From Cognatishimia sp. 1_MG-2023 (lineage in GTDB: Bacteria; Pseudomonadota; Alphaproteobacteria; Rhodobacterales; Rhodobacteraceae): a DNA stretch of 64,000 nt. The stretch lies in NCBI RefSeq assembly GCF_030548175.1, contig NZ_JAUORX010000007.1, positions 1-64,000 on the forward strand, given 5' to 3'. Made by a program: the position numbers and the translations under genes. How positions within the stretch are numbered: position 1 is the first letter of the stretch; every line of letters begins with the position of its first letter. Under the pieces are notes generated by a model. That model did no database searches, had not been told where the DNA came from, and saw nothing but the letters and a program-made list of their open reading frames with translations. Positions 1-64,000 of this stretch are shown in pieces.

Positions 1-281
1 AATCGTGCCTTCATTTGTCCGTCCTTTTGTTGGGCGGACTCTACACAAATTTGGAGGAGTTTTAGGGGCTCAGGTCACCGCGAACATTGGACAGAACATT
101 CATCCACGATGCAGTATTTCCTACGCTGGAGGTTGGGTAGCGATTAGTTCTCCGAATTCTATGGGACTTCAACAGTCGACAATCGAATAAACATTAAAAT
201 TAAGGGCTTGATCGGTGACTGGAGATCGGCAAAAGCTGCAATGCCACCGATGCGCGGTTGCGCAATTGTTCGGAGTTCCAA

Positions 282-1439
282 ATGAGAATTTTAAGCGCCT
301 ATTTCTTCACTGTTGCTGCTTTTGCCTTTGCTGGTAACTCGACTGCCTTAGCGGCGGACATTCAAATTACGCAGCAAGATACAGCTACACCGTCCATCAT
401 CGACATCACGGGACCAATCGAAAGCGGGAATGCCGAAAGGTTCTATGAACTTTCACAGCGAACTGAGAAGGCTATCGTATTTCTCCAGTCGCCGGGCGGT
501 CTCGTAGGCGAGGGCCTGTCAATCGCCGCAGAAATTGGGCAACGTGGCTTTACTACAATCGTAGCGCCAGGGGCCGAGTGCCACTCGATCTGCGCTGTGA
601 TCTGGGTCAGCGGTGGCAGCCGAAGAATGGATAGCACCTCAATAATCGGTGTGCACGCGGCTTACCGCAACAAAGCAATGGAAGATGGCACATCACAGAA
701 ATCTGAGTCTGGGGTAGCCAATGCCGACATCGGTTCCTTTCTTACACACGTAGGACTTTCGCGGGAAGCTATTCGCTATTTTACAACTGCCGGAGCGAAC
801 CAGGTTCTTCCTATAACTCCCGCAATTGCACAGCGGCTCGACATTGACACGGCAGTCACCGACGGCGGTCAGATTATAATGCCGGAGGAAAGGCCGACGC
901 CGCGGCGCATAGCCTTGCAGTCAGTCACCTATTTTGAGCTAAGCGGCGATTGCGCGCCGCTCCTTGATCTCGATGCCGCGTTCTTGCAGCAGCAGGGCAG
1001 TCAGAGGCTTAAACTTGGACATGAACTTTTTGGTGGAGAACTCTTTGCTAATCTAGTTCCCGAAATGAACAACCGGGTCAATTCTGAAAAAGTAAGTCTG
1101 CCGCTTAAAGATTGGTGCATTGGTGCTGCCAAAGACCTTTACCAAGCGGGAATGTCAGTCGGCATTGTCGGACCAAGCTACGATTGCAACAAGGCAACGA
1201 CAAGAACCGAGCGCACGATCTGCGGTAGCTTCGAACTGTGGCTGGAGGATCGAGCGTTGGGCTCAATCTACTCCGTACTTAGGACTGCAAGCAACGGTGA
1301 AGAGCGAACTACGCTGACAGAGAAGCAGCGCAGTTGGATTAGTCAGCGAGACCTTTGCGGTCATGATGTCGCCTGTATTTTGGACCGCTATAGGGCGTGG
1401 TTTTTGGATCTGAGCCTGATTGCAGTGACTGCGAATTAA
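282..1439 (+). CDS. Secreted ClpP-like / LprI-like two-domain protein
   Basis: Predicted 385-residue periplasmic protein. Residues 1-25 form a signal peptide ending ALAA. Residues about 35-210 resemble the ClpP/crotonase-like fold of COG3904 proteins: SPGG at 70-73, a Ser-containing ECHSIC segment at 99-104 and GVHAAY at 123-128. Residues 300-378 match the lysozyme-inhibitor LprI/DUF1311 pattern, with four cysteines (302, 314, 359, 365), TEKQRSW and a final Cys-x4-RY. I start at the ATG at 282 because GGAG lies six bases upstream; the frame is open to a TTG at 258, but that would put eight charged residues before the signal peptide. The gene stands alone, next to a long non-coding stretch. 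Protease activity is not established; the family names come from motifs only. Confidence 0.75.
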   Translation: MRILSAYFFTVAAFAFAGNSTALAADIQITQQDTATPSIIDITGPIESGNAERFYELSQRTEKAIVFLQSPGGLVGEGLSIAAEIGQRGFTTIVAPGAECHSICAVIWVSGGSRRMDSTSIIGVHAAYRNKAMEDGTSQKSESGVANADIGSFLTHVGLSREAIRYFTTAGANQVLPITPAIAQRLDIDTAVTDGGQIIMPEERPTPRRIALQSVTYFELSGDCAPLLDLDAAFLQQQGSQRLKLGHELFGGELFANLVPEMNNRVNSEKVSLPLKDWCIGAAKDLYQAGMSVGIVGPSYDCNKATTRTERTICGSFELWLEDRALGSIYSVLRTASNGEERTTLTEKQRSWISQRDLCGHDVACILDRYRAWFLDLSLIAVTAN

Positions 1440-2216
1440 AAACTAGGGACTTAGATCAGGTCTGAAACGGTGTGGCTCGAAGTTTCATGACCCGACTATT
1501 TGAATGCCTGTTTCCGCTTTTGAGGGAAGAACCAAATCCGTTTGGAGCGAATACGCACTGCGGGATGGGCCCTGAAAATAGTGGCTTGGGGTTCATTCGC
1601 ATGATCTGAACAAATTCATACTGTTAGTCATTCTGACAAATCCCGTTGCCTTTGGCATCGGGACCGCGCCTTAGGCTTACGCCCGAAGCCCCCCTACCCT
1701 GTTCGCCCTGTGGCCTGAAGCTGCGGAATCTGTCTCTCCGAGCCAGTTTCCACCGCGGCCACATGGTCGATTAGGGCAGTGTGTCTTCGCCCTTCGGGTA
1801 ACAGTCGCTTTTGCGGATTGGGGCACTTTATGACGCGTGGGTCATAGTCGTGTGACGTTCGACAGCCGCTTTCGTTTCTTGGGCCAGCGGGATTTGGACA
1901 AGCCAAACGCCCCTGGCCGTCAGGGTGAGGGCGCTGCCCTCCCCCTCGGGCAACCCCATTAGACAGGGCCGTGTCCTCGGCTGCGCCTGCGGGCCGCACC
2001 AACCCTGTCGAATAGCATTGCCTCGCCCCCTCCCGCGTTCGCCACGTGGCAGATCAGCAGGAACAGGCGGCTTCGCCGTCTGATCTGCAAATCAGCCCTG
2101 ATTTTCCGAAAAGGAAGTCAGATTAAACGAAACCGCTTGCAGGAGCATGAAATGAGGAAGTTGGGTCAGTTTGTGACGCAAAGGTCAAAGTTGTCTGACA
2201 TTCAACAATGGGAAAA
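1440..2216. other. Non-coding stretch before tRNA-Arg
   Basis: I see no convincing gene in these 777 bases. Open frames here read as low-complexity Pro/Arg/Gly peptides with no family motif. The only structure noticed is an imperfect direct repeat (1827-1864 and 2170-2207). It may be decayed coding sequence or an old insertion site beside the tRNA; no copy of the tRNA 3' end was found to support integration. Confidence 0.5.
1827..2207. repeat. Imperfect direct repeat pair, about 38 bp
   Basis: Copies at 1827-1864 and 2170-2207 agree at 29 of 38 positions without gaps. Shared blocks include TGACGC, GGTCA and GTTGT/TCGTG-TGAC. The second copy ends ten bases before the tRNA-Arg 3' end. Function unknown; the pair could be paired protein-binding sites or a degenerate duplication. 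Confidence 0.45.
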
Positions 2217-2293
2217 TGGCGCTCTGGGGAGGATTCGAACCCCCGACCCCCTGATTCGTAGTCAGGTACTCTATCCAGCTGAGCTACCAGAGC
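2217..2293 (-). tRNA. tRNA-Arg(ACG)
   Basis: On the minus strand a 77-base cloverleaf can be folded: acceptor stem GCTCTGG/CCAGAGC, D-arm starting TAGCTCAGCTGG, anticodon stem-loop CTGACTACGAATCAG with anticodon ACG, T-loop TTCGAAT, discriminator G and an encoded 3' CCA. The sequence closely resembles bacterial tRNA-Arg(ACG), which decodes CGN codons after A34-to-inosine editing. The encoded CCA fixes the 3' end. Confidence 0.95.
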
Positions 2294-2354
2294 GCGTTAT
2301 GTGGGCGGTCTAATAGTAACCGCCGGAGGGTGCAAGAGCAAAATCTGAAAAAAA

Positions 2355-3743
2355 TTAGATTTCTGCAACATCCCCTTTTGGAAGGATGATTTCAAAGCAT
2401 GTACCCTGCTCATTGCTACCTTTCAAAGCCAGGCTTCCGCCATGTCCTTTGATGAGTTCAGCCGAGATTGCGAGCCCCAATCCAGTACCACCTTTTCTCA
2501 TACCGCCCTGAAATGGCTGGAATAAATACTCGATCGCTTTGGGTGGAAGTCCTGGACCTGTGTCACTTACCGTTACCTTCCAAGCATCATCTGTTGCAAC
2601 GGCCGCAACCATAATCTCACCGGCTTTGCCGGTCGCCACAATCGCCTGTCGTGCATTGCGGACAAGGTTTGAGATCACCCGGAATAGCTGCTCTGAGTCG
2701 GCGCGCAACATTAGACCATCGGGAATGTCCTCGCTAAGGCTGAGATCAAAGTCTCCGACGGCCAACCGCTCGGATTCTAGGACATCCTCTACCAATTCAG
2801 GCAAGTTAACCTCGGCCAAGCGTGGTGCAGGCTCTTCGGCCTTTCCGAATGCCAAGGTACTTTCGCATAGGTGCACAGCCCGCGTGATTGAGTTCACAAG
2901 CTTTGGAGCCAAGCGTGTCACGGTTGGGTCTTCGGACATCTCAATGCGGTCAGTGAAGAGCTGTGCCGAAGTCAGGATATTGCGCAGATCATGGCTTACC
3001 TTAGCTACAGCACCACCCAATTGCGCCAATCTATCTTTTTGCCTCAACGAAGCCGTGAGTTCGACTTGCAGTGACTGCAGCGCTTCTTCTGCTTCGCGCA
3101 GCTCTGTCACGCCTGACTGCGGCTGAATAATGCGGCGCGCATCCTCTGGTGCTGCTGCGTAACTTTGCATGTACCCCACGACCCCCTTGATCGGTCTAAC
3201 CAAGATCAATCGAACAGCGACGAATAGCAAAGACGCCGTAAACGCAGAAATCACCGCGGACAGAAGAAGAATATTCAATCCATAGTCGATCATCGCCGCA
3301 CGAAGATCTTTGGTCCATATCGTGACTTCGATCAATAACCCAGCTTCACGAACAGGTGCCCCAAGGACACGAATGACTTCAGGTTCAGGCTTAAACAGCC
3401 GGTCCATCGCATCCATAATCAACTGAAAGGCCGTTGGGTCGCGCAAATCAAACGTAGCATCAATAGGGGCAGGCATCGGAGAGGACAAAATCAGCTGACG
3501 GATTTCATCTCGTCTAAGCACCACATTATAGACCTCTGCGTTTCGCAACAGCTCTGCTTCAAGGTCGGCATCAATCATGTCATCAGCCAAAAGGGCCAAT
3601 GAGGCGATTTGCGCCCGCTCTAGGCGGGACAACAAATAATCTTCGCGGAACCGCGCGACGGACGGCACGAAAATCAAGATTTCTCCCAACATCACAAAGA
3701 TGATGGTTAAAAACAAAAATCGCCCTGAAAGAGTCTTTAACAT
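2355..3743 (-). CDS. Membrane sensor histidine kinase
   Basis: 462-residue HisKA/HATPase sensor kinase. Two membrane segments (about 7-29 and 157-180) bracket a periplasmic or extracytoplasmic sensor domain of roughly 125 residues with no recognisable fold, followed by a HAMP-like linker. The H-box KVSHDLRN places the phospho-accepting His at 251. The N-box NLVRNARQAI is at 359-368, the G1 box DTGPGLP at 394-400 and the G2 box GGTGLGL at 418-424, so all catalytic motifs are intact. No response regulator lies next to it, so its partner is elsewhere. It is followed downstream by the tRNA and preceded by a MerA-like flavoprotein gene only 18 bases away, which suggests co-transcription. Confidence 0.9.
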   Translation of the reverse strand: MLKTLSGRFLFLTIIFVMLGEILIFVPSVARFREDYLLSRLERAQIASLALLADDMIDADLEAELLRNAEVYNVVLRRDEIRQLILSSPMPAPIDATFDLRDPTAFQLIMDAMDRLFKPEPEVIRVLGAPVREAGLLIEVTIWTKDLRAAMIDYGLNILLLSAVISAFTASLLFVAVRLILVRPIKGVVGYMQSYAAAPEDARRIIQPQSGVTELREAEEALQSLQVELTASLRQKDRLAQLGGAVAKVSHDLRNILTSAQLFTDRIEMSEDPTVTRLAPKLVNSITRAVHLCESTLAFGKAEEPAPRLAEVNLPELVEDVLESERLAVGDFDLSLSEDIPDGLMLRADSEQLFRVISNLVRNARQAIVATGKAGEIMVAAVATDDAWKVTVSDTGPGLPPKAIEYLFQPFQGGMRKGGTGLGLAISAELIKGHGGSLALKGSNEQGTCFEIILPKGDVAEI

Positions 3744-3761
3744 GGCCCCTCGCCTAGTCGT

Positions 3762-5180
3762 TTATGGAAGCCAGCGTTGAACAAAGCCAACGATGCGTTT
3801 CACTTTAGGGTTCTCAAATAGTCTTGGTGTGAAATATGCGCCTGCTGCACGTTTATTCAACTCACCCACGGTCGGATAAGGCGCCACCATATTGGCGACG
3901 TGGCTCATCTTTAACTTATTCGCAATCACCAAAGCCCAAAGGTTGATCAGCTCGCCGGCCTGAAAGCCCGCGATTGACGCGCCAATTGGGCGACCTTTGA
4001 CAACCATGACTTTGATCAGCCCCACGGTTTTACGTTCGGCAATGGCCCGGTCATTGTGACTGAAGGGAAAACGCACCACCTCTAGCGCATCGCCATGTTG
4101 CTCTTTTGCTTGCGCTTCTGTCAGGCCAACATGTGCGAGTTCGGGGTCCGTATAAGTTGCCCAAGGGATATGGTCCGTGCGTTGCTTTGCAGGCAAGCCA
4201 AACAAAGCGGAACGAATAATAAGACCGGCGTGATAACCCGCTACATGCGTGAATTGCAGGCCACCGGCGACGTCACCAATGGCATAGACCTTGCGATTAG
4301 TGGTCCGCATGCCCGGATCAACTTTGATCCCTGCCCGCGTGGTTTCAATCCCAGCAGCTTCTAGGTTCAGCTTGTCGATGTTTGGTTTACGGCCCACGGC
4401 CATCAACAAATGCGTGCCTTTGAAAATGCGGCCATCCTTGGTTTCCACTTCGATAGCGCCGGCAGTTCCGCGGATTTCCTGCGCCAATGCGTCTTCTTCA
4501 ATCTGAATGCCTTCGCCTCTCAGGTTTTCGAGTACAACCGCTGCCATTTCAGGGTCGTCTTTGCCCAGCGCTTTCATTCCCTCAATCACAGTCACTTGGC
4601 TGCCAAGGCGGCGATGTGCCTGTGCCATTTCCAAGCCGATTGGGCCGCCACCAATAACCAACAGGTGCTCGGGCTGCTCACGCAATTCAAACAACGTTTC
4701 GTTGGTTTCATAGGGTACGCTGTCCAGACCCGGAATAGGCGGTACAAACGGCGAAGACCCGGTAGAGATGACAACGCGGCGTGCTTTGATCAGGTAATCA
4801 CCTGCTTTGACTTCAGTCGCTGAAACGAATTCCCCAAACTCTTGAATGACACGTACGCCCAAGCCTTCGAACCGCTCAACAGAGTCATTCGGTTCGATTT
4901 CAGCAATTACACTTGCAACGTGATCTTTGGCAGCTGCGTAATCAACAGAAGGAACGACATCCGCCACACCGTACTTATTGGCATGAGCTTGCCCCCAAGC
5001 GGCCTTACCGCTGGCAATCAGAGCCTTTGAAGGGACGCAGCCAAAGTTAAGGCAATCGCCGCCCATCTTATGGCCTTCGAGCAAGACAACGTCTGCACCC
5101 ATCTGTACGGCCCCTGCCGCTACAGACAACCCACCAGAGCCTGCTCCAATGACAAGCAAATCAGTCTTTATCTTTTGCAT
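3762..5180 (-). CDS. MerA/Lpd-like FAD-dependent disulfide oxidoreductase
   Basis: 472-residue class I pyridine nucleotide-disulfide oxidoreductase. FAD motif GAGSGG at 12-17, redox-active pair GGDCLNFGCVPSK (Cys43, Cys48), NAD-binding GGGPIG near 176 and a second FAD contact AIGDVAG near 300. The canonical C-terminal His-Glu dyad of lipoamide dehydrogenase (HPTxxE) is replaced by PYPTVGE, a Tyr at the His position as in mercuric reductase. The vicinal C-terminal cysteines of true MerA and the heavy-metal domain are missing. It is therefore unlikely to be either a 2-oxoacid dehydrogenase subunit or a genuine mercuric reductase. The downstream partner of a TVP38-family membrane gene (12-base gap), a pairing common in bacteria, suggests a membrane-linked redox role; the substrate is unknown. 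Confidence 0.85.
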   Translation of the reverse strand: MQKIKTDLLVIGAGSGGLSVAAGAVQMGADVVLLEGHKMGGDCLNFGCVPSKALIASGKAAWGQAHANKYGVADVVPSVDYAAAKDHVASVIAEIEPNDSVERFEGLGVRVIQEFGEFVSATEVKAGDYLIKARRVVISTGSSPFVPPIPGLDSVPYETNETLFELREQPEHLLVIGGGPIGLEMAQAHRRLGSQVTVIEGMKALGKDDPEMAAVVLENLRGEGIQIEEDALAQEIRGTAGAIEVETKDGRIFKGTHLLMAVGRKPNIDKLNLEAAGIETTRAGIKVDPGMRTTNRKVYAIGDVAGGLQFTHVAGYHAGLIIRSALFGLPAKQRTDHIPWATYTDPELAHVGLTEAQAKEQHGDALEVVRFPFSHNDRAIAERKTVGLIKVMVVKGRPIGASIAGFQAGELINLWALVIANKLKMSHVANMVAPYPTVGELNKRAAGAYFTPRLFENPKVKRIVGFVQRWLP

Positions 5181-5192
5181 GAGAGTCGGTCC

Positions 5193-5915
5193 TTATTTGC
5201 CGCGAATGGCTTTGATAGCAATCGGAAGAGCGGCCAGCAGACAGAGGCCTAAGATTGGGAATAGAATTTGAGGTTCAAAAATGATGCCTAGGTTCGGCGT
5301 TTCGCCACGCTCAAACACTTCGCCAAGCCCTGCGCCCACAGAAGTATAGACCACACCACCGGGGATAATGCCAATGAATGTCGAAATTGCGAAGCGGCGC
5401 AGAGGGACACCAACCAAAGCAGGTACAAGATTGGCAACAAAGAATGGAACCGCAGGAACAAGCCGGATCAAGAACAGCATGGACCATTGGTTCTCATCAA
5501 TGCCATCTTTGATCTTTTTAACAGCCCCTTCTGAGCCTTCCATTTTAGCTGCGAGCTTTTCACCGAGCCCCCACCGCGCGGCCATGAAAATCAGGATCGC
5601 ACCGATGGTAGCGGCCGTGACGTTAAACAATGCGCCTGGGAACGTCGCAAAAAGAAACCCGCCAGTCAGGGTCGCAATAGTGGCACCTGGCAAACTAAAG
5701 GCCACAATCACAACATAGGCCAGAATAAAGATACCAACCGTTGCCGCATAATTAGCGTCTCGAAACGCCAACAATGATTCTCGGTTGTCGCGCAACGTTT
5801 CAAACGTCAGGTAGTCACGCAAAGTAAATGCGCCAATGACAGCGACCGCCAGAATCGCAATCAAGGGAAGGCGCTTGGCAAATCCGCTTTTGGGTACGTC
5901 AGTCATATCACTCAT
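5193..5915 (-). CDS. TVP38/TMEM64 (DedA-related) membrane protein
   Basis: About 240 residues with five or six hydrophobic segments. Typical family features are the internal FSLPGATIATLTGGFLF segment and the region near LVPAVPFFVANLVPALVGV. Members of this SNARE-associated/DedA superfamily are linked to lipid scrambling or membrane homeostasis. I use the ATG at 5915 (MSDMTDV), which has GAGAG nine bases upstream. The frame is open to 5948 through another ATG at 5933, so the start is uncertain. First gene of the run TVP38, flavoprotein, histidine kinase. Confidence 0.85.
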   Translation of the reverse strand: MSDMTDVPKSGFAKRLPLIAILAVAVIGAFTLRDYLTFETLRDNRESLLAFRDANYAATVGIFILAYVVIVAFSLPGATIATLTGGFLFATFPGALFNVTAATIGAILIFMAARWGLGEKLAAKMEGSEGAVKKIKDGIDENQWSMLFLIRLVPAVPFFVANLVPALVGVPLRRFAISTFIGIIPGGVVYTSVGAGLGEVFERGETPNLGIIFEPQILFPILGLCLLAALPIAIKAIRGK

Positions 5916-6097
5916 CTTTAAGGTCTCTCTCATTCCGGTTTCTCTCAAGATGCGGATCAGAGCAACAAATGGGTAGGTATCTCACAGGCCGTTGATGAAG
6001 ATCACGACTTCTGTGATCAGAAGAGGGTGTTTTGACCCAAATTGAAACATTGCAGAGAGTATCTTTATATTTTTGTTGCAAAACCGCCGTCAGAGGT

Positions 6098-6126
6098 TTG
6101 ACATAGTTTAATCCGCCACCTATAGA
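6098..6126 (+). promoter_or_regulatory. Sigma70-type promoter of rpmH
   Basis: TTGACA at 6098-6103, a 17-base spacer and TATAGA at 6121-6126: a near-consensus housekeeping promoter 72 bases upstream of rpmH. The 250-base gap to the divergent TVP38 gene holds no other clear feature. Confidence 0.85.
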
Positions 6127-6198
6127 CCGGTCTTCGAATAGACAGCTTGCCCGCACTGAGTCGCGGCAGGCAGAGAAACAAAGTACGGAGACGGAGCG

Positions 6199-6333
6199 AT
6201 GAAACGCACCTATCAACCATCGAACCTGGTTCGCAAACGCCGCCACGGCTTCCGTGCGCGCATGGCCACCAAAGCTGGCCGCAAGATCTTGAATGCGCGC
6301 CGCGCACATGGTCGTAAGTCTCTGAGCGCGTAA
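6199..6333 (+). CDS. rpmH: 50S ribosomal protein L34
   Basis: 44-residue L34, starting [18 protein letters not shown] and ending with the conserved [11 protein letters not shown] tail. A GGAG site precedes the ATG. It is the first gene of the rpmH-rnpA-yidD unit, directly downstream of a strong promoter. L34 is a small basic protein of the large subunit. Length and sequence are typical, with no anomalies. Confidence 0.98.
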
Positions 6334-6357
6334 GCCTCAGAACTTTTGCGAAAAGAC

Positions 6358-6792
6358 ATGACGCCGTCGGAGGCCCCTAAGGATGGTATTACCAGCCACA
6401 GGGATAAGCCTCCGGCGGCGTCTTCGCGTTCAGAGGGTAAAACTTTGCGTATCCTAAAAACCCGAAACGAATTTCTTGCTGCAGCCCGCGCTAGAAAGCG
6501 TGGTGTTGGTTCCATGATGGTCCAAGCTCGCAAACGCCGCGAAGATGAACCGCATCCAGCAGACGACATTGGCGTGGGGTTCACTTGTTCAAAGAAGGTT
6601 GGGAACGCCGTTGCACGAAACCGTGCAAAACGCCGGATGCGTGAAGTTGCACGGGCCATTTTACCGACTCACGGTCGTCCAGGGTGGGACTATGTACTAA
6701 TCGGACGCGCCGAAGCCACTGATGCGCGCCCCTTTGAAGACTTAAAAGGTGATCTTATGTATGCTTTGAAAAAGCTACATGAGACAAAGTGA
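6358..6792 (+). CDS. rnpA: Ribonuclease P protein component
   Basis: 144 residues, the basic protein subunit that helps RNase P RNA mature tRNA 5' ends. The family signature is intact (GFTCSKKVGNAVARNRAKRRMREV), preceded by the RNPA N-terminal segment LKTRNEFLAAARARKRG. I use the ATG at 6358 rather than the in-frame TTG at 6346. An unstructured charged N-terminal extension of about 35 residues precedes the conserved core. It lies 24 bases after rpmH, and its TGA overlaps the yidD ATG by one base, implying coupled translation. Confidence 0.95.
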   Translation: MTPSEAPKDGITSHRDKPPAASSRSEGKTLRILKTRNEFLAAARARKRGVGSMMVQARKRREDEPHPADDIGVGFTCSKKVGNAVARNRAKRRMREVARAILPTHGRPGWDYVLIGRAEATDARPFEDLKGDLMYALKKLHETK

Positions 6793-7067
6793 TGTCACCC
6801 CTCGCCCATATCATTGCGCTACCCATCAGAGCCTACCGCCTGATATTCAGCCCGTGGGTGGGATTTAACTGCCGATACCAGCCAACCTGCTCTGCCTACG
6901 CTCTAGAAGCGTTAGAGAAACACGGCCCCGTTAAAGGCACTTACCTTACAGTACGTCGATTGGGGCGGTGTCATCCATTGGGTGGCGATGGATACGATCC
7001 AGTCCCGCCACATAAAGACAAATCACAACCAGAGCGTGTTTCTTCAGCAACAGAAACCTCTGATTAA
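6792..7067 (+). CDS. yidD: Membrane protein insertion efficiency factor YidD
   Basis: 91 residues. The conserved YidD core is present: YRLIFSPWVGFNCRYQPTCSAYALEAL, then KGTYLTVRRLGRCHPLGGDGYDPVP, with the three family cysteines. YidD is an inner-membrane-associated amphipathic protein that assists YidC. The ATG overlaps the rnpA stop. In most alphaproteobacteria yidC follows soon after; here a DUF1127-like gene, ttcA and an EAL gene intervene. Confidence 0.95.
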   Translation: MSPLAHIIALPIRAYRLIFSPWVGFNCRYQPTCSAYALEALEKHGPVKGTYLTVRRLGRCHPLGGDGYDPVPPHKDKSQPERVSSATETSD

Positions 7068-7152
7068 CCCCTTTGTGAGAATTCCTGTTGGCGCGTGATC
7101 CCGAATTGCTATGGTCGCGCTGTGTTCAACCATCAACCGCAGGAGGCGAATC

Positions 7153-7215
7153 ATGACTTATTCATTTCTAGTTCGACAATTGTGGTACGCCAAATTTGCG
7201 GGTTTCGCTTCGTAA
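7153..7215 (+). CDS. Possible 20-residue micro-ORF with perfect SD
   Basis: An uninterrupted AGGAGG at 7141-7146 lies six bases upstream of an ATG that opens a 20-codon frame (MTYSFLVRQLWYAKFAGFAS, TAA at 7213). The peptide is hydrophobic and aromatic. No homologue is recognised. It could be a translated small protein, a leader peptide for the downstream DUF1127-like gene, or a chance frame; the consensus ribosome-binding site is the main support. Confidence 0.45.
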   Translation: MTYSFLVRQLWYAKFAGFAS

Positions 7216-7289
7216 GCCTGTAACCACGGGTATCCATGATGCCGAACACATATTTCAACCAAACCTAAATCACACGCCTCTGTAACCCA

Positions 7290-7320
7290 GAGTCCGTTTA
7301 TTTATTGATCAGGAGTCCGT
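7290..7320 (+). repeat. GAGTCCGT direct repeats upstream of DUF1127-like gene
   Basis: GAGTCCGT occurs at 7290-7297 and 7313-7320, 23 bases apart (about two helical turns), ahead of the DUF1127-like start. This spacing would suit a dimeric regulator. A small hairpin (CCGTC/GACGG) follows the second copy. No regulator is assigned. Confidence 0.3.
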
Positions 7321-7342
7321 CTCTCTGTGACGGAATACGCAT

Positions 7343-7573
7343 ATGACACGTTACGATACACCCACCGGCATTGCCGACCTGAATGCTTCTGTTGCCAGTC
7401 TAATGCAGCAATTTGGTCGGTGGACGGCCTTGCGCGAGGTGATCCGCCAGTTCTTTCGGCACAGGAGCAAGCCGCCGGATTCGATTGGCATCCTTAGCGA
7501 CCATCACCGCAAGGATGTCGGATTACCACCTATCCCCCCTGCTGCAGAGCGTTGGATGCCGCCTAGATTCTAA
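7343..7573 (+). CDS. DUF1127-like small protein
   Basis: 76 residues. The C-terminal part ILSDHHRKDVGLPP resembles the DUF1127 core (LSDRDLKDIG), preceded by an Arg-rich helix. DUF1127 proteins are small basic micro-proteins widespread in Rhodobacterales and rhizobia, several linked to stress, phosphate or RNA-associated regulation. The Shine-Dalgarno match is poor. A perfect nine-base-pair hairpin follows the stop. It is one of three DUF1127-type genes in this window and more divergent than the pair near 39.5-40.2 kb. Confidence 0.7.
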   Translation: MTRYDTPTGIADLNASVASLMQQFGRWTALREVIRQFFRHRSKPPDSIGILSDHHRKDVGLPPIPPAAERWMPPRF

Positions 7574-7592
7574 GGGGTAATTTTAGCAATAG

Positions 7593-7620
7593 GCAAAGCG
7601 CTGATGCGCTTTGCTCTTCC
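7593..7620 (+). terminator. Hairpin terminator after DUF1127-like gene
   Basis: GCAAAGCGC (7593-7601), loop TGAT, GCGCTTTGC (7606-7614), then TCTTCC. A perfect 9-bp stem with only a weak T-run, so termination may be partial. Confidence 0.6.
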
Positions 7621-7642
7621 CACAAAGCCGTTCTAATGGCAT

Positions 7643-8524
7643 ATGCGCGCCATGCTTGATGATGATCTAGATGATATTCACCCGCTGTTTCATGGCGCCC
7701 CCTCTTCTGCTAGCTATAAAAAGCTGCGTAAGCGGATTGTTCGGTATACGCGTGAGGCGATTGAACAATATGGCATGATCGAACGGGACGCCCGTTGGTT
7801 GGTATGTATGTCTGGTGGCAAAGACAGCTACACGCTTTTGGCCGTACTATACGAACTAAAATGGCGCGGCTTGCTGCCTGTCGATTTACTGGCATGCAAT
7901 CTAGATCAAGGGCAACCAAACTTTCCGGCGACCGTGCTTCCAGAATTCCTAAAGAAAATGGGCGTGCCGCACCGAATTGAATACCAAGACACCTATTCCA
8001 TCGTAAAAGACAAAGTCCCGGCGGGCCGCACCTATTGTGCCCTCTGCTCGCGTCTGCGCCGCGGAAACTTGTACCGTATCGCGCGCGAAGAAGGATGCTC
8101 TGCGGTCGTGCTCGGCCATCACCGCGATGACATCCTTGAGACCTTCTTTATGAACCTATTTCACGGCGGCCGCTTAGCAACGATGCCACCGAAATTGGTC
8201 AACGAAGAAAAAGACCTGTTTGTCTACCGCCCCCTCGCCCATGTGGCCGAGGAAGACTGCGCCAAGTTCGCCAATGCGATGAACTATCCAATCATTCCTT
8301 GTGACCTTTGTGGCAGCCAAGATGGATTGCAACGTCAACAAGTTAAGCAAATTCTCGATCAGTGGGAAAAAAACAGCCCTGGCCGTCGTCAGGTTATGTT
8401 CAGAGCTTTGATGAACGCACGGCCCTCACATTTGCTCGACCCAAAACTCTTTGATTTTGCAGGACTTTCCCGAGACTTACTAAAAGTCGAAGAAGATTCT
8501 GACGACATTCCTCTGCTGCGTTAA
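7643..8524 (+). CDS. ttcA: tRNA 2-thiocytidine(32) synthetase TtcA
   Basis: 293 residues. TtcA is an iron-sulfur PP-loop enzyme that thiolates C32 of certain tRNAs, including tRNA-Arg. The PP-loop SGGKDS is at 57-62, the first cluster motif CALC at Cys132/Cys135, and the second CDLC near 220. The central stretch [17 protein letters not shown] is highly typical. A second in-frame ATG nine bases on (7652) is an equally plausible start, and neither has a strong ribosome-binding site. It sits between a DUF1127-like gene and an EAL gene, inside what is usually a contiguous yidD-yidC region. Confidence 0.95.
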
Positions 8525-8594
8525 ACCGGCCCTTACATCCTGCTCTTAGGTTCTCCTGACAGTGTGGTTCGCCACAAGATCAAGGAAGCATGGG

Positions 8595-10148
8595 ATGCAA
8601 TTGCGCAAGGCATTGGAAATTGTCCTGCAATCAGTAGGCGCAGGCTCACGGCAGCTGCGCTATGATGTGGTCGGGATAGGTCTCAGCGTGCTATGCCTAT
8701 TGGCATACCTTATCGGCGGTGAGCGCCTTTTATTGACCTCAGCACTCGTCTTACCTCTCATGGTTTTTTTCATTTTGCAGAAAACAGCCCTAAATGCGCC
8801 ACCTAACAGCGACCTGGATGGCCTAACTGGGCTAAAATCAGTTCAACACCTCGAAAAACAAGTCCAAAGCTGGCTCGCGCAGATGGACGTAAATCAACGT
8901 AAAACCGCCTGCTTTCTTATTAGGATCGATGAATTTCCAGAGTTGATCGCCCGACACGGCGAAACCGCGTCGCAGCAAATCCAGCGCGCGATTGCTGCAC
9001 GAATATTGCTTGGCTTACGCGAGGACGACATCCTAACCAGAACCCGCGAGGGCGAGTTCATGTTTGTTTTAACACCCGTCAGGCACTTGGATTTGGAAAT
9101 ATGCGTCCAACTCGCGACACGCTTGAAAGCCACGATTGAGGGTGCCATTCCAGTCGGTAAATCCACAATACGAATAACCGCGTCGATAGGTTTTTGTCGC
9201 AACGACCAAATTCCAGACTGCACATTTGCAAACCTATCAGAAGCTGCCAAGATAGCTTTGCGAGATGCCCGCCGAAACGGGGAAAGCTCTTTGCGGGCTT
9301 ATTCAGAAAGCATGCGCAAACGCGAAGAGGGCTTTCAAAAGCTATCCTCCGAAGCCGCGCGCGCGTTGCAACAGGGCGAAATCCACGCATGGTTCCAGCC
9401 TCAGGTTTCCACGGAAACCGGGGCAATCACTGGGTTTGAAGCCCTAGCGCGTTGGCAACACCCGGAACGCGGCGTCGTCTCGCCGGCAGAGTTTTTAGAT
9501 ACATTGGCAGAAACCGGCCAGCTTGAAAGGTTGGCGGACCTTATGCTCCAACGCGCACTGGAGGCACAAAACAATTGGGAACGTCATGGCTATAATGTAC
9601 CCCATGTGGGTGTGAATTTCGCTGGAGAAGAGCTTCGCAATCCCATGCTTGTGGAAAAAATCCACTGGGAATTGGATCGGTATGAATTGTCACCGGACCG
9701 GGTCGCCATCGAAGTTTTGGAAACCGTCATAGCTGACGCCGCGGATGGCGCTGTGTCGCGTAACGTGAATGGGCTTGCCAATTTAGGGTGCTATATTGAT
9801 CTAGACGATTTTGGGACAGGCCACTCTTCCATCAGTTCCATTCGCAAGTTTGCGGTGTCTCGTCTGAAAATTGACCGTTCATTTGTGATGCACGTTGATA
9901 CAGACCCCGAACAACGGCGTATGGTCTCCGCCATTGTAACGATGGCCGAACGGCTGGGATTGGAAACCTTGGCAGAAGGCGTCGAAACCGAAGCAGAGCA
10001 TGCAATGTTAGCCCAATTAGGCTGCTCGCATGTCCAAGGGTACGGCATCGCTCGCCCCATGCCATTTGAACAAACGATTCCCTGGATGAAGGAATATCTT
10101 GCCAGCATCCCAGCTACCCCTGCGATTGCTCGGCGGTTTGAGGGTTAG
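8595..10148 (+). CDS. EAL-domain c-di-GMP phosphodiesterase with degenerate GGDEF
   Basis: 517 residues. Two N-terminal membrane helices (about 25-65) are followed by a GGDEF fold whose active-site motif is REGEF near 151-155, so cyclase activity is unlikely. The EAL domain (about 255-500) keeps the catalytic set: FEALARW, the Asn in GVNFAGEEL, IEVLE, DLDDFGTGHSS, LKIDRSF, AEGVE and QGYGIARP. It is therefore predicted to hydrolyse c-di-GMP to pGpG. I start at the ATG at 8595, which has AAGGA upstream, rather than the GTG at 8562. It lies between ttcA and yidC with gaps of 70 and 200 bases, so it is probably transcribed alone or read through. Confidence 0.92.
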   Translation: MQLRKALEIVLQSVGAGSRQLRYDVVGIGLSVLCLLAYLIGGERLLLTSALVLPLMVFFILQKTALNAPPNSDLDGLTGLKSVQHLEKQVQSWLAQMDVNQRKTACFLIRIDEFPELIARHGETASQQIQRAIAARILLGLREDDILTRTREGEFMFVLTPVRHLDLEICVQLATRLKATIEGAIPVGKSTIRITASIGFCRNDQIPDCTFANLSEAAKIALRDARRNGESSLRAYSESMRKREEGFQKLSSEAARALQQGEIHAWFQPQVSTETGAITGFEALARWQHPERGVVSPAEFLDTLAETGQLERLADLMLQRALEAQNNWERHGYNVPHVGVNFAGEELRNPMLVEKIHWELDRYELSPDRVAIEVLETVIADAADGAVSRNVNGLANLGCYIDLDDFGTGHSSISSIRKFAVSRLKIDRSFVMHVDTDPEQRRMVSAIVTMAERLGLETLAEGVETEAEHAMLAQLGCSHVQGYGIARPMPFEQTIPWMKEYLASIPATPAIARRFEG

Positions 10149-10350
10149 CGCCGAAAAACATCAAGCAAAACACCCGCAAACGGTGCTGAAACCGGAATCC
10201 ACTTGACCTTTTGGGCCTACCTCTGTTGAACCACCTTGAGCCAAAGTGCCTATACCGTCCCTTGGGACGCCAAAAGGCGCTTCGAACAGAATAGGTCAAG
10301 AACGCATCCGAAACTGGCATCGCGTTCGAAGAGACAGGTGGCCCCGCGCA

Positions 10351-12153
10351 ATGGACGACAACAATAAGAACCTCATTTTAGCAACCGTACTCAGTTTCGT
10401 TGTGATTCTGGTCTGGTTTGTGATGTTCCCACCGCCGGAGCAACCGGCAGATGCAGTGACGGAAATCGTCGCAACAGAGGCCGCTCCAGTAGCAGCCGCA
10501 CCCTTAACAACCGCGACCAACCCAGCAACAACTGAGGCTGCGTCCACTGACGTAGAAGCGCCACGCGTGAAAATTGAAACAGCTCGCCTGAGCGGTTCGA
10601 TTTCCTTGCAAGGCGGTCGCATTGATGATCTGGCTCTGAAAGATTACCGCGAAACGCTCGCGGAAGATTCCGAAACCGTTCACCTATTCAAGCCGCGCAG
10701 CAATCCTAACAGCTATTACGCGCTATATGGCTGGGCTCCGGGTGCTGGTCTGGGCCTAGACACGGTTCCAGGTGCCAACACCATTTGGACAGTCGAAAGC
10801 GGCGACACGCTGACAGATACCTCCCCAGTGACCCTAAGCTGGGACAATGGTGCCGGTCTGACGTTCCGCCGGGAAATCTCGATTGATGCGAACTTTATGT
10901 TCTCGGTCTCGCAAAGCGTCACCAACACCGGTGCTGGCACTGTTTCCTTGGCCCCATACGGCATTCTGGCCCGTCACGGTCAGCCAGCGGACCTAAAGAA
11001 CTTCTTCATCCTGCACGAAGGCCTTGTGTCTATGTCTGATGGAGAGCTGAACGAAACAGACTACGACAGCATCGCCGATCTGGACTTTAATCAGTCCGAA
11101 GGCGCGCGCGCAGAAGTTACTCAGGTAACGGAAAGCGGCTGGATCGGCTTTACCGATCACTATTGGATGGCAACGCTTATTCCAGAGCAGACAAGCCCGT
11201 TCAAATCCGTCGCAAAATACGACGAACGTCGCGATATTTACCAAACCGAAGCGGTCCTACCGACCCAAACGCTGGCAGATGGTCAAACAGTGACTGTGAA
11301 CAGCCAACTGTTTGCCGGTGCCAAAGAATGGGCACAAATTCGAGCGTATGAAACTGACGGTGGCGTCAACGGCTTCTTGGACAGCATCGACTGGGGTTGG
11401 TTCTTTTTCCTGACAAAGCCAATGTTTGCGCTGCTGCACTTCTTGCAGTCATTCATCGGTAACATGGGCTGGTCCATCATCGGCTTGACCGTACTTATCA
11501 AGATCATCGTTTTCCCACTGGCATACAAATCCTATGCCTCCATGGCGAAGATGAAAGAGCTTCAGCCAGAGATGGAGAAGATCAAAGAAAAAGCGGGCGA
11601 CGATCGTCAAGCGATGCAAAAAGCCATGATGGAGCTTTACAAGAAGGAAAAGGTCAACCCAGCCTCTGGCTGCTTGCCAATCCTGATCCAGATTCCTGTC
11701 TTTTTCTCGCTGTACAAAGTGATCTTTGTCACGCTTGAGCTGCGCCACGCACCTTGGATTGGTTGGATTAATGACCTCTCAGCGCCTGATCCAACTTCGA
11801 TCCTGAACCTATTTGGCCTACTGCCTTACTCAACACCAGAGCCAGGTTCATTGTTCTTTATCCTAAGCTTAGGCGTTTTGCCGATCCTTCTGGGTCTGTC
11901 CATGTGGCTACAGCAAAAGCTAAATCCAGCCCCAACAGATCCAACGCAAAAAATGATCTTTGCATGGATGCCTTGGATTTTCATGTTCATGCTGGGCAGC
12001 TTTGCGTCTGGTCTGGTCATCTACTGGATTGCGAACAACACCATCACGTTCATCCAACAGTATTCGATCATGCGCTTCCACGGCTACAAACCCGACGTAT
12101 TTGGTAACATCCTCAGCAGCTTTAAGCGCAAGCCAAAGGCCGCTGACGAATGA
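10351..12153 (+). CDS. yidC: Membrane protein insertase YidC
   Basis: 600 residues. YidC inserts and folds inner-membrane proteins with or without SecYEG. An N-terminal anchor (residues 7-24) is followed by an Ala/Thr-rich linker, the large periplasmic beta domain (about 70-355) and the conserved five-helix core containing NPASGCLPILIQIPVFFSLYKV and IYWIANNTITFIQQ. The ATG at 10351 has AGGTGG upstream; an upstream in-frame ATG at 10246 would add 35 residues without sense. The stop overlaps the MOSC gene by four bases (ATGA), giving a yidC-MOSC-engB-argB operon. Confidence 0.97.
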   Translation: MDDNNKNLILATVLSFVVILVWFVMFPPPEQPADAVTEIVATEAAPVAAAPLTTATNPATTEAASTDVEAPRVKIETARLSGSISLQGGRIDDLALKDYRETLAEDSETVHLFKPRSNPNSYYALYGWAPGAGLGLDTVPGANTIWTVESGDTLTDTSPVTLSWDNGAGLTFRREISIDANFMFSVSQSVTNTGAGTVSLAPYGILARHGQPADLKNFFILHEGLVSMSDGELNETDYDSIADLDFNQSEGARAEVTQVTESGWIGFTDHYWMATLIPEQTSPFKSVAKYDERRDIYQTEAVLPTQTLADGQTVTVNSQLFAGAKEWAQIRAYETDGGVNGFLDSIDWGWFFFLTKPMFALLHFLQSFIGNMGWSIIGLTVLIKIIVFPLAYKSYASMAKMKELQPEMEKIKEKAGDDRQAMQKAMMELYKKEKVNPASGCLPILIQIPVFFSLYKVIFVTLELRHAPWIGWINDLSAPDPTSILNLFGLLPYSTPEPGSLFFILSLGVLPILLGLSMWLQQKLNPAPTDPTQKMIFAWMPWIFMFMLGSFASGLVIYWIANNTITFIQQYSIMRFHGYKPDVFGNILSSFKRKPKAADE

Positions 12154-12896
12154 ATGTGACTGTTACCGCCCTTTGGCGTCACCCGATCAAAGCACATGGC
12201 CGTGAAGCCCTTCAGCGCGTAGCGCTGGAGGTTGGCAAGTGCATGCCTTGGGACCGTCATTGGGCTGTAACGCACGAGGCCACAAAGGCTGATGGCTCTG
12301 AATGGGCGAAATGCATTAACTTCTCCCGCGGCGCGAGCTCGCCGCGGTTGATGGCTATGACGGCAACTCTGGATGACACAGCGGGTTTTGTTACACTGTC
12401 TCATCCTGATCTGCCGAATCTCACGTTAAATCCCGATTCAGATGGGCAAGCATTTGCGGATTGGGTGAAACCCATCATGCCCGCAGATCGTCGCCAATCA
12501 ACTGGAATCCTAAAGGTGCCAGGCATCGGGTTGACGGATTCAAGTTGGCCGTCACTCAGCCTATTGAATCTTCAAACAAATAAGGCACTTGGCGCGACCT
12601 TTGATGCTGAACTATCAATGGATCGCTGGCGCGGAAACATCCACTTGGATGGGCTTGAGCCATGGCAAGAATTTGAATGGGTCGGTAAAGCGATCCGCAT
12701 CGGCACAGCGGAGTTTGAGGTTCGGGAACGCATAGAGCGTTGTACAGCCACAACCGTTGATCCGCTGACCGGTGAACGCGACTATGATACGCTAAAGAGC
12801 CTGCGCGAAAATTTCGGGCACAAGGACTTTGGCGTCAAAATTTATGTGTCCAAAGCAGGCGAAATCGCCGTTGGCGACACTGTTGAGGTACTGTGA
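12150..12896 (+). CDS. MOSC-domain protein
   Basis: 248 residues with the MOSC N-terminal barrel (ALWRHPIKAHGREAL) and the MOSC core, including ERCTATTVDPLTGERDYDTL with the conserved Cys. MOSC proteins relate to molybdenum cofactor sulfurases and to mARC/YiiM-type reductases, but the substrate of this one is unknown. It overlaps yidC by four bases and engB by one base, so it is translationally coupled in the yidC operon, an arrangement typical of roseobacters. Confidence 0.88.
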   Translation: MNVTVTALWRHPIKAHGREALQRVALEVGKCMPWDRHWAVTHEATKADGSEWAKCINFSRGASSPRLMAMTATLDDTAGFVTLSHPDLPNLTLNPDSDGQAFADWVKPIMPADRRQSTGILKVPGIGLTDSSWPSLSLLNLQTNKALGATFDAELSMDRWRGNIHLDGLEPWQEFEWVGKAIRIGTAEFEVRERIERCTATTVDPLTGERDYDTLKSLRENFGHKDFGVKIYVSKAGEIAVGDTVEVL

Positions 12897-13549
12897 TGCA
12901 ACTTCCCTTTCCACTGGTCGAAGAGCCAGATGATGCGAGCCGTGAAAAGGGCCGTAAACTGTTTGTAGGCAGCAACGCTGACTTCCTAAAAGGCGTCGTC
13001 GCCATGGATGGCCTACCCGGTGATGACCGTGTCGAGGTTTGTTTCGCCGGGCGTTCAAACGTCGGTAAATCCAGCTTGATCAATGCCTTAACGGGCCGCA
13101 AAGGCCTTGCGCGTGCTTCAAACACGCCCGGACGGACACAAGAGATCAACTATTTCACTTTGGCTGAAAGCCATTACCTTGTTGACCTTCCGGGCTATGG
13201 TTTTGCCAATGCTCCGTTGCCGGTTATCGAAAAATGGCAACGTCTACTGAAACGGTATTTGTCTGGACGCGTTAGCCTGCGTCGTGCCTTTGTTCTAATC
13301 GACAGCCGCCACGGTGTGAAAAAAGTCGATGAAGAGATCATGTCGCTGCTGGATAGCTCGGCGGTGACCTTTCAAGCCGTGCTGACCAAAGCCGATAAGG
13401 TTAAGGAAAAAGAGCGCGAAAAGGTTCTGGATCAAGTGCGTGGTGCATTGTCAAAGCACCCGGCCGCTTTCCCGGAACTCATTGTTACTTCTAGCGAAAA
13501 AGGCTGGGGACTTGAGACAATGCGATCCGTGATCGCCAATCTGCCATAA
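12896..13549 (+). CDS. engB: Ribosome biogenesis GTPase EngB (YihA/YsxC)
   Basis: 217 residues, TrmE-Era-EngA-like GTPase for large-subunit assembly. G1 GRSNVGKS at 52-59, G2/G3 region SNTPGRTQ and DLPGYGFA, G4 TKADK, G5 TSSEKG. The ATG at 12896 overlaps the TGA of the MOSC gene; a GTG one codon earlier is less likely. Length and motifs are standard. Confidence 0.96.
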   Translation: MQLPFPLVEEPDDASREKGRKLFVGSNADFLKGVVAMDGLPGDDRVEVCFAGRSNVGKSSLINALTGRKGLARASNTPGRTQEINYFTLAESHYLVDLPGYGFANAPLPVIEKWQRLLKRYLSGRVSLRRAFVLIDSRHGVKKVDEEIMSLLDSSAVTFQAVLTKADKVKEKEREKVLDQVRGALSKHPAAFPELIVTSSEKGWGLETMRSVIANLP

Positions 13550-13617
13550 GCAATTCTTAACAAGACTTGGATGACCACACCCAAACGGCTAAGACTTTCG
13601 GCCAAGGGGAACAGCAC

Positions 13618-14484
13618 ATGAAGAAGCAAAACATGAATCGCGATTGGATCGCCACCGCCCGTACCTTGTCACAAGCCCTGCCCTATTTGCAGCGCTATAC
13701 AGGTGCGATTGTTGTCGTAAAGCTGGGCGGTCACGCCATGAGCAGCGACGAGGCGATGGACGAATTCGCGCGTGATGTTGTGCTGATGCAGATGGTTGGT
13801 ATTCACCCTGTTGTGGTGCATGGCGGCGGGCCGATGATCAATACGATGTTGGAACGTCTTGAAATTAAATCCGAATTTGTGAACGGGAAGCGTGTGACCG
13901 ATGCTGCAACTGTTGAAGTTGTAGAGATGGTTCTGTCCGGCACCGTGAACAAACGGATCGTTCAGGCGATCAACCGTCAGGGCGGCAAGGCTGTTGGTCT
14001 GTCTGGCAAAGACGCCAACTTGATCACTTGCGAACAAACCAACCCAGATTTGGGCTTTGTTGGTACACCTTCCGAGATGAACCCCGAAGTTCTGCACGAT
14101 CTTTTTGCCAAAAACACCATCCCTGTGATCGCGCCTTTGGGTGCTGGTCAGGACGGAGAAACGTTTAATATCAATGGGGATACGGCTGCGGGCGCGATTG
14201 CGGCATCATTGAATGCAGATCGTTTGTTGCTGTTGACGGACGTGCCGGGCGTTAAAGGTGCGGATGGCAATGTGATGACAGAGCTAAAGGCCGCGCAGAT
14301 CCGGGAAATGACGGAAAGCGGAGTGATCGCGGGTGGGATGATCCCGAAAACCGAAACTGCGTTGAACGCGATTGAAGGTGGTGTTCGGGCTGTGGTTATC
14401 TTGGATGGGCGCGCGCCGAACGCGTGTTTGCTCGAGCTTTTCACCGAACATGGTGCCGGTTCTTTGATCCGAGGCGACGGCTAA
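13618..14484 (+). CDS. argB: Acetylglutamate kinase
   Basis: 288 residues. Phosphorylates N-acetylglutamate in arginine synthesis. Motifs include [10 protein letters not shown] for phosphate binding, [32 protein letters not shown] and [15 protein letters not shown]. The start at 13618 has AGGGGA upstream; a longer frame from 13567 is unlikely. It lies 68 bases after engB, in the same direction, as usual in Rhodobacterales. Confidence 0.97.
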
Positions 14485-14540
14485 CTCTGTTGTGATCCAT
14501 GACGAATTGACTTGGCGCTGCATGGCCTTAGTCTGAATTC

Positions 14541-15338
14541 ATGGAACATGAAGCCCTTATCCGATTATCCATTTTCTTTGTACTTTTCATAGCCTTAGCT
14601 GGTGTGGAAACCCTATTACCGCGGCGCGTACGGGCGATCCCGCGGCGCAAGCGGTGGGTTACCAACTGGTCTGTTTCAATTCTCAATACTTTGACGCTTC
14701 GTTTGATGGCTTTTGCGTTGCCTGCGTTGGCGGCTGGGGCGGCTTTTGATGCGCAGACGCAGGGTTGGGGTCTGTTGCAACACTTTGCGCTTCCTGCGTG
14801 GTTTGAGGTGGTGATTGCGATATTGATTTTGGATTTCGCGATTTGGTTTCAGCATTTGGTGACACACAAAGTGCCGATCCTTTGGCGGCTACACCGGGTG
14901 CATCACGCGGATCGGGACATGGATGTGACGACCGCTATTCGGTTCCATCCGATAGAGATCGCGCTGTCTATGTTATTGAAAATAGGGCTAGTTTACGCGT
15001 TGGGGCCAAGTGTATTGGCGATCATTCTGTTTGAAATTATCCTGAACAGCACGGCGATGTTTAACCACGCGAATATACGGTTGCCGCTGTCTTTGGACCG
15101 TTGGGTTCGGCTGATTTTGGTGACGCCTGACATGCACCGCGTTCATCATTCTGTGCATAGACATGAGCATGACAGCAACTATGGATTCTCTCTATCGATT
15201 TGGGATCGGATGTTTAAAACCTATATCGCGCAGCCCGAAGCGGGGCATGACGAGATGCTGACAGGTCTAAGATGGCAGGATGAATCGCCCGCGAAATTGG
15301 GGTGGAGCCTGTTACTTCCGTTCAAAAAGAACAACTAA
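14541..15338 (+). CDS. Fatty acid hydroxylase / sterol desaturase superfamily protein
   Basis: 265 residues with four to five hydrophobic segments and the diiron His clusters of the superfamily: HLVTH, HRVHHAD, then HRVHHSVHRHEHDSNYG. Such enzymes use O2 to hydroxylate or desaturate lipids in the membrane. The precise substrate cannot be read from sequence. No obvious ribosome-binding site precedes the ATG. It is followed 16 bases later by a SixA-like phosphatase gene. Confidence 0.88.
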   Translation: MEHEALIRLSIFFVLFIALAGVETLLPRRVRAIPRRKRWVTNWSVSILNTLTLRLMAFALPALAAGAAFDAQTQGWGLLQHFALPAWFEVVIAILILDFAIWFQHLVTHKVPILWRLHRVHHADRDMDVTTAIRFHPIEIALSMLLKIGLVYALGPSVLAIILFEIILNSTAMFNHANIRLPLSLDRWVRLILVTPDMHRVHHSVHRHEHDSNYGFSLSIWDRMFKTYIAQPEAGHDEMLTGLRWQDESPAKLGWSLLLPFKKNN

Positions 15339-15354
15339 GTCAAAGGGTTAACTC

Positions 15355-15840
15355 GTGAAAACGCTCATTCTTACACGGCATGCAAAATCAAGTTGGGACA
15401 GTCCGGGACACGATCATGATCGAGTTTTAAATGCGCGTGGACGGGAAGTAGCCCCGAAGATTGGGCAGTGGATACGCGATCAGGGTCTACAGCCGGATGC
15501 GATTCTTTGTAGCTCTGCGGCGCGTACTCAAGAGACATGCGCCCTGTTAGGCTTTGATATTAAAGCAAAATTCCTGCGTGAACTGTATCTAGCACCAGCC
15601 GAGGACATGCTGCAGGCCCTCAAGGGGGCCGAGGGCAATTGTGCCGTTATGATTGGGCATAACCCCGGCATCGCAGATTTCGCGCATCGCCTTATAAATA
15701 AGGCCCCTGAGCACCCAAGGTTCTATGATTACCCGACCTGCGCGACCACTGTAATGACCTTTGACATCGACAATTGGAGCGAGGTGTCATTCGGGGTCGG
15801 AAATGCGGTTGATTTTGTCATTCCCAAAGAACTGCCCTAG
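15355..15840 (+). CDS. SixA-like histidine phosphatase
   Basis: 161 residues, histidine phosphatase (phosphoglycerate mutase-like) superfamily. The catalytic motif LTRHAKSSW is at residues 5-13 and the second His is in MIGHNPG. Such small members resemble SixA, which dephosphorylates phosphohistidine proteins, but the target here is unknown. Starts with GTG; AAAGGG lies nine bases upstream. It ends in a convergent intergenic region shared with bztD. Confidence 0.85.
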   Translation: MKTLILTRHAKSSWDSPGHDHDRVLNARGREVAPKIGQWIRDQGLQPDAILCSSAARTQETCALLGFDIKAKFLRELYLAPAEDMLQALKGAEGNCAVMIGHNPGIADFAHRLINKAPEHPRFYDYPTCATTVMTFDIDNWSEVSFGVGNAVDFVIPKELP

Positions 15841-15874
15841 GGCAACGCGCGCGTGTTTTATTCTCTGTAAATGT

Positions 15875-15918
15875 GAAATTCGTGCGTTTGGCGCGCTGAA
15901 ACGTACGATTCGAGATTA
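15875..15918. repeat. Dispersed hairpin repeat (TCGTRCGTTT family), copy 1
   Basis: TCGTGCGTTT (15880-15889), nine-base loop, AAACGTACGA (15899-15908): a 10-bp stem with one G:U-type mismatch. The flanks GAAATT and TTCGAG-ATT are shared with the copy at 57197-57240. It sits in the convergent gap after the SixA-like gene. Confidence 0.6.
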
Positions 15919-15995
15919 GCTGCCTTTCTGCACGGGCCACGGCCCTAGTTTGCCCCACAAAAATACATCGAATTTGCATCCGTTCCCAAAATGGC

Positions 15996-16024
15996 AAAAA
16001 GCCCCGCACAATGGCGGGGCTTTC
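15996..16024. terminator. Bidirectional terminator, SixA-like gene / bztD
   Basis: AAAAAGCCCCGC, loop ACAATG, GCGGGGCTTT. On the minus strand the stem is followed by TTTTT, making a strong terminator for bztABCD; on the plus strand it ends in TTTCT. Confidence 0.85.
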
Positions 16025-16081
16025 TGAATTTCTGTGATCTTGGGCTTAGAAGAGTAATTTGCGGTTAAACCGCAATTTACT

Positions 16082-16873
16082 TTAGTGGCCGAGGATCTGG
16101 CTGAGGAACAGTTTGGTCCGCTCGCTCTTTGGATTGTTGAAGAACTCTTCTGGTTCGTTCTGTTCAACGATCTGGCCTTGGTCCATGAAGATCACGCGGT
16201 TCGCAACCTGACGGGCAAAGCCCATCTCGTGCGTCACACAGATCATTGTCATGCCTTCTTCGGCAAGCTCGATCATGGTGTCTAGAACCTCTTTGATCAT
16301 CTCTGGGTCCAGAGCGGATGTAGGTTCATCAAACAACATGATGCGTGGCTTCATGCAGAGCGAGCGGGCGATTGCCACACGCTGCTGCTGACCACCGGAC
16401 AATTGGCCCGGGTACTTGTGGGCTTGATCCGGGATCTTAACCTTTTCAAGGAAGTGCATCGCTGTTTCGATGGCTTCTTTCTTGGGTGTCTTACGAACCC
16501 AGATTGGAGCCAACGTGCAGTTTTCCAGAATGGTCAGATGTGGGAACAGGTTGAAGTGCTGGAAGCACATACCAACCTCAGAGCGCACCTTGTCGATGTT
16601 CTTGAGGTCAGAGGTCAACTCTGTGCCGTCCACGATGATTTGGCCCTGCTGGTGCTCTTCCAAACGGTTGATACAGCGGATCATTGTGGACTTACCGGAG
16701 CCGGATGGGCCCGCGACGACGATACGCTCGCCTTCGTTTACGGTCAGGTTGATGTCTTTCAACACGTGGAACGAGCCGTACCACTTGTTCATATTGGTGA
16801 TTTGAATCGCCGTTTTATCGCTTACCTGAAGCTTCGAACGGTCGACGTTACGGTCAGTTGCAAGATCAGACAT
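16082..16873 (-). CDS. bztD: Glu/Gln/Asp/Asn ABC transporter ATP-binding protein
   Basis: 263 residues. ABC ATPase that powers the polar amino acid importer. Walker A GPSGSGKS at 55-62, signature LSGGQQQR near 158-165, Walker [13 protein letters not shown], switch His in CVTHEMGFA. It resembles AapP/BztD. It is the last gene of the bztABCD run, 12 bases after bztC, and is followed by a strong terminator. Confidence 0.95.
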
Positions 16874-16885
16874 TTTAATGATCTC

Positions 16886-18193
16886 CTATCGTTTGTGACC
16901 AGTCTGAAGCTTGCGCTCCAGATACATGGAATAGCGGGACATGGAAAAGCATACGACGAAGAACAGCAGCGCGATGAACGCGAAGAGTTCCCAATAGATA
17001 CCATTCCAAGCGGTGTCGGCACGAATTGCTTGAGACAAGCCAATCACATCCAGAAGTCCAATGATAGACACGAGGGTCGTATCTTTGAAGATACCGATAA
17101 AGTTACTGACAATACCTGGGATAGATATTTTCAATGCTTGCGGCATGATGATGAGGCGTTGTGCCTGCCAGTAGTTCAGACCCAAGGAATCTGCACCTTC
17201 GTACTGACCCTTTGGAAGGGCTGCGAGGCCGCCTCGGATTGTCTCTGCCATATAGGCCGCAGAGAAGAGCGTCATCATGATCATAACACGTAGGATGATG
17301 TCGAAGTTCGTACCCGGTGGCATGAAGACGTTCAGCAGAAGCGACGCCACAAACAACAGGGTGATCAGCGGCACGCCGCGTATGAATTCGATAAAGCCAA
17401 CGCAGATCGCTTTGACGATCAAGAGGTCAGACAGACGACCAAGGGCAAGCAAAATGCCGATTGGCAATGACACACCAATTGCAACAACACCCAAGAGCAA
17501 GGCCAACATGAAGCCACCGAACTTACGCGATTCAACGGATTCAATGGACAGGCTTAGGATGCCGCTGAGTGTATCAGCCACTGGGCCAGCCAGAACCAAC
17601 CACCAGACCAAGACTGCAATGACAGTTGCGATCATTGTGACCAAGCCGCTTTGGACTTTGGAAACAGTTACGAAAACAAAGTAACCCACAACGAAACCAA
17701 GTGCAGCAACCACAGGCGCCCAGATGGTGCCGCCCCATAGAAGCCATGGCATCAAGAATGGGTATGCCATTGTCAGGTAGAGGAACTGCTTTGGTGTTTT
17801 TTCTGAAAACAGAATGGGTGCCAAGGCCGCAAAGGTGAGGACCAGCGTGAGGTTCACGCGCCAGTACAGGTGATCAGGATAGAAGCCATACAGAAGCTGT
17901 AGCCAACGATCATTCACAACACCCCAGCAGGCGTGGCCATGCGAGGTACCGTAAGTGGCGTTGAACAGTTCACGGCATTCTGTCAGGGACTTTGATGTCC
18001 AGGAAGACTGGAACATCCAAGGCAGAAGACCCACAAGAACATATGCAATGAAGGCAAAGGACAAGAGTGTCACGACGCTGTTTAGAACGCTAGAGAACAG
18101 GTTCTCGCGTGCCCAGCCAACAAGACCGACGGTCGATGCTGGTGGTGCTTTTTCTTCAAGCATTTCTGTGCGGACGAAAGATGTATCGCTCAT
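16886..18193 (-). CDS. bztC: Glu/Gln/Asp/Asn ABC transporter permease BztC
   Basis: 435 residues, longer than typical HisM permeases because of extra N-terminal helices and a periplasmic loop with Cys residues, as in AapM/BztC. The inner-membrane-component EAA-type motif is in GGLAALPKGQYEGADSLG. About eight membrane segments are visible. Only one base separates it from bztB. It forms the heteromeric membrane channel with BztB. Confidence 0.94.
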   Translation of the reverse strand: MSDTSFVRTEMLEEKAPPASTVGLVGWARENLFSSVLNSVVTLLSFAFIAYVLVGLLPWMFQSSWTSKSLTECRELFNATYGTSHGHACWGVVNDRWLQLLYGFYPDHLYWRVNLTLVLTFAALAPILFSEKTPKQFLYLTMAYPFLMPWLLWGGTIWAPVVAALGFVVGYFVFVTVSKVQSGLVTMIATVIAVLVWWLVLAGPVADTLSGILSLSIESVESRKFGGFMLALLLGVVAIGVSLPIGILLALGRLSDLLIVKAICVGFIEFIRGVPLITLLFVASLLLNVFMPPGTNFDIILRVMIMMTLFSAAYMAETIRGGLAALPKGQYEGADSLGLNYWQAQRLIIMPQALKISIPGIVSNFIGIFKDTTLVSIIGLLDVIGLSQAIRADTAWNGIYWELFAFIALLFFVVCFSMSRYSMYLERKLQTGHKR

Positions 18194-18194
18194 A

Positions 18195-19463
18195 TTACCG
18201 CTCCACCAATTTAACGCGGCTGTTGTACACGTTCATCGCGCCGGAGATTGACAGGCTGATGACAAGATACACGGCCATTAGAAGCACAACACATTCCAGC
18301 TCTCGGCCGGTTTGGTTCATGGTGATACCACCCATTGTGCCGGTGATGTCCATGTATCCAACCGCAATCGCCAGAGACGAGTTTTTGGTGAGGTTCAGAT
18401 AGTTGGAAATCATTGGCGGGATGATGACACGAAGTGCCTGAGGTAGAACAACAAGGCTCATGATGCGGCCAGAGCGCAGACCCAAAGCGCCAGCGGCTTC
18501 GGTTTGACCATGGCTGATAGCAAGAATACCACCGCGCACGATTTCTGCGATAAAGGCTGCAGTGTAGAGGGACAAAGCCAACCACAATGCGAGCAATGAG
18601 TTCCGCATGTGTGTGCCGCCTTGGAAGTTGAAACCCTTGAGTTCAGGGTAACCAAGGTGGAAGCCGAGTGCGACTAACACAGCGATCAGCGGGATGAAGA
18701 CGACTCCGAGACGTTTCCAAATGGTTGAGGGCCGAATACCGGTTGCCTCTTGGATTTTGTCAGCGCTCTGTTTGATTTTGCGGCTAAAGAACAAGCCCGC
18801 GATCAGCACAGCCATGATGGCCATGAAATCGAGAGAGATGTCAAAACGCAGGGAGCTGTCACCCAAAACATGAATATCGCCAAGAGAACGCGAGAAGAGC
18901 GCTTCGGGGATATACACGCCGCGGTTGGTGACGGCGACTGTATCAAACACCGCCATAGACGCTTCGGGGTTTTCACCGCGGAAGTCACGTGGGCTTGGAA
19001 GTGCTTCGGTCAAGATGGCCATAGCCACGATGATCCACAGCAAAACCGGCACGTTACGGAACATTTCCACGTAAACGGTCATGATGCGCGCAACAATCCA
19101 GTTCTTGGAAAGACGCAGAACACCGATAAACACACCCAGAACTGTGGCTGTGATACAGCCCAAGACTGCGACAACCAACGTATTCAACAGGCCAATGAAT
19201 GCAGCCCGGAGGTGAGAATCGCGGTTTTGATAATCAAGGAGGCGCTGGTTGATGTCATATCCAGCGGGTTCGGAAAAGAAACCAAAGGTGATTTCTTTGC
19301 CCAGCGAGTTCAAGTTATTGATCGTATTGTTGACCAGCCACGCTGCCGCGAGCATGAAAAACAGAAGTGCTATAACTTGGATTGTCGCCGAACGATACCG
19401 GGTGTCGTAAATCAGCATAGATAGCCGAAACGACTCCTTCGGAGGGTCGGTGAGAGTTGTCAT
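18195..19463 (-). CDS. bztB: Glu/Gln/Asp/Asn ABC transporter permease BztB
   Basis: 422 residues, AapQ/BztB type: N-terminal TM, long periplasmic insertion, and a C-terminal permease domain with GGILAISHGQTEAAGALG. I choose the ATG at 19463, which has GGGGAA seven bases upstream; an in-frame start 13 codons earlier is less likely. It follows bztA after a 127-base gap that contains a perfect 11-bp hairpin. Confidence 0.94.
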   Translation of the reverse strand: MTTLTDPPKESFRLSMLIYDTRYRSATIQVIALLFFMLAAAWLVNNTINNLNSLGKEITFGFFSEPAGYDINQRLLDYQNRDSHLRAAFIGLLNTLVVAVLGCITATVLGVFIGVLRLSKNWIVARIMTVYVEMFRNVPVLLWIIVAMAILTEALPSPRDFRGENPEASMAVFDTVAVTNRGVYIPEALFSRSLGDIHVLGDSSLRFDISLDFMAIMAVLIAGLFFSRKIKQSADKIQEATGIRPSTIWKRLGVVFIPLIAVLVALGFHLGYPELKGFNFQGGTHMRNSLLALWLALSLYTAAFIAEIVRGGILAISHGQTEAAGALGLRSGRIMSLVVLPQALRVIIPPMISNYLNLTKNSSLAIAVGYMDITGTMGGITMNQTGRELECVVLLMAVYLVISLSISGAMNVYNSRVKLVER

Positions 19464-19550
19464 TAAGGATGTTCCCCGTGTTTCGGCCCATTTATTTTGC
19501 ACGTCTAAAGCATGCAGGCCGATCGTTTATTCGTCGCGAATAATATGCGA

Positions 19551-19576
19551 GGGGCGCGAGATTTCTCTCGCGCCCC
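19551..19576 (-). other. Intercistronic hairpin between bztA and bztB
   Basis: GGGGCGCGAGA, four-base loop, TCTCGCGCCCC: a perfect 11-bp stem 15 bases after the bztA stop. No T-run follows on the minus strand. Such stems after binding-protein genes commonly stabilise the upstream mRNA or cause partial termination, giving more binding protein than permease. Confidence 0.8.
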
Positions 19577-19590
19577 AGGCACTTAAGTTC

Positions 19591-20607
19591 TTAGCGGAAA
19601 GGTGGAGAGTAGATCAGACCACCATCGGTCCACTGAGCGTTCAAACCACGCGCCAGACCGATTGGAGTGTTCTCGCCGATGTTCTTTTCGAACACTTCGC
19701 CGTAGTTACCACCCGCCATGATAGCGTTTTTCGCCCAGTCAGCGGACAGACCCAGCATCTCGCCCAGGTTACCTTCGGTACCCAACAGACGGTTGATTTC
19801 TGGGTTCTCTGTACCTGCGCCCATCTCTGCGATGTTTGCAGAAGTAACACCCAGCTCTTCAGCTGTGATCAGAGCATTCAGAGACCAACGAACGATGTCG
19901 CCCCACTCGTTGTCGCCGTGACGTACCAATGGGCCGAGTGGCTCTTTGGAGATGATTTCTGGCAATAGAGTGTGATCGCCTGGGTTTTCGAACGCCGCAC
20001 GTGTCGCAGCCAAGCCGGATGCGTCAGTTGTGTAAACGTCGCATGCACCAGCTAGATACTGCTGCTGTGCTTCTGCGTTTGTTTCGATTGGCACTGGCTC
20101 ATAAGAGATGCCGTTTGTGCGGAAGAAGTCCGCCAAGTTCAGCTCTGTTGTTGTACCAGTTTGGATACATACAGTTGCGCCATCGAGTTCTTTCGCAGAG
20201 GACACGCCCAGTTCTTTTGGAACCATGAAGCCTTGGCCGTCATAATAGTTCACACCAACGAAGGTGAACTTCAGGTCAACGTCACGGGAGAATGTCCATG
20301 TGGTGTTACGTGCCAACATGTCGATTTCACCGGAAGCCAACGCAGTGAAGCGTGTCTTACCAGTTGTTGGAACGAAATCTACAGCTTTCGGGTCACCCAA
20401 AACTGCGGCTGCAACAGCACGACATACGGAGACGTCAAAGCCGCCCCATTCGCCGTTTGCATCCGGAGTAGCAAAGCCCACAAGACCAGATGCAACACCA
20501 CAGCTTAGTTTGCCGCGTGCTTTAACATCGTCCAGTGTGCCAGCAGAAGCGCCAACAGCCGACAAGCAAGCAACTGCCGCGGCGCTTAGAATTACGGATT
20601 TATTCAT
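19591..20607 (-). CDS. bztA: Glu/Gln/Asp/Asn-binding periplasmic protein
   Basis: 338 residues, solute-binding protein family 3. Signal peptide 1-23 ends VGASAG. Typical AapJ/BztA segments include GKLSCGVASGLVGFA, the ligand-site region TRFTALASGEIDMLARNTTWT, and the disulfide-associated CDVYTTDASGLAA. The ATG at 20607 has AGGAAGAGG upstream. It is the first gene of bztABCD. The 203-base upstream gap to the ATP12 gene holds AT-rich promoter-like sequence (TATAAG/GATAAT) but I cannot fix the -35 box. Confidence 0.95.
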   Translation of the reverse strand: MNKSVILSAAAVACLSAVGASAGTLDDVKARGKLSCGVASGLVGFATPDANGEWGGFDVSVCRAVAAAVLGDPKAVDFVPTTGKTRFTALASGEIDMLARNTTWTFSRDVDLKFTFVGVNYYDGQGFMVPKELGVSSAKELDGATVCIQTGTTTELNLADFFRTNGISYEPVPIETNAEAQQQYLAGACDVYTTDASGLAATRAAFENPGDHTLLPEIISKEPLGPLVRHGDNEWGDIVRWSLNALITAEELGVTSANIAEMGAGTENPEINRLLGTEGNLGEMLGLSADWAKNAIMAGGNYGEVFEKNIGENTPIGLARGLNAQWTDGGLIYSPPFR

Positions 20608-20810
20608 TTTTACCTCTTCCTGATTTACCGCACATTTTTGCGCGGATTTCCCCAACCCATTCGGGTCAGTTATTATCGCCTTATAGGGTCTCGCCCCCTT
20701 AGCGAGCCTCAGTTTGGGCGGAATCATCAGGAAAGGTCAAGTGCTGGATCACCATTTTTGATCAATTGAAAGTTAGACACCAATATTGCGCTAAATTCAG
20801 GCAACACCCT

Positions 20811-21524
20811 TTATTTATTACACAATTTATAGAATCTTGCTGCGTGAATAAAGGCTGCGCGCTTTGTTTCTGCTAATGCGTGTGCTTCTTCATCAAAGCC
20901 CCAAAGCTCTTCTTGCCAGAGTTCATCGACCCTAGAATACTCCCAAAGGGTTTCAATAGGAGAATATTCTAGAATCGCTGCGAATCCTAGGACAAGTGAT
21001 CCTGAGAGGCTTACGAGGTCGTGAAAGGCTGCCAATTCGAAATTCGAGAGCGCGTGAACACGGGTTTTGAGCGCTTGTAAAGCGGCCTCGTCCTGAGCGT
21101 GAAACATAACCCCCTGCGTGGCCGTCAGACGGGCGCCTAATTCGGTAGCGGCCCACTCTAGAATTGGGTCCCAAGTTTTGGCCTGACGCTCGATCAATTC
21201 AACAGGCTCTGTCGCGCGATAGCTTAGAAGGTCCGTGCCACCATAATCGGCCAGCATGTCGGCGACCTCGGCTTTTTGCAGAGCCACTTTATCAAGGGCT
21301 GAGTTCGCCGTGCGGGTGACCGGCATGGTCATCGGGTCAACTTGTTCACCCTGTGCTTGCCATTCTTGGGCAATCGCCTCTGCCAGCGCTTGGGTTGGTA
21401 CAACAACCGGTGTTTTAGCAGGGGTTTTCAGCGTGCGACCATCCAAGGTGATGGCTAAGCCACCCTCTGTCGCCTGATAGCTTGCGTTTTCCCAAAAGCG
21501 TTTATTGGTGTTCCAGCCTGACAT
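20811..21524 (-). CDS. ATP12-family F1-ATPase assembly chaperone
   Basis: 237 residues, COG5387/ATP12. The N-terminal RFWENASYQATEGGLAITLDGRTLKTPAKTP is characteristic. ATP12 binds the F1 alpha subunit during assembly and is conserved in alphaproteobacteria and mitochondria. It lies three bases after the HAD gene, at the end of the crcB-rluC-HAD-ATP12 operon. Confidence 0.92.
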   Translation of the reverse strand: MSGWNTNKRFWENASYQATEGGLAITLDGRTLKTPAKTPVVVPTQALAEAIAQEWQAQGEQVDPMTMPVTRTANSALDKVALQKAEVADMLADYGGTDLLSYRATEPVELIERQAKTWDPILEWAATELGARLTATQGVMFHAQDEAALQALKTRVHALSNFELAAFHDLVSLSGSLVLGFAAILEYSPIETLWEYSRVDELWQEELWGFDEEAHALAETKRAAFIHAARFYKLCNK

Positions 21525-21527
21525 TGA

Positions 21528-22199
21528 TTAGCCCCAAAACGTATCCAGCACAGCGTGCAATTCATGAAAGTGAGAGATGACCACATCTGCGGCGGTCAAT
21601 TGTTCGGCGCGGTGATAGCCCCAAGTGACGCCAATCGCAAACAGACCGGCGGCTTTGGCCATCTCCATGTCATATGAGGTGTCACCAATCATCACCGCAT
21701 TTTCCCGCGCTACGCCGGTATCTGCCAATGCTTGGTGCAGCATGGCGGGATGCGGTTTGGAGGGGTGAAAATCAGCAACCTGTTGGGTGACAAACAGATT
21801 TGATAATCCGTGGCTCTCCAGCATTTTATCCAACCCACGTTTGGATTTACCGGTGGCAATGCCAAGCAAGGTCTCGGGCTGGGCATGAAGCGTGTTCACA
21901 ACATCCAGGGCGCCGGGATAAAACTGTACGCCGCCTGTTGGGCCTGCCTTGATACGGTTATGCATAAAAGCATCTTTGTAGCCCTGAACCAATGCCGCGT
22001 GCAGTTCGGCACTGCCATCCGGTACAAGATTGGGAAAGATCACCTCAAGCGATAGCCCAACCTGCCCTAGCACCTGCTCACGCGGTGGCATGGTTAACCC
22101 CTGCCCACCAAAAGCCAATTGCATGGCCGCTAGGATATGCGCTTGGCTGTCGATAAGGGTTCCATCAACGTCAAAGATAACAAGGCGGAGGTCGGTCAA
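21528..22199 (-). CDS. HAD-superfamily hydrolase, phosphoglycolate phosphatase-like
   Basis: 223 residues. HAD motif I FDVDGTLIDS, motif II ATGKSKRG, motif III Lys region HPSKPHPAM, motif IV IGDTSYDMEMAKAAG. The four-helix C1 cap is like Gph/PGMB. The substrate is not defined by sequence. It overlaps the rluC-like stop by four bases and is tightly followed by the ATP12 gene. Confidence 0.92.
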   Translation of the reverse strand: MTDLRLVIFDVDGTLIDSQAHILAAMQLAFGGQGLTMPPREQVLGQVGLSLEVIFPNLVPDGSAELHAALVQGYKDAFMHNRIKAGPTGGVQFYPGALDVVNTLHAQPETLLGIATGKSKRGLDKMLESHGLSNLFVTQQVADFHPSKPHPAMLHQALADTGVARENAVMIGDTSYDMEMAKAAGLFAIGVTWGYHRAEQLTAADVVISHFHELHAVLDTFWG

Positions 22200-23239
22200 T
22201 GCAGTTCCTCAAAGGGGTCTTCTGCGGCCATGTCCGGCGCCCAACCCAAGTTATCAAACGTATTGCCCATATGCTCTGGCAGAGGCGCATGAAAGGTCAT
22301 GACCTGACGTGTGGCAGGATGTTCAAAACTGATGGTGCGCGCATGCAGATGCAGCTTTTTGCTGATAATGCCACCCAATTGGGCACCCCATCCATCGCCA
22401 AGGTTTTCCTGACCAGAGCCGCCATATTTGCCGTCACCGGCAATGGGATGACCGATTTCAGCCATATGCACACGCAGCTGGTGCGTCCGGCCGGTGATGG
22501 GTTCCATCGCGACCCAAGAGGCGCGGCTGCCAACGCGGTAGAGCGTTGCATATTGAGTGATGGCCCGCTTCGCGCCTGGCGTATTGGAAACCTCGCGCGG
22601 ATGCAGGGCAACCATCTTTTCGCCCTCGCCGTTTTTGCCATGGCCGCCCGCCTTGACCAGACCATATTTGATCTCACCCAAATACGGCGTTGGCACGCCG
22701 GCCACAACCGCCCAGTAAATCTTGCGCGTCGCGTGGTGACGGAACGCAGCTGTTAGGTCGCTTGCCATCTTGCGGGTACGGGCCAGAACCAGAACACCAG
22801 ATGTGTCTTTATCCAAACGGTGCACCAGACGCGGCTTTTCGTCCATGTCAAATTTCAGCGCTTCAGACAGACCATCCACGTGGCGTGACTGGCCGCTGCC
22901 GCCCTGCGTGGGCAGGCCCGCTGGCTTGTTCAAAACGATCAGATGATCATCGCGATACAAAACGCAGGATTTGATCAGCTTTTCATCGGCTGCAGAAATC
23001 CGGGTTTCGGTGTGCGGCTTGCGCTCAAAATAATCCGGGATCGGGGGAATGCGCAGATTCTGACCTTCTTCCAAACGGGTCGCAGGTTTCACACGGCCCC
23101 CGTCAATGCGCAGCTCGCCCTTACGGCACATCTTTTCAATGCGGATCTGGTTGATCTGCGGGAACTTGGCTTTCAGCCAACGGTCAAGCCGCATCTCTGC
23201 ATCATCTGCAACGATCGTAATATTCTGAACACCACTCAT
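22196..23239 (-). CDS. RluA/RluC-family pseudouridine synthase
   Basis: 347 residues. N-terminal S4 RNA-binding domain (about 10-75, MRLDRWLKAKFP), then the RluA catalytic domain with PRLVHRLDKDTSGVLVLA carrying the catalytic Asp, and the C-terminal PITGRTHQLRVHMAEIGHPI. Isomerises uridine in 23S rRNA or tRNA; RluC-like specificity is suggested but not provable. The ATG at 23239 overlaps the crcB TGA (ATGA). Confidence 0.94.
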   Translation of the reverse strand: MSGVQNITIVADDAEMRLDRWLKAKFPQINQIRIEKMCRKGELRIDGGRVKPATRLEEGQNLRIPPIPDYFERKPHTETRISAADEKLIKSCVLYRDDHLIVLNKPAGLPTQGGSGQSRHVDGLSEALKFDMDEKPRLVHRLDKDTSGVLVLARTRKMASDLTAAFRHHATRKIYWAVVAGVPTPYLGEIKYGLVKAGGHGKNGEGEKMVALHPREVSNTPGAKRAITQYATLYRVGSRASWVAMEPITGRTHQLRVHMAEIGHPIAGDGKYGGSGQENLGDGWGAQLGGIISKKLHLHARTISFEHPATRQVMTFHAPLPEHMGNTFDNLGWAPDMAAEDPFEELH

Positions 23240-23613
23240 GCCCATACTCCTCGTGCGAGCCAAAACCCTAGCATCAATGCCAAGATCGAACCGATCACCG
23301 AGATCAGAACATAGCTCATTGCGGCACTGGTCTGGCCGCGTTCAAACAAAGTGACCGCTTCTAGCGAAAAGGCTGAAAAGGTGGTGAAACCACCCAAAAA
23401 CCCGGTCATTAACAATGGGCTGAACTGCATCAGGCCACGTTTGGCCAGCATCACAGCCAAGACGCCCATTGCGAATGACCCGATGATATTCACCGTGATC
23501 ACACCCAAAGGAAATCCTGTCCCCAAAAGACGCCCAACACCCAATCCGGTGAGATACCGCAGCATAGCGCCGCCAGCCCCGCCAAGGGCCACATATATCA
23601 GGTTGATAAGCAT
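23236..23613 (-). CDS. crcB: Fluoride channel CrcB/Fluc
   Basis: 125 residues, four membrane helices. Fluc signatures: GGAGGAMLRYL, GTFxVNxxG-type VNIIGSFAMG, and GFLGGFTTFSAFS with the pore Phe residues. Exports toxic fluoride as a dual-topology dimer. No fluoride riboswitch pattern was recognised in the short upstream gap, which contains a REP-like element. It heads the crcB-rluC-HAD-ATP12 operon with overlapping stop/start codons. Confidence 0.95.
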   Translation of the reverse strand: MLINLIYVALGGAGGAMLRYLTGLGVGRLLGTGFPLGVITVNIIGSFAMGVLAVMLAKRGLMQFSPLLMTGFLGGFTTFSAFSLEAVTLFERGQTSAAMSYVLISVIGSILALMLGFWLARGVWA

Positions 23614-23672
23614 CCCGCGTCTCTGTCGTCTGACCGATCTTTTGTCAAGCGAAACACCCCCTCTTCATCTTT

Positions 23673-23728
23673 CCCAAAATACTCTGGGGGGAATTGAGCC
23701 ACAGGCTCAAGGGGGGCAAAGCCCCCTT
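23673..23728. repeat. REP-like element with ACTCTGGGG core, copy 1
   Basis: CCAAAATACTCTGGGG is followed by two small stems, TTGAGCC-ACA-GGCTCAA (23694-23710) and GGGGGGC-AAA-GCCCCC (23711-23726), which abut the rarA stop codon. The same arrangement occurs at 26528-26592 in opposite orientation. Likely an extragenic palindrome that also acts as a 3' stem for rarA. Confidence 0.75.
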
Positions 23729-25037
23729 ATCCGTTTCGCTTCTCGCGCAGCTTGGCGAAATACTCGACACGTTTCTTCAGATCACGTTCAAAGCCACGTT
23801 CTACCGGCTCATAGAACGCGGGGCGCTTCATGCCGTCGGGGAAGTAGTTCTGGCCGGAAAACCCATCCTCGGCGTCATGATCATAGTCATAGCCTTTGCC
23901 GTATCCCTGATCTTCCATCAGTGAGGTCGGCGCATTTAGGATGTGTTTGGGCGGCATCTGTGATCCGGTTTTACGGGCAGACACACGCGCGGCTTTGTAG
24001 GCTTTGTAGACACCATTGGATTTCGGGGCGAGCGCAAGATAGACCAAGGCCTGCGCCAGCGCCAATTCACCCTCGGGAGAGCCGAGGCGTTCGAATGTGT
24101 TCCATGCCTCAAGGCAAACGGATTGCGCTTGTGGGTCTGCGAGACCTACGTCTTCGACAGCCATTCGCGTGATCCGGCGCGCCAGATAGCGGGGGTCTTC
24201 GCCGCCTTCGAGCATGCGGGCAAACCAATAGAGCGCCGCGTCAGGATCAGAGCCGCGCATGGATTTATGCAGGGCTGAGATCAGGTTGTAATGCTCTTCG
24301 CCATTCTTGTCGTATTTGGCGGCGCGTTTCATCAGGCGTTTGCCTAAGTCTTCGCTGTTTAACGCGACGCTGACTTTCCAAGCGGCCACTTGTTCGATGA
24401 GGTTGAGAAGCGCCCGCCCATCGCCGTCTGCCATATTATGCAAGGCCGCGCGGGCGCCTGCGTCTAGGGGCAGAGGTTTGCCAAGGTCTGCTTCAGCGCG
24501 TTGGGTCAGGGCCTCAAGGTCGTCGTCGCCAAGGCGTTCCAGCACGAGCACCTGTGCGCGTGACATGACCGCGGCGTTTAGTTCAAAGCTGGGGTTTTCG
24601 GTGGTGGCGCCGACAAGCAGGATGGTGCCGTCTTCCATGTGCGGCAAGAACCCGTCCTGTTGGGCTTTGTTAAAGCGGTGGATTTCGTCCACGAACAGCA
24701 GGGTGCCCTGCCCGTTTTGGCGGCGGATTTTGGCGGCTTCGAAGACTTTGCGCAATTCAGGCACGCCGGTGAAGATCGCGCTGATTTGCACGAAATGCAG
24801 ATCGGTTTCTTGTGCCAGCAGCCGCGCGATGGTGGTTTTACCCACGCCCGGCGGGCCCCAGAAAATCAAAGAGCTTAGGGAGCCAGATTCCAGCATCACA
24901 CCAAGCGGCGCATCAGGGCCAAGGACTTGAGCTTGGCCGATCACTTCGGACAAGGATTTTGGGCGCAGCCGATCCGCTAAGGGACGTGGTGCGTTTGATG
25001 CCTCGGCTGCGGGTGGGTCTCCGAAAAGGTCGGTCAT
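23727..25037 (-). CDS. rarA: Replication-associated recombination protein A (RarA/MgsA)
   Basis: 436 residues, clamp-loader-like AAA+ ATPase acting at stalled forks. Walker A GPPGVGKT at 61-68, Walker B LLFVDEIHRF, sensor-1 VGATTENPSFELN, and the C-terminal tetramerisation region (HKSMRGSDPDAALYW). Its start is three bases after the protease gene, and it ends at a REP-like stem. Confidence 0.95.
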   Translation of the reverse strand: MTDLFGDPPAAEASNAPRPLADRLRPKSLSEVIGQAQVLGPDAPLGVMLESGSLSSLIFWGPPGVGKTTIARLLAQETDLHFVQISAIFTGVPELRKVFEAAKIRRQNGQGTLLFVDEIHRFNKAQQDGFLPHMEDGTILLVGATTENPSFELNAAVMSRAQVLVLERLGDDDLEALTQRAEADLGKPLPLDAGARAALHNMADGDGRALLNLIEQVAAWKVSVALNSEDLGKRLMKRAAKYDKNGEEHYNLISALHKSMRGSDPDAALYWFARMLEGGEDPRYLARRITRMAVEDVGLADPQAQSVCLEAWNTFERLGSPEGELALAQALVYLALAPKSNGVYKAYKAARVSARKTGSQMPPKHILNAPTSLMEDQGYGKGYDYDHDAEDGFSGQNYFPDGMKRPAFYEPVERGFERDLKKRVEYFAKLREKRNG

Positions 25038-25040
25038 GGA

Positions 25041-26423
25041 TTATAGTCTAAACCGCATCACAACGCGTTGCGAGCCTCGTTGTACTTCGATGGCCAAGCG
25101 ACGTTCTGCTTGGCGTAGGGCTGCTTCCACAGAGGCAGGATCGGTGATCTCTGTGCCATCGATACTGCGCAGGATGTCGCCACGGCGCAGGCCAGCGCGG
25201 GCGCCGATGTCGCCGGGGTTTTCGACGATCACACCGTTGATATGCAGCGGCAGATTGTAGGCGGCGATGATGGCAGGGTTGACGTTGGATAGCACCATGC
25301 CGGGGATCGCAGAACGGCGGGTGGTTTCGATGGTGTCGCGTGCCGGGGATTCTGGGGCGGCTTCAAGGGCGACCGTGACAGTGCGCGGTTCGCCATCAAT
25401 GATGCCCGAGATTTTGGCGGTGGTGCCTAGACCTGCGACGGACATGCGAAAGACCATTTCAGCGCCATCTGTGACTGGCAGACCATCGACCGCAAGGATC
25501 ACGTCGCCTGCGGAAATACCAGCGGCTTTGAATGGGCTGGCGGGGTGAAGATCAGAGATTAACACGCCGATTGGGCGATCAAGGCCGATGCTATTGGCGA
25601 TGTCCGCATCCACGGGTTGGCCGGATGCGCCCGCCCATGGTTTTTCAAATTGCTCATTGCCTGCTTTGGCTTGCTTCACGAATTGCGCGACCAGATTGGC
25701 CGGGATCGCAAAGCCGATGCCGTTGCTACCGCCGGAGCGCGTGAGGATGCGGGTGTTGATGCCGATCAGATCGCCGTTCACATCCACAAGCGCGCCGCCG
25801 GAATTGCCCGGGTTAATCGGTGCGTCGGTTTGGATGAAATACCCCTGCCCTGTGCCTGCGGCCGCGCCAGAACGCGCAAGGCCCGAGACGATGCCGCTGC
25901 TGACAGTTTGGCCAACGCCGAATGGGTTGCCGATGGCGAGGGTGAGCTCGCCCACTTCGACGTTATCGCTGTCACGAAGCGGAAGGTATGGCATGTCTTC
26001 GGCCGCATCCATTTGTAGGATGGCAAGGTCGTTGGCCTGATCCGAGAGCAGGACTTGGGCTGTGAATTCGCGGCGGTCGTTCAGCACCACCCGAATGTCT
26101 GTGGCCATGCCGACGACGTGGTAGTTCGACACGATGATGCCGTCGGCAGATAGGATCACGCCTGAGCCGAGAGAGTTCTGAACCTCTGGCCGGGTGGTGC
26201 CGAAATCGCGGAAGAGGTTTTGGAAAAACGGATCGCCGTTAAAGGGACTTTCGCGCACGGCCACCACGCGTTTGGCGTAGATGTTCACCACAGCGGGGGC
26301 GGCTTGTTTCACCAAAGGGGCGAAACCAAGTGAGATTTCGGCCTGACTTGTTGGGATTTTCGTCTCGGCGGATGCGAGGGTGGCAAGGCTGAGGGTAAGA
26401 GCCGTTAGGACTGCGCGGATCAT
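25041..26423 (-). CDS. DegQ/DegP-like periplasmic serine protease
   Basis: 460 residues, HtrA/Do family. Signal peptide 1-19 (ATLASA). Catalytic triad visible: His102 (SNYHVVG), Asp132 (NDLAILQ) and Ser208 in PGNSGGALVD. Two PDZ domains follow (about 265-350 and 370-455). It degrades or chaperones misfolded envelope proteins. The ATG at 26423 has GGAGAG upstream; a longer frame to 26561 reads into a REP-like element. Three bases separate it from rarA. Confidence 0.94.
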   Translation of the reverse strand: MIRAVLTALTLSLATLASAETKIPTSQAEISLGFAPLVKQAAPAVVNIYAKRVVAVRESPFNGDPFFQNLFRDFGTTRPEVQNSLGSGVILSADGIIVSNYHVVGMATDIRVVLNDRREFTAQVLLSDQANDLAILQMDAAEDMPYLPLRDSDNVEVGELTLAIGNPFGVGQTVSSGIVSGLARSGAAAGTGQGYFIQTDAPINPGNSGGALVDVNGDLIGINTRILTRSGGSNGIGFAIPANLVAQFVKQAKAGNEQFEKPWAGASGQPVDADIANSIGLDRPIGVLISDLHPASPFKAAGISAGDVILAVDGLPVTDGAEMVFRMSVAGLGTTAKISGIIDGEPRTVTVALEAAPESPARDTIETTRRSAIPGMVLSNVNPAIIAAYNLPLHINGVIVENPGDIGARAGLRRGDILRSIDGTEITDPASVEAALRQAERRLAIEVQRGSQRVVMRFRL

Positions 26424-26527
26424 GGTCTCTCCTGACGTGTTATTCAGGATATGCGGTGAAGATCGTGCGATTGCAAGGGGATCACGCAGTTGGGAAGTGG
26501 ACGGCGCTTTGCCCCGCCTGATTGGAA

Positions 26528-26592
26528 AGAGGGGCTGTGCCCCTCTGGGCCTGCGGCCCATTCACCCCAGAGTATTTTTGCAAAGGTGAATG
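26528..26592. repeat. REP-like element with ACTCTGGGG core, copy 2
   Basis: AGAGGGGC-TGT-GCCCCTCT, then TGGGCC-TGC-GGCCCA, then CCCCAGAGTATTTTTG: the reverse orientation of the element at 23673-23728. It fills the gap between the protease gene and the end of the flavocytochrome gene. Confidence 0.75.
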
Positions 26593-26605
26593 GGCGGGTT
26601 TTGGA

Positions 26606-27937
26606 TCAGCGATCGAGGCGCGCTTTGATTTTGTCGGGAATGGCGACGCGTTCAAAGAGGAGGTTTGCCAAGTGTTGCAAGCCGACGCCGGTGCGGATTT
26701 CGAATTCTTCGTATTTAAAGCGGCGCGCAGAGACGCCGTTTTTGCGGAAGTCTTCGATGAGCGTTTTGCGCATGGCTTTGGGGCCGCAGAAGGCGACGGT
26801 GAGGTTGGCGGGATCTTGGCCGGTGATTTGCAAGAGCTTGTCTGCCGTAGCGCGGCCGTTGGATTCAGAAGCATGAATGTGCAGCGTCAGGTTAGATTTA
26901 GCTGCGGCAAGTGCCGTGAGTTCGTCGATATGGGCTGCGGCGTCTTCTGATTTGACGCAATAGACCAGATGGATGGGATCATCGGTTGCTGTCAGGGCCT
27001 GCGCCCAAGCGAGGAAGGGTGTGATGCCGACACCGGCTGCGATCCAGAGTTCCTGGTGACCTTTGCCTTTGGAGCGGCGCTCGAAGTGGCCAAAGGGGCC
27101 CTCGATCTGCACGGAGGCATTGGGATTTAGATTGCGATGTAGGCGCGTGGTGAAATCACCGAGCTTGGCCACAGAAAGGCGGATTGTGCCGTCATCGGTT
27201 GGCGCTTTGGAAATTGTGAATGGGTGCGGCTCTGCACCGTCAAAGCTGGCGAATACGAATTGGCCGGGGCGGTAGCGCAGTTTAGAGGCGGTTGGTTTGA
27301 GCGTGATCGCCAATGCGTTGCCGGTTTTTTCACTGGATTGCACAGCGTAACGGCGCGAGGGGCGCAGGCGTGACGGCAATAAGCGATAGCTGAACGCAAG
27401 GATGCCAAGCGCGCAGAAAGCCGAAACATAAAGACCAAGTGGATCGCCGTTTTTGAACGGTTTTAGAATGAACAGGTAATGCGCGGCCCCTGCCATAAAG
27501 AAAAAACCCATCAAGCGATGTGTCCAACGCCACAGGTGATAGGGGATGAAGGTCGCGATTGTGATGACGACGAGGATCAAGAGGCCATAGAGGCTGAGTT
27601 CGCCCAGAGTTTCGGCAAGCTCTTCGAGCCAGTTTTGCCCACCTAGGTGGCGCATTTCGGCATCAATGGTGTCATGCAGAAGGATGAAGACCATCGCCAT
27701 AATGCCAAGCCACTTGTGCAGCACGTAGCCTTGGTCAAGGCTGCCAAAGATCATCTCTGTCACTTTGAAACGCGTGGCGATGAGTTGCGAAATGGCCATC
27801 GCGATGAGGGCGGCGATGCCCATGTACTGCGAAAAGAGCGCCAAGGTATCTCGGCCGTGGTTCAGCGCGGGGAGCCAGATGATCGGTAGAAGAATGGCAA
27901 TGGCGGTGAGCAGGAGCCCGATCGGATTGAGACGCAT
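26606..27937 (-). CDS. Ferric reductase-like transmembrane flavoprotein
   Basis: 443 residues, COG4097 type. Six N-terminal helices form a ferric-reductase-like haem domain with paired His (YVLHKWLG, LLHD, RWTHRLMG, GAAHYLF). An FAD-binding FR-type domain follows (PGQFVFASFDG, HPFTISKAP), then an NAD(P)H domain (AAGVGITPFLAW, CGPKAMRKTL). It should move electrons from cytoplasmic NAD(P)H across the membrane; the acceptor is unknown. I start at the ATG at 27937, ten codons inside the longest frame. Confidence 0.9.
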   Translation of the reverse strand: MRLNPIGLLLTAIAILLPIIWLPALNHGRDTLALFSQYMGIAALIAMAISQLIATRFKVTEMIFGSLDQGYVLHKWLGIMAMVFILLHDTIDAEMRHLGGQNWLEELAETLGELSLYGLLILVVITIATFIPYHLWRWTHRLMGFFFMAGAAHYLFILKPFKNGDPLGLYVSAFCALGILAFSYRLLPSRLRPSRRYAVQSSEKTGNALAITLKPTASKLRYRPGQFVFASFDGAEPHPFTISKAPTDDGTIRLSVAKLGDFTTRLHRNLNPNASVQIEGPFGHFERRSKGKGHQELWIAAGVGITPFLAWAQALTATDDPIHLVYCVKSEDAAAHIDELTALAAAKSNLTLHIHASESNGRATADKLLQITGQDPANLTVAFCGPKAMRKTLIEDFRKNGVSARRFKYEEFEIRTGVGLQHLANLLFERVAIPDKIKARLDR

Positions 27938-28263
27938 TGTGTGACCCTTGTTGGCTTGGCCCACGTGGGCTTGGCTATTGGGTCACTGGTCTGCGGATTG
28001 GGGTGATTTAAGTCAACTGTTTTTGCGGGAAAGACAGGGATTTTCCTTATAAACTTGGAAGGTTATGGGATTTGATTTGCAATGGCAGCTGCGTTCACCC
28101 GTTTAGAACGCACAAAACCTACTGAAAGGTTTTGGCAGGAGCCTATCCTATCATTTACACACACCTTCAGGGCTGTAATAGCTTTGGGTATTCATTTATT
28201 CGCCGCATGGTTCCAACCTGCGTTACCTCGGTTTTGGGGCACCTCTTTTTTAAGGATCTTGGC
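27938..28263. other. Divergent intergenic region
   Basis: 326 bases between the flavocytochrome and EamA genes, which are transcribed outward. It contains a perfect 12-bp palindrome, GCCCACGTGGGC (27959-27970), 22 bases upstream of the flavocytochrome start. That could be an operator, but no regulator is assigned. AT-rich sequence near 28020-28080 may carry promoters. Confidence 0.4.
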
Positions 28264-29127
28264 ATGCTGAACATGTCGCTTTGGGCATTACTGGCCTTGC
28301 TTTGGGGCAGTTCATTTTTGGCGATTGGTGTTGGGGTTGAAACCCTGTCCCCTGCTCTGTTGGTCGCGGGTCGCATGGTGATTGGTGCCGGGATTTTGGT
28401 TGTGGGCCTGTATCTGTTGGGCCGTAATCTGCGTATGGGGCGGCGCGGCTGGATTATTGCATTTGTGGCCGGAATGACCGGAAATGTCGCGCCGTTTTTA
28501 TTGATCAGCTACGCGGGGCAGACCGTAGATAGCGGATTGGCCGCGTTGATCATGGGGGTTGCGCCGATTGCGACGGTTACTTTGGCGCCTTTGGTGCATC
28601 CGGATGAAACACTGGGGTATCTCAAGATTATCGGAGCAGCCATTGGGTTTAGCGGTTTGTTGCTGTTGTTTGGTCCGCATGTTTTGAGCGGACTTGGCGC
28701 ACAGCTTGTGCCCCAGTTGGCCTTGTTGATCGCAGCGCTGAGTTATGCGTCGACCTCGCTATTTTCGCGGCGGTTTCCGCATAGTGATCCGATGCAGATG
28801 GCGGCGGCCTCTGTGTTGGTGGGGGCGATTGTGATCTGTGGCTATGTGCTGGCGCAGGGCGGCGATCTGACGTTTGCGACGATGTCGACAAACTCTTTTA
28901 TTGCAATGATTTACCTAGGCGTTGGACCAACGGCTTTGGCGGCGGTGGCTTATTTCTACCTGCTGCCGCGTATTGGGGCGGGACGGTTGCAACAAGTGAA
29001 CTACGCGGTGCCGGTGATTGGTGTTTTGCTGGGAGTGGTGCTGTTGCATGAGCGCCCAGAATGGAATGTCTGGGCGGCCATGCCGGTGATCTTACTTGCC
29101 GTGTTTTTCGTGACGCGAAAAGCGTGA
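28264..29127 (+). CDS. EamA/DMT-superfamily permease
   Basis: 287 residues with ten hydrophobic segments and two EamA repeats. The N-terminal LLWGSSFLAIGVGVETLSP and the second-repeat P-x-x-x-L-x-x-V ending are typical. Drug/metabolite transporters export small molecules; the substrate is unknown. The ATG at 28264 has AAGGA upstream. It converges on the YitT gene with a 12-base gap. Confidence 0.9.
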   Translation: MLNMSLWALLALLWGSSFLAIGVGVETLSPALLVAGRMVIGAGILVVGLYLLGRNLRMGRRGWIIAFVAGMTGNVAPFLLISYAGQTVDSGLAALIMGVAPIATVTLAPLVHPDETLGYLKIIGAAIGFSGLLLLFGPHVLSGLGAQLVPQLALLIAALSYASTSLFSRRFPHSDPMQMAAASVLVGAIVICGYVLAQGGDLTFATMSTNSFIAMIYLGVGPTALAAVAYFYLLPRIGAGRLQQVNYAVPVIGVLLGVVLLHERPEWNVWAAMPVILLAVFFVTRKA

Positions 29128-29139
29128 GGTTTTGCTGAC

Positions 29140-29766
29140 TTAGCTGGTCAGCGCCTCTGGCGTTGGGGTGCTTTGTTCGATGCGAAAGTTCCAAGCGACC
29201 ATAAGGTTCATGATGGCCGCACCGATGAAGGAATAGATCAGCTGCTCGGTAGAGATCACCGTTGCGGCCCCTGCGAAGATCATGAAGTCCACAGTTAGCT
29301 GCGTCCATCCGGTTTTGATGCCGAGCCTTTGCTCGATCACCAAGGACAACACCGACATGCCACCCGCCGAAGCGTTATGGCGGAACATCGCGATCACGGC
29401 AAAGCCCGCACAGGCCCCTGCAAGGACAGAGGCCAAAAGGGGATCAATGTATTCGAACACGATGAGCCGTGACACGATTGGCGTGAAAACGGAAATACAG
29501 GTTACCGCAAATAAAGTGCGCATCGCAAAGACGACCCCGCGCTGGAGCCAGCCTAGCAGAAAGAACGGAAAGCTAATCGCGAAGAACAACAGGCCGAAAT
29601 CGACACCCCAAGCATAGGACAACAGTAACGCCAAGCCAGAGGTTTGCCCGGTCACCAGCCCTGCCCCTTTGAGCAATAGCATCGCGACGCAGGCTAAAAT
29701 AATCCCAAAGCAGAGGCCCTGGAGGTCATAAAAAGAGATCACATGTTTCAACGAAGGGCGCGGCAT
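29140..29766 (-). CDS. YitT-family (DUF161) membrane protein
   Basis: 208 residues with five to six hydrophobic segments. YitT features include KGAGLVTGQTSGLALLLSY near the N-terminus and HNASAGGMSVLSLVIEQRLG in the middle. Function unknown in general. The C-terminal DUF2179 domain of longer members is missing, as in proteobacterial short forms. Confidence 0.85.
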   Translation of the reverse strand: MPRPSLKHVISFYDLQGLCFGIILACVAMLLLKGAGLVTGQTSGLALLLSYAWGVDFGLLFFAISFPFFLLGWLQRGVVFAMRTLFAVTCISVFTPIVSRLIVFEYIDPLLASVLAGACAGFAVIAMFRHNASAGGMSVLSLVIEQRLGIKTGWTQLTVDFMIFAGAATVISTEQLIYSFIGAAIMNLMVAWNFRIEQSTPTPEALTS

Positions 29767-29944
29767 AACAGAGAGTCCGAAAAAATTTGAAAGTGGCCGT
29801 TATTTCAAACAGCCGGTGACTTCTCCCTGCCGCGATAAATAGACAGCATTGCTGACGTATTCAAGGCGCAAATTCGGTTACACCGCGCTTTTTGTGGGAT
29901 GGGCTGATGTATCGCTTTACCAAAGTTCACGACTGCGAAAATTT

Positions 29945-30922
29945 TTAGGCCTGCAAAACAAACTGTGGTTTGTCGCTATTGGCAATGCGCGACACGAGTG
30001 CCTTTTGCTCTTTGTCTTTTGGGATCAAACAAGCGGATTTTGAATGTGTGTCTTGCATTTGCAGTTCTGGGAAAATGGTAAACAGCTCTTCGCGAGCTTC
30101 ATCTGAAATTGCGCGCATCGCCTCGGGGCCGGTGAAGAGGCTCTCGGTCGCTGCGCCTTCGGCATAGATGATCTCGTGTTGCTGAAAGACCAAATGGTAA
30201 TAGGACACACTTGTAAGGGTATCGTCTACGTAGATGCCTGGTAAATCCGTGAGCTTGATCGCCGCGATTAACGCTTCGTTTTGCCCAAACATTCGCTCTA
30301 CAATCGGTGTGTTGACCAACATGCGATGTTGTCGAGATACGATCAAATCCTGTTCCGGAAGACCATTCCCTAAAGCGCCGGCGACGATCCTTACCGGGCA
30401 CAACCGTGGGTTTCTGGCCATTTCACGGGCAGAATATGTGGCGTTTAGGACCACACTCAGATTTAGGATTTTGTCTTTCTGCCCAATAACCGACATGCCA
30501 GATTTGAGCGTTTCTACCGGCACAGGGCCGAGCGGTGTGCTGACGTTTGTTCCGGCGGTTAGGCAAGGTGGGCCGAGTTCTTTGACGCTTAGGGGCGCGG
30601 CTGTGTAGCCGTATTTCGCGCCCATGAATGCGCCGTCTTCTAGGACAGAACCATCGGTTGGGGTGAAAACTGACGATCCGTCGAATAAATAGAATGTTGT
30701 TCCAGTAACTTCTAGTGATGAACCATCTTCGAGCTCTACGACGACAACCTCACCCGGATACGCGACAGCCACTTGAGAGCCATTGATTGTATCGCTGGTG
30801 CCAATATCCCCATCATCATCTTGATCGGTGAGCGTATACTTTTGAACCGTGAGTTTTGAGCCAATCGCGGGTGGAACCGCTGCGTCGACGATCCAAAATT
30901 GATCTACATATTGTGTTGGCAT
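29945..30922 (-). CDS. Hint-domain (hedgehog/intein-like) protein
   Basis: About 325 residues. The Hint domain begins at CLTAGTNVSTPLGPVPVE (near residue 124) with block-A Cys and Thr, and continues through SRQHRMLV, the His-containing motif, and YYHLVFQQHEIIYAEG. The N-terminal 120 residues are Asp/Gly-rich and resemble the secreted modules linked to Hint in roseobacters. No splice-junction His-Asn is evident at the domain end, so it is not an intein. I prefer the ATG at 30922 (AGAGG eight bases upstream) over the GTG at 30931. It stands alone between YitT and the rplQ terminator. Autoprocessing is possible but unproven. Confidence 0.85.
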   Translation of the reverse strand: MPTQYVDQFWIVDAAVPPAIGSKLTVQKYTLTDQDDDGDIGTSDTINGSQVAVAYPGEVVVVELEDGSSLEVTGTTFYLFDGSSVFTPTDGSVLEDGAFMGAKYGYTAAPLSVKELGPPCLTAGTNVSTPLGPVPVETLKSGMSVIGQKDKILNLSVVLNATYSAREMARNPRLCPVRIVAGALGNGLPEQDLIVSRQHRMLVNTPIVERMFGQNEALIAAIKLTDLPGIYVDDTLTSVSYYHLVFQQHEIIYAEGAATESLFTGPEAMRAISDEAREELFTIFPELQMQDTHSKSACLIPKDKEQKALVSRIANSDKPQFVLQA

Positions 30923-31078
30923 CTCAAGCACCTCTGCGGTTCTTGGGACTTACTAGTATCAACTTGATATTAAAGTTATGTTAAATTCAATTATTAATAT
31001 ATTAACCCAGCCCGGGTGACCTAAAAATTTCGACTAACGGCAGGCTCTTTGTGAGAGGTGGATGCGATACAGAAACGA

Positions 31079-31108
31079 AAAACCCCGCCTGTTTCCAGAC
31101 GGGGTTTT
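31079..31108 (-). terminator. Terminator of rpsM-rpsK-rpoA-rplQ
   Basis: AAAACCCCG-C-CTG, loop TTTC, CAG-A-CGGGGTTTT. On the minus strand the stem is followed by TTTTCG, 25 bases after the rplQ stop. Confidence 0.85.
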
Positions 31109-31132
31109 CTATTTCTTTAGAGAGAGAGCAGT

Positions 31133-31549
31133 TTATTCTGCGTCTTCGATCTCTACCAGGCGGGCTTTGTCGCCTGCGCCTTTTGCATCAACGTCGCGGT
31201 CAACGAATTCGATGATCGCCATTGGTGCCATGTCGCCATAACGGAAACCGGCTTTGAGGATGCGGATGTAACCACCGTTACGCTCTGCCATGCGTGGGCC
31301 AAGAACGTCGAACAGTTTCGCAACGTACTTGTCTTGCTTCAGACGGGACGCGGCGTTACGGCGAGAGTGAAGGTCACCCTTTTTCGCCAGAGTGATCAGT
31401 TTTTCAACGATCGGGCGCAGTTCTTTTGCTTTTGGCAAAGTTGTTTTGATCTGCTCGTGCTCGATCAAAGAGCCGGCCATGTTTGCGAACATCGCTTTAC
31501 GGTGTTCGTGTGTACGGTTTAGGCGGCGGTAACCACGTGCGTGACGCAT
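31133..31549 (-). CDS. rplQ: 50S ribosomal protein L17
   Basis: 138 residues with the typical start [25 protein letters not shown]17 lies near the polypeptide exit tunnel. Last gene of the alpha block. A 161-base gap with two hairpins separates it from rpoA, unusually wide for this operon. An acidic C-terminal tail ([23 protein letters not shown]) is common in alphaproteobacterial L17. Confidence 0.97.
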
Positions 31550-31646
31550 TTTAATATTCCTTTTATGTGCCTTTGGTCAGGCGATGCTTTGTCTGGCGTC
31601 CCATGCGGGTGGGCCGCTCTCCTTGGGGCAGGATGCCCTTGAATTC

Positions 31647-31689
31647 CCCACTATTGTGGGCATTTGAGCGGGCCGTATAAGCGGCCCGC
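31647..31689 (-). other. Intercistronic hairpins between rpoA and rplQ
   Basis: GCGGGCCG-TATAAG-CGGCCCGC (31668-31689) and CCCAC-TATT-GTGGG (31647-31660). Neither is followed by a T-run on the minus strand. Candidate processing or mRNA-stability elements within the alpha operon. Confidence 0.65.
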
Positions 31690-31710
31690 CCGAATTTCGC
31701 AAGACGTTCT

Positions 31711-32727
31711 TTAGAACGCGTCTTCGAATTTTTTCGCCAGATCTTCGATGTTGTCGGGCGGCCAGTCCTCAACGTCCATGCCAAGGTGCAGACCCATGCC
31801 GGACAGTACTTCTTTGATCTCGTTCAAAGACTTACGGCCGAAGTTCGGTGTGCGTAGCATTTCTGCTTCGGTTTTCTGGATCAGATCGCCGATGTAAACG
31901 ATGTTATCGTTTTTCAGGCAGTTCGCAGAACGTACAGACAGTTCCAGCTCGTCCACTTTCTTCAGCAGAAGTGGGTTGAACTCGAGACCATCGTCTTCGT
32001 CCTGACGGCCAGCCGCTTCTGGTTCGTCGAAGTTCACAAAGATAGACAGTTGGTCCTGCAGAATACGCGCAGCATAGGCTACGGCGTCTTCTGGTGTCAG
32101 GGAACCATCTGTTTCGATCTTCATGGTCAGCTTGTCATAGTCCAAAACCTGACCTTCACGAGTCGGCTGAACATCATAGGACACGCGCTTAACAGGCGAG
32201 TAGATCGCATCGATCGGCATAAGGCCGATTGGCGCGTCTTCTGGCTTGTTTTTATCAGCGGAGACATAGCCTTTGCCGGTGTTCACGGTCAGTTCAACGA
32301 ACAGATCCGCGCCATCGTCGAGGTGACAAAGAACCAGGTCTTTGTTCAGCACTTCGATGCCAGCTGAGTCAGAGATGTCGCCAGCCGTTACCGCACCTGG
32401 ACCTTTGGCGTTGATGGATAGGCGCTTAGGGCCTTCAACGTCCATACGCAGGGCAACCTGCTTAAGGTTCAGAATGATGTCAGTTACGTCTTCGCGAACG
32501 CCTGCAACCGAGGAGAACTCGTGCAGAACGTTGTCGATTTGAACGCTGGTGATGGCCGCGCCTTGCAGCGAGCTCATCAGAACGCGACGTAGCGCGTTGC
32601 CCAGTGTCAGACCAAAGCCACGCTCGAGCGGCTCTGCAACAACAGTCGCTTGACGCGCTGGGTCGTTGCCTGGCTTGACTTCAAGCTGTGTCGGCTTGAT
32701 CAATTCAGCCCAATTTTTATGGATCAT
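31711..32727 (-). CDS. rpoA: RNA polymerase alpha subunit
   Basis: 338 residues. The N-terminal assembly domain ([26 protein letters not shown]) and the C-terminal domain with the UP-element/activator-binding helix-hairpin ([20 protein letters not shown], then [13 protein letters not shown]) are complete. The ATG at 32727 (MIHKNWAEL) has GGAGGG upstream. Fourth position of the alpha block is canonical. Confidence 0.98.
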
Positions 32728-32797
32728 GCGTCCCTCCATTCTTGTCTTACCCCCATGTTCCGAAAGGGTCAGACTCCCGAGGTTTCAAAACGACGAA

Positions 32798-32826
32798 CTG
32801 GGGCCGTGAAAAACACGCGGCCCCAG
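32798..32826 (-). other. Intercistronic hairpin between rpsK and rpoA
   Basis: CTGGGGCCG (32798-32806) pairs with CGGCCCCAG (32818-32826), with a further short inner pairing around an A-rich loop. No T-run follows on the minus strand. Candidate processing or stability element. Confidence 0.7.
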
Positions 32827-32841
32827 CTGCAATATATTGGA

Positions 32842-33231
32842 TTAAACGCGGCGGCGCTTTGGTGGGCGGCAGCCGTTGTGTGCCATTGGTGTAACGTCAC
32901 GGATAGATGTGATGTTTAGACCAAGTGCAGCCAATGCGCGCAAAGCGGATTCACGACCAGAACCTGGTCCTTGAACTTCCACTTCCAGAGTTTTAACACC
33001 GTGATCTTGCGCTTTTTTGCCTGCGTCTTCTGCAGCCATCTGAGCCGCATAAGGCGTAGACTTACGAGAGCCACGGAAGCCCATGGTGCCTGCAGAGGAC
33101 CAAGAGATTGCGTTACCCTGAACGTCAGAGATCAAGATTTTGGTGTTGTTGAAGGAAGAGTTTACGTGAGCTACGCCCGCCGCAATATTCTTCCGCTCTT
33201 TTTTCTTAGTACGAGTCTTTTCGCGTGCCAT
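32842..33231 (-). CDS. rpsK: 30S ribosomal protein S11
   Basis: 129 residues, full length. Conserved segments [26 protein letters not shown] and [23 protein letters not shown] are present. S11 forms part of the platform near the mRNA exit. It follows rpsM by 16 bases. Confidence 0.98.
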
Positions 33232-33247
33232 GGATCAAACCCTCCCC

Positions 33248-33616
33248 TTACTTCTTCTTACCAGCAATGGCCTTTGCAGGACCTTTGCGAGTACGAGCGT
33301 TGGTGTGAGTACGCTGACCACGAACTGGCAGGTTACGACGGTGACGCAGGCCACGGTAGCAACCAAGGTCCATCAGACGCTTGATGTTCATTGTCACTTC
33401 ACGACGCAGGTCACCCTCAACGGAGTAGTTTGCATCGATGTGCTCACGAACGGCTAGAACTTCTGCGTCAGACAATTCGTTCACACGACGTGTGGAATCG
33501 ATTTTGACTGCTTCGCAGATTGCTTTTGCAGAGGTATGACCAATACCAGTGATGTAAGTCAGGGCAATCGGGACCCGTTTATGGGTCGGGATGTTAACGC
33601 CGGCGATACGTGCCAC
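33248..33616 (-). CDS. rpsM: 30S ribosomal protein S13
   Basis: 122 residues, starting [21 protein letters not shown], with the C-terminal [22 protein letters not shown] tail. It is a head protein that contacts the P-site tRNA and the L5 bridge. First gene of the alpha block, directly after its own leader and promoter. Confidence 0.98.
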
Positions 33617-33774
33617 GTGTTATCTTCCTTTTCGTTGCGGTTCCGTAGCTCCAGAACCTTTTTTCACAACATAAGCCCGAGGCGTTGAGGCCACCGGGCT
33701 ACAGCTGATCAGGTGATCTGTTACTCAGGTGCGACCCGAATAACTAGAATTTGATTCTCTAATAGAGATACGCG

Positions 33775-33803
33775 TGGATACGGATGAATTGCGGGCGGGT
33801 CAA
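33775..33803 (-). promoter_or_regulatory. Probable sigma70 promoter of the alpha block
   Basis: On the minus strand TTGACC (33798-33803), a 17-base spacer and TATCCA (33775-33780), about 160 bases upstream of rpsM. The 343-base divergent gap (33617-33959) also contains an AGCCCG/CGGGCT hairpin near 33675-33700 in the rpsM leader, which could be a regulatory leader. On the plus strand TTGAAA (33885-33890), 17 bases and TTATCC is a weak candidate promoter for the outer-membrane gene. Confidence 0.5.
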
Positions 33804-33959
33804 GAGCCGATCTTTAAGTCACGAACAACACACGTTTTCGACAGCTTAGACCAGACATTTCCCTGGAAATTTACAACGCTTAGTTGAAAGGGCGTGATTT
33901 CCAATTTTATCCACTTTGCCGCATCCATTTCTTACATTCAAAATATTTGGAGAATTGAA

Positions 33960-34628
33960 ATGAACATCCAAAAGGGACTCGCGTTAACAGTCGCGCTTGG
34001 CCTTTCGGCGGCAACAGCACAAGCCGAAGGATTCTACATCAGCGGTAATATCAGCGCGACCAGCAGCGGCCACACTCTAGAACGTAACGCGTCCACCCCT
34101 GGCCTACCTGTTACCGATACTGCAGGCGTTGGCTTTTCAGAGACCACCGATATTTCCGGCGGTATCGCACTTGGTTATGAAAAAAATATTGGCAACGGCC
34201 CATTCTTTCTAGGCGCTGAAGCGTTCTACAATTTCGAAGATGCTAGCTCTCGGAATATCGTCGGCGTGTTGGCCACAGACGTCAGCCTGAACGCCAGCTA
34301 CGGTGCGCGCCTTTTGCTGGGTGTCGAAGTGGCGCCTAAACTCTCGCTTTATGGCCATGTTGGTTATACGACGCTCGATTTCGACCTGCGCAATTCCTAC
34401 ACATTTGCACCACCCGTTAGAAACGCCTCTCGTAACGAGGGTGCTGTGTCCTTTGGTGCAGGCGCGCGTTACGCGGTGAATGACAAATTCTCTGTCTTCA
34501 CAGAATTCACACAGGTTGCAGATGTAGACTTTGACGGCATCGCAGAAGTGGCGGGCGGCACAGGTCGTGTGAACCCAAATCGCCTCTCTCTGAACAAAGT
34601 TAGCTTTGGTGTGAAGTACGATTTCTAA
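33960..34628 (+). CDS. Outer-membrane beta-barrel protein (OmpA/opacity-like)
   Basis: 222 residues. Signal peptide 1-22 (SAATAQA-E). The rest alternates hydrophobic strands typical of the OMP_b-brl family and ends in the C-terminal KVSFGVKYDF with a terminal Phe. About eight strands are likely. The ATG at 33960 has GGAG eight bases upstream. The gene lies on the plus strand between two minus-strand ribosomal blocks (E and F) and shares a bidirectional terminator with adk. Ligand or function unknown. Confidence 0.88.
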   Translation: MNIQKGLALTVALGLSAATAQAEGFYISGNISATSSGHTLERNASTPGLPVTDTAGVGFSETTDISGGIALGYEKNIGNGPFFLGAEAFYNFEDASSRNIVGVLATDVSLNASYGARLLLGVEVAPKLSLYGHVGYTTLDFDLRNSYTFAPPVRNASRNEGAVSFGAGARYAVNDKFSVFTEFTQVADVDFDGIAEVAGGTGRVNPNRLSLNKVSFGVKYDF

Positions 34629-34774
34629 TTACGAGTGCAACACGTAACGAGTAACGAGGGGTGGCCACGGTCGCCCCCAGTCATTCAGAGCTCTGCGGCG
34701 ACGAACATACTGCCCCTCTTTGCGCGTCCGAATGGGGAACTATGCGCAGGCACCGGCTTTCAGGTCATAGAACG

Positions 34775-34807
34775 AAAAAACCCCGCCTCAGGGAGACGGG
34801 GTTTTTT
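34775..34807. terminator. Bidirectional terminator, outer-membrane gene / adk
   Basis: AAAAAACCCCG, CTC/GAG inner stem, CGGGGTTTTTT. T-runs on both strands, so it can end both the plus-strand barrel gene and the rplO-secY-adk block. Confidence 0.88.
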
Positions 34808-34827
34808 GAAACTTTGCTGAACTGACG

Positions 34828-35403
34828 TTAGTCGAGCGCTTGCGCGATCTCGGCCTGTACGTCTTTGATGTCAGCCAGACCATCTACCCAGACGAGATTA
34901 CCTTTTGCGTGGTAATAGCCGATAAGGGCGTTGGTCTTTTTGTAGTATTCCATCAAACGGATCTTGAGGCTTTCCTCGTTGTCATCCGCACGGGCTGTTC
35001 CACCAGCAGCGACTGCTTCCGCTGCGCGGCCAACGATACGGTCCACCAAGACTTCGTCGTTCACAGCCAATGCAATCACAGCATCCAGTTTTTCGCCAAC
35101 CTCTTGCAGTAGCTCCTCCAAAGCATCTGCTTGAGTCAAAGTCCGTGGGAAGCCGTCAAAGATGAAACCACCTTTTTTGTTTCCTTCGAGCTTTTCGCGG
35201 ATCAGACCGATGACGATGTCATCAGTGACCAACTCGCCAGCATCCATAATCGCCGCAACTTTTAGACCCATTTCGGTACCGCTACTTTTAGCTTCCCGAA
35301 GCATGTCGCCAGTGGACAGCTGGATCATGTCACGTGTTTCTACGAGATGGCTGGCTTGCGTTCCCTTACCGGCACCTGGTGGTCCTAATAAAATAATATT
35401 CAT
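34828..35403 (-). CDS. adk: Adenylate kinase (short-lid form)
   Basis: 191 residues. P-loop [10 protein letters not shown] at 7-16, NMP-binding region with TGDMLREA and FDGFPRTL. The lid is the short form without zinc cysteines. Interconverts ATP, AMP and ADP. The ATG overlaps the secY stop by four bases, the usual spc-operon end. Confidence 0.97.
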
Positions 35404-36764
35404 CGACGAGCAGCTCCCTTTCTACTGCGCTTCTTGCTGCCTTTGCCACGCAGCTGAGACTTTTCAATCAAGCCTTCATACTGGTGCGCAAGCAAGTGGC
35501 TCTGAACCTGTTGAATGGTGTCCATGGTCACTGAGACCACGATCAGAACCGAAGTACCGCCAAAATAGAAAGGAATTGCCAATTGGCCACGAATAACTTC
35601 AGGCAGGAGACAAACTGCCGCAAGGTAACCAGCGCCAAGGACCAAAACGCGGGTCACAACGTACTCTAGATACTCGGCTGTCTTCTTACCTGGGCGAATA
35701 CCAGGGATGAAACCATTCTGATTCTTTAGGTTCTCTGCAACTTCGTCAGGCTTGAAGGACACGTTGAAGGTGTAGAAAAACGCGAAGAACACGATCATTG
35801 CCACGAAGAACAATAGATACAGCGGTTGGCCCGGGCCAAAGTACGCCAGAATGGTCGACATGATTGGACCAGTTTGGCTGCCAGAGAAGGTGCTGATTGT
35901 TGTTGGCAATAGCAGCAAAGAGCTAGCAAAGATCGCTGGGATAACGCCCGCTGGGTTTACTTTTACAGGCAGGTGGGATGAGCCACCGTCGTAAACTTTC
36001 ATACCAACTTGGCGACGTGGGTATTGAATATGGATCTTGCGTAGCGCGCGTTCCATGAACACCACAAAGGCGATGGTCCCAACGACCATGACCAATACAC
36101 CCACAATAACCGCTGGGCTGATGGCGCCAGAACGACCGGATGCGAAGAACTGTGCAAGTGCTGCAGGCACTTCGGCGATGATGCCGACGAAGATGATCAA
36201 GGAGATACCGTTACCGATGCCGCGTGCTGTGATTTGCTCACCCAGCCACATCAGGAACATTGTACCGCCGATCAGCGTGACCATGCAGGAAACAAGGAAG
36301 TAGAGACCCGGGTTTGTGACCAAATCACCGGATTGTAGCGAAACAGCTAGGCCATAAGACTGCAAAGTCGCCAGAACCACGGTGCCGTAGCGCGTGTACT
36401 GGTTGATCTTTTTGCGGCCTGCGTCGCCTTCTTTTTTCAGCTGCTCCAGCGCTGGGACCATAGAGGTCAGCAGCTGGATAATGATCGATGCCGAAATATA
36501 CGGCATGATACCCAGAGCAAAGATGCCCATACGGCCCAATGCGCCGCCGGTGAACATTGTCAGAATGCCGCCAATACCGCTCGCAGCCGAATCCATGAAT
36601 TCACGCAGGGCATTTGCGTCAATGCCAGGTACAGGAATGTATGTACCCAGGCGGTAGACGATCAAAAGACCGATTGTAAACAGAATACGATTGCGAAGAT
36701 CGGTGGCTTTACCAAGCGCGGCCCAGCTTGTGTTGGCCGCCATTTGCTCTGCTGCAGATACCAT
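35400..36764 (-). CDS. secY: Protein translocase subunit SecY
   Basis: 454 residues with ten membrane helices. Plug region [19 protein letters not shown] and [18 protein letters not shown]-terminal cytosolic tail with [16 protein letters not shown]. Forms the SecYEG channel. It follows rplO after 110 bases containing a stable hairpin, and overlaps adk. Confidence 0.98.
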
Positions 36765-36786
36765 TCGGATCTCTCTTCAAATGACA

Positions 36787-36821
36787 ACGCCGCCAAGAGC
36801 GTTTTCCGGCTCTGGCGGCGT
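36787..36821 (-). other. Intercistronic hairpin between rplO and secY
   Basis: ACGCCGCCA-A-GAGC pairs with GCTCTGGCGGCGT around an eight-base loop, with a single bulged A. On the minus strand it is followed by TGTCATTTG, not a T-run. Candidate processing/stability site lowering or separating secY expression from rplO. Confidence 0.7.
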
Positions 36822-36874
36822 CTTTAGGAAAACTCAGAGTGTATGTAAGCGGACAAAGGCCCGCTCACAACCTC

Positions 36875-37348
36875 TTATTCAGCCGCTGCCGCGGTTGTGA
36901 CTGTCAGAGAGCCGCCAGCTTTCGCTACCGCTTCTACTGCTGACGCGGATGCGCCTGTCACTTCGATTGTGGCTTTGGCAGTGATTTCGCCTTTCGCCAG
37001 CACACGAATGCCGTCTTTCGCACGACGAACCAGACCGGAAGCAACCAGTGCTTCTTCGGTGATTGTTTCTTTTGCGTTCAACTTGCCTTCGTCGATGAAT
37101 TTTTGGATCAGGCCCAAGTTTACAACAGCGAATGCCTTGCGGTTTGGCTTGTTAAAGCCACGCTTTGGCAGACGTTGGTACAATGGCATTTGACCGCCTT
37201 CGTAGCCTTTGATCGCAACACCTGAACGGGATTTCTGACCTTTGATACCACGGCCAGCCATTTTACCCTTGCCGGAGCCAGGACCACGCGCAACGCGCAT
37301 ACGTTTTTTGGTTGCGCCAGGATTGTCGCTAAGTTCGTGCAGTTTCAT
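36875..37348 (-). CDS. rplO: 50S ribosomal protein L15
   Basis: 157 residues, starting [22 protein letters not shown], with the Gly-rich [20 protein letters not shown] segment that threads 23S rRNA. The ATG at 37348 has AAGGAG upstream; the longer open frame is spurious. First gene of the rplO-secY-adk block, separated from rpmD by 4.8 kb of cargo although the two are normally adjacent. Confidence 0.97.
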
Positions 37349-37447
37349 TTCGCTTCTCCTTGCCGGAACTGACCCCTGAAGCGTTAAGCGGGCCAAACAC
37401 GGCTTTTCTTGATTTGTGATTCGAGACCCAATACGGGCCACTGGGCG

Positions 37448-37476
37448 CGTATAGACTTGGTTTCACGTTAGATCAA
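37448..37476 (-). promoter_or_regulatory. Sigma70-type promoter of rplO-secY-adk
   Basis: On the minus strand TTGATC (37471-37476), exactly 17 bases, then TATACG (37448-37453), 100 bases upstream of rplO. It gives this part of the spc operon its own promoter. Confidence 0.65.
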
Positions 37477-37607
37477 GCGGACATCCCCTTTCTGCAGGGG
37501 TTTACCAAAAATTTGGGAAGGTCTTACGGCAAGTTTCTACTATTAATTTAGTTACAATGCACAACCATTACCGTTGTTTATAAGTGTATAATTAAATAAT
37601 CCTAAAT

Positions 37608-37623
37608 GCAACTATTTAGTTGC
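37608..37623. promoter_or_regulatory. Operator-like palindrome upstream of porin gene
   Basis: GCAACTA-TT-TAGTTGC, perfect 7-bp arms, in an AT-rich stretch (37540-37640) ahead of the porin start. It may be a regulator site or an mRNA leader stem. The 331-base divergent gap between rplO and the porin holds this, the rplO promoter and nothing coding. Confidence 0.45.
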
Positions 37624-37679
37624 GATAGGAACTATCTCTCACTATTCAAGTACCCACTTTTGCGGACAGTGGAGGAAAT

Positions 37680-38882
37680 ATGCAAAAAACGACCATACAA
37701 GCGATAATTGCGGCAACGATAACGATTGCCCCGATCGCTGCTAAAGCAGAATTAACTTTTTCTGGCTCAATTACAGCCGGTTACGTCAGTGGCTATGATG
37801 AACAGAATAGCTTCCCTTTTAACCCCGTCATTACGACGCCACACGTGAATCAAAGTGGTGCTTTTGTTCTGGGTGATTTTGGAATCAACTACGAAGGCGC
37901 CTTTGAGGGAGGAACCGCAGGGTTCAAGATTGATCTGGATGTTGGGTCTTTTGAATACAGTGATCCAGATGCGTCTATCTTGGATGACTACACGCTATTC
38001 TTGGATCTGGAGGAATATGGCCGCCTAGAGTTCACATCCGAAAACCGGGTTGTTCCTTGGCAAGCGCCATTCATCGACGGTAACCTCATTAACGCTGACG
38101 AAAACAACTTTTATGGCGGCGGTACATACTCTGTCATGACCGGTATTCCGGGTGCATTTCGTGGCGTTGGTTTTGCTGGTGCAGGTAACTATGTCACCAA
38201 GGATTACCTGAAATACTCCAACAAGTTTGGCGCAGTCGGCTTTGAGGCTTTTTACGATCCAAACATCGGTGGTGAAACGGTTTATGGCGGCACAGCAGCG
38301 AGCACATCGCTGAGCGGCTATTCCGAATGGGAACTTGGGATAAGCTATGCCAAGCCCGGCAAATTCAAACTGTCTGCTAATGTGAATGACCAGGAAGACA
38401 TCAAACTAGGAGCAGTCATCCCTGTTCCAAGTGCAAATCTTGCTTTCATTGCCAACTATGAACGCCTGGGCAGCACGTTTGCGAACCCATTGGGCGCTGG
38501 CCCAGCATCGTTTGCTGTAGAAGGCTATACACGCAGGACAGCTGCGGTTGTTTGGAAACCCAAAGATTTGGGATACTTCAAAGGTGGTGTTTTCGTTTAT
38601 CAAGACCGCAGCACACCAACCACTACGGGCGATAACTCTGGCTACGTTGTTCAAGCAAAGTTCGGCGACAAAAAGTGGGCGGCTACGTTTGCAATGGATG
38701 ACGAAGGCGACTTTGCTGCAGAAGGATCTTATGCATTCTCTGACAACTTAGACTTCTTGGTTGCCTATGATGCCGGCTGTGGCGCGTCTGATTGCTTTAA
38801 CTCTTCTGCCCCGGGTGCAGGTGCTGGTGCAGCCCCTGCATCGGCAGAAAGCATCGAAATCGCTTTGCGTTATAAGTTCTAA
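37680..38882 (+). CDS. Gram-negative porin
   Basis: 400 residues. Signal peptide 1-22 (APIAAKA-E), then ELTFSGSITAGYVSGYD as first strand and a terminal IEIALRYKF strand ending in Phe. The Asp/Gly-rich loops and length fit a 16-stranded general porin of the alphaproteobacterial type (Porin_4). Strong ribosome-binding site GGAGGA. It is divergent from rplO and ends with a hairpin before rpiB. A long AT-rich leader suggests regulation. Confidence 0.88.
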   Translation: MQKTTIQAIIAATITIAPIAAKAELTFSGSITAGYVSGYDEQNSFPFNPVITTPHVNQSGAFVLGDFGINYEGAFEGGTAGFKIDLDVGSFEYSDPDASILDDYTLFLDLEEYGRLEFTSENRVVPWQAPFIDGNLINADENNFYGGGTYSVMTGIPGAFRGVGFAGAGNYVTKDYLKYSNKFGAVGFEAFYDPNIGGETVYGGTAASTSLSGYSEWELGISYAKPGKFKLSANVNDQEDIKLGAVIPVPSANLAFIANYERLGSTFANPLGAGPASFAVEGYTRRTAAVVWKPKDLGYFKGGVFVYQDRSTPTTTGDNSGYVVQAKFGDKKWAATFAMDDEGDFAAEGSYAFSDNLDFLVAYDAGCGASDCFNSSAPGAGAGAAPASAESIEIALRYKF

Positions 38883-38895
38883 ACTTTTACGCGGT

Positions 38896-38923
38896 GAAAG
38901 GGCGGGCACATGACCGCCCTTTC
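38896..38923 (+). terminator. Terminator-like hairpin after porin gene
   Basis: GAAAGGGCGG, eight-base loop, CCGCCCTTTC: 10-bp stem just after the porin stop. The following sequence ATATTCT is only weakly T-rich. It also lies 13 bases past the rpiB stop on the other strand. Confidence 0.65.
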
Positions 38924-38935
38924 ATATTCTAGGAC

Positions 38936-39385
38936 TTAGGCTTCTAGCGCTTCGATCATTTCAACGCGAGTGCCGTGGCGCCCGCCTTCGAATTCAGCAA
39001 TCAAGAATGCGTCAACGATTGTAAGAGCCAGCTCTTCACCAACAACACGCGCGCCGATGGACAGCATGTTGGCATTGTTGTGCTGACGGATCATGGATGC
39101 GGACAGTGGTTCCGAGCAAACACCGCAACGCACGCCTTTGACTTTGTTGGCAGCCATCATGATGCCCTGCCCTGTGCCACACAGAATGATACCAAACTGG
39201 CAATCACCAGATGCAACAAGTTCAGCCGCCGCCGCGCCGTGCTTTGGGTAATGGGTGCTTTCAGGAGTGGTTGGGCCGATATCGACCGCTTCCCAGCCTT
39301 TTGCCGTGATATAGTCGGCAATGGTCTGTCTAAGCTGAATGGCCGCGTGGTCGCTAGAGAGCGCGATGCGCTTGTTGTCTGTCAT
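38936..39385 (-). CDS. rpiB: Ribose-5-phosphate isomerase B
   Basis: 149 residues, LacAB/RpiB family. SSDHAA near the N-terminus, CGTGQGIMMAANKVKGVRCG with the catalytic Cys, and HNNANMLSIGARV. Interconverts ribose-5-phosphate and ribulose-5-phosphate. It sits among cargo genes between rplO and rpmD. No partner gene of sugar use is adjacent. Confidence 0.95.
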   Translation of the reverse strand: MTDNKRIALSSDHAAIQLRQTIADYITAKGWEAVDIGPTTPESTHYPKHGAAAAELVASGDCQFGIILCGTGQGIMMAANKVKGVRCGVCSEPLSASMIRQHNNANMLSIGARVVGEELALTIVDAFLIAEFEGGRHGTRVEMIEALEA

Positions 39386-39502
39386 GGGAAATTGTCCGAG
39401 TCGCTTGAGGGATTTGGCCGCGTTAGACCAGTTGCGCAGGGGTTCGTCAATTTTCCTGTGTGACGCCCCCTGACTTCCACATCAAAGCGCCTAGAAATGC
39501 AA

Positions 39503-39528
39503 AACACCCCCGGATGGCCAGAGGCGTT
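39503..39528 (-). terminator. Terminator of DUF1127 gene 1
   Basis: AACACCCCCGG-ATGG-CCAGAGGCGTT; 11 pairs including G:U. On the minus strand followed by TTGC after GTGTT. It lies 27 bases past the stop. Confidence 0.6.
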
Positions 39529-39554
39529 ACTCAGTTTAAAAAGCTAAAGCGTAT

Positions 39555-39770
39555 TTACTGACCGTAAACATGTGCCTGAGCGATGTCGCGAAGATCGTAG
39601 CGGTTCATACCAAGGTCTTCTAAGTCGCGATTGGTCAGAGCATTCAGCTCTTTGTATGTCGCGATATAGGCCACGCGCTTTGTGCGGTTGGATTTGAATT
39701 CTTCGTAAGCCGCGCGAATGCGGGTCGTTAGACCGAAGCCCAGTGTTGGCGTGCTGATTGCATGTGCCAT
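39555..39770 (-). CDS. DUF1127 micro-protein, paralogue 1
   Basis: 71 residues. DUF1127 core ELNALTNRDLEDLGMNRYDLRDIAQAHVYGQ, preceded by a basic helix with IRAAYEEFKSNRTKR. It is a clear paralogue of the gene at 39968 (shared IR-F-EFK, ELN-L-RDLEDLG, VYG ending). Good AGGAAA ribosome-binding site. Its 5' leader contains a hairpin with loop AATACG, also present before the paralogue. DUF1127 proteins of related bacteria are small regulators, sometimes RNA-linked; no specific role can be assigned. Confidence 0.88.
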   Translation of the reverse strand: MAHAISTPTLGFGLTTRIRAAYEEFKSNRTKRVAYIATYKELNALTNRDLEDLGMNRYDLRDIAQAHVYGQ

Positions 39771-39793
39771 GTGTCATTTCCTATTCAATCAAA

Positions 39794-39811
39794 CTGGGAC
39801 GTATTTCCCAG
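39794..39811 (-). promoter_or_regulatory. 5' UTR hairpin with AATACG loop (DUF1127 gene 1)
   Basis: On the minus strand CTGGGA-AATACG-TCCCAG, 24 bases upstream of the start codon. The paralogue has the same loop with a different, still fully paired stem, which points to a functional RNA structure. Confidence 0.65.
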
Positions 39812-39918
39812 CAAAGTTTCTGTTCATTTCGATAGTGAAAAGATAAGCGGTTTGTTTGCGCTAACAAGATTACAATTGCGCAGATCCGCCATGCGTTTGA
39901 CGAAAGGCTCAAACGCAA

Positions 39919-39944
39919 AACGCCCCCGATCCATCGGAGGCGTT
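39919..39944 (-). terminator. Terminator of DUF1127 gene 2
   Basis: AACGCC-C-CCGAT-CC-ATCGG-A-GGCGTT. On the minus strand the stem runs into TTTTGC, 23 bases after the stop of the second DUF1127 gene. Confidence 0.7.
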
Positions 39945-39967
39945 CGTCATTCGAATGGTCTTTGGAC

Positions 39968-40183
39968 TTATTTGCCGTAGACGTTCTCGCGTGCAAGGTC
40001 TTTGATTGCCCAGCGAGAAATACCCAGATCTTCCAACTCGCGTTGGGACAAGTTGTTCAGCTCGTTACATGTTGCATTGTATTTTGCGCGCAGCGCCAAT
40101 GCTGCTTTGAATTCTGTGAACAGGCCACGGATGCGATCAGCCAAAGTCACGTGGGCGTAGTTTGTGTTCAATACGGTTGCCAT
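39968..40183 (-). CDS. DUF1127 micro-protein, paralogue 2
   Basis: 71 residues, with ELNNLSQRELEDLGISRWAIKDLARENVYGK as the DUF1127 core and a basic helix DRIRGLFTEFKAALALR. AAAGGA lies upstream of the ATG. Its own leader hairpin and terminator suggest a unit independent of paralogue 1. Same length as paralogue 1, so the pair probably arose by tandem duplication. Confidence 0.9.
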   Translation of the reverse strand: MATVLNTNYAHVTLADRIRGLFTEFKAALALRAKYNATCNELNNLSQRELEDLGISRWAIKDLARENVYGK

Positions 40184-40204
40184 ATTGCAAATCCTTTGAG
40201 AGAT

Positions 40205-40224
40205 GCTGAAACGTATTTTTCAGC
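40205..40224 (-). promoter_or_regulatory. 5' UTR hairpin with AATACG loop (DUF1127 gene 2)
   Basis: On the minus strand GCTGAAA-AATACG-TTTCAGC, 7-bp perfect stem, 22 bases before the start codon. Same loop and position as the hairpin at 39794-39811. Confidence 0.7.
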
Positions 40225-40338
40225 GGTTGTTGTTGTCTCCTCGTGATTTGAAATTAGCCACTCTCGTTATCGCTAACAATGCCCGTTTCGGAAGAGCTGT
40301 TATGCACTTGCAGCATGGCTAAATTCTTGATTTGCTGC

Positions 40339-41100
40339 TTAAATAAGCGTGTCGTGAACTTTCGCGGCGATCGGCGAAAGCTTTTCCCGTTCTAGCGGGG
40401 CTACGACGAAGAAAACCCACGGTCCGTCCTGCCAACGCACGGTTGTCAGGTCGTCATCCTCTAGGAATCGCAGCGATGTGCGCGCCTCTGCTGCGGTGCG
40501 GGCCATATACACTGTGACCCTTTCGCCTTGGGCATCCTCGTACATGTACTGCGCAGCGGCCTGCCCGCCAGAGGGCAACAAACGACCGCCAATAAAGGTC
40601 AGACCGTGGTCATCCAATTGCGGCACGATCATCTTTCGGCCCATGCGCTTTTCAAGCCATGTTTCCAGATGTTCGGTTTCGTCCGGGCCGACCTCTACCG
40701 CATGGCGCATCTCGACCGTGAAGAGGCGGTGTGCCGATGTAGCGTCCATCGTGGCCTGCACAATCAAGATTTGGGCTGAATCATCGGTCTGACGCAATTC
40801 ATTCAGGCCAAAGCCCCCTGCCCCGCCGAGCATAAACACCAACGCAAGGCCCGCGACTTTGCGCATTGGCCAGCGTGGTTCAGTCGGGCGGTTGGCGGCC
40901 ATCAAGCCATCCATGTGGCTTTCAGACGGCATTGGCACCATGGATTGCACCAAGTCGTCGGTCGCCGTCCAATTAGCGGCACGTTCTGCTACGCTTGGAT
41001 CATTCTCTAGCAGCTCTTCGAAAGCGGCGCGTTCTTCGGAAGTCATTTCGCCATCCAGATAGGCGCTCATCCGTTCTTCGATTGTTTTGAAGTCGGTCAT
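40339..41100 (-). CDS. Anti-sigma factor, membrane-anchored
   Basis: 253 residues. The N-terminal anti-sigma helix bundle starts ERMSAYLDGEMTSEERAAFEELL, lacking the zinc-binding HxxxCxxC. One membrane helix (about 81-99) is followed by a periplasmic domain of about 150 residues. It overlaps the ECF sigma gene by four bases, which makes the pairing firm. It should hold the sigma factor inactive until an envelope signal releases it. Confidence 0.9.
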   Translation of the reverse strand: MTDFKTIEERMSAYLDGEMTSEERAAFEELLENDPSVAERAANWTATDDLVQSMVPMPSESHMDGLMAANRPTEPRWPMRKVAGLALVFMLGGAGGFGLNELRQTDDSAQILIVQATMDATSAHRLFTVEMRHAVEVGPDETEHLETWLEKRMGRKMIVPQLDDHGLTFIGGRLLPSGGQAAAQYMYEDAQGERVTVYMARTAAEARTSLRFLEDDDLTTVRWQDGPWVFFVVAPLEREKLSPIAAKVHDTLI

Positions 41101-41600
41101 GTCACGCTCCTTAGTCCAGAGGCTTGGGAATTCGCTGTTTCGTTTAGTTTGGTGCGCGCACGTGCAACGCGGGAGAGGACGGTGCCAATCGGGACACTCA
41201 GCACGTCAGAGACCTCGGCGTAGCTTAGGCCACCAAACGCGACAAGCTCTAACGCTTGGCGTTGGCTTTCGGGCAGTGCCTGCATCCGGTTCACAACGGC
41301 GGCCAATTCATTACGATCCTCAACCGTTGTATCCACGGTCGCACCGGCATGATCGTTTACAAAGGGAACCTCTGCAAGTCGTGCGCGGCTGCGGTATCGA
41401 TCACGAAAAAGGTTCAGAAGAATTTTCATAAGCCACGGACGCAGGGGCTGTGTTTCATCCCACATCGCCTTTTTGCGCAGCGCACGCTCAATACAATCCT
41501 GCACCAAGTCATCAGCTTGCGCCCGATCTTGGGTCAGAGAAAACGCATAGCGCCATAAGTGGGGCAAAGCATCTTTGAGTTGGGCCGTGAACCGGGGCAT
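41097..41600 (-). CDS. ECF RNA polymerase sigma factor
   Basis: 167 residues with region 2 (YAFSLTQDRAQADDLVQDCIERAL, then RPWLMKILLNLFRDRYR) and region 4 (QRQALELVAFGGLSYAEVSDVLSVPIGTVLSRVARAR). No region 1 or 3, as in ECF sigma factors. Co-transcribed with its anti-sigma factor and a secreted lipoprotein gene. A GGGAATAA/CGTATG promoter upstream of the lipoprotein gene suggests autoregulation. Confidence 0.94.
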   Translation of the reverse strand: MPRFTAQLKDALPHLWRYAFSLTQDRAQADDLVQDCIERALRKKAMWDETQPLRPWLMKILLNLFRDRYRSRARLAEVPFVNDHAGATVDTTVEDRNELAAVVNRMQALPESQRQALELVAFGGLSYAEVSDVLSVPIGTVLSRVARARTKLNETANSQASGLRSVT

Positions 41601-41634
41601 CTGATCTTTCGCATTGTGTCAAAGAGATAATGCA

Positions 41635-41660
41635 CGGGCTGGCGCCAGGAGACCAGCCCG
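41635..41660 (-). other. Intercistronic hairpin between lipoprotein and sigma genes
   Basis: CGGGCTGG, ten-base loop, CCAGCCCG, directly after the lipoprotein stop. No T-run on the minus strand. It may attenuate or stabilise, so that lipoprotein is made in excess of sigma factor. Confidence 0.6.
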
Positions 41661-41671
41661 CGATGCAAGTG

Positions 41672-42049
41672 TTAGGGCTTTGCGATATGCCAAACACCTT
41701 GCACGCCGTCGCCAGTTGTTTGGCCTGGCTTTTTATCTTGGATCCAGAGGTAAAGCGGCTGATCTTTGTAAGCGATTTGCATGTCGCCATTCTTGCGCTC
41801 AATGGCTGTAAAACCATCCGGCAATTCCGCACCTTCTTTTGCCATCAATGGTGGCCATGCTTTGGCACAACCGCCGTAACAGTTAGATGTGCCAGCAGCG
41901 TCTTTATCAAAGGTATACAGCGTCATATCTGCGGCGTCGGTGAAATAGCCAGCGTCAGAGGTTTTAACGGCGGCACCGTGACCAGCGGCATAGGCTGAAC
42001 ATGCTGTCAGTGTGGCGGCTGCGGTCGCGATAATCAAAAAACGGGTCAT
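41672..42049 (-). CDS. COG4315-type secreted lipoprotein
   Basis: 125 residues. A lipobox LTAC places the lipid-modified Cys at 17. The mature part matches COG4315 repeat proteins: YFTDAADMTLYTFDKDAAGTSNCYGGCAKAWPPL, then QPLYLWIQDKKPGQTTGDGV. Such proteins are of unknown function and often belong to ECF sigma units. First gene of the lipoprotein-sigma-anti-sigma operon. Confidence 0.88.
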   Translation of the reverse strand: MTRFLIIATAAATLTACSAYAAGHGAAVKTSDAGYFTDAADMTLYTFDKDAAGTSNCYGGCAKAWPPLMAKEGAELPDGFTAIERKNGDMQIAYKDQPLYLWIQDKKPGQTTGDGVQGVWHIAKP

Positions 42050-42096
42050 TGGGTTTGCTCCTAAATGTCGGGCCCTTTCGAAGGGCTGGTATGAGA

Positions 42097-42125
42097 CATA
42101 CGAAGCAAGTTCGGGGTTTATTCCC
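42097..42125 (-). promoter_or_regulatory. ECF-type promoter of lipoprotein-sigma-anti-sigma operon
   Basis: On the minus strand GGGAATAA (42118-42125), 15 bases, CGTATG (42097-42102), about 47 bases upstream of the lipoprotein ATG. GGAATA/CGTA-type boxes are typical of ECF sigma factors, and position before the sigma operon suggests autoregulation. Confidence 0.65.
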
Positions 42126-42145
42126 GAGTTTCGAAGTTTTTTATA

Positions 42146-42176
42146 AAAAAACGCCCCCGGAAAACCGAGGGCGTTT
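42146..42176 (-). terminator. Terminator of the rpmC-rpmD block
   Basis: AACGCCC-C-CGG-AAAA-CCG-A-GGGCGTT. On the minus strand followed by TTTTTTT, 25 bases after the rpmD stop; strong intrinsic terminator. Confidence 0.9.
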
Positions 42177-42200
42177 CTAAATCTTAATCGAAAGAGGCGA

Positions 42201-42389
42201 TTAGCCTTTTTCTTCGATGATCTTAACCATGTGTGGGATCTTGTTGATCATGCCACGTACGGAAGGTGTATCTTCCAGTTCACGAGTTTTGTTCATCTTG
42301 TTCAGACCCAAACCGATCAGCGTTGCGCGCTGGTCTTGTGGGCGACGGATCGGGGAACCGATCTGCTTAACTACGATAGTTTTAGCCAT
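42201..42389 (-). CDS. rpmD: 50S ribosomal protein L30
   Basis: 62 residues, [20 protein letters not shown]... with [23 protein letters not shown]. Complete. Last gene of the rpmC-rpmD block; the usual neighbour rplO is 4.8 kb away past cargo genes and a terminator. Confidence 0.97.
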
Positions 42390-42403
42390 GATTCAGTCTC
42401 CTC

Positions 42404-42979
42404 TTACGCGTCTGCGTCTGCTGGTGCAGCGGCAGGTGCTTCGTCCTTACGAAGGATTTCAGCAACTTTTTTGCCACGACGTGCGGCTACCTGACGTGGG
42501 CTAGACTCTTTGGTCAGGCCGTCCAGGGTTGCGCGGATCATGTTGTATGGGTTCTGAGAACCGATAGACTTAGATACAACGTCTTTTACGCCAAGCATTT
42601 CGAATACGGCACGCATCGGACCACCGGCAATAATACCAGTACCTTCAGGTGCTGTACGCATAACGACTTTACCAGCGCCATGACGACCATTTACGTCGTG
42701 GTGCAGGGTACGGCCTTCACGCAGAGGCACGCGAACCATTTGACGTTTCGCTTGCTCAGTCGCCTTGCGGATCGCCTCAGGTACTTCTTTCGCTTTACCT
42801 TTGCCGAAGCCAACACGACCTTTTTGGTCACCAACAACAACAAGTGCTGCAAAACCAAAGCGCTTACCACCTTTTACGGTTTTAGATACGCGGTTGATCG
42901 CAACCAAGCGGTCTGCGAATTCTGGTGTTTCGTCTTCGCGGTTACGACCGCGGCCACGACGATTTTCACGTTCTGCCAT
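42404..42979 (-). CDS. rpsE: 30S ribosomal protein S5
   Basis: 191 residues. S5 signature [29 protein letters not shown], then [18 protein letters not shown]. It has an N-terminal basic extension and an Ala-rich C-terminal tail usual in alphaproteobacteria. The ATG at 42979 has AAGGA upstream; a start five codons earlier is possible. A 135-base gap with a GC-rich stem separates it from rplR. Confidence 0.97.
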
Positions 42980-43086
42980 TTGGCATTCCTTCAATTTCTG
43001 GCGCTAAGCGCCTTTGTCCAATCCTAGTGAGCGAAACCGCCCCCGGATCATCGGGGCATCCCAAAAGACACCCACAAATAGAAATA

Positions 43087-43108
43087 GCGCCCCCCGTAAA
43101 GGGGGCGC
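43087..43108 (-). other. Intercistronic hairpin between rplR and rpsE
   Basis: GCGCCCCC (43087-43094), six-base loop, GGGGGCGC (43101-43108). On the minus strand followed by TATTTCTATTTG, a broken T-rich tail. Either a weak internal terminator or a processing stem. Confidence 0.7.
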
Positions 43109-43114
43109 CAATAA

Positions 43115-43474
43115 TCAGACTTTCAAACCTGCTTCACGCGCAGCTTCGGCCAAGGCCTTTACTTTGCCGTGGAAGAGGCGGCCGCCGCGATCGAAATACG
43201 CTACGGAGTGACCAGCTTTGACTGCGCGCTCGGCGATAGCCGTGCCCACTTTTGTCGCTGCTTCGATGTTGTTCTTGCCAACAACGCCCAGATCTTTTTC
43301 CAAGGAGGAAGCGGATACTAGGGTTACACCGTTTACATCGTCGATCAGCTGAGCGCTGATGTTTTTGTTCGAGCGGTTCACGGACAAGCGCAGCTTGCCA
43401 GTGTTTACCTTGCGAAGTTTGTTCCGGACGCGCAGGCGGCGCTTGAGGAACAGTTCCCGTGTGCTGTTTGCCAT
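43115..43474 (-). CDS. rplR: 50S ribosomal protein L18
   Basis: 119 residues with typical [27 protein letters not shown] and the C-terminal [29 protein letters not shown]. Binds 5S rRNA. It follows rplF by 11 bases. Confidence 0.97.
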
Positions 43475-43485
43475 TACTCTGGTCC

Positions 43486-44019
43486 TTACTTCTTCTTACC
43501 TTCCTTGCGGAAGATATACTCGTCTTTGTATTTGATACCCTTGCCTTTATAAGGCTCAGGCTTACGCCATTCGCGGATGTTTGCCGCGACTTGACCAACG
43601 AGTTGTGCATCAGTGCCTTCGATAACGATCTCAGTAGGCTTAGGTGCGGTGACCGTCACGCCTGCTGGAACTTCGAAGTTAACGTCATGTGACAGGCCTA
43701 GGGCCAGTTTCAGAACATTGCCCTGCATTTGTGCACGGTAACCAACACCAACGATCTCAAGCTCTTTTTTGAAGCCTGTGGTCACGCCGGTGACGAGGTT
43801 TTGTACAACTGTGCGGGACATGCCCCACTGCTGACGAGCGCGTTTGGATTTGCCGCGAGGCGTAATCGAAACAACGTTATCTTCAACAGTTAGTGTCACA
43901 TCGTCGGTTGCGGTGAAGGAATGAGTCGCTTTCGGACCCTTAACTTCGATGGTCTGGCCGGAGACAGAGGCAGTTACGCCGCTGGGCAGCTCGACCGGTT
44001 TCTTACCAATACGAGACAT
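43486..44019 (-). CDS. rplF: 50S ribosomal protein L6
   Basis: 177 residues, starting [19 protein letters not shown] and ending with [24 protein letters not shown]. It lies near the factor-binding region of the large subunit. The ATG at 44019 is used; the longer frame overlaps rpsH. Ten bases after rpsH. Confidence 0.97.
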
Positions 44020-44029
44020 TCTAAGCTCC

Positions 44030-44422
44030 TTAGAAGACCGTGCAAAGTACTTCGCCACCAACATTGTTGGCACGAGCATTTGCATCCGACATCACACCTT
44101 TAGGGGTGGAGACAATCGACACACCCAGGCCCTGACGGACGACTGGAATGTCATTGACGCTCATGTAAACGCGACGGCCAGGTTTAGAAACCCGCTTCAC
44201 TTCGCGAATGACAGGAGTGCCTTCGTAGTATTTTAGGCTAATTTCGATTGCCGGGTGGCCATCGGAACCAGTCGTTTTTTCGTAGCCACGGATGTAACCT
44301 TCGTCAGTCAGTACATCCAGAACCCACGCACGCAGTTTAGATGCAGGCGAAGACACTGTGGACTTGCCGCGCATTTGACCGTTGCGGATACGGGTCAGCA
44401 TATCGCCGATAGGATCGTTCAT
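44030..44422 (-). CDS. rpsH: 30S ribosomal protein S8
   Basis: 130 residues, [20 protein letters not shown]... with the C-terminal [31 protein letters not shown] primary 16S rRNA binder; in E. coli S8 represses the spc operon. Complete and in canonical order. Confidence 0.98.
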
Positions 44423-44435
44423 TTTCTAACCCTCC

Positions 44436-44741
44436 TTACCAGCTTGACTTAACCATGCCGGGGATTTGGCCATTCGAGCCAAGTTCCCGCAGCGCGATCC
44501 GGCTAACCTTAAGCTTACGGTAGTAAGCATGAGGACGACCGGTCAGTTGGCAACGGTTGTGCAGACGTGTTGCCGAGCTGTTGCGCGGCAGTTTTGCAAG
44601 CTTCAGGCGAGCAGTGAAACGCTCTTCCATTGTCTTGCTTTCGTCGTTTGCGATTTCTTTAAGCTCGGCACGTTTGGCAGCGTATTTTGCAACCAACGCT
44701 TCGCGCTTTTTCTCGCGTGCGATCATAGATTTTTTAGCCAT
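44436..44741 (-). CDS. rpsN: 30S ribosomal protein S14
   Basis: 101 residues, zinc-free long form, with [39 protein letters not shown]. No CxxC zinc motifs. Sits between rplE and rpsH as usual. Confidence 0.98.
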
Positions 44742-44758
44742 GATATCCTCTCCCGCGC

Positions 44759-45319
44759 TTAAGCGTTGAACGGCATGTTGAAGTGCTTCAACAGGCTTTT
44801 CGCTTCGGCGTCGTTATCGGCGGTTGTCGTAATTACGATGTCCATGCCCCAGTTTTCGTCAACTTTATCAAAGTCGATTTCTGGGAATACGATGTGCTCT
44901 TTCAAGCCAGTGGCAAAGTTGCCGCGGCCATCAAAGCTCGGCTTCACGCCACGGAAGTCACGAATACGTGGCATCGCAATGGTGATCAGACGATCTAGGA
45001 ATTCGAACATACGGTCGCCACGAAGAGTAACTTTGGCACCCATTGGCATGCCTTCGCGAACGCGGAAGCCAGCAATAGAGTTTTTCGCCACAGTTGTCAT
45101 AGCTTTTTGACCAGCGATCAAAGTTAGGTCTGCTTGCGCGGACTTCGCTTTTTTGCTGTCTTTAACCGCTGCGCGACCACAACCGATGTTCAGAACGATT
45201 TTTTCGAGTGCAGGGATCTGCATGTCGTTCTTGTAACCAAACTCTTCTTTCAGAGCGGCACGGATGGAATCTTTGTACAGCGCTTTTAGACGCGGAGTGT
45301 AGTCAGCATTATCAAGCAT
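44759..45319 (-). CDS. rplE: 50S ribosomal protein L5
   Basis: 186 residues, with [38 protein letters not shown] and the C-terminal [25 protein letters not shown]. Binds 5S rRNA. Overlaps rplX by eight bases. Confidence 0.98.
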
Positions 45320-45623
45320 CGATCACATCTCCTGTAGTCTTTGCAAAACGAACTTTTTTGTCGCCTTCGATTTTGAAGCCAACGCGTGTTGCTTTACCGT
45401 TTGCATCCAAGAATGCCAGGTTGCTCAACTGGATCGGCATTGCCTTAGGCACGCGACCACCTTGGTCAGTCTGGGATTGCTTGGTGTGGCGGATGGCCAT
45501 GTTAACGCCGTCTACCACTGCTTTACCGGCTTTAGGATCAACAGAAGCGATAACGCCCTCTTTACCCTTGTCTTTGCCAGCAAGTACGACAACTTTGTCG
45601 CCTTTTTTCAACTTAGCAGCCAT
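45312..45623 (-). CDS. rplX: 50S ribosomal protein L24
   Basis: 103 residues, KOW motif [20 protein letters not shown] at 6-25. An early assembly protein. It starts one base after the rplN stop and overlaps rplE. Confidence 0.97.
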
Positions 45624-45624
45624 C

Positions 45625-45993
45625 TTACAGCACCTCCGGCGCGAGTGAGATGATTTTCATGAAGTTCTTTGCGCGCAGTTCACGAACAACTGGGCCAAAG
45701 ATACGTGTACCCACTGGCTCACCTGCGTTGTTCAGGATCACTGCAGCGTTGCGATCAAAGCGGATCGCTGTACCGTCTTCACGGCGAACTTCTTTAGCGG
45801 TGCGTACAACAACGGCCTTACGGACGTCGCCTTTTTTAACGCGACCACGTGGGATAGCTTCTTTAACCGAGACGACGATAACGTCACCTACGGAAGCGTA
45901 CTTACGCTTAGAGCCACCCAGAACCTTGATGCACTGAACTCGGCGAGCGCCAGAGTTGTCAGCAACATCCAGGTTTGTTTGCATCTGGATCAT
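45625..45993 (-). CDS. rplN: 50S ribosomal protein L14
   Basis: 122 residues, [21 protein letters not shown] and the C-terminal [24 protein letters not shown]. Full-length. A 90-base gap with hairpins lies between it and rpsQ. Confidence 0.98.
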
Positions 45994-46011
45994 TTGGTTT
46001 CTCCCGACCTT

Positions 46012-46093
46012 TGGGAACTGACGATGCGTGTCAGCTATGTTCCCAGGGTTTCGACTTTGTTAAGTCGTCCGGGAAGCTTAGATTTAAGCTTCC
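46012..46093 (-). other. Intercistronic hairpins between rpsQ and rplN
   Basis: TGGGAA-CTGAC...GTCAG...TTCCCA (46012-46045) forms a long stem with an internal loop. GGAAGCTTA-GATT-TAAGCTTCC (46072-46093) is a perfect 9-bp stem that spans the rpsQ stop codon. No T-run on the minus strand. Confidence 0.65.
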
Positions 46094-46314
46094 AGAACTT
46101 CCCAACGTTTCGTTTTCGACTTTGGTGCGCACTCAATGATTTTGACTTTGTCACCAACGTTGAAAGCATTCTGCTCATCGTGAGCCCGGTACTTTTTGGA
46201 CTTACGGATGGTTTTCTTTAGAACTGGGTGTGTAAAGCGACGCTCTACAGATACAGTTACGGTCTGTTCGTTTGCGTTGCTTGTTACAACGCCGCTCAGG
46301 ATACGCTTAGGCAT
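46084..46314 (-). CDS. rpsQ: 30S ribosomal protein S17
   Basis: 76 residues, [30 protein letters not shown]... An OB-fold primary 16S binder. Its stop codon lies within a perfect 9-bp hairpin. Thirteen bases after rpmC. Confidence 0.97.
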
Positions 46315-46327
46315 GTCTCAAAGCTCC

Positions 46328-46528
46328 TTATTCTGCGGCTTGCGCGGCTTTTTCGTTCAAAATGGTTTTCACGCGGGCAGCGTTACGGCGAGCCGCTTTG
46401 ATGCCTGAAGTGTTTTCCATTTGACCGGTAGCCTGTTGAAAGCGCAGGTTGAAGCTTTCTTTTTTCAGGTTTGCGAGTTCGTCGCGGAGCTCTTCCGCAG
46501 ACTTCTCACGAAGTTCATTGGCGTTCAT
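46328..46528 (-). CDS. rpmC: 50S ribosomal protein L29
   Basis: 66 residues, [39 protein letters not shown]. First gene of the rpmC-rpmD block. In most bacteria rplP directly precedes it; here 4.6 kb of cargo separates them and rpmC has its own promoter. Confidence 0.97.
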
Positions 46529-46649
46529 GCGCCTTTTCCTTTCTCAAAACACCAGAAGGCCCCGAACGGTATGCTTAGGGTCACCTTTTAATCTGGTGGA
46601 AGACATTCACACACACGAATCCCGTCGCCGGGAATCCGTGAGATACGCG

Positions 46650-46678
46650 TCTATAGGTGGGGCATGCTTCTAGGGCAA
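46650..46678 (-). promoter_or_regulatory. Sigma70-type promoter of the rpmC-rpmD block
   Basis: On the minus strand TTGCCC (46673-46678), 17 bases, TATAGA (46650-46655). Leader of about 115 bases before rpmC. Same -10 sequence as the rpmH promoter in this window. Confidence 0.7.
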
Positions 46679-46729
46679 GCGAAAGATTCAATTTTCTCGC
46701 AAAAAACGCAATAAAACTTAGGCTATTCG

Positions 46730-47413
46730 TTATCCGCCAAACACCCGATCCTGAAACCAAATCAGGCTCGGGTATGCACAGAGCCAAATCCAGAAAAAGC
46801 GGTTCAATCCGAACAGGCAGGCATTCGCCAGATGGAAAGTCGCCGCGATGGCCATTCCGATCCATAGGGCAACTGGGTGCAGTAAGGCCAAGGGGAAGAT
46901 CACCTCGAACCCCATCACACTCCAGCTCATCAGCCATAGCAACCGTGGGCGCGCGGCCCAGCTGCGCAGGCTCTCAGAGACTGGATAGGCCGAAAAGCGG
47001 AACACATCGACCAGCGCTCTGCCTGAGCGCCACTCGGGGTTCACGATTTTCACATAGCCCGACACGAAATAGGACAGCACCAGTTGCACCGCCAAATAGG
47101 CCATCGCCAACTCCTGCCACTGCCCCGGAGGCGCAAGGTGCGCCGCCATCAGGCAGGTGGTGATCAGCATCGTCATTTTATCCGCGCCGCCATTATATGG
47201 CCCGTTGAAGCGATGCAGATAGACCAAGCCGGTCAACCAAAGCGTCACAACCGCCCCGTCGCTATGCCAACCGGTTAACATCCAAAGACACGCAAGGATG
47301 CGCACGCCAAACAGCGCGCGGTCGCGACCTCCTAGGAAATGCTCGACTGATTGCTGTAGAACGGCCAAGGCCAGCATGATTTCGGTCAGGCGAATGATGG
47401 CGTCCAAACTCAT
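46730..47413 (-). CDS. HTTM-like multi-pass membrane protein
   Basis: 227 residues with about five to six hydrophobic segments. The motif RFNGPYNGGADKMT and the following helix, then GYVKIVNPEWRSGRAL, resemble HTTM/vitamin K-dependent carboxylase-like membrane proteins. Carboxylase activity is not supported; bacterial HTTM proteins have unknown roles. It overlaps by four bases the 139-residue gene before it, so the two are coupled. The pair lies in the ribosomal gap between rplP and rpmC. Confidence 0.7.
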   Translation of the reverse strand: MSLDAIIRLTEIMLALAVLQQSVEHFLGGRDRALFGVRILACLWMLTGWHSDGAVVTLWLTGLVYLHRFNGPYNGGADKMTMLITTCLMAAHLAPPGQWQELAMAYLAVQLVLSYFVSGYVKIVNPEWRSGRALVDVFRFSAYPVSESLRSWAARPRLLWLMSWSVMGFEVIFPLALLHPVALWIGMAIAATFHLANACLFGLNRFFWIWLCAYPSLIWFQDRVFGG

Positions 47414-47829
47414 AGCGTCACCTCGGCCAAGGACACCGGAGTGCTTTCATACAAGACCTCACCCACGATCTGATCCCCTTCGGGCACGAGGAACATTAGG
47501 CGAAACTGCAAGTCTCCTGCCTGCCCTACTAGTCGTTCCGCGATCATCCGGTTCAACTCGCCTACCGAATGATCCACAACGCCGGACACCAGCCGCTCGG
47601 ATAAGGACACCATATACAGCTGCGTATTACGTTCAGGGTTCCAGACCATACGCCGCGCCATCTGGCCAAGCGACACCCGTTCGGGGATTGGATGGCTTTC
47701 TTGCCACGCCCCCTCTTTTCCTTGGACAATTAAGCGATACTCCACCCGAGGCGACGGGCCAACGGTTTTGAAAAAGCGCCAACTGGGAAAGAGCACAGGC
47801 AAAAGCAAAGACACGGTTTTTAACAACAT
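47410..47829 (-). CDS. Partner protein of the HTTM-like gene, unrecognised
   Basis: 139 residues. A hydrophobic N-terminal segment (1-15, possible signal anchor) is followed by a soluble beta-rich part with no motif I can name. The stop overlaps the HTTM-like start (ATGA), implying a stoichiometric partner. The only functional hint is that coupling and the likely periplasmic location. The AT content is similar to the neighbours, so recent transfer is not evident. Confidence 0.7.
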   Translation of the reverse strand: MLLKTVSLLLPVLFPSWRFFKTVGPSPRVEYRLIVQGKEGAWQESHPIPERVSLGQMARRMVWNPERNTQLYMVSLSERLVSGVVDHSVGELNRMIAERLVGQAGDLQFRLMFLVPEGDQIVGEVLYESTPVSLAEVTL

Positions 47830-47901
47830 GCTTCACATGTAGCCGGTGCGGTTTTCAAAAAGGTTTCTGAAATGCGAAAATCAACGAACTGCGGAATTTT
47901 G

Positions 47902-48117
47902 TCAGGAATTCAAGTAGCCCGCCGTCAGCGAGATAAACGCGCCGACATGCACCAGCATAATGGCGCGGTCTTTCCACATGACGCCAACCGCGAACCACAG
48001 AAGAATGCCGATGATGAAAAAGAAAACGTTCCATGGAACAATGTTCAAACCTGTCAGCCCATAGCCCACCAACTGAATAGCCGTAGCAATCCACTTAACG
48101 ATGTCGACGGTTTTCAT
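47902..48117 (-). CDS. Small membrane protein of unknown function
   Basis: 71 residues with two hydrophobic segments (about 8-28 and 33-68) that could form three helices; MKTVDIVKWIATAIQLVGYG at the N-terminus. The ATG at 48117 has AGGGGAAG upstream, a strong ribosome-binding site; the longer frame to 48207 is unlikely. No function assigned. It is divergent from the 2OG oxygenase gene. Confidence 0.75.
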   Translation of the reverse strand: MKTVDIVKWIATAIQLVGYGLTGLNIVPWNVFFFIIGILLWFAVGVMWKDRAIMLVHVGAFISLTAGYLNS

Positions 48118-48247
48118 ACGCTTCCCCTTTGGCACAGAGGACGATGTTAACTGAATTTCAATCGCGCTCATCCAAAAAAACGCCAGATCATTCGTTATTT
48201 TCGCCACAAGGCTCGCGCTTTGGAAACGGCTCAGCTAACACAGGATT

Positions 48248-48868
48248 ATGTCCCAGATTGAATCGCTCTTCGTGACCCGCCTGTATCGTGCTGCTTTGTC
48301 AGAATTCGGCCCCGCTGTTGATGCGGCCGAGATGGAAAACTCTTGCCTTGTGATTGCGCAAGATGATGAGGCCGGCCAGGAATGGTGTGAAGAACACGAT
48401 TTTCCGGGCTACACCTCTTATGCGTCTTTGACGGACCTGCCGTGGCGCTTTCCGATCTTTGCTGATCTGGTAAAGTCATTGGATGAACACGTCGCGGCTT
48501 TTGCCAAAGATTTGGATTTCAATCTTGATGGCCGCAAATTGGTTCTCGAAGATCTGTGGATCAACATCCTGCCCGAAGGCGGCAGCCATTCGGCCCATAT
48601 CCATCCGCATTCAGTGATCAGCGGCACAACCTACGTCGCGATGCCTGAAGGCGCGAGTGCGCTCAAGCTCGAGGACCCACGCCACGCAATGATGATGGCC
48701 GCCCCACCCCGTATCAAAGACGCCCGCCGCGAGATGCAGAACTTTATCTACGTCAAACCAGATGTGGGTGACGTGCTGCTTTGGGAAAGCTGGCTACGCC
48801 ACGAAGTTCCTATGAACATGTCTGAAGACGACCGGATTTCGGTGAGCTTTAATTACCGGTGGGAATAG
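48248..48868 (+). CDS. TIGR02466-type 2OG-Fe(II) oxygenase
   Basis: 206 residues. The C-terminal jelly-roll has the putative iron ligands in HSAHIHPHSVISGTTYV and LRHEVPMNMSEDDRISVSFNYRW, with the Arg likely contacting 2-oxoglutarate. This putative oxygenase family has unknown substrates and is common in marine bacteria. Single gene with 130-base and 193-base flanks. Confidence 0.85.
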   Translation: MSQIESLFVTRLYRAALSEFGPAVDAAEMENSCLVIAQDDEAGQEWCEEHDFPGYTSYASLTDLPWRFPIFADLVKSLDEHVAAFAKDLDFNLDGRKLVLEDLWINILPEGGSHSAHIHPHSVISGTTYVAMPEGASALKLEDPRHAMMMAAPPRIKDARREMQNFIYVKPDVGDVLLWESWLRHEVPMNMSEDDRISVSFNYRWE

Positions 48869-49061
48869 CGCCGCCTGGGATTTGGTGAGCGCTCCTTGCC
48901 CAGCGTAGTTCTTTCAGCACATATTGCTTACCAAAATCTGACACGGAATACGTGTTTCGGAAATGAAACAGTACCGCATTTCATGCAGCTTCATCTTGCC
49001 ATTCAGAGTGTATTAACGAATAAGAAGCGCATTCGAAGCCAAGCACAAATTTAGGTACAAT

Positions 49062-49700
49062 ATGAAACTAGTTCCCCTAACTGTCATTCTCTCTCTGCCT
49101 ATTTTGGGTGCATGTGGCCCAACCGGCTTCGCATCCTCAGCAACTGCATCGCGAGTTGCGCCAGCCTCAGGCGGAACGGTCAATCTAAGCCTTAGCAGTG
49201 AATCTAACCGTTCTGTTAGCCGTGCAGGCGTTGGTACAGTTGCTTACGTTTCTGGTACCGACGTAGACCGTGGCCAAATCGTCGCCGCAGCAGGAATTTC
49301 TGGCACACCAAATGTCGGAGCGGCTCGCACCTCTGGCAGCGGCACCTACACAACGCGATATCAATATGTCGTGGTCGACAATATCACCAGAACAGATACG
49401 CTGATCTCTGGAACGCGCGGCGAGGAAGCGGGTACAATGAGCTTGGCTGCCGATTTCGATGCTGGCACACTAACTGGCTCCACAAGTGAGTTAACCGTGA
49501 ACGGTACAATTTCAGGCTCCGATGTCGGCGGCAACGTAACTGCAAACTACTCGGGTAGCGTTTTGGGCGGCGGCACAATTTCAGGCAGCGTTAATGGAGA
49601 GCTAGCAGGTGATATTGGAACAAACGGCGTAATCGCCACGTTCCATGGATCTGATAATAATACAGTCATGGCAGGAGGGCTTGTAGGGTCTGCAGATTAA
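49062..49700 (+). CDS. Surface lipoprotein with TbpB-like barrel, probable Slam substrate
   Basis: 212 residues. The lipobox LGAC places the lipidated Cys at 18. A Ser/Gly-rich stretch (about 20-120) precedes a C-terminal beta-rich domain (125-212) with SLAADFDAGTLTGS, TANYSGSVLGGGTISGSVNG and GVIATFHGSDNNTVMAGGLVGS. This pattern is that of the transferrin-binding-protein-like barrel found in Slam-dependent surface lipoproteins such as TbpB, HpuA and fHbp relatives. A Slam gene follows 35 bases downstream in the same direction. Only one barrel and no large handle domain are present, so the ligand cannot be inferred. The upstream gap (48869-49061) has a 6-bp inverted repeat GAAATG/CATTTC at 48960-48982 and an ACACG/CGTGT stem near 48944. 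Confidence 0.78.
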   Translation: MKLVPLTVILSLPILGACGPTGFASSATASRVAPASGGTVNLSLSSESNRSVSRAGVGTVAYVSGTDVDRGQIVAAAGISGTPNVGAARTSGSGTYTTRYQYVVVDNITRTDTLISGTRGEEAGTMSLAADFDAGTLTGSTSELTVNGTISGSDVGGNVTANYSGSVLGGGTISGSVNGELAGDIGTNGVIATFHGSDNNTVMAGGLVGSAD

Positions 49701-49735
49701 GTCGCCCCACTAGGCTAAATAATCATGGCATTTGA

Positions 49736-51028
49736 ATGAAACATAAATCCCTTCGATTGACCTTAACAGCCATGGCATTCGCCATGGCTGTTCCCGTTTT
49801 TGCCTCTGAAGAAAGCCCTACGTTAGAAAGCCGTCTAGCAAGCCTAATCAACGTTGGACAGATTGATGAGGCACGCTCACTTCTCGAGACGTCCCCTCAT
49901 GAAAAGGCAGATCGCCTATTACTCGAAGGACGTATTCACAAGGTTGAAGGGCGCTTCGCGCTTGCCTCCGACATACTAGAAAAGGCACTTCGTTTACGTC
50001 CATCGGATATTACCATCCGCAGAGAGCTAGCGCATACGCAATACCTGACTGGACAACTCGGTCGGGCGAAATTTCATTTAGAGCGCCTACAGCGAGATGA
50101 CTCCTCGCCCATACTACAAAAAAGTTATGCAGGGTTTCTTACAAAAATTTACCAAGAACGCCCGCTTTCATTCCAGGCAAATATTACACTTGAACCCTCA
50201 ACGAATCTTACCAGAGGCACATCGGCAACTGTGCTGGCAACAGCCGGAGCGGATATAGCGATTTCAGAAGAATCGAGATCTCAATCAGGTGTGGGACTAC
50301 AGGTTGGTCTTGGTGCAAACTACAACGCATTTGCCTCGCCAAATCAGCGCCTCAGCTTCGGTCTGGAAGTTCGCGAATTGCGGTACAGTGTTAAGAATGA
50401 TCTGGGGTATACAGGCACGGAGATCAGTCTACGATACGACCTACGACAGGGCCGCACACGGCTAAGCCTTCAGCCATACATGCGCCTCCAAGACCGGAAC
50501 GATGGCCTGCGCACGACATCGCAGGGGTTACGTCTGAATTCAGATTTCACGCTGTCTAAGCGAAGCCTATTGCTTGCAGAAACAAGCGTGGAACACCAGA
50601 AGTTTCGCGATGCATCTCAAAGGAATGGCTGGTCTGCATCCGGTAATCTAGGCGTGAAATTTCAAGCAACGAAACGCACACGCATGACATTCGGTATCGC
50701 ATTAGAAAGCAACAAAACGAATTTACCGCATCATCGTTACAGCGGAACCGGGATTTTTGCGTCTATCGACAGCTCTCTTTCAACAGGCTTGAACCTGTCC
50801 GCGAAGCTCAGTTTGGGCCAGCGCGATTTTAGCGACGAGTTCCCTTTACTTGGATACGCAAGACACGACGAGTTTGCGCAAGTGACGGTTAGCGCTTGGA
50901 GTCCGCGCTGGCACATTGTGGGCTTCAGCCCGACTGTTAGCTGTAGCCACGTAATCAATACATCCAATGTTACCCTATACGACTACCAAGCAACCGGATG
51001 CCAAATCGGATTCTCCCGGAACTTTTAG
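49736..51028 (+). CDS. Slam-family outer-membrane lipoprotein translocator
   Basis: 430 residues. Signal peptide 1-23, then a TPR-rich periplasmic domain (25-140, with repeats such as LLEGRIHKVEGRFALASDILEKAL and TGQLGRAKFHLERL), then a C-terminal DUF560-type beta barrel (145-430) ending CQIGFSRNF with a terminal Phe. This is the architecture of surface lipoprotein assembly modulators (type XI secretion), which carry lipoproteins across the outer membrane. The adjacent lipoprotein with a TbpB-like barrel is the expected substrate. Located in the rplP-rpmC gap. The Shine-Dalgarno is weak; translation could depend on the upstream gene. It shares a terminator with rplP. Confidence 0.82.
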   Translation: MKHKSLRLTLTAMAFAMAVPVFASEESPTLESRLASLINVGQIDEARSLLETSPHEKADRLLLEGRIHKVEGRFALASDILEKALRLRPSDITIRRELAHTQYLTGQLGRAKFHLERLQRDDSSPILQKSYAGFLTKIYQERPLSFQANITLEPSTNLTRGTSATVLATAGADIAISEESRSQSGVGLQVGLGANYNAFASPNQRLSFGLEVRELRYSVKNDLGYTGTEISLRYDLRQGRTRLSLQPYMRLQDRNDGLRTTSQGLRLNSDFTLSKRSLLLAETSVEHQKFRDASQRNGWSASGNLGVKFQATKRTRMTFGIALESNKTNLPHHRYSGTGIFASIDSSLSTGLNLSAKLSLGQRDFSDEFPLLGYARHDEFAQVTVSAWSPRWHIVGFSPTVSCSHVINTSNVTLYDYQATGCQIGFSRNF

Positions 51029-51057
51029 TCAGCTGCGTCTTTACTCAAAACAAAAAA

Positions 51058-51083
51058 GCCCCCGCCGCATTCGCGCCGGGGGC
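51058..51083. terminator. Bidirectional terminator, Slam gene / rplP
   Basis: AAAAAAGCCCCCG, GC-rich loop, CGGGGGCTTT. On the minus strand followed by TTTTTT, ending the rplB-rplP block; on the plus strand weak (TTTCATT). Confidence 0.87.
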
Positions 51084-51095
51084 TTTCATTATTTC

Positions 51096-51119
51096 GTAGG
51101 GTGCGCGGTTAAGCGCACC
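51096..51119. repeat. REP-like unit GTAGGGTGCGC
   Basis: GTAG, then GGTGCGC-GGTTAA-GCGCACC. Same design as the three units at 58063-58190, in opposite orientation. It lies directly after the rplP stop. Confidence 0.6.
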
Positions 51120-51126
51120 GAAACGT

Positions 51127-51540
51127 TTACCAGTCTTCGCGAACAACAACGCGGGTTTTCACCGGCAGTTTCATCGCAGCCAAACGTAGCGCTTCACGTG
51201 CGATATCTTCGGCAACGCCGTCGATTTCAAACATGATGCGACCAGGCTTAACTTTGCAGGCCCAATAATCCACGGAACCTTTACCTTTACCCATACGAAC
51301 TTCGACAGGCTTAGAGGTAACAGGCAGATCCGGGAAAATACGGATCCAAACACGACCCTGACGTTTCATGTGACGAGTCATCGCACGACGAGCCGCCTCA
51401 ATCTGACGTGCAGTGACACGTTCTGGCTGAAGTGATTTCAGACCAAAGGAACCGAAGTTCAGAGTGGAGCCACCCTTTGCATCGCCTTTGATCCGGCCTT
51501 TGTGGGCCTTACGAAATTTAGTACGCTTTGGTTGAAGCAT
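51127..51540 (-). CDS. rplP: 50S ribosomal protein L16
   Basis: 137 residues, [19 protein letters not shown]... with [27 protein letters not shown]. Contacts the A-site tRNA region. Last gene of the rplB-rplP block; rpmC normally follows but lies 4.6 kb away. Confidence 0.97.
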
Positions 51541-51554
51541 CTTTCAGTTCTCCC

Positions 51555-52262
51555 TTAGCGACGACCGCCGGCACCACGAGGTGCAGGGCCATCTTGTACT
51601 TCTTGGGACTTACGGTCACGCGCTTGTGGATCGTGTTCCATGATCTCGCCTTTGAAGATCCAGGTTTTGATCCCGATGATGCCATAAGCAGTCATCGCTT
51701 CGGAGTGAGCGTAATCGATGTCGGCACGCAGAGTATGCAAAGGCACACGACCTTCACGATACCATTCTGTACGCGCGATTTCTGCACCACCCAGACGGCC
51801 AGCTACGTTTACCTTGATACCCAAGGCACCCATACGCATAGCGTTCTGTACGGCACGTTTCATCGCACGACGGAAAGAAACACGGCGTTCTAGCTGCTGA
51901 GCGATAGACTCGCCAACCAGCTGAGCGTCGAGCTCTGGCTTACGTACTTCAACAATGTTCAAGTGCAGCTCGGAGTCAGTCATCGAAGCAATTTTCTTGC
52001 GCAGAACTTCAATGTCTGCACCTTTTTTGCCGATGATAACACCAGGACGTGCTGTGTGGATTGTGACGCGGCACTTTTTGTGCGGACGTTCAATGATCAC
52101 ACGAGCAATACCAGCTTGCTTGCACTCTTTTTTGATGAATTCACGGATTTTAATGTCTTCAAGCAGAAGATCACCGAAGTCCTTGGATTCCGCATACCAG
52201 CGGCTGTCCCAAGTACGGTTGATCTGCAGGCGCATGCCGATTGGATTGACCTTATGTCCCAT
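51555..52262 (-). CDS. rpsC: 30S ribosomal protein S3
   Basis: 235 residues. N-terminal [26 protein letters not shown] domain with [12 protein letters not shown], and C-terminal [28 protein letters not shown]. At the mRNA entry site. Its start overlaps the rplV stop by one base. Confidence 0.98.
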
Positions 52263-52642
52263 TACGCTTGCTCCTCAACTTGACGCACCTTGATGGTGAT
52301 CTCCGAGAACGGTTTGATGATTTTGCCGAAACGACCACGGGCACGAGGACGACCGCGTTTCATGATCAGGTTCTTACCAACATAGGCCTCTGCAACGATC
52401 AACTCGTCAACGTCGAGGTTGTGGTTGTTTTCAGCATTGGCGATTGCGGACTGAAGGCATTTCTTCACGTCTGCAGCAACACGCTTGTTGGAGAAAGTCA
52501 GCTCAGTCAGAGCCTTTTCAACTTTCTTGCCACGGATCAAGCCTGCGACCAAGTTCAGCTTTTGCGGGGAGGTACGGAGCATGCGCAGTTTTGCCATTGC
52601 TTCGTTGTCTGCCACGCGGCGGGGATTCTTTGCCTTGCCCAT
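52262..52642 (-). CDS. rplV: 50S ribosomal protein L22
   Basis: 126 residues with [26 protein letters not shown] and the exit-tunnel loop region [22 protein letters not shown]. Usual length plus a short basic N-terminal extension. Three bases after rpsS. Confidence 0.97.
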
Positions 52643-52645
52643 GAC

Positions 52646-52924
52646 TTACTTCCGTTTCGCTTTTTTGTCAGCAGCGTGACCGTAATAGGTACGAGTCGGG
52701 GAGTATTCACCGAACTTCTGACCAATCATGTCTTCTGTGACGTTTACAGGAACGTGTTTTTGACCGTTGTACACACCAAATGTCAGTCCAACGAACTGAG
52801 GTAGGATAGTGGAACGACGAGACCAAATCTTGATCACTTCGCTACGACCCGATTCACGAGCAGCTTCTGCCTTCTTGAGGACATAAGAGTCAACAAAAGG
52901 GCCTTTCCATACAGAGCGAGACAT
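52646..52924 (-). CDS. rpsS: 30S ribosomal protein S19
   Basis: 92 residues, [20 protein letters not shown]... and C-terminal [22 protein letters not shown] head protein paired with S13. Follows rplB by three bases. Confidence 0.98.
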
Positions 52925-52927
52925 AGA

Positions 52928-53770
52928 TTAACGTCCCTTCTTCTTGGCGTGACGCGAGCGGATAATAAGCTTTTGCGACGCTTTGTTCTTGTTGCGTGTA
53001 CGTGCACCTTTAGTCGGCTTACCCCAAGGAGTAACCGGGTGACGACCACCAGATGTACGACCTTCACCACCACCGTGTGGGTGATCGACCGGGTTCATAA
53101 CAACACCACGAACAGACGGGCGAACGCCTTTGTGACGCATACGACCGGCTTTACCGTAGTTCTGGTTCGAGTTGTCTGGGTTAGAAACCGCACCAACAGT
53201 TGCCAAGCATTCCTGACGGACCATGCGCAATTCGCCAGAAGAAAGGCGGATCTGAGCGTAGCCACCGTCACGACCAACGAACTGAGCATATGTACCAGCC
53301 GCACGAGCGATTTGACCGCCTTTGCCTGGTTTCAGTTCAATGTTGTGAATGATGGTACCGATTGGCATGCCAGAGAACGGCATAGCGTTACCTGGTTTGA
53401 TGTCGGCTTTGGCAGAAGCAATAACTTGGTCGCCAACAGCCATACGCTGTGCCGCCAAGATGTACGCTTGCTCGCCATCTTCATATTTGATCAATGCGAT
53501 GAACGCGGTACGGTTCGGGTCATATTCGATCCGCTCTACGGTTGCCGCGACATCAAATTTGTTACGTTTGAAATCTACGATCCGGTACAGACGCTTTGCG
53601 CCACCGCCACGACGACGTGATGTGATCCGTCCGGTGTTGTTCCGGCCGCCCGATTTAGTCAAACCCTCAGTGAGAGACTTGACTGGACGTCCTTTCCAAA
53701 GCTCCGAACGGTCGATCAGAACCAGCCCGCGCTGGCCCGGCGTCGTCGGTTTATACGACTTTAATGCCAT
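52928..53770 (-). CDS. rplB: 50S ribosomal protein L2
   Basis: 280 residues, [22 protein letters not shown]..., with the peptidyl-transferase-associated [19 protein letters not shown] containing the conserved His. First gene of the rplB-rplP block. Its 214-base upstream gap (53771-53984) contains two copies of ACCTTCGGGG (minus strand) that may form leader stems; no clear promoter was found there. rplW normally precedes it immediately. Confidence 0.98.
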
Positions 53771-53984
53771 GTTTACTGTCTTCCGTTTTAGCAGTGCGAG
53801 AGGGCCTTATGAGGTGCCGTTCCCGCGATGTTAGCCCCCCGAAGGTGGCCAGTATGAAGGGCCCCGAAGGTCCCGTTAGAAATAGCAAACAGCCCCAGAA
53901 CGAATCTGAGGCCGATTACCACTCGCGCGGAGTAACAGGGAATGGGGATGGTGGCAATAACTCTTTGGAAATTCGCCTATCCCG

Positions 53985-54788
53985 CTATGGCAAACCACGC
54001 TCGCGCAACCACTGATCTACAGCATCTGTGTAATCTCCCGGCCGCCCGAGCGAAGCATTAACGCCACGATGATCCCGATCGACTGGCAGGACAGAAACCT
54101 GCGATGCCAATGCTGCGAACGCGCGGGCGGATTGACATGGCCAGGCTCGATTTGTAGCGCAGGCAAATAATAACGGAGGATCTGCTGGGTCCATGTAAGT
54201 CGATGGTGATGCAGCCCTCCAAAGGGCCTTGTCTGACCCAAAGAACCTCCGCAAGAAACCCGAAGGTGATTTCGCCATAGTCACCTCAATATCGATCACC
54301 GACGTATCGAGCATTATTGCCCCCACAGGTGCTATTGCCCCTACCCGCTCCAACAATGCCTGACGCGTTGCGACGAGCGAAGCAATATGCCCCCCGGAAG
54401 AATGCCCCATCAGGATTACGCGATCCTTATCACCACCCCATTCGTGCGCATTCTTTTGGACATAAGCCAACGCCGCCGCGAAATCTTCGGCCTGATCCAA
54501 CTGATCAGCCTCCGGTAAAAGACGCGTACGCGCCGACACGAATATGTACCCTTTGGGCAACCAATGTTTTGCTTTCGCAAACCAAACATCGGGCCATCGC
54601 TTACTACCCGATGACCATGATCCGCCATGAAGCATCAAAATGATCGGCGCATTTTCGGCATTTGGCATCGAATAGACATCAAGCCTGTGTGACGGGCTTT
54701 CGCCGTAAGCATGCTCATCAACAATGACAAACCAAGCAAGCACAATCAAACCAAGAAGCGCAGCGATGAAATAGAGAAAGCGGATCAT
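53985..54788 (-). CDS. Alpha/beta hydrolase (esterase-like), membrane-anchored
   Basis: 267 residues. N-terminal membrane anchor or signal (about 5-22), oxyanion-hole HGGSWSSGS, nucleophile elbow GHSSGG (Ser near 129), and a C-terminal DRDHRGVNAS region holding the probable catalytic His. Resembles the BD-FAE/acetylesterase group. The substrate is unknown. It lies between the rplW terminator and rplB, splitting a pair of genes that is normally adjacent. Confidence 0.87.
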   Translation of the reverse strand: MIRFLYFIAALLGLIVLAWFVIVDEHAYGESPSHRLDVYSMPNAENAPIILMLHGGSWSSGSKRWPDVWFAKAKHWLPKGYIFVSARTRLLPEADQLDQAEDFAAALAYVQKNAHEWGGDKDRVILMGHSSGGHIASLVATRQALLERVGAIAPVGAIMLDTSVIDIEVTMAKSPSGFLRRFFGSDKALWRAASPSTYMDPADPPLLFACATNRAWPCQSARAFAALASQVSVLPVDRDHRGVNASLGRPGDYTDAVDQWLRERGLP

Positions 54789-54846
54789 TCAAATACATAC
54801 CAAAAAACTTCAGCTCTGCTCATAGAACACCAAAACCCAACAAAAA

Positions 54847-54870
54847 AGGCCCCCGCAAATGCGAGGGCCT
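54847..54870 (-). terminator. Terminator of rpsJ-rplC-rplD-rplW
   Basis: AGGCCCCCGC-AAAT-GCGAGGGCCT. On the minus strand followed by TTTTTTG, 25 bases after the rplW stop. Confidence 0.88.
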
Positions 54871-54895
54871 TCTTCAATTCATAAAACCTTACGAC

Positions 54896-55192
54896 TTACA
54901 GTCCGGTGGACACGTCGATTGTGTTGCCCTCTTCAAGCATCACGTAAGCTTTTTTGACATCCTTACGGCGGCCGATTGTGCCTTTGAACCGTTTGGTTTT
55001 GCCTTTGGTGATTGTCGTGTTAACCGCTTTAACCTTTACACCGAACAAAGCTTCAACAGCTTGTTTGATCTGTGGTTTGTTGCTGTCGATTGCCACTTCA
55101 AAAACAACCGCACCGTTTTCAGATGCCATAGTCGCTTTTTCAGTGATGATCGGCTTGCGGATCACGTCGTAGTATTCAGCCTTCGCGCTCAT
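54896..55192 (-). CDS. rplW: 50S ribosomal protein L23
   Basis: 98 residues, [21 protein letters not shown] and [21 protein letters not shown]. At the tunnel exit, a dock for SRP and trigger factor. Overlaps rplD by four bases; last gene of its block. Confidence 0.97.
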
Positions 55193-55806
55193 TTCAGTCG
55201 AGCCTCCAGTGCTTCGATACCTGCTTTTGTGATCACGAGTGTGTCACGCTTCAGGATATCATAGACGTTTGCGCCCATCGTTGGCAGGATATCCAAACCT
55301 TCGATGTTGCGAGCTGCTTTCAAGAAGTCCTGATTGGCTTCCGCACCGTCGATGACCAGCGCACGTTTCCAGCCCAGGTTCTTAACCTGTTTCGCCAGAG
55401 CAGATGTCTTGCCTTCAGACGCTGCATCTTCAATCACAACCAGTTCGCCAGCTTTCGCTTTAGCGGACAGTGCGTGACGTAGACCCAGTTTACGGAACTT
55501 CTTAGGTAGCTCGTGGCCGTGGCTGCGAACAACTGGACCTTTGTAGATACCACCACCGCGGAAGATCGGCGCGTTACGGTCACCGTGACGAGCGCCACCG
55601 GTACCTTTTTGGCGATAGATCTTCTTAGTAGAGTAAGAAGTTTCAGAACGTGTTTTCGTCTTGTGCGTACCCGCTTGCGCGTTGTTACGCTGCCAACGAA
55701 CGACACGGTGCAGGATGTCTGCACGCGGCTCTAGACCGAACAGGTCTTCGGACAGTTCAACGGAACCGGCTTTGCCGCCGTCAAGTTTGATCACGTCAAG
55801 TTTCAT
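55189..55806 (-). CDS. rplD: 50S ribosomal protein L4
   Basis: 205 residues. The extended tunnel loop with [34 protein letters not shown] is conserved. In E. coli L4 represses the S10 operon. Overlaps rplC by four bases. Confidence 0.98.
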
Positions 55807-56531
55807 GCTTCACCACCTTCCGCAGGTGCTTCTGTCGCAGGTGCTTCAGCTGCAGCGGATTTAAGACCAGCTGGGAACGGAACGTTCTCAGGCAGTTTCT
55901 TTTTCACGGCGTCCTTAACAGTCACCCAACCACCTTTGGAGCCAGGTACGGCGCCTTTGATGAAGACCAAGCCACGATCGGCGTCAGTTTTCACAACTTC
56001 AAGGTTTTGAGTTGTCACGCGAACAGCACCCATGTGACCGGCCATCTTCTTACCTTTGAAGACGCGACCAGGGTTTTGACACTGACCTGTAGAACCGTGT
56101 GAACGGTGAGAGATCGAAACACCGTGAGACGCACGCAGACCGCCAAAGTTGTGGCGCTTCATCGCACCGGCAAAACCTTTACCGATAGATGTGCCCGCAA
56201 CGTCAACTTTCTGACCTTCAACAAAGTGCTCTGCAGAGATTTCTGCACCGACTTCGATCAGGTTAGCTTCTTCGACGCGGAATTCCGCAACCTTGCGCTT
56301 TGGCGCAACGTTTGCTGCCGCAAAGTGACCGCGCATCGCTTGGGATGTACGCTTTGCTTTAGCTGCACCGGCACCCAGCTGAACCGCTGTGTAACCGTCT
56401 TTTTCAGAAGTACGCTGAGCAACGACTTGTAGCTCATCGAGGTGAAGAACAGTAACAGGGATCTGTTTGCCGTCTTCCATGAACAAGCGGGTCATGCCCA
56501 CTTTTTTAGCGATAATACCAGAACGCATCAT
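55803..56531 (-). CDS. rplC: 50S ribosomal protein L3
   Basis: 242 residues, [21 protein letters not shown], core [41 protein letters not shown]. The acidic/Ala-rich C-terminal tail is usual in this group. Two adjacent ATGs (56531, 56528) are possible starts; AGGGG lies upstream. Confidence 0.97.
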
Positions 56532-56540
56532 TAAGACCCC

Positions 56541-56849
56541 TTAAACTGAGATCTGAACGTCAACGCCAGCCGCCAGGTCGAGCTTCATCAGCGCGTCCAC
56601 AGTCTGTGGTGTTGGGTTTACGATGTCGAGCAGACGCTTGTGCGTACGGATCTCGAACTGGTCACGAGATTTCTTGTCAACGTGTGGACCACGTAGAACT
56701 GTGAATTTCTCGATTTTGTTTGGCATAGGGATCGGGCCACGTACGTCAGCGCCGGTGCGCTTTGCAGTGTTTACGATTTCCTGAGTGCTGGCGTCCAACA
56801 CACGGTAATCGAATGCCTTGAGCCGAATGCGAATATTTTGGCTTTGCAT
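56541..56849 (-). CDS. rpsJ: 30S ribosomal protein S10 (NusE)
   Basis: 102 residues, [23 protein letters not shown]..., with [43 protein letters not shown]-type core. S10 also acts as NusE in antitermination. The ATG at 56849 is chosen over a TTG two codons earlier. First gene of its block; tuf lies 1.5 kb upstream instead of directly before it. Confidence 0.97.
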
Positions 56850-57393
56850 ATTCAATTGCCTTCTTAGGCTTAGAATTGAGAGGTCGAGGTCACATCATTG
56901 CGCCCCCACTTCGAATCCCACATGGGCCAAAACGAATCTCAGCCCACCATTCACAAGGTGTGAATTGGTGCGACGTACACGGGAAACGCCTATGTGGCAA
57001 GGGGGTTTCGGCCAATTCAGCCGGGTTCACACGGGAACCACAAGACCTAGGGTTTTATACCACAGATTCCCCCCAATGTACGAGCATGACAAGAGGGCGA
57101 TTCCAACCGTTCGGCGGCTTTGGGGGATGTTAAGAGGTCATCATGGCGAATCCACGAGGCCCACTTGGGACGGTGGGGTAACGATTGAGTCATCTGGAAA
57201 TTCGTACGTTTGGAGGGGTGAAACGTACGATTCGAGGATTGGAGGAATTGGAGGGCAACAGTCTCAAGCGACCCAAATGCAAAATCAAAGATTTTGCAGC
57301 GCCCGAACCGCCCCCACGGGGCGGGCGCTTTGCGCCCTTCCCTCGGTTCGTGCGCGGCGTTAATCTGTTTTCGCACTTTTTAGGACTTATGGT
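56850..57393 (-). promoter_or_regulatory. Long leader/promoter region of rpsJ-rplCDW
   Basis: A 544-base stretch without a gene. On the minus strand TATAAA occurs at about 57055-57060, with no good -35 at the right distance. A dispersed hairpin repeat lies at 57197-57240, and a GC-rich segment with GGGCGC/GCGCCC at 57324-57340. It probably holds the S10-block promoter and a leader of about 200 bases. Confidence 0.4.
57197..57240. repeat. Dispersed hairpin repeat (TCGTRCGTTT family), copy 2
   Basis: TCGTACGTTT (57202-57211), nine-base loop GGAGGGGTG, AAACGTACGA (57221-57230): a perfect 10-bp stem. Flanks GAAATT and TTCGAGGATT match copy 1 at 15875-15918. Located upstream of rpsJ. Confidence 0.65.
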
Positions 57394-57960
57394 TTGCTCG
57401 ATCTGAACCTCTTTGAAGACAAATTTTGCCGGCCGCCAGCACTGAAACCCATTGGATATGGCGGACTCTCCGTGGAGGCCTTCAACGCGTAGCTAGAACG
57501 CAACCAATCGGCAGTTGGACACCTACCAGCAGAACTTCTTGAACAATGGGTTTACCGTCACTGGTCTGGAACAGTGGCAGGATTTATCCCTCTCGAAGAT
57601 TTAAGTGCACAAGTGGAGTTATGGACTCCGTCCAGTTTTTTAGAAAATGTCGCAACGATTCGTGATATGGAAGAAATGGATCCTGTTTTTGACTACGAGG
57701 TATTTCAAGGCAGAGAAGTAGGTTCAAAACTTCCTACAGCCATCGCTCTTGACGAAGGAGCTTGGGACTACGCACCGATAGTTATGCCTGTGCGGGGTGG
57801 AGTGAGAGATTCACTTGGTGAGTTGAAACGCAGGCCCTATTTTCTGGTAGAGGGACATCAACGACGCAGATACCTAAACGCTCTAATCTCTCAAGGACGA
57901 GAGTTAAGCCATCAAAGAGTGCTGGTTCTGAAAAGCCCAACAATCGCAAATTTCTCATAA
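57394..57960 (+). pseudogene. Unrecognised gene interrupted by an in-frame TAG
   Basis: A single frame reads as protein-like sequence from about 57394 to the TAA at 57960, broken only by TAG at 57490-57492. Upstream of the stop it reads DLNLFEDKFCRPPALKPIG...; downstream LERNQSAVGHLP...WVYRHWSG, then 128 residues from a GTG at 57574. Near the end YFLVEGHQRRRYLNAL resembles the GHxR segment of ParB-like proteins, but no family is assigned. The downstream frame alone could be expressed from the GTG. One T-to-A change (TTG to TAG) would explain the break. No true ATG start is seen, so a 5' truncation is possible. Confidence 0.5.
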
Positions 57961-58062
57961 ATCAGAGGCTTTTTCGAAGAGCCACCCTTCTTTCCATGCC
58001 AGCGAATGTGGCTGAGCCTGCTTGCGCTGCCGAAAGAGGACACCGTTCCGTAAACTCGTTTT

Positions 58063-58190
58063 GGCGGGCTGAAGCCCGCCCTACGGATCGTCTGATGGTG
58101 CGCATGAATGCGCACCCTACAATGCAAAAGGGCGCCCCGAGGGGCGCCCTTTCGTAAGTCTGTCGATGGCGGGGTGAAACCCCACCCTAC
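58063..58190. repeat. Three REP-like palindromes ending CCTAC
   Basis: GGCGGGCT-GA-AGCCCGCC-CTAC (58063-58084), GGTGCGCA-TGAA-TGCGCACC-CTAC (58097-58120) and GGCGGGGT-GAA-ACCCCACC-CTAC (58168-58190). Stem sequences differ but each keeps its pairing and the CTAC tail. A fourth unit is at 51096-51119. Confidence 0.7.
58127..58152. terminator. Perfect hairpin with flanking A/T runs
   Basis: AAAGGGCGCCCC-GA-GGGGCGCCCTTT, a 12-bp perfect stem between REP-like units 2 and 3. On the minus strand followed by TGCATTG, so the T-run is short. It may be a second terminator downstream of tuf. Confidence 0.6.
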
Positions 58191-58195
58191 CGATC

Positions 58196-58252
58196 TTACT
58201 CAGTGATTTTGGAAACATCTTTGATTGTGCGTCTCGGGATCACAGAGTTCAT
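58196..58252 (-). pseudogene. Degenerate copy of the tuf 3' end
   Basis: An 18-codon frame (MNSVIPRRTIKDVSKITE, stop TAA) ends in DVSKITE, matching the C-terminus of EF-Tu (VVSKITE). The last 24 bases agree with the genuine tuf end at 20 positions; the final 12 are identical (TTACTCAGTGAT on the plus strand, at 58196 and 58309). It lies beyond the tuf terminator, so it is probably a relic of a duplicated tuf end. Confidence 0.5.
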
Positions 58253-58256
58253 ACAA

Positions 58257-58284
58257 AAAGGGCCGCTCGAATGAGCGGCCCTTT
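58257..58284 (-). terminator. Terminator of tuf
   Basis: AAAGGGCCGCTC-GAAT-GAGCGGCCCTTT, perfect 12-bp stem. On the minus strand followed by TTGTATG, 25 bases after the tuf stop. Confidence 0.87.
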
Positions 58285-58308
58285 CCGTCTGATCATCAAC
58301 AGAGTTGA

Positions 58309-59484
58309 TTACTCAGTGATCTTTGACACAACACCGGAACCAACGGTGCGGCCGCCTTCGCGGATCGCGAAGCGGAGGCCTTGCTCCATCGCGATTGGTG
58401 CGATCAGCTCAACGTCGAATTTCAGGTTGTCGCCTGGCATAACCATTTCTGTGCCTGATGGCAGAACAACAGTACCGGTGACGTCAGTTGTACGGAAGTA
58501 GAACTGTGGACGGTAGTTCGCGAAGAATGGTGTGTGACGACCGCCTTCTTCTTTTGTCAGAATATATGCTTCTGCTTCGAACTTTGTGTGAGGCTGAACA
58601 GAACCTGGCTTACACAGAACCTGACCACGCTCAACGCCGTCACGGTCAACACCACGTAGCAATGCGCCGATGTTGTCGCCAGCTTCGCCGGAATCCAGCA
58701 GCTTGCGGAACATTTCAACACCAGTACATGTGGTTGTTGTGGTGTCACGGATACCAACGATTTCAATGCTGTCGCCAACGTTGATCACGCCACGCTCAAC
58801 ACGACCGGTTACAACAGTACCACGACCAGAGATCGAGAACACGTCTTCGATTGGCATCAAGAATGGCTCGTCAACCGCACGTGGTGGCTGTGGGATGTAC
58901 TCGTCAACCGCTTTCATCAGCTCAGCGATTTTCTCTTTGCCGATGTTGTCGTCACGATCTTCGAGTGCTGCCAGAGCAGAACCTGCAACGATAGGAATAT
59001 CGTCGCCTGGGTAGTCGTATGTGGACAGAAGCTCACGGATTTCCATTTCGACGAGCTCTAGAAGCTCTTCGTCGTCAACCTGGTCAACTTTGTTCATGAA
59101 AACAACCATGGCTGGGATACCAACCTGGCGACCCAGAAGGATGTGCTCACGTGTCTGTGGCATTGGGCCATCAGCTGCGTTCACAACCAAGATCGCGCCG
59201 TCCATCTGAGCGGCACCGGTGATCATGTTTTTCACGTAGTCGGCGTGGCCTGGGCAGTCAACGTGTGCGTAGTGACGACCTTCGGTCTCATACTCAACGT
59301 GCGCTGTGGAGATGGTGATACCACGTGCTTTTTCTTCTGGCGCGCCGTCGATTTCGTCGTACGCTTTGAAGTCACCATATTGCTTGGTGATCGCTGCTGT
59401 CAGTGTTGTTTTACCGTGGTCAACGTGGCCGATTGTGCCGATGTTGCAGTGCGGTTTGGAACGCTCAAACTTTTCCTTAGCCAT
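58309..59484 (-). CDS. tuf: Elongation factor Tu
   Basis: 391 residues. G1 GHVDHGKTT near 19-27, effector [14 protein letters not shown]3 DCPGHADY, G4 MNKVDQ (canonical NKVD), SALAALE. Complete three-domain EF-Tu. It delivers aminoacyl-tRNA to the ribosome. The str-operon partners fusA, rpsG and rpsL are not upstream; an unrelated lipoprotein gene is. It has its own terminator and a 158-base upstream gap in which TTGATT, 17 bases and TACATC is a weak promoter candidate. Confidence 0.98.
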
Positions 59485-59642
59485 CTCGAGGCGCCTTCTA
59501 TGTTAGGGGGGCCTCAGATTGGCCCAATTGGTCTTCCGGGCGCGATGTATTGGGTTGCGCGCCAAAAATCAAGCATGTGTTTGCGTCAACAATCCACTCT
59601 GGGCAAAGTTGTGATCAGAGCGCACGTGTTGACGCGTAAAAA

Positions 59643-60230
59643 TCAGCTGGATTGTGCTGGTTTCTTGTCTTTCCAGCAGTTTTTAAGCTCTTTTTCCGTC
59701 GGTTCTTCGCGCAGGCAGGCTGCGTTTTCTGCCAGCCATTTTTCGATGGCACGAGCGGCATTCAGGGTGAGCCCCTCAATTTGCTCTTCGCGAGTCTGTG
59801 TGTGACCCGATCCGATGATCAGAGATTCGCCGAGGTTTTCCAGAACGATCACCTGCTTGGGTTCTTCGTGGAACTTGGTGCCAGCCCGGTCATCCCAGAC
59901 GGTTACATTCATCGCCAGCACGGATTTCGGCGTATAGACCAGCGGCACGCCACCGCGAGCCAAGACATAGGCGCCGATGTTCACACCGATATGCACCAGA
60001 CGGTCGCCTTCGTAGCGACCCAGACGTTTATCAAGCTGCGCTTTGAGGGAGGCTGTTAACTCTTCGGGGGTTGCATCCCGCGAGGTTGGGCCTTTTTTCA
60101 GGTCCGGGGCCACGACGATGTTATGGCCCAGCGCGAAATCGCCCAGATCCAATTTCTCTGGGTTCGCGCCTTCTTTGGCACATCCGGCCAAGGCCACGAT
60201 CAAAGCCCCAAGGGCGATCAGACGTTTCAT
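59643..60230 (-). CDS. Lipoprotein of unknown function
   Basis: 195 residues. Lipobox LAGC places the lipidated Cys at 17. The mature region has a conserved-looking VHIGVNIGAYVLARGGVPLVYTPKSVLAMNVTVWDD core. Alphaproteobacterial lipoproteins of this kind are annotated only as hypothetical. The ATG at 60230 has AAAGGA upstream; the frame open to 60284 is unlikely. It precedes tuf by 158 bases. Confidence 0.8.
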   Translation of the reverse strand: MKRLIALGALIVALAGCAKEGANPEKLDLGDFALGHNIVVAPDLKKGPTSRDATPEELTASLKAQLDKRLGRYEGDRLVHIGVNIGAYVLARGGVPLVYTPKSVLAMNVTVWDDRAGTKFHEEPKQVIVLENLGESLIIGSGHTQTREEQIEGLTLNAARAIEKWLAENAACLREEPTEKELKNCWKDKKPAQSS

Positions 60231-60461
60231 GTGCGTTCCTTTGACAGTTTGCAGTTGCATAGCCCAAGGGAGGCCTTGGCGCAAATGATCCTAAGGTATG
60301 CACGGATTGATCCGGCAATTTCATGCTGTTGCGCCCCAAAATGTGGGATGTTAGCCTCAGGGTATGATTGCTTGATATTTCCCCTTTTGGCTTCACGACA
60401 AAAGCATTTGCTGCGTTCCCGGTTTGGGCACGCCATTCAAAACACATGCAAAGAGATATCA

Positions 60462-60830
60462 ATGATCGGTTATATCACACTTGGGTCAAATGACCTGACC
60501 GCAGCTGCGGCCTTTTTCGACGAAATCTTCGGCAAACTGGGCGCAAAACGCGCCTATAGCTTGGACAATTTGATTGCCTATCAGACGGACCCAAAGGCCC
60601 CGATGATCGTGATCAACACCCCCTTTAACAAAGAACCTGCGACCCACGGCAATGGCAGCATGGTCGCGCTTGCGGCGACATCCGCCGAGCAGGTCGATGA
60701 GCTACACGCCTTGGCGCTGTCCCTTGGGGCAACCGACGAAGGCGCGCCGGGGTATCGAGGGGAACGGTTCTATGGGGCCTATTTCCGCGATTTAGATGGG
60801 AACAAGTTTGGGGTGTTTGTTTATATGTAA
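60462..60830 (+). CDS. VOC-family (glyoxalase/bleomycin resistance-like) protein
   Basis: 122 residues, one complete VOC fold: MIGYITLGSNDLTAAAAFFDEIFGKLGA at the N-terminus and YRGERFYGAYFRDLDGNKFGVFVYM at the end, with a metal-ligand-like Glu/His arrangement incomplete. Substrate unknown. The ATG at 60462 has AAGAGA upstream. Divergent from the lipoprotein gene. Confidence 0.88.
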   Translation: MIGYITLGSNDLTAAAAFFDEIFGKLGAKRAYSLDNLIAYQTDPKAPMIVINTPFNKEPATHGNGSMVALAATSAEQVDELHALALSLGATDEGAPGYRGERFYGAYFRDLDGNKFGVFVYM

Positions 60831-60877
60831 GTTGCGATTGGGAACCAACGTGAATGGCAGCAATGTTCGCCTTGCTG

Positions 60878-61672
60878 TCATTTCCCATGCAACGCTTCGT
60901 AAATCCCCGCTGCTAAACATAGGTCCCAATCATCGCTTGGCGCGTACCGCCATGCACCCTCTTCCCATTTTCCATTAATCCATTGCGCAAAGAAGCACCG
61001 CACAAAATCTGGTTTGTTACGGCACGGAAACCCCGACAACCTCTCCCTCGCATTGCCGGGGATTGTTGCCAGAACTAAATCTACGGTTTCTTGAGGTGCA
61101 GTCTCAAAATCATCCAAATCCCAAACGTTATGACGCACTAACCAAGGGCCAAAGTCGTCATTCCAAATAAAAGAGTTTGCGGAAGTAACTTTCATGTATC
61201 CGCATTCAACCATATCTCTACAAACGTCCTGCAAGGCAGGTTTTGTTGGGGAAACGGCCTGATGGCGCTGAAATAAATCCCTGGAATTATGAGAATGGCA
61301 AGCAAGCCCATCTAGAAGGTGATCAAGGTCAGTGCGCGTATGTGGCTCCGCAAAGACAAAGCCATCGCTCCTAACTTCTTGCACACGCCAATAGCCATCT
61401 TCGGAAACAAACATACCTATTCGCGCTAATGCGCTACAACTTATCTCATAATTACTTTGTGCCAAATCATACAAAAGTTCTGCCGAAGGCGACACATCGG
61501 TAAGATGCAACACCATCTCTCCACGCAGCCAAATAGCTACAGTTTTAAGGAGAGAGTTTTCTTTGTCAGTGAGCTGTCGGTCCACCTGATAATCCAAATC
61601 TAATAATAAAATACATCCAAATCGACACTGGTTGATCGCGCAACATTTGGCAATCAGGCACCCAATTATCAT
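60878..61672 (-). CDS. Unrecognised protein
   Basis: 264 residues. No family motif recognised. Several Trp/Cys/His residues are dispersed (WRVQEVRSDGFVF, CHSHNSRDLF, FIWNDDFGPWLVRHNVW, WINGKWEEGAWRY). The region is noticeably more AT-rich than the neighbouring P450 gene, and an N-terminal Cys-rich 22-residue stretch looks dubious, so a start at the GTG near 61585 is possible. Context (VOC, P450) gives no clue. May be recently acquired. Confidence 0.55.
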   Translation of the reverse strand: MIIGCLIAKCCAINQCRFGCILLLDLDYQVDRQLTDKENSLLKTVAIWLRGEMVLHLTDVSPSAELLYDLAQSNYEISCSALARIGMFVSEDGYWRVQEVRSDGFVFAEPHTRTDLDHLLDGLACHSHNSRDLFQRHQAVSPTKPALQDVCRDMVECGYMKVTSANSFIWNDDFGPWLVRHNVWDLDDFETAPQETVDLVLATIPGNARERLSGFPCRNKPDFVRCFFAQWINGKWEEGAWRYAPSDDWDLCLAAGIYEALHGK

Positions 61673-61734
61673 TAAAGGGCCTACACTCTATCATTCCGCC
61701 CCAAGCGCCCTAATATTACCCTTAGAGGTGTCCT

Positions 61735-63090
61735 ATGCTTGATCGTCCTGCCCTGCCCGTTCATCCGGATTTGCACAAAGTGCCGCTTGGTCTGTTGGCC
61801 AGCCTAAAGGCGGCGCGGAATAATTTGTTGGAGATTTTGCCTTATATCGCCGTCAAACAGCCGATGGTCTCGGGCAAGACCGGCCTAAGGTGGCATATGG
61901 TTATGGACCCCGAGGCGATCCGGCGGATGTTGCTGGAGAACCTTGATAATTATCCGAAATCCAATGCCACCAAGAACCTGCTAAAACCAGCGATTGGCAA
62001 TAGTATGTTTGTGGCCGAAGGGGCCGAATGGCGTTGGCAACGGCGGGCGGCGGCGCCGGTGTTTTCGCATCGGAATGTGACGGCTCTTGGTCCCGTCATG
62101 AGCCTTGCGGCGCAGGATTGTTGTGATCGTTTGGCACACGGTGGCAAGGGTGCCGTCAATATGATGGACGAAATGGTGCGCACCACCTTTGATGTGATTG
62201 CCGAGGTCACGTTTTCGGGCGAGGGCAGCTTTGATGCGGCCAGTGTGCACAATGCGATTGATGCCTATATCGCTGAGGCAGGTAAGATTTCGTTGTTGGA
62301 TATGATCGGCGCGCCGGATTGGATACCGCGGCCGGGGCGATTGATGTCAGGCTCTGCTGTGCGCGACATGCGGCGGGTGGCGGATACGGCGATTACGGAA
62401 CGCAAGGCGCGTGGGGCGCGGGATATTCCGGATTTACTGGACCTGTTGCTAGAGGGCGTGGACCCAGAGACCAAGCGCAGCATGAACACGGCAGAGCTGC
62501 GGGATAATCTGTTGACGTTCATTGTGGCGGGGCATGAGACAACGGCGCTGTCACTGTCTTGGGCGCTGTATTTGCTGGCCTTTGATCCGGCGATCCAAGA
62601 TCGCGCGCGGGCCGAGGTGCAATCGGTTCTGCAAGGACGTGCGGCGACGGGTGAGGATGTGGCCAACCTACCCTTTGTGCGCTGCATTATTGACGAGGCT
62701 TTGCGGATGTATCCGCCGGCGGCCATTGTGTCGCGTACGGCTTTGGCGGCTGATACGCTCTGTGGCCGAGATATTCATCCGGGGGATACGGTGATGATCC
62801 CGATTTATGCGCTGCATCGGCATGAGATGTTATGGGACGATCCAGATGCCTTTCGCCCGGATCGGTTCGCGGATCGAAAGGCGATTGATCGCTATGCCTA
62901 TTTGCCGTTTGGCGATGGGCCACGGATTTGTATTGGGGCGAGTTTTGCCATCCAAGAGGCGGTGATCATTCTGGCAACGCTGTTGGCGCAGTTCAAATTC
63001 CACGCGGTGCCGGGCAAAGACCCGGACCCGGTGATGATCTTAACCCTGCGCCCCGAGGGTGGGGTGTGGTTGCAGGCAGAGCCGATTTAG
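61735..63090 (+). CDS. Cytochrome P450
   Basis: 451 residues, soluble class-I-type bacterial P450. I-helix oxygen-binding motif AGHETTALSL, K-helix EALRMYPP (ExxR), PERF-like FRPDRFAD, and haem loop FGDGPRICIG with the thiolate Cys at 399. No ferredoxin or reductase gene is adjacent, so electron partners must be elsewhere. The substrate is unknown. The stop overlaps by four bases the end of the convergent peptidase gene. The GC-rich codon use differs from the AT-rich gene before it. Confidence 0.94.
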   Translation: MLDRPALPVHPDLHKVPLGLLASLKAARNNLLEILPYIAVKQPMVSGKTGLRWHMVMDPEAIRRMLLENLDNYPKSNATKNLLKPAIGNSMFVAEGAEWRWQRRAAAPVFSHRNVTALGPVMSLAAQDCCDRLAHGGKGAVNMMDEMVRTTFDVIAEVTFSGEGSFDAASVHNAIDAYIAEAGKISLLDMIGAPDWIPRPGRLMSGSAVRDMRRVADTAITERKARGARDIPDLLDLLLEGVDPETKRSMNTAELRDNLLTFIVAGHETTALSLSWALYLLAFDPAIQDRARAEVQSVLQGRAATGEDVANLPFVRCIIDEALRMYPPAAIVSRTALAADTLCGRDIHPGDTVMIPIYALHRHEMLWDDPDAFRPDRFADRKAIDRYAYLPFGDGPRICIGASFAIQEAVIILATLLAQFKFHAVPGKDPDPVMILTLRPEGGVWLQAEPI

Positions 63091-64000
63091 CGGCAGATGC
63101 CTTTGAGCGCTGTCCATTGTTGATCTGTCAGCAATGGGGTGTCGGTGAAGCCTGTGGCTGTGACCTCTGCCTGACGCGCGCTGGAGTTTGCGATGCGGTC
63201 GCCCAGTTTGGGGTGGCTTAGGAAGTGGGCCGAGGTGCCCTCGGCATCGCCGTATTTGTCTAGGAACTTCTGGAACATATCCCCTAAGGCCCCCGGTCTG
63301 ACCTCTGCGTTTTCGAGCGTGGCCATCGCAAAGGTATCGGCGTTGGCTTCGGCAGCTTGGGAATATTGCGCCTCGATCAGGCGTTCAGTCAGGAAGAGCA
63401 CGACGGCACCGCCAGCAAAGTCGCCGAATAGCAGGCCCAGCACACCGATGGAGCCTGCGGAGCGCAGGGCGTGGCGGGTGGGATCGCGACTGACGACGTG
63501 GCCCATTTCGTGGGCAAAGACAGCGCCAAGTTCTTCGGGGGTTTCGGCGGTGTCGATCAGGCCTTTGAAGAACACGATATGCCCGCCCGGCAAGGCAAAG
63601 GCATTGACCATCGGGTGATCCAATACGTGCACGCTGAGCGGCACAGGTAAGTTCGCCGCATCAGATAGGCGTGTTTCCATGGCTTTTAGCGCCGCGACGC
63701 CCTCGGCGTTTTCGCAGAATGGCAGCGGCTCTAGGTTTGCTTGGTTCATCGCGGTGCGGATTTGGCTGAGGGTGGTTTCCCCCAATGCCTTCTCGCCCTC
63801 GGGCGGGATGTATTCGGCCAGTTGGTCGGCCATGCGTGGCACCAGCACAAAGACGATCAAGGCCACCGAGGCCAAGGCCGCCATGGCCCAACCCAACACG
63901 CGGCCGCGTTTGACGTGGGAATTGCGGCGACTCAAGTTGGGGCAACGTTGGGCGAGACGGTGCTCATCGGTTACCAAACGCACAACAGGGTCGCCGGCCA
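63087..64000 (-). CDS. M48-family metallopeptidase (5' end cut by window)
   Basis: At least 304 residues; the frame stays open to the window edge, so the N-terminus is missing. One membrane helix (about 30-50 from the internal GTG at 63983), then the zinc motif in AVFAHEMGHVVSRDPTRH (HExxH) and the third ligand Glu in EANADTFAM, which fits M48 (HtpX/Oma1-like). The extracytoplasmic catalytic domain probably degrades damaged envelope proteins. The partial upstream sequence (GDPVVRLVTDEHRLAQRC) is typical of the longer N-terminal domain of roseobacter M48 members. Convergent with P450. Confidence 0.88.
   Translation of the reverse strand, partial: AGDPVVRLVTDEHRLAQRCPNLSRRNSHVKRGRVLGWAMAALASVALIVFVLVPRMADQLAEYIPPEGEKALGETTLSQIRTAMNQANLEPLPFCENAEGVAALKAMETRLSDAANLPVPLSVHVLDHPMVNAFALPGGHIVFFKGLIDTAETPEELGAVFAHEMGHVVSRDPTRHALRSAGSIGVLGLLFGDFAGGAVVLFLTERLIEAQYSQAAEANADTFAMATLENAEVRPGALGDMFQKFLDKYGDAEGTSAHFLSHPKLGDRIANSSARQAEVTATGFTDTPLLTDQQWTALKGICR

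Follow-up and report, generated by a model that had tools for sequence, protein, structure and literature searches.

A small lipoprotein of predicted TbpB fold and its predicted Slam-type translocon in the rplP-rpmC gap of a Rhodobacteraceae genome

Background

Within the window analyzed here, a stretch of 64,000 nucleotides from Cognatishimia sp. 1_MG-2023, a short gene for a putative lipoprotein precedes a gene for an outer-membrane barrel protein, and both lie between the ribosomal protein genes rplP and rpmC. The host is probably a marine bacterium. Is this pair a type XI secretion (T11SS, or Slam) system of the sort best known from animal pathogens, and do the small size of the lipoprotein and the ribosomal surroundings mean anything? 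An initial annotation had read the two genes as a Slam-type translocon with a TbpB-barrel-like surface lipoprotein; it had also called the substrate unusually small and the position unexplained.

Slam is described as a translocon that needs Skp (PMC9090332), and a barrel is the part common to its cargo (PMC5449769). Slam-type channels of marine Rhodobacteraceae have already been published as 'cluster 3' in a 2025 survey of T11SS cargo (PMC12282271). Of the 145 marine cluster 3 channels in that survey, only 8 are reported to have a TbpB barrel domain alongside, and the cargo of these channels is left open, although a barrel lipoprotein is present in 10 of 11 strains at one shared locus. Literature searches, whose coverage mostly excludes subscription papers, returned only this survey on DUF560 in Roseobacter, and nothing on surface lipoprotein assembly in Rhodobacter.

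A Slam-type translocon gene

The two open reading frames are on the same strand, with the lipoprotein gene 35 nt upstream of the translocon gene. The features discussed below are:

49062 to 49700, + strand: predicted Slam cargo, a small surface lipoprotein of 212 aa (open reading frame, profile matches below cut-off, AlphaFold2, Foldseek)
49338 to 49694, + strand: TbpB-like eight-strand barrel of the lipoprotein, residues 93-211 (strands in the AlphaFold2 model)
49736 to 51028, + strand: Slam (type XI secretion) outer-membrane translocon, 430 aa (PF04575, AlphaFold2, Foldseek)
49823 to 50158, + strand: periplasmic TPR domain of the Slam, residues 30-141 (TPR_19; helices in the model)
50165 to 51022, + strand: 14-strand membrane barrel of the Slam, residues 144-429 (strand list of the model)
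51055 to 51086, no strand assigned: inverted repeat where the Slam gene and rplP converge, a possible terminator for one or both (14-nt arms, 93% complementary, 4-nt loop)

The 430-aa product scores 81.5 bits against PF04575 (SlipAM, earlier called DUF560), where the cut-off is 22, and 82.9 bits in a search of the whole genome. TPR_19 (37.3 bits, cut-off 25) and TPR_14 (26.1 bits) also exceed their cut-offs. The AlphaFold2 model, built from 19 sequences with a pLDDT of 89.4, combines TPR helices at residues 30-141 with 14 long membrane strands at 144-429; block-mean pLDDT in the barrel is 86-98, and one loop holds two extra strands of three residues. The initial annotation had made its reading depend on a 14-strand Slam barrel, and the model has one.

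The top solved structures matched by this model in Foldseek include OmpG and CymA, the nearest barrels, which are 14-strand porins, and the TPR-barrel exporters BcsC and PelB; a Slam structure is absent from the best 50 matches listed. When the PDB is searched by sequence with the Slam alignment, the best 60 of 119 matches all fall in the TPR region. The matches to BcsC and PelB, together with a hit to the NCBIfam model EpsL (32.7 bits), would suit a TPR-barrel polysaccharide exporter of the EpsL, PelB or BcsC kind, the lipoprotein then being unrelated or a periplasmic accessory. We regard this as highly improbable. The EpsL score is far from its cut-off of 275 bits, whereas the Slam cut-off is passed; the barrels of BcsC and PelB have 16 strands, against 14 long strands here; no polysaccharide gene was recognized in the interval 46.0-54.8 kb, where six proteins were read with Pfam and the others by eye; and Foldseek assigns the partner lipoprotein a TbpB fold, as described next.

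A predicted TbpB-like barrel in the lipoprotein

The 212-aa protein starts with a positive charge and a hydrophobic stretch, which leads to a lipobox, LGAC, at residues 15-18, then to a Ser/Ala/Gly-rich stretch and a Gly-rich domain; glycine makes up 17% of the whole protein. By motif, the signal is of the SPII type, with a signal peptide at 1-17 and a predicted lipidated cysteine, Cys18, which is invariant across eight aligned sequences (the window's and seven paired relatives). A disordered tether (about 19-46), handle strands (48-80) and a barrel (93-211) complete the predicted layout. The initial description of a Gly-rich lipobox protein followed 35 bases later by a TPR and outer-membrane barrel gene is thus confirmed by reading frames, lipobox and profiles alike.

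Profile matches of the lipoprotein itself are weaker. NF041636 (slam_lipo, NCBIfam), which likewise describes small Slam-dependent surface lipoproteins, gives 21.4 bits (E 2.5e-4), aligning residues 80-205 to model positions 47-152 of 154; the cut-off being 80 bits, the protein is not a slam_lipo member by this model. TbpB_B_D (PF01298) gives 15.4 bits (E 0.028) for a cut-off of 26. As a profile prediction, the earlier reading therefore holds for the Slam, and both scores of the lipoprotein stay under the curated cut-offs.

The AlphaFold2 model of the lipoprotein (pLDDT 72.3, from an alignment of five sequences, with low confidence and disorder before residue 47) contains eight barrel strands, at 93-111, 114-131, 136-140, 144-151, 154-166, 172-185, 189-197 and 202-211. 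They are preceded by three putative handle strands at 48-80, where block-mean pLDDT is 48-76 in this model from only five sequences. The top Foldseek match is a TbpB, 4qq1 (E 2e-5, TM-score 0.44 on the query), and the 26 leading PDB matches (E between 2e-5 and 1.3e-2) are all TbpB (intact, C-lobe or complexes), HpuA or hemophilin, one being titled only 'Surface Lipoprotein'; the first unrelated structure, Ail, appears at E 2e-2. TM-scores to these 26 are modest (0.34-0.50 on the query) and rmsd is 5.9-12.6 A, so that the likeness to TbpB is one of topology. A PDB sequence search with the lipoprotein alignment gave no match up to E 10. The C-terminus thus has a predicted eight-strand TbpB-like barrel according to both AlphaFold2 and Foldseek, and the fold, the profiles and the pairing described below agree with the Slam-type reading. 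The supposed oddity of a small substrate can be set aside, since single-lobe cargo is known (HpuA, fHbp, hemophilin) and the slam_lipo model itself is only 154 positions long.

Hemophilin deserves separate consideration. Hemophilin or HphA, a cargo of T11SS cluster 1B, has one TbpB-like barrel and a similar length, and its structures are among the Foldseek matches (8gm3, 7rea). Furthermore, the 2025 survey likens some cluster 3 cargo to a haemophilin-like 1 architecture (PMC12282271). The lipoprotein might then capture metal or haem and, like the hemophilins (TXISS-1B), be set free instead of staying anchored. We find this improbable: cluster 1B cargo is almost all soluble with an SPI signal (PMC8406197), whereas the protein studied here has a clear lipobox with the invariant Cys18. 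In addition, neither a TonB receptor nor a haem gene was recognized in the 46.0-54.8 kb interval surveyed as above.

Recurrent pairing of lipoprotein and Slam genes

We asked how often a lipobox gene accompanies a Slam gene among relatives. In 25 of 34 PF04575 loci, a lipobox open reading frame on the same strand ends no more than 400 nt before the Slam domain; for control genes the figure is 5 of 199 (Fisher p 2e-21, odds ratio 108), so that pairing is far above chance. These 34 loci (five from the genus and 29 from the family) are the best-scoring ones with a locus given rather than a random draw, the lipobox finder is a home-made pattern rather than SignalP, and the controls come from 29 long loci in which the longest open reading frames stand in for genes. 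Among the nine Slam loci scored as misses, six show no partner in the stretch examined. The other three, L008, L010 and L026, are truncated where the stretch or contig ends, and a separate reading of the first two does reveal a partner in each.

The window's own genome (G000) has two PF04575 genes at E up to 1e-3, and the second (L057:4478-5605) also has a lipobox protein directly upstream (L057:3732-4454). Genome-wide, PF01298 at E up to 10 has just two matches, at 16.4 and 16.3 bits, and these are the two Slam-adjacent lipoproteins; at the same threshold, PF01298 matches weakly in 3 of 14 control genomes, never over the cut-off. Nine upstream lipobox partners were scanned with PF01298 as well, and none reaches the cut-off. 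Within the genus, PF04575 is present in three of nine genomes and the window's lipoprotein in two. One of these, G003, belongs to a second species and keeps the pair at the same site beside rplP, with the lipoprotein gene again next to the Slam gene and a lipoprotein 73% identical. At family level, where 394 genomes were sampled from a larger group, 145 match PF04575 at E up to 1e-3, 134 of them over the cut-off. The 18 nearest named relatives of the Slam come mostly from Rhodobacteraceae sensu lato (Pelagimonas, Actibacterium, Shimia, Celeribacter, Palleronia and others), and also from Erythrobacter and Neomegalonema.

Stand-alone relatives of the lipoprotein

With the own genome included both times, lipoprotein profiles detected relatives in 23 genomes out of 394 at family level and 23 out of 390 at order level. 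The loci given include 40 distinct relatives whose flanks of about 1.5 kb contain no Slam gene, and 38 of these show a lipobox-like motif by a loose pattern; adjacency to a Slam is thus not obligatory. Seven of the 23 family genomes with a relative lack a PF04575 match (G014, G161, G237, G257, G338, G373 and G377), G014 being listed as empty and the other six being deduced from their absence in the match list. The idea that relatives of the lipoprotein occur in Slam-free genomes was nevertheless dropped: other profiles detect divergent TPR-barrel genes in four of the seven (G014, G161, G237, G257) and partial matches in two more (G377, G338), the last (G373) having a match to the TPR part only. 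Since several genomes with stand-alone relatives hold divergent T11SS-like genes that PF04575 misses, those relatives may also be cargo.

These counts bear on a further reading, in which the lipoprotein stays periplasmic, the Slam serves cargo encoded elsewhere, and the two genes lie together for assembly, quality control or the like. The 40 solitary relatives, and the six of 34 Slam loci without an adjacent lipoprotein in the stretch examined, would be natural under this reading. We give it little credence, however, because the genome holds no further PF01298-like match outside its two pairs, because a second species has the pair at this site too, and because solitary relatives in several genomes may themselves be served by divergent channels.

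Proposed mechanism and relation to known systems

Very probably, the pair is a self-contained Slam cassette whose predicted role is to display a small lipoprotein of TbpB fold. Judging from the lipobox and from general lipoprotein biology, Sec would export the lipoprotein, and after lipidation at Cys18 it would be released to the outer membrane. By analogy, an Skp/OmpH-type chaperone may keep it unfolded in the periplasm; the genome encodes an OmpH/Skp homolog (33.9 bits, cut-off 32.4). The TPR domain of the adjacent Slam would then receive the lipoprotein, which would cross the outer membrane through the 14-strand barrel; outside, the eight-strand barrel at the C-terminus of the lipoprotein would fold while the lipid kept the protein anchored. 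As no TonB receptor was recognized beside the pair, we would guess that it binds a small environmental ligand or makes a surface contact, rather than binding a host protein.

The pathogen systems (Slam1 with TbpB or HpuA, and other Slam-dependent lipoproteins, in Neisseria, Haemophilus, Moraxella and Pasteurella; PMC5449769, PMC9090332, PMC12080921) share much with the window's pair: a TPR domain joined to a PF04575 barrel, a lipidated cargo with a C-terminal eight-strand barrel, and genes that are often adjacent. They differ in that the cargo handle has 5-6 strands, against three predicted here, and in gene order, which is slam-pmSLP in Pasteurella and cargo-Slam in the window (PMC12080921). 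Unlike them, the window's pair has no recognized receptor alongside and no known animal-host context. Marine cluster 3 T11SS of Roseobacteraceae and Rhodobacteraceae come from the same bacterial group and also combine a T11SS outer-membrane protein with a lipidated barrel cargo; their cargo, however, is 282-375 aa long and their neighbors are ThyX, glyoxalase and DUF1194 genes (PMC12282271), whereas our lipoprotein has 212 aa and lacks those neighbors.

Given how frequent the pairing is among relatives of this bacterium, the pair is genuine and a largely expected member of a secretion system already known. The upstream lipobox gene in 25 of 34 loci, combined with the failure of all nine scanned partners to reach the PF01298 cut-off, suggests that some marine T11SS cargo may have been missed for lack of sequence similarity rather than through absence. 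The published 8 of 145 and our 25 of 34 are not in direct contradiction, because cluster 3 and these loci are different sets. Such pairs provide two-gene cassettes for studying the role of surface lipoproteins in bacteria other than pathogens, and for finding the Slam domain that selects the cargo.

The rplP-rpmC gap

The pair abuts rplP (51127-51540, - strand) and is convergent with it. Four genes separate the pair from rpmC, encoding a 2OG oxygenase, a DUF6552 protein, orf139 and HTTM. Such an insert is ordinary: rplP and rpmC are separated in all nine genomes of the genus, with varying contents (2OG oxygenase in 9/9, HTTM and orf139 in 7/9, the lipoprotein-Slam pair in 2/9). The interval between rplP and the oxygenase holds a LysE-type gene in five of the nine (by Pfam in G003, by eye in the others), some genomes adding an ion channel, flavodoxin or OsmC gene, and is only 116-263 bp long in three. 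In the family, rplP was matched in 56 other genomes (of 61 searched), and 29 of their loci were read. In 25 of the 29, rpmC does not adjoin rplP: it is not found within 1.5 kb in 23 and lies at 958 or 1125 in two. In the remaining four the gap is 97-253; the oxygenase was found in 15 loci. The position that had seemed unexplained is thus no oddity, and a meaningful link of the pair to the ribosomal genes was rejected. The gap is a site of variable content, here with a convergent insert, rather than the sign of a ribosomal function.

The inverted repeat at 51055-51086 was not reported by a scan for consensus terminators, a promoter scan was uninformative (5 candidates where 4.0 are expected), and no clear shared operator was seen by eye in the upstream regions of the own genome and G003.

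Slam clades and their cargo partners

A tree of 53 Slam-like proteins was built by a quick method (support by SH-aLRT only), with cargo kinds labeled by hand from the partners. Cargo kinds follow Slam clades, requiring 13 label changes against a mean of 35.8 when labels are shuffled. The window's Slam groups with that of G003 (97%) inside a set of four (95%), all with a TbpB-like partner of 206-268 aa. The second kind of pair in the genus, with a short TPR region and an acidic lipoprotein (L002, L004, L005), forms one clade with L027 (100%), and loci scoring weakly on PF04575 sit on other branches. Three of these weak loci (L148, L151, L190) are of the ThyX/DUF1194 kind; L148 and L151 lie in another branch and L190 is unplaced. 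L148 carries ThyX (Thy1), DUF1194 and a TbpB_B_D lipoprotein over the cut-off, and thus corresponds to the locus described for marine cluster 3 (PMC12282271), which places the window's pair on a different branch from the published marine locus. The cluster 3 neighbors are absent at the window's pair, which is surrounded instead by ribosomal genes and the oxygenase, DUF6552 and HTTM genes.

Divergence between two species of the genus

The pairs of G000 and G003 are unevenly conserved: identity is 74% in the mature lipoprotein, 51% in the TPR domain of the Slam and 30% in its barrel. In the other 27 comparisons, cargo and barrel identities are closer together, the next widest being L020-L075 with 61 versus 37%. 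The data do not support the idea that G000 and G003 recently exchanged the cargo gene, as agreement at four-fold sites is 0.25 and 0.28 in the pair's two genes, no better than chance. The corresponding range in neighboring genes is 0.27-0.67, with 0.42 each for the oxygenase and HTTM; the pair being more diverged at these sites than the latter two, it may have reached the two genomes separately. The two Slams remain sisters in the whole-length tree. Either replacement of the barrel or fast drift may have caused its 30% identity.

We also looked for coevolution of cargo and Slam domains over eight pairs, whose 28 comparisons share members so that p-values are not independent. With all comparisons included, Pearson correlation is 0.63 between lipoprotein and TPR domain and 0.54 between lipoprotein and barrel. 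Without the window-G003 comparison, Spearman values are 0.55 and 0.62, respectively; coevolution of the cargo with the TPR domain was not retained, as the two domains are not discriminated.

A more speculative proposal joins several of these observations, and we think it unlikely. T11SS cargo of these bacteria would be reduced to a barrel on a lipid tether, its handle nearly lost, and the barrel with its loops would do the work. The cargo would stay constant (74% between two species) as the membrane barrel of the translocon drifts (30%), so that recognition of the cargo would fall to the TPR domain. The many stand-alone relatives would then be a large, unrecognized group of surface lipoproteins, exported in trans through divergent T11SS channels that escape detection by PF04575.

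The cargo of a pathogen, being under immune pressure, is expected to be less constrained than its channel. The cargo of G000 and G003 shows the reverse, being constrained more tightly than the channel beside it.

An insertion spot in the ribosomal operon

The S10 ribosomal cluster is split between rpmC and rplP in 9/9 genomes of the genus and in 25 of the 29 family loci. The contents of this interval vary, encompassing a 2OG oxygenase, an HTTM protein, LysE, an ion channel, a flavodoxin, OsmC and the Slam pair: it is a persistent insertion spot within the ribosomal operon. Two features of the window were noted:

46529-51126, rpmC-to-rplP interval, splitting the S10 ribosomal cluster
49765-49792, hairpin with a 12-bp stem and a 4-nt loop followed by a T-rich tail, within the signal-peptide codons of Slam

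None of 200 shuffled sequences was as stable as this hairpin (z -3.2), which might reduce Slam output relative to its cargo. A different, 10-bp hairpin occurs at a roughly corresponding position in the Slam gene of G003, a genome of the same genus; no outstanding hairpin was observed in nine other Slam genes (z -1.7 to 1.8).

Other lipoproteins and lipoprotein-Slam pairs

A second kind of lipoprotein-Slam pair, with a short TPR region and an acidic lipoprotein of 203-259 aa, was identified in three genomes of the genus. The Slams of these pairs, together with that of locus L027, form one clade with 100% support in the Slam tree. These pairs, and two short frames matching the lipoprotein profile at another locus, are as follows:

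L057:3732-5605, second-kind pair, own genome, contig 1
L055:4374-6300, second-kind pair, G008
L056:5281-7049, second-kind pair, G003
L068:5222-5915, a pair of short frames, of 97 and 118 aa, located upstream of the cargo gene

The L068 frames resemble a tandem copy that is either broken or incomplete. Forty distinct relatives of the window lipoprotein stand alone, with no Slam within flanks of about 1.5 kb (L081-L134); 38 of them carry a lipobox-like motif, and several of them lie in a single genome.

Divergent channels

L190:4019-7609, ThyX - lipoprotein - T11SS - DUF1194 locus, G014 (ThyX and DUF1194 assigned by eye)
L187:4327-6394, divergent TPR-barrel-like gene and CAP-domain gene, own genome, contig 17
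L188:3405-5493, L192 and L193, further TPR-barrel-like/CAP-domain loci

PF04575 gives no match in G014 at E 1e-3 despite the T11SS gene in L190, whose channel scores 16.9 bits; the model thus misses divergent T11SS channels. The divergent TPR-barrel-like protein also scores under the PF04575 cut-off (15.5 and 13.7 bits). It adjoins a CAP-domain protein in four genomes (G000, G003, G148 and G302), and the latter has a lipobox in L187 and L188. Possibly, the two genes form a T11SS pair with a non-barrel cargo; a literature search for T11SS together with the CAP domain returned no paper. The wider family of the TPR-barrel-like protein is present in 137/295 genomes, with a CAP gene found in only 3 of the 30 loci listed for it. 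By eye, the neighbours of the TPR-barrel-like/CAP locus differ between G000 and G003.
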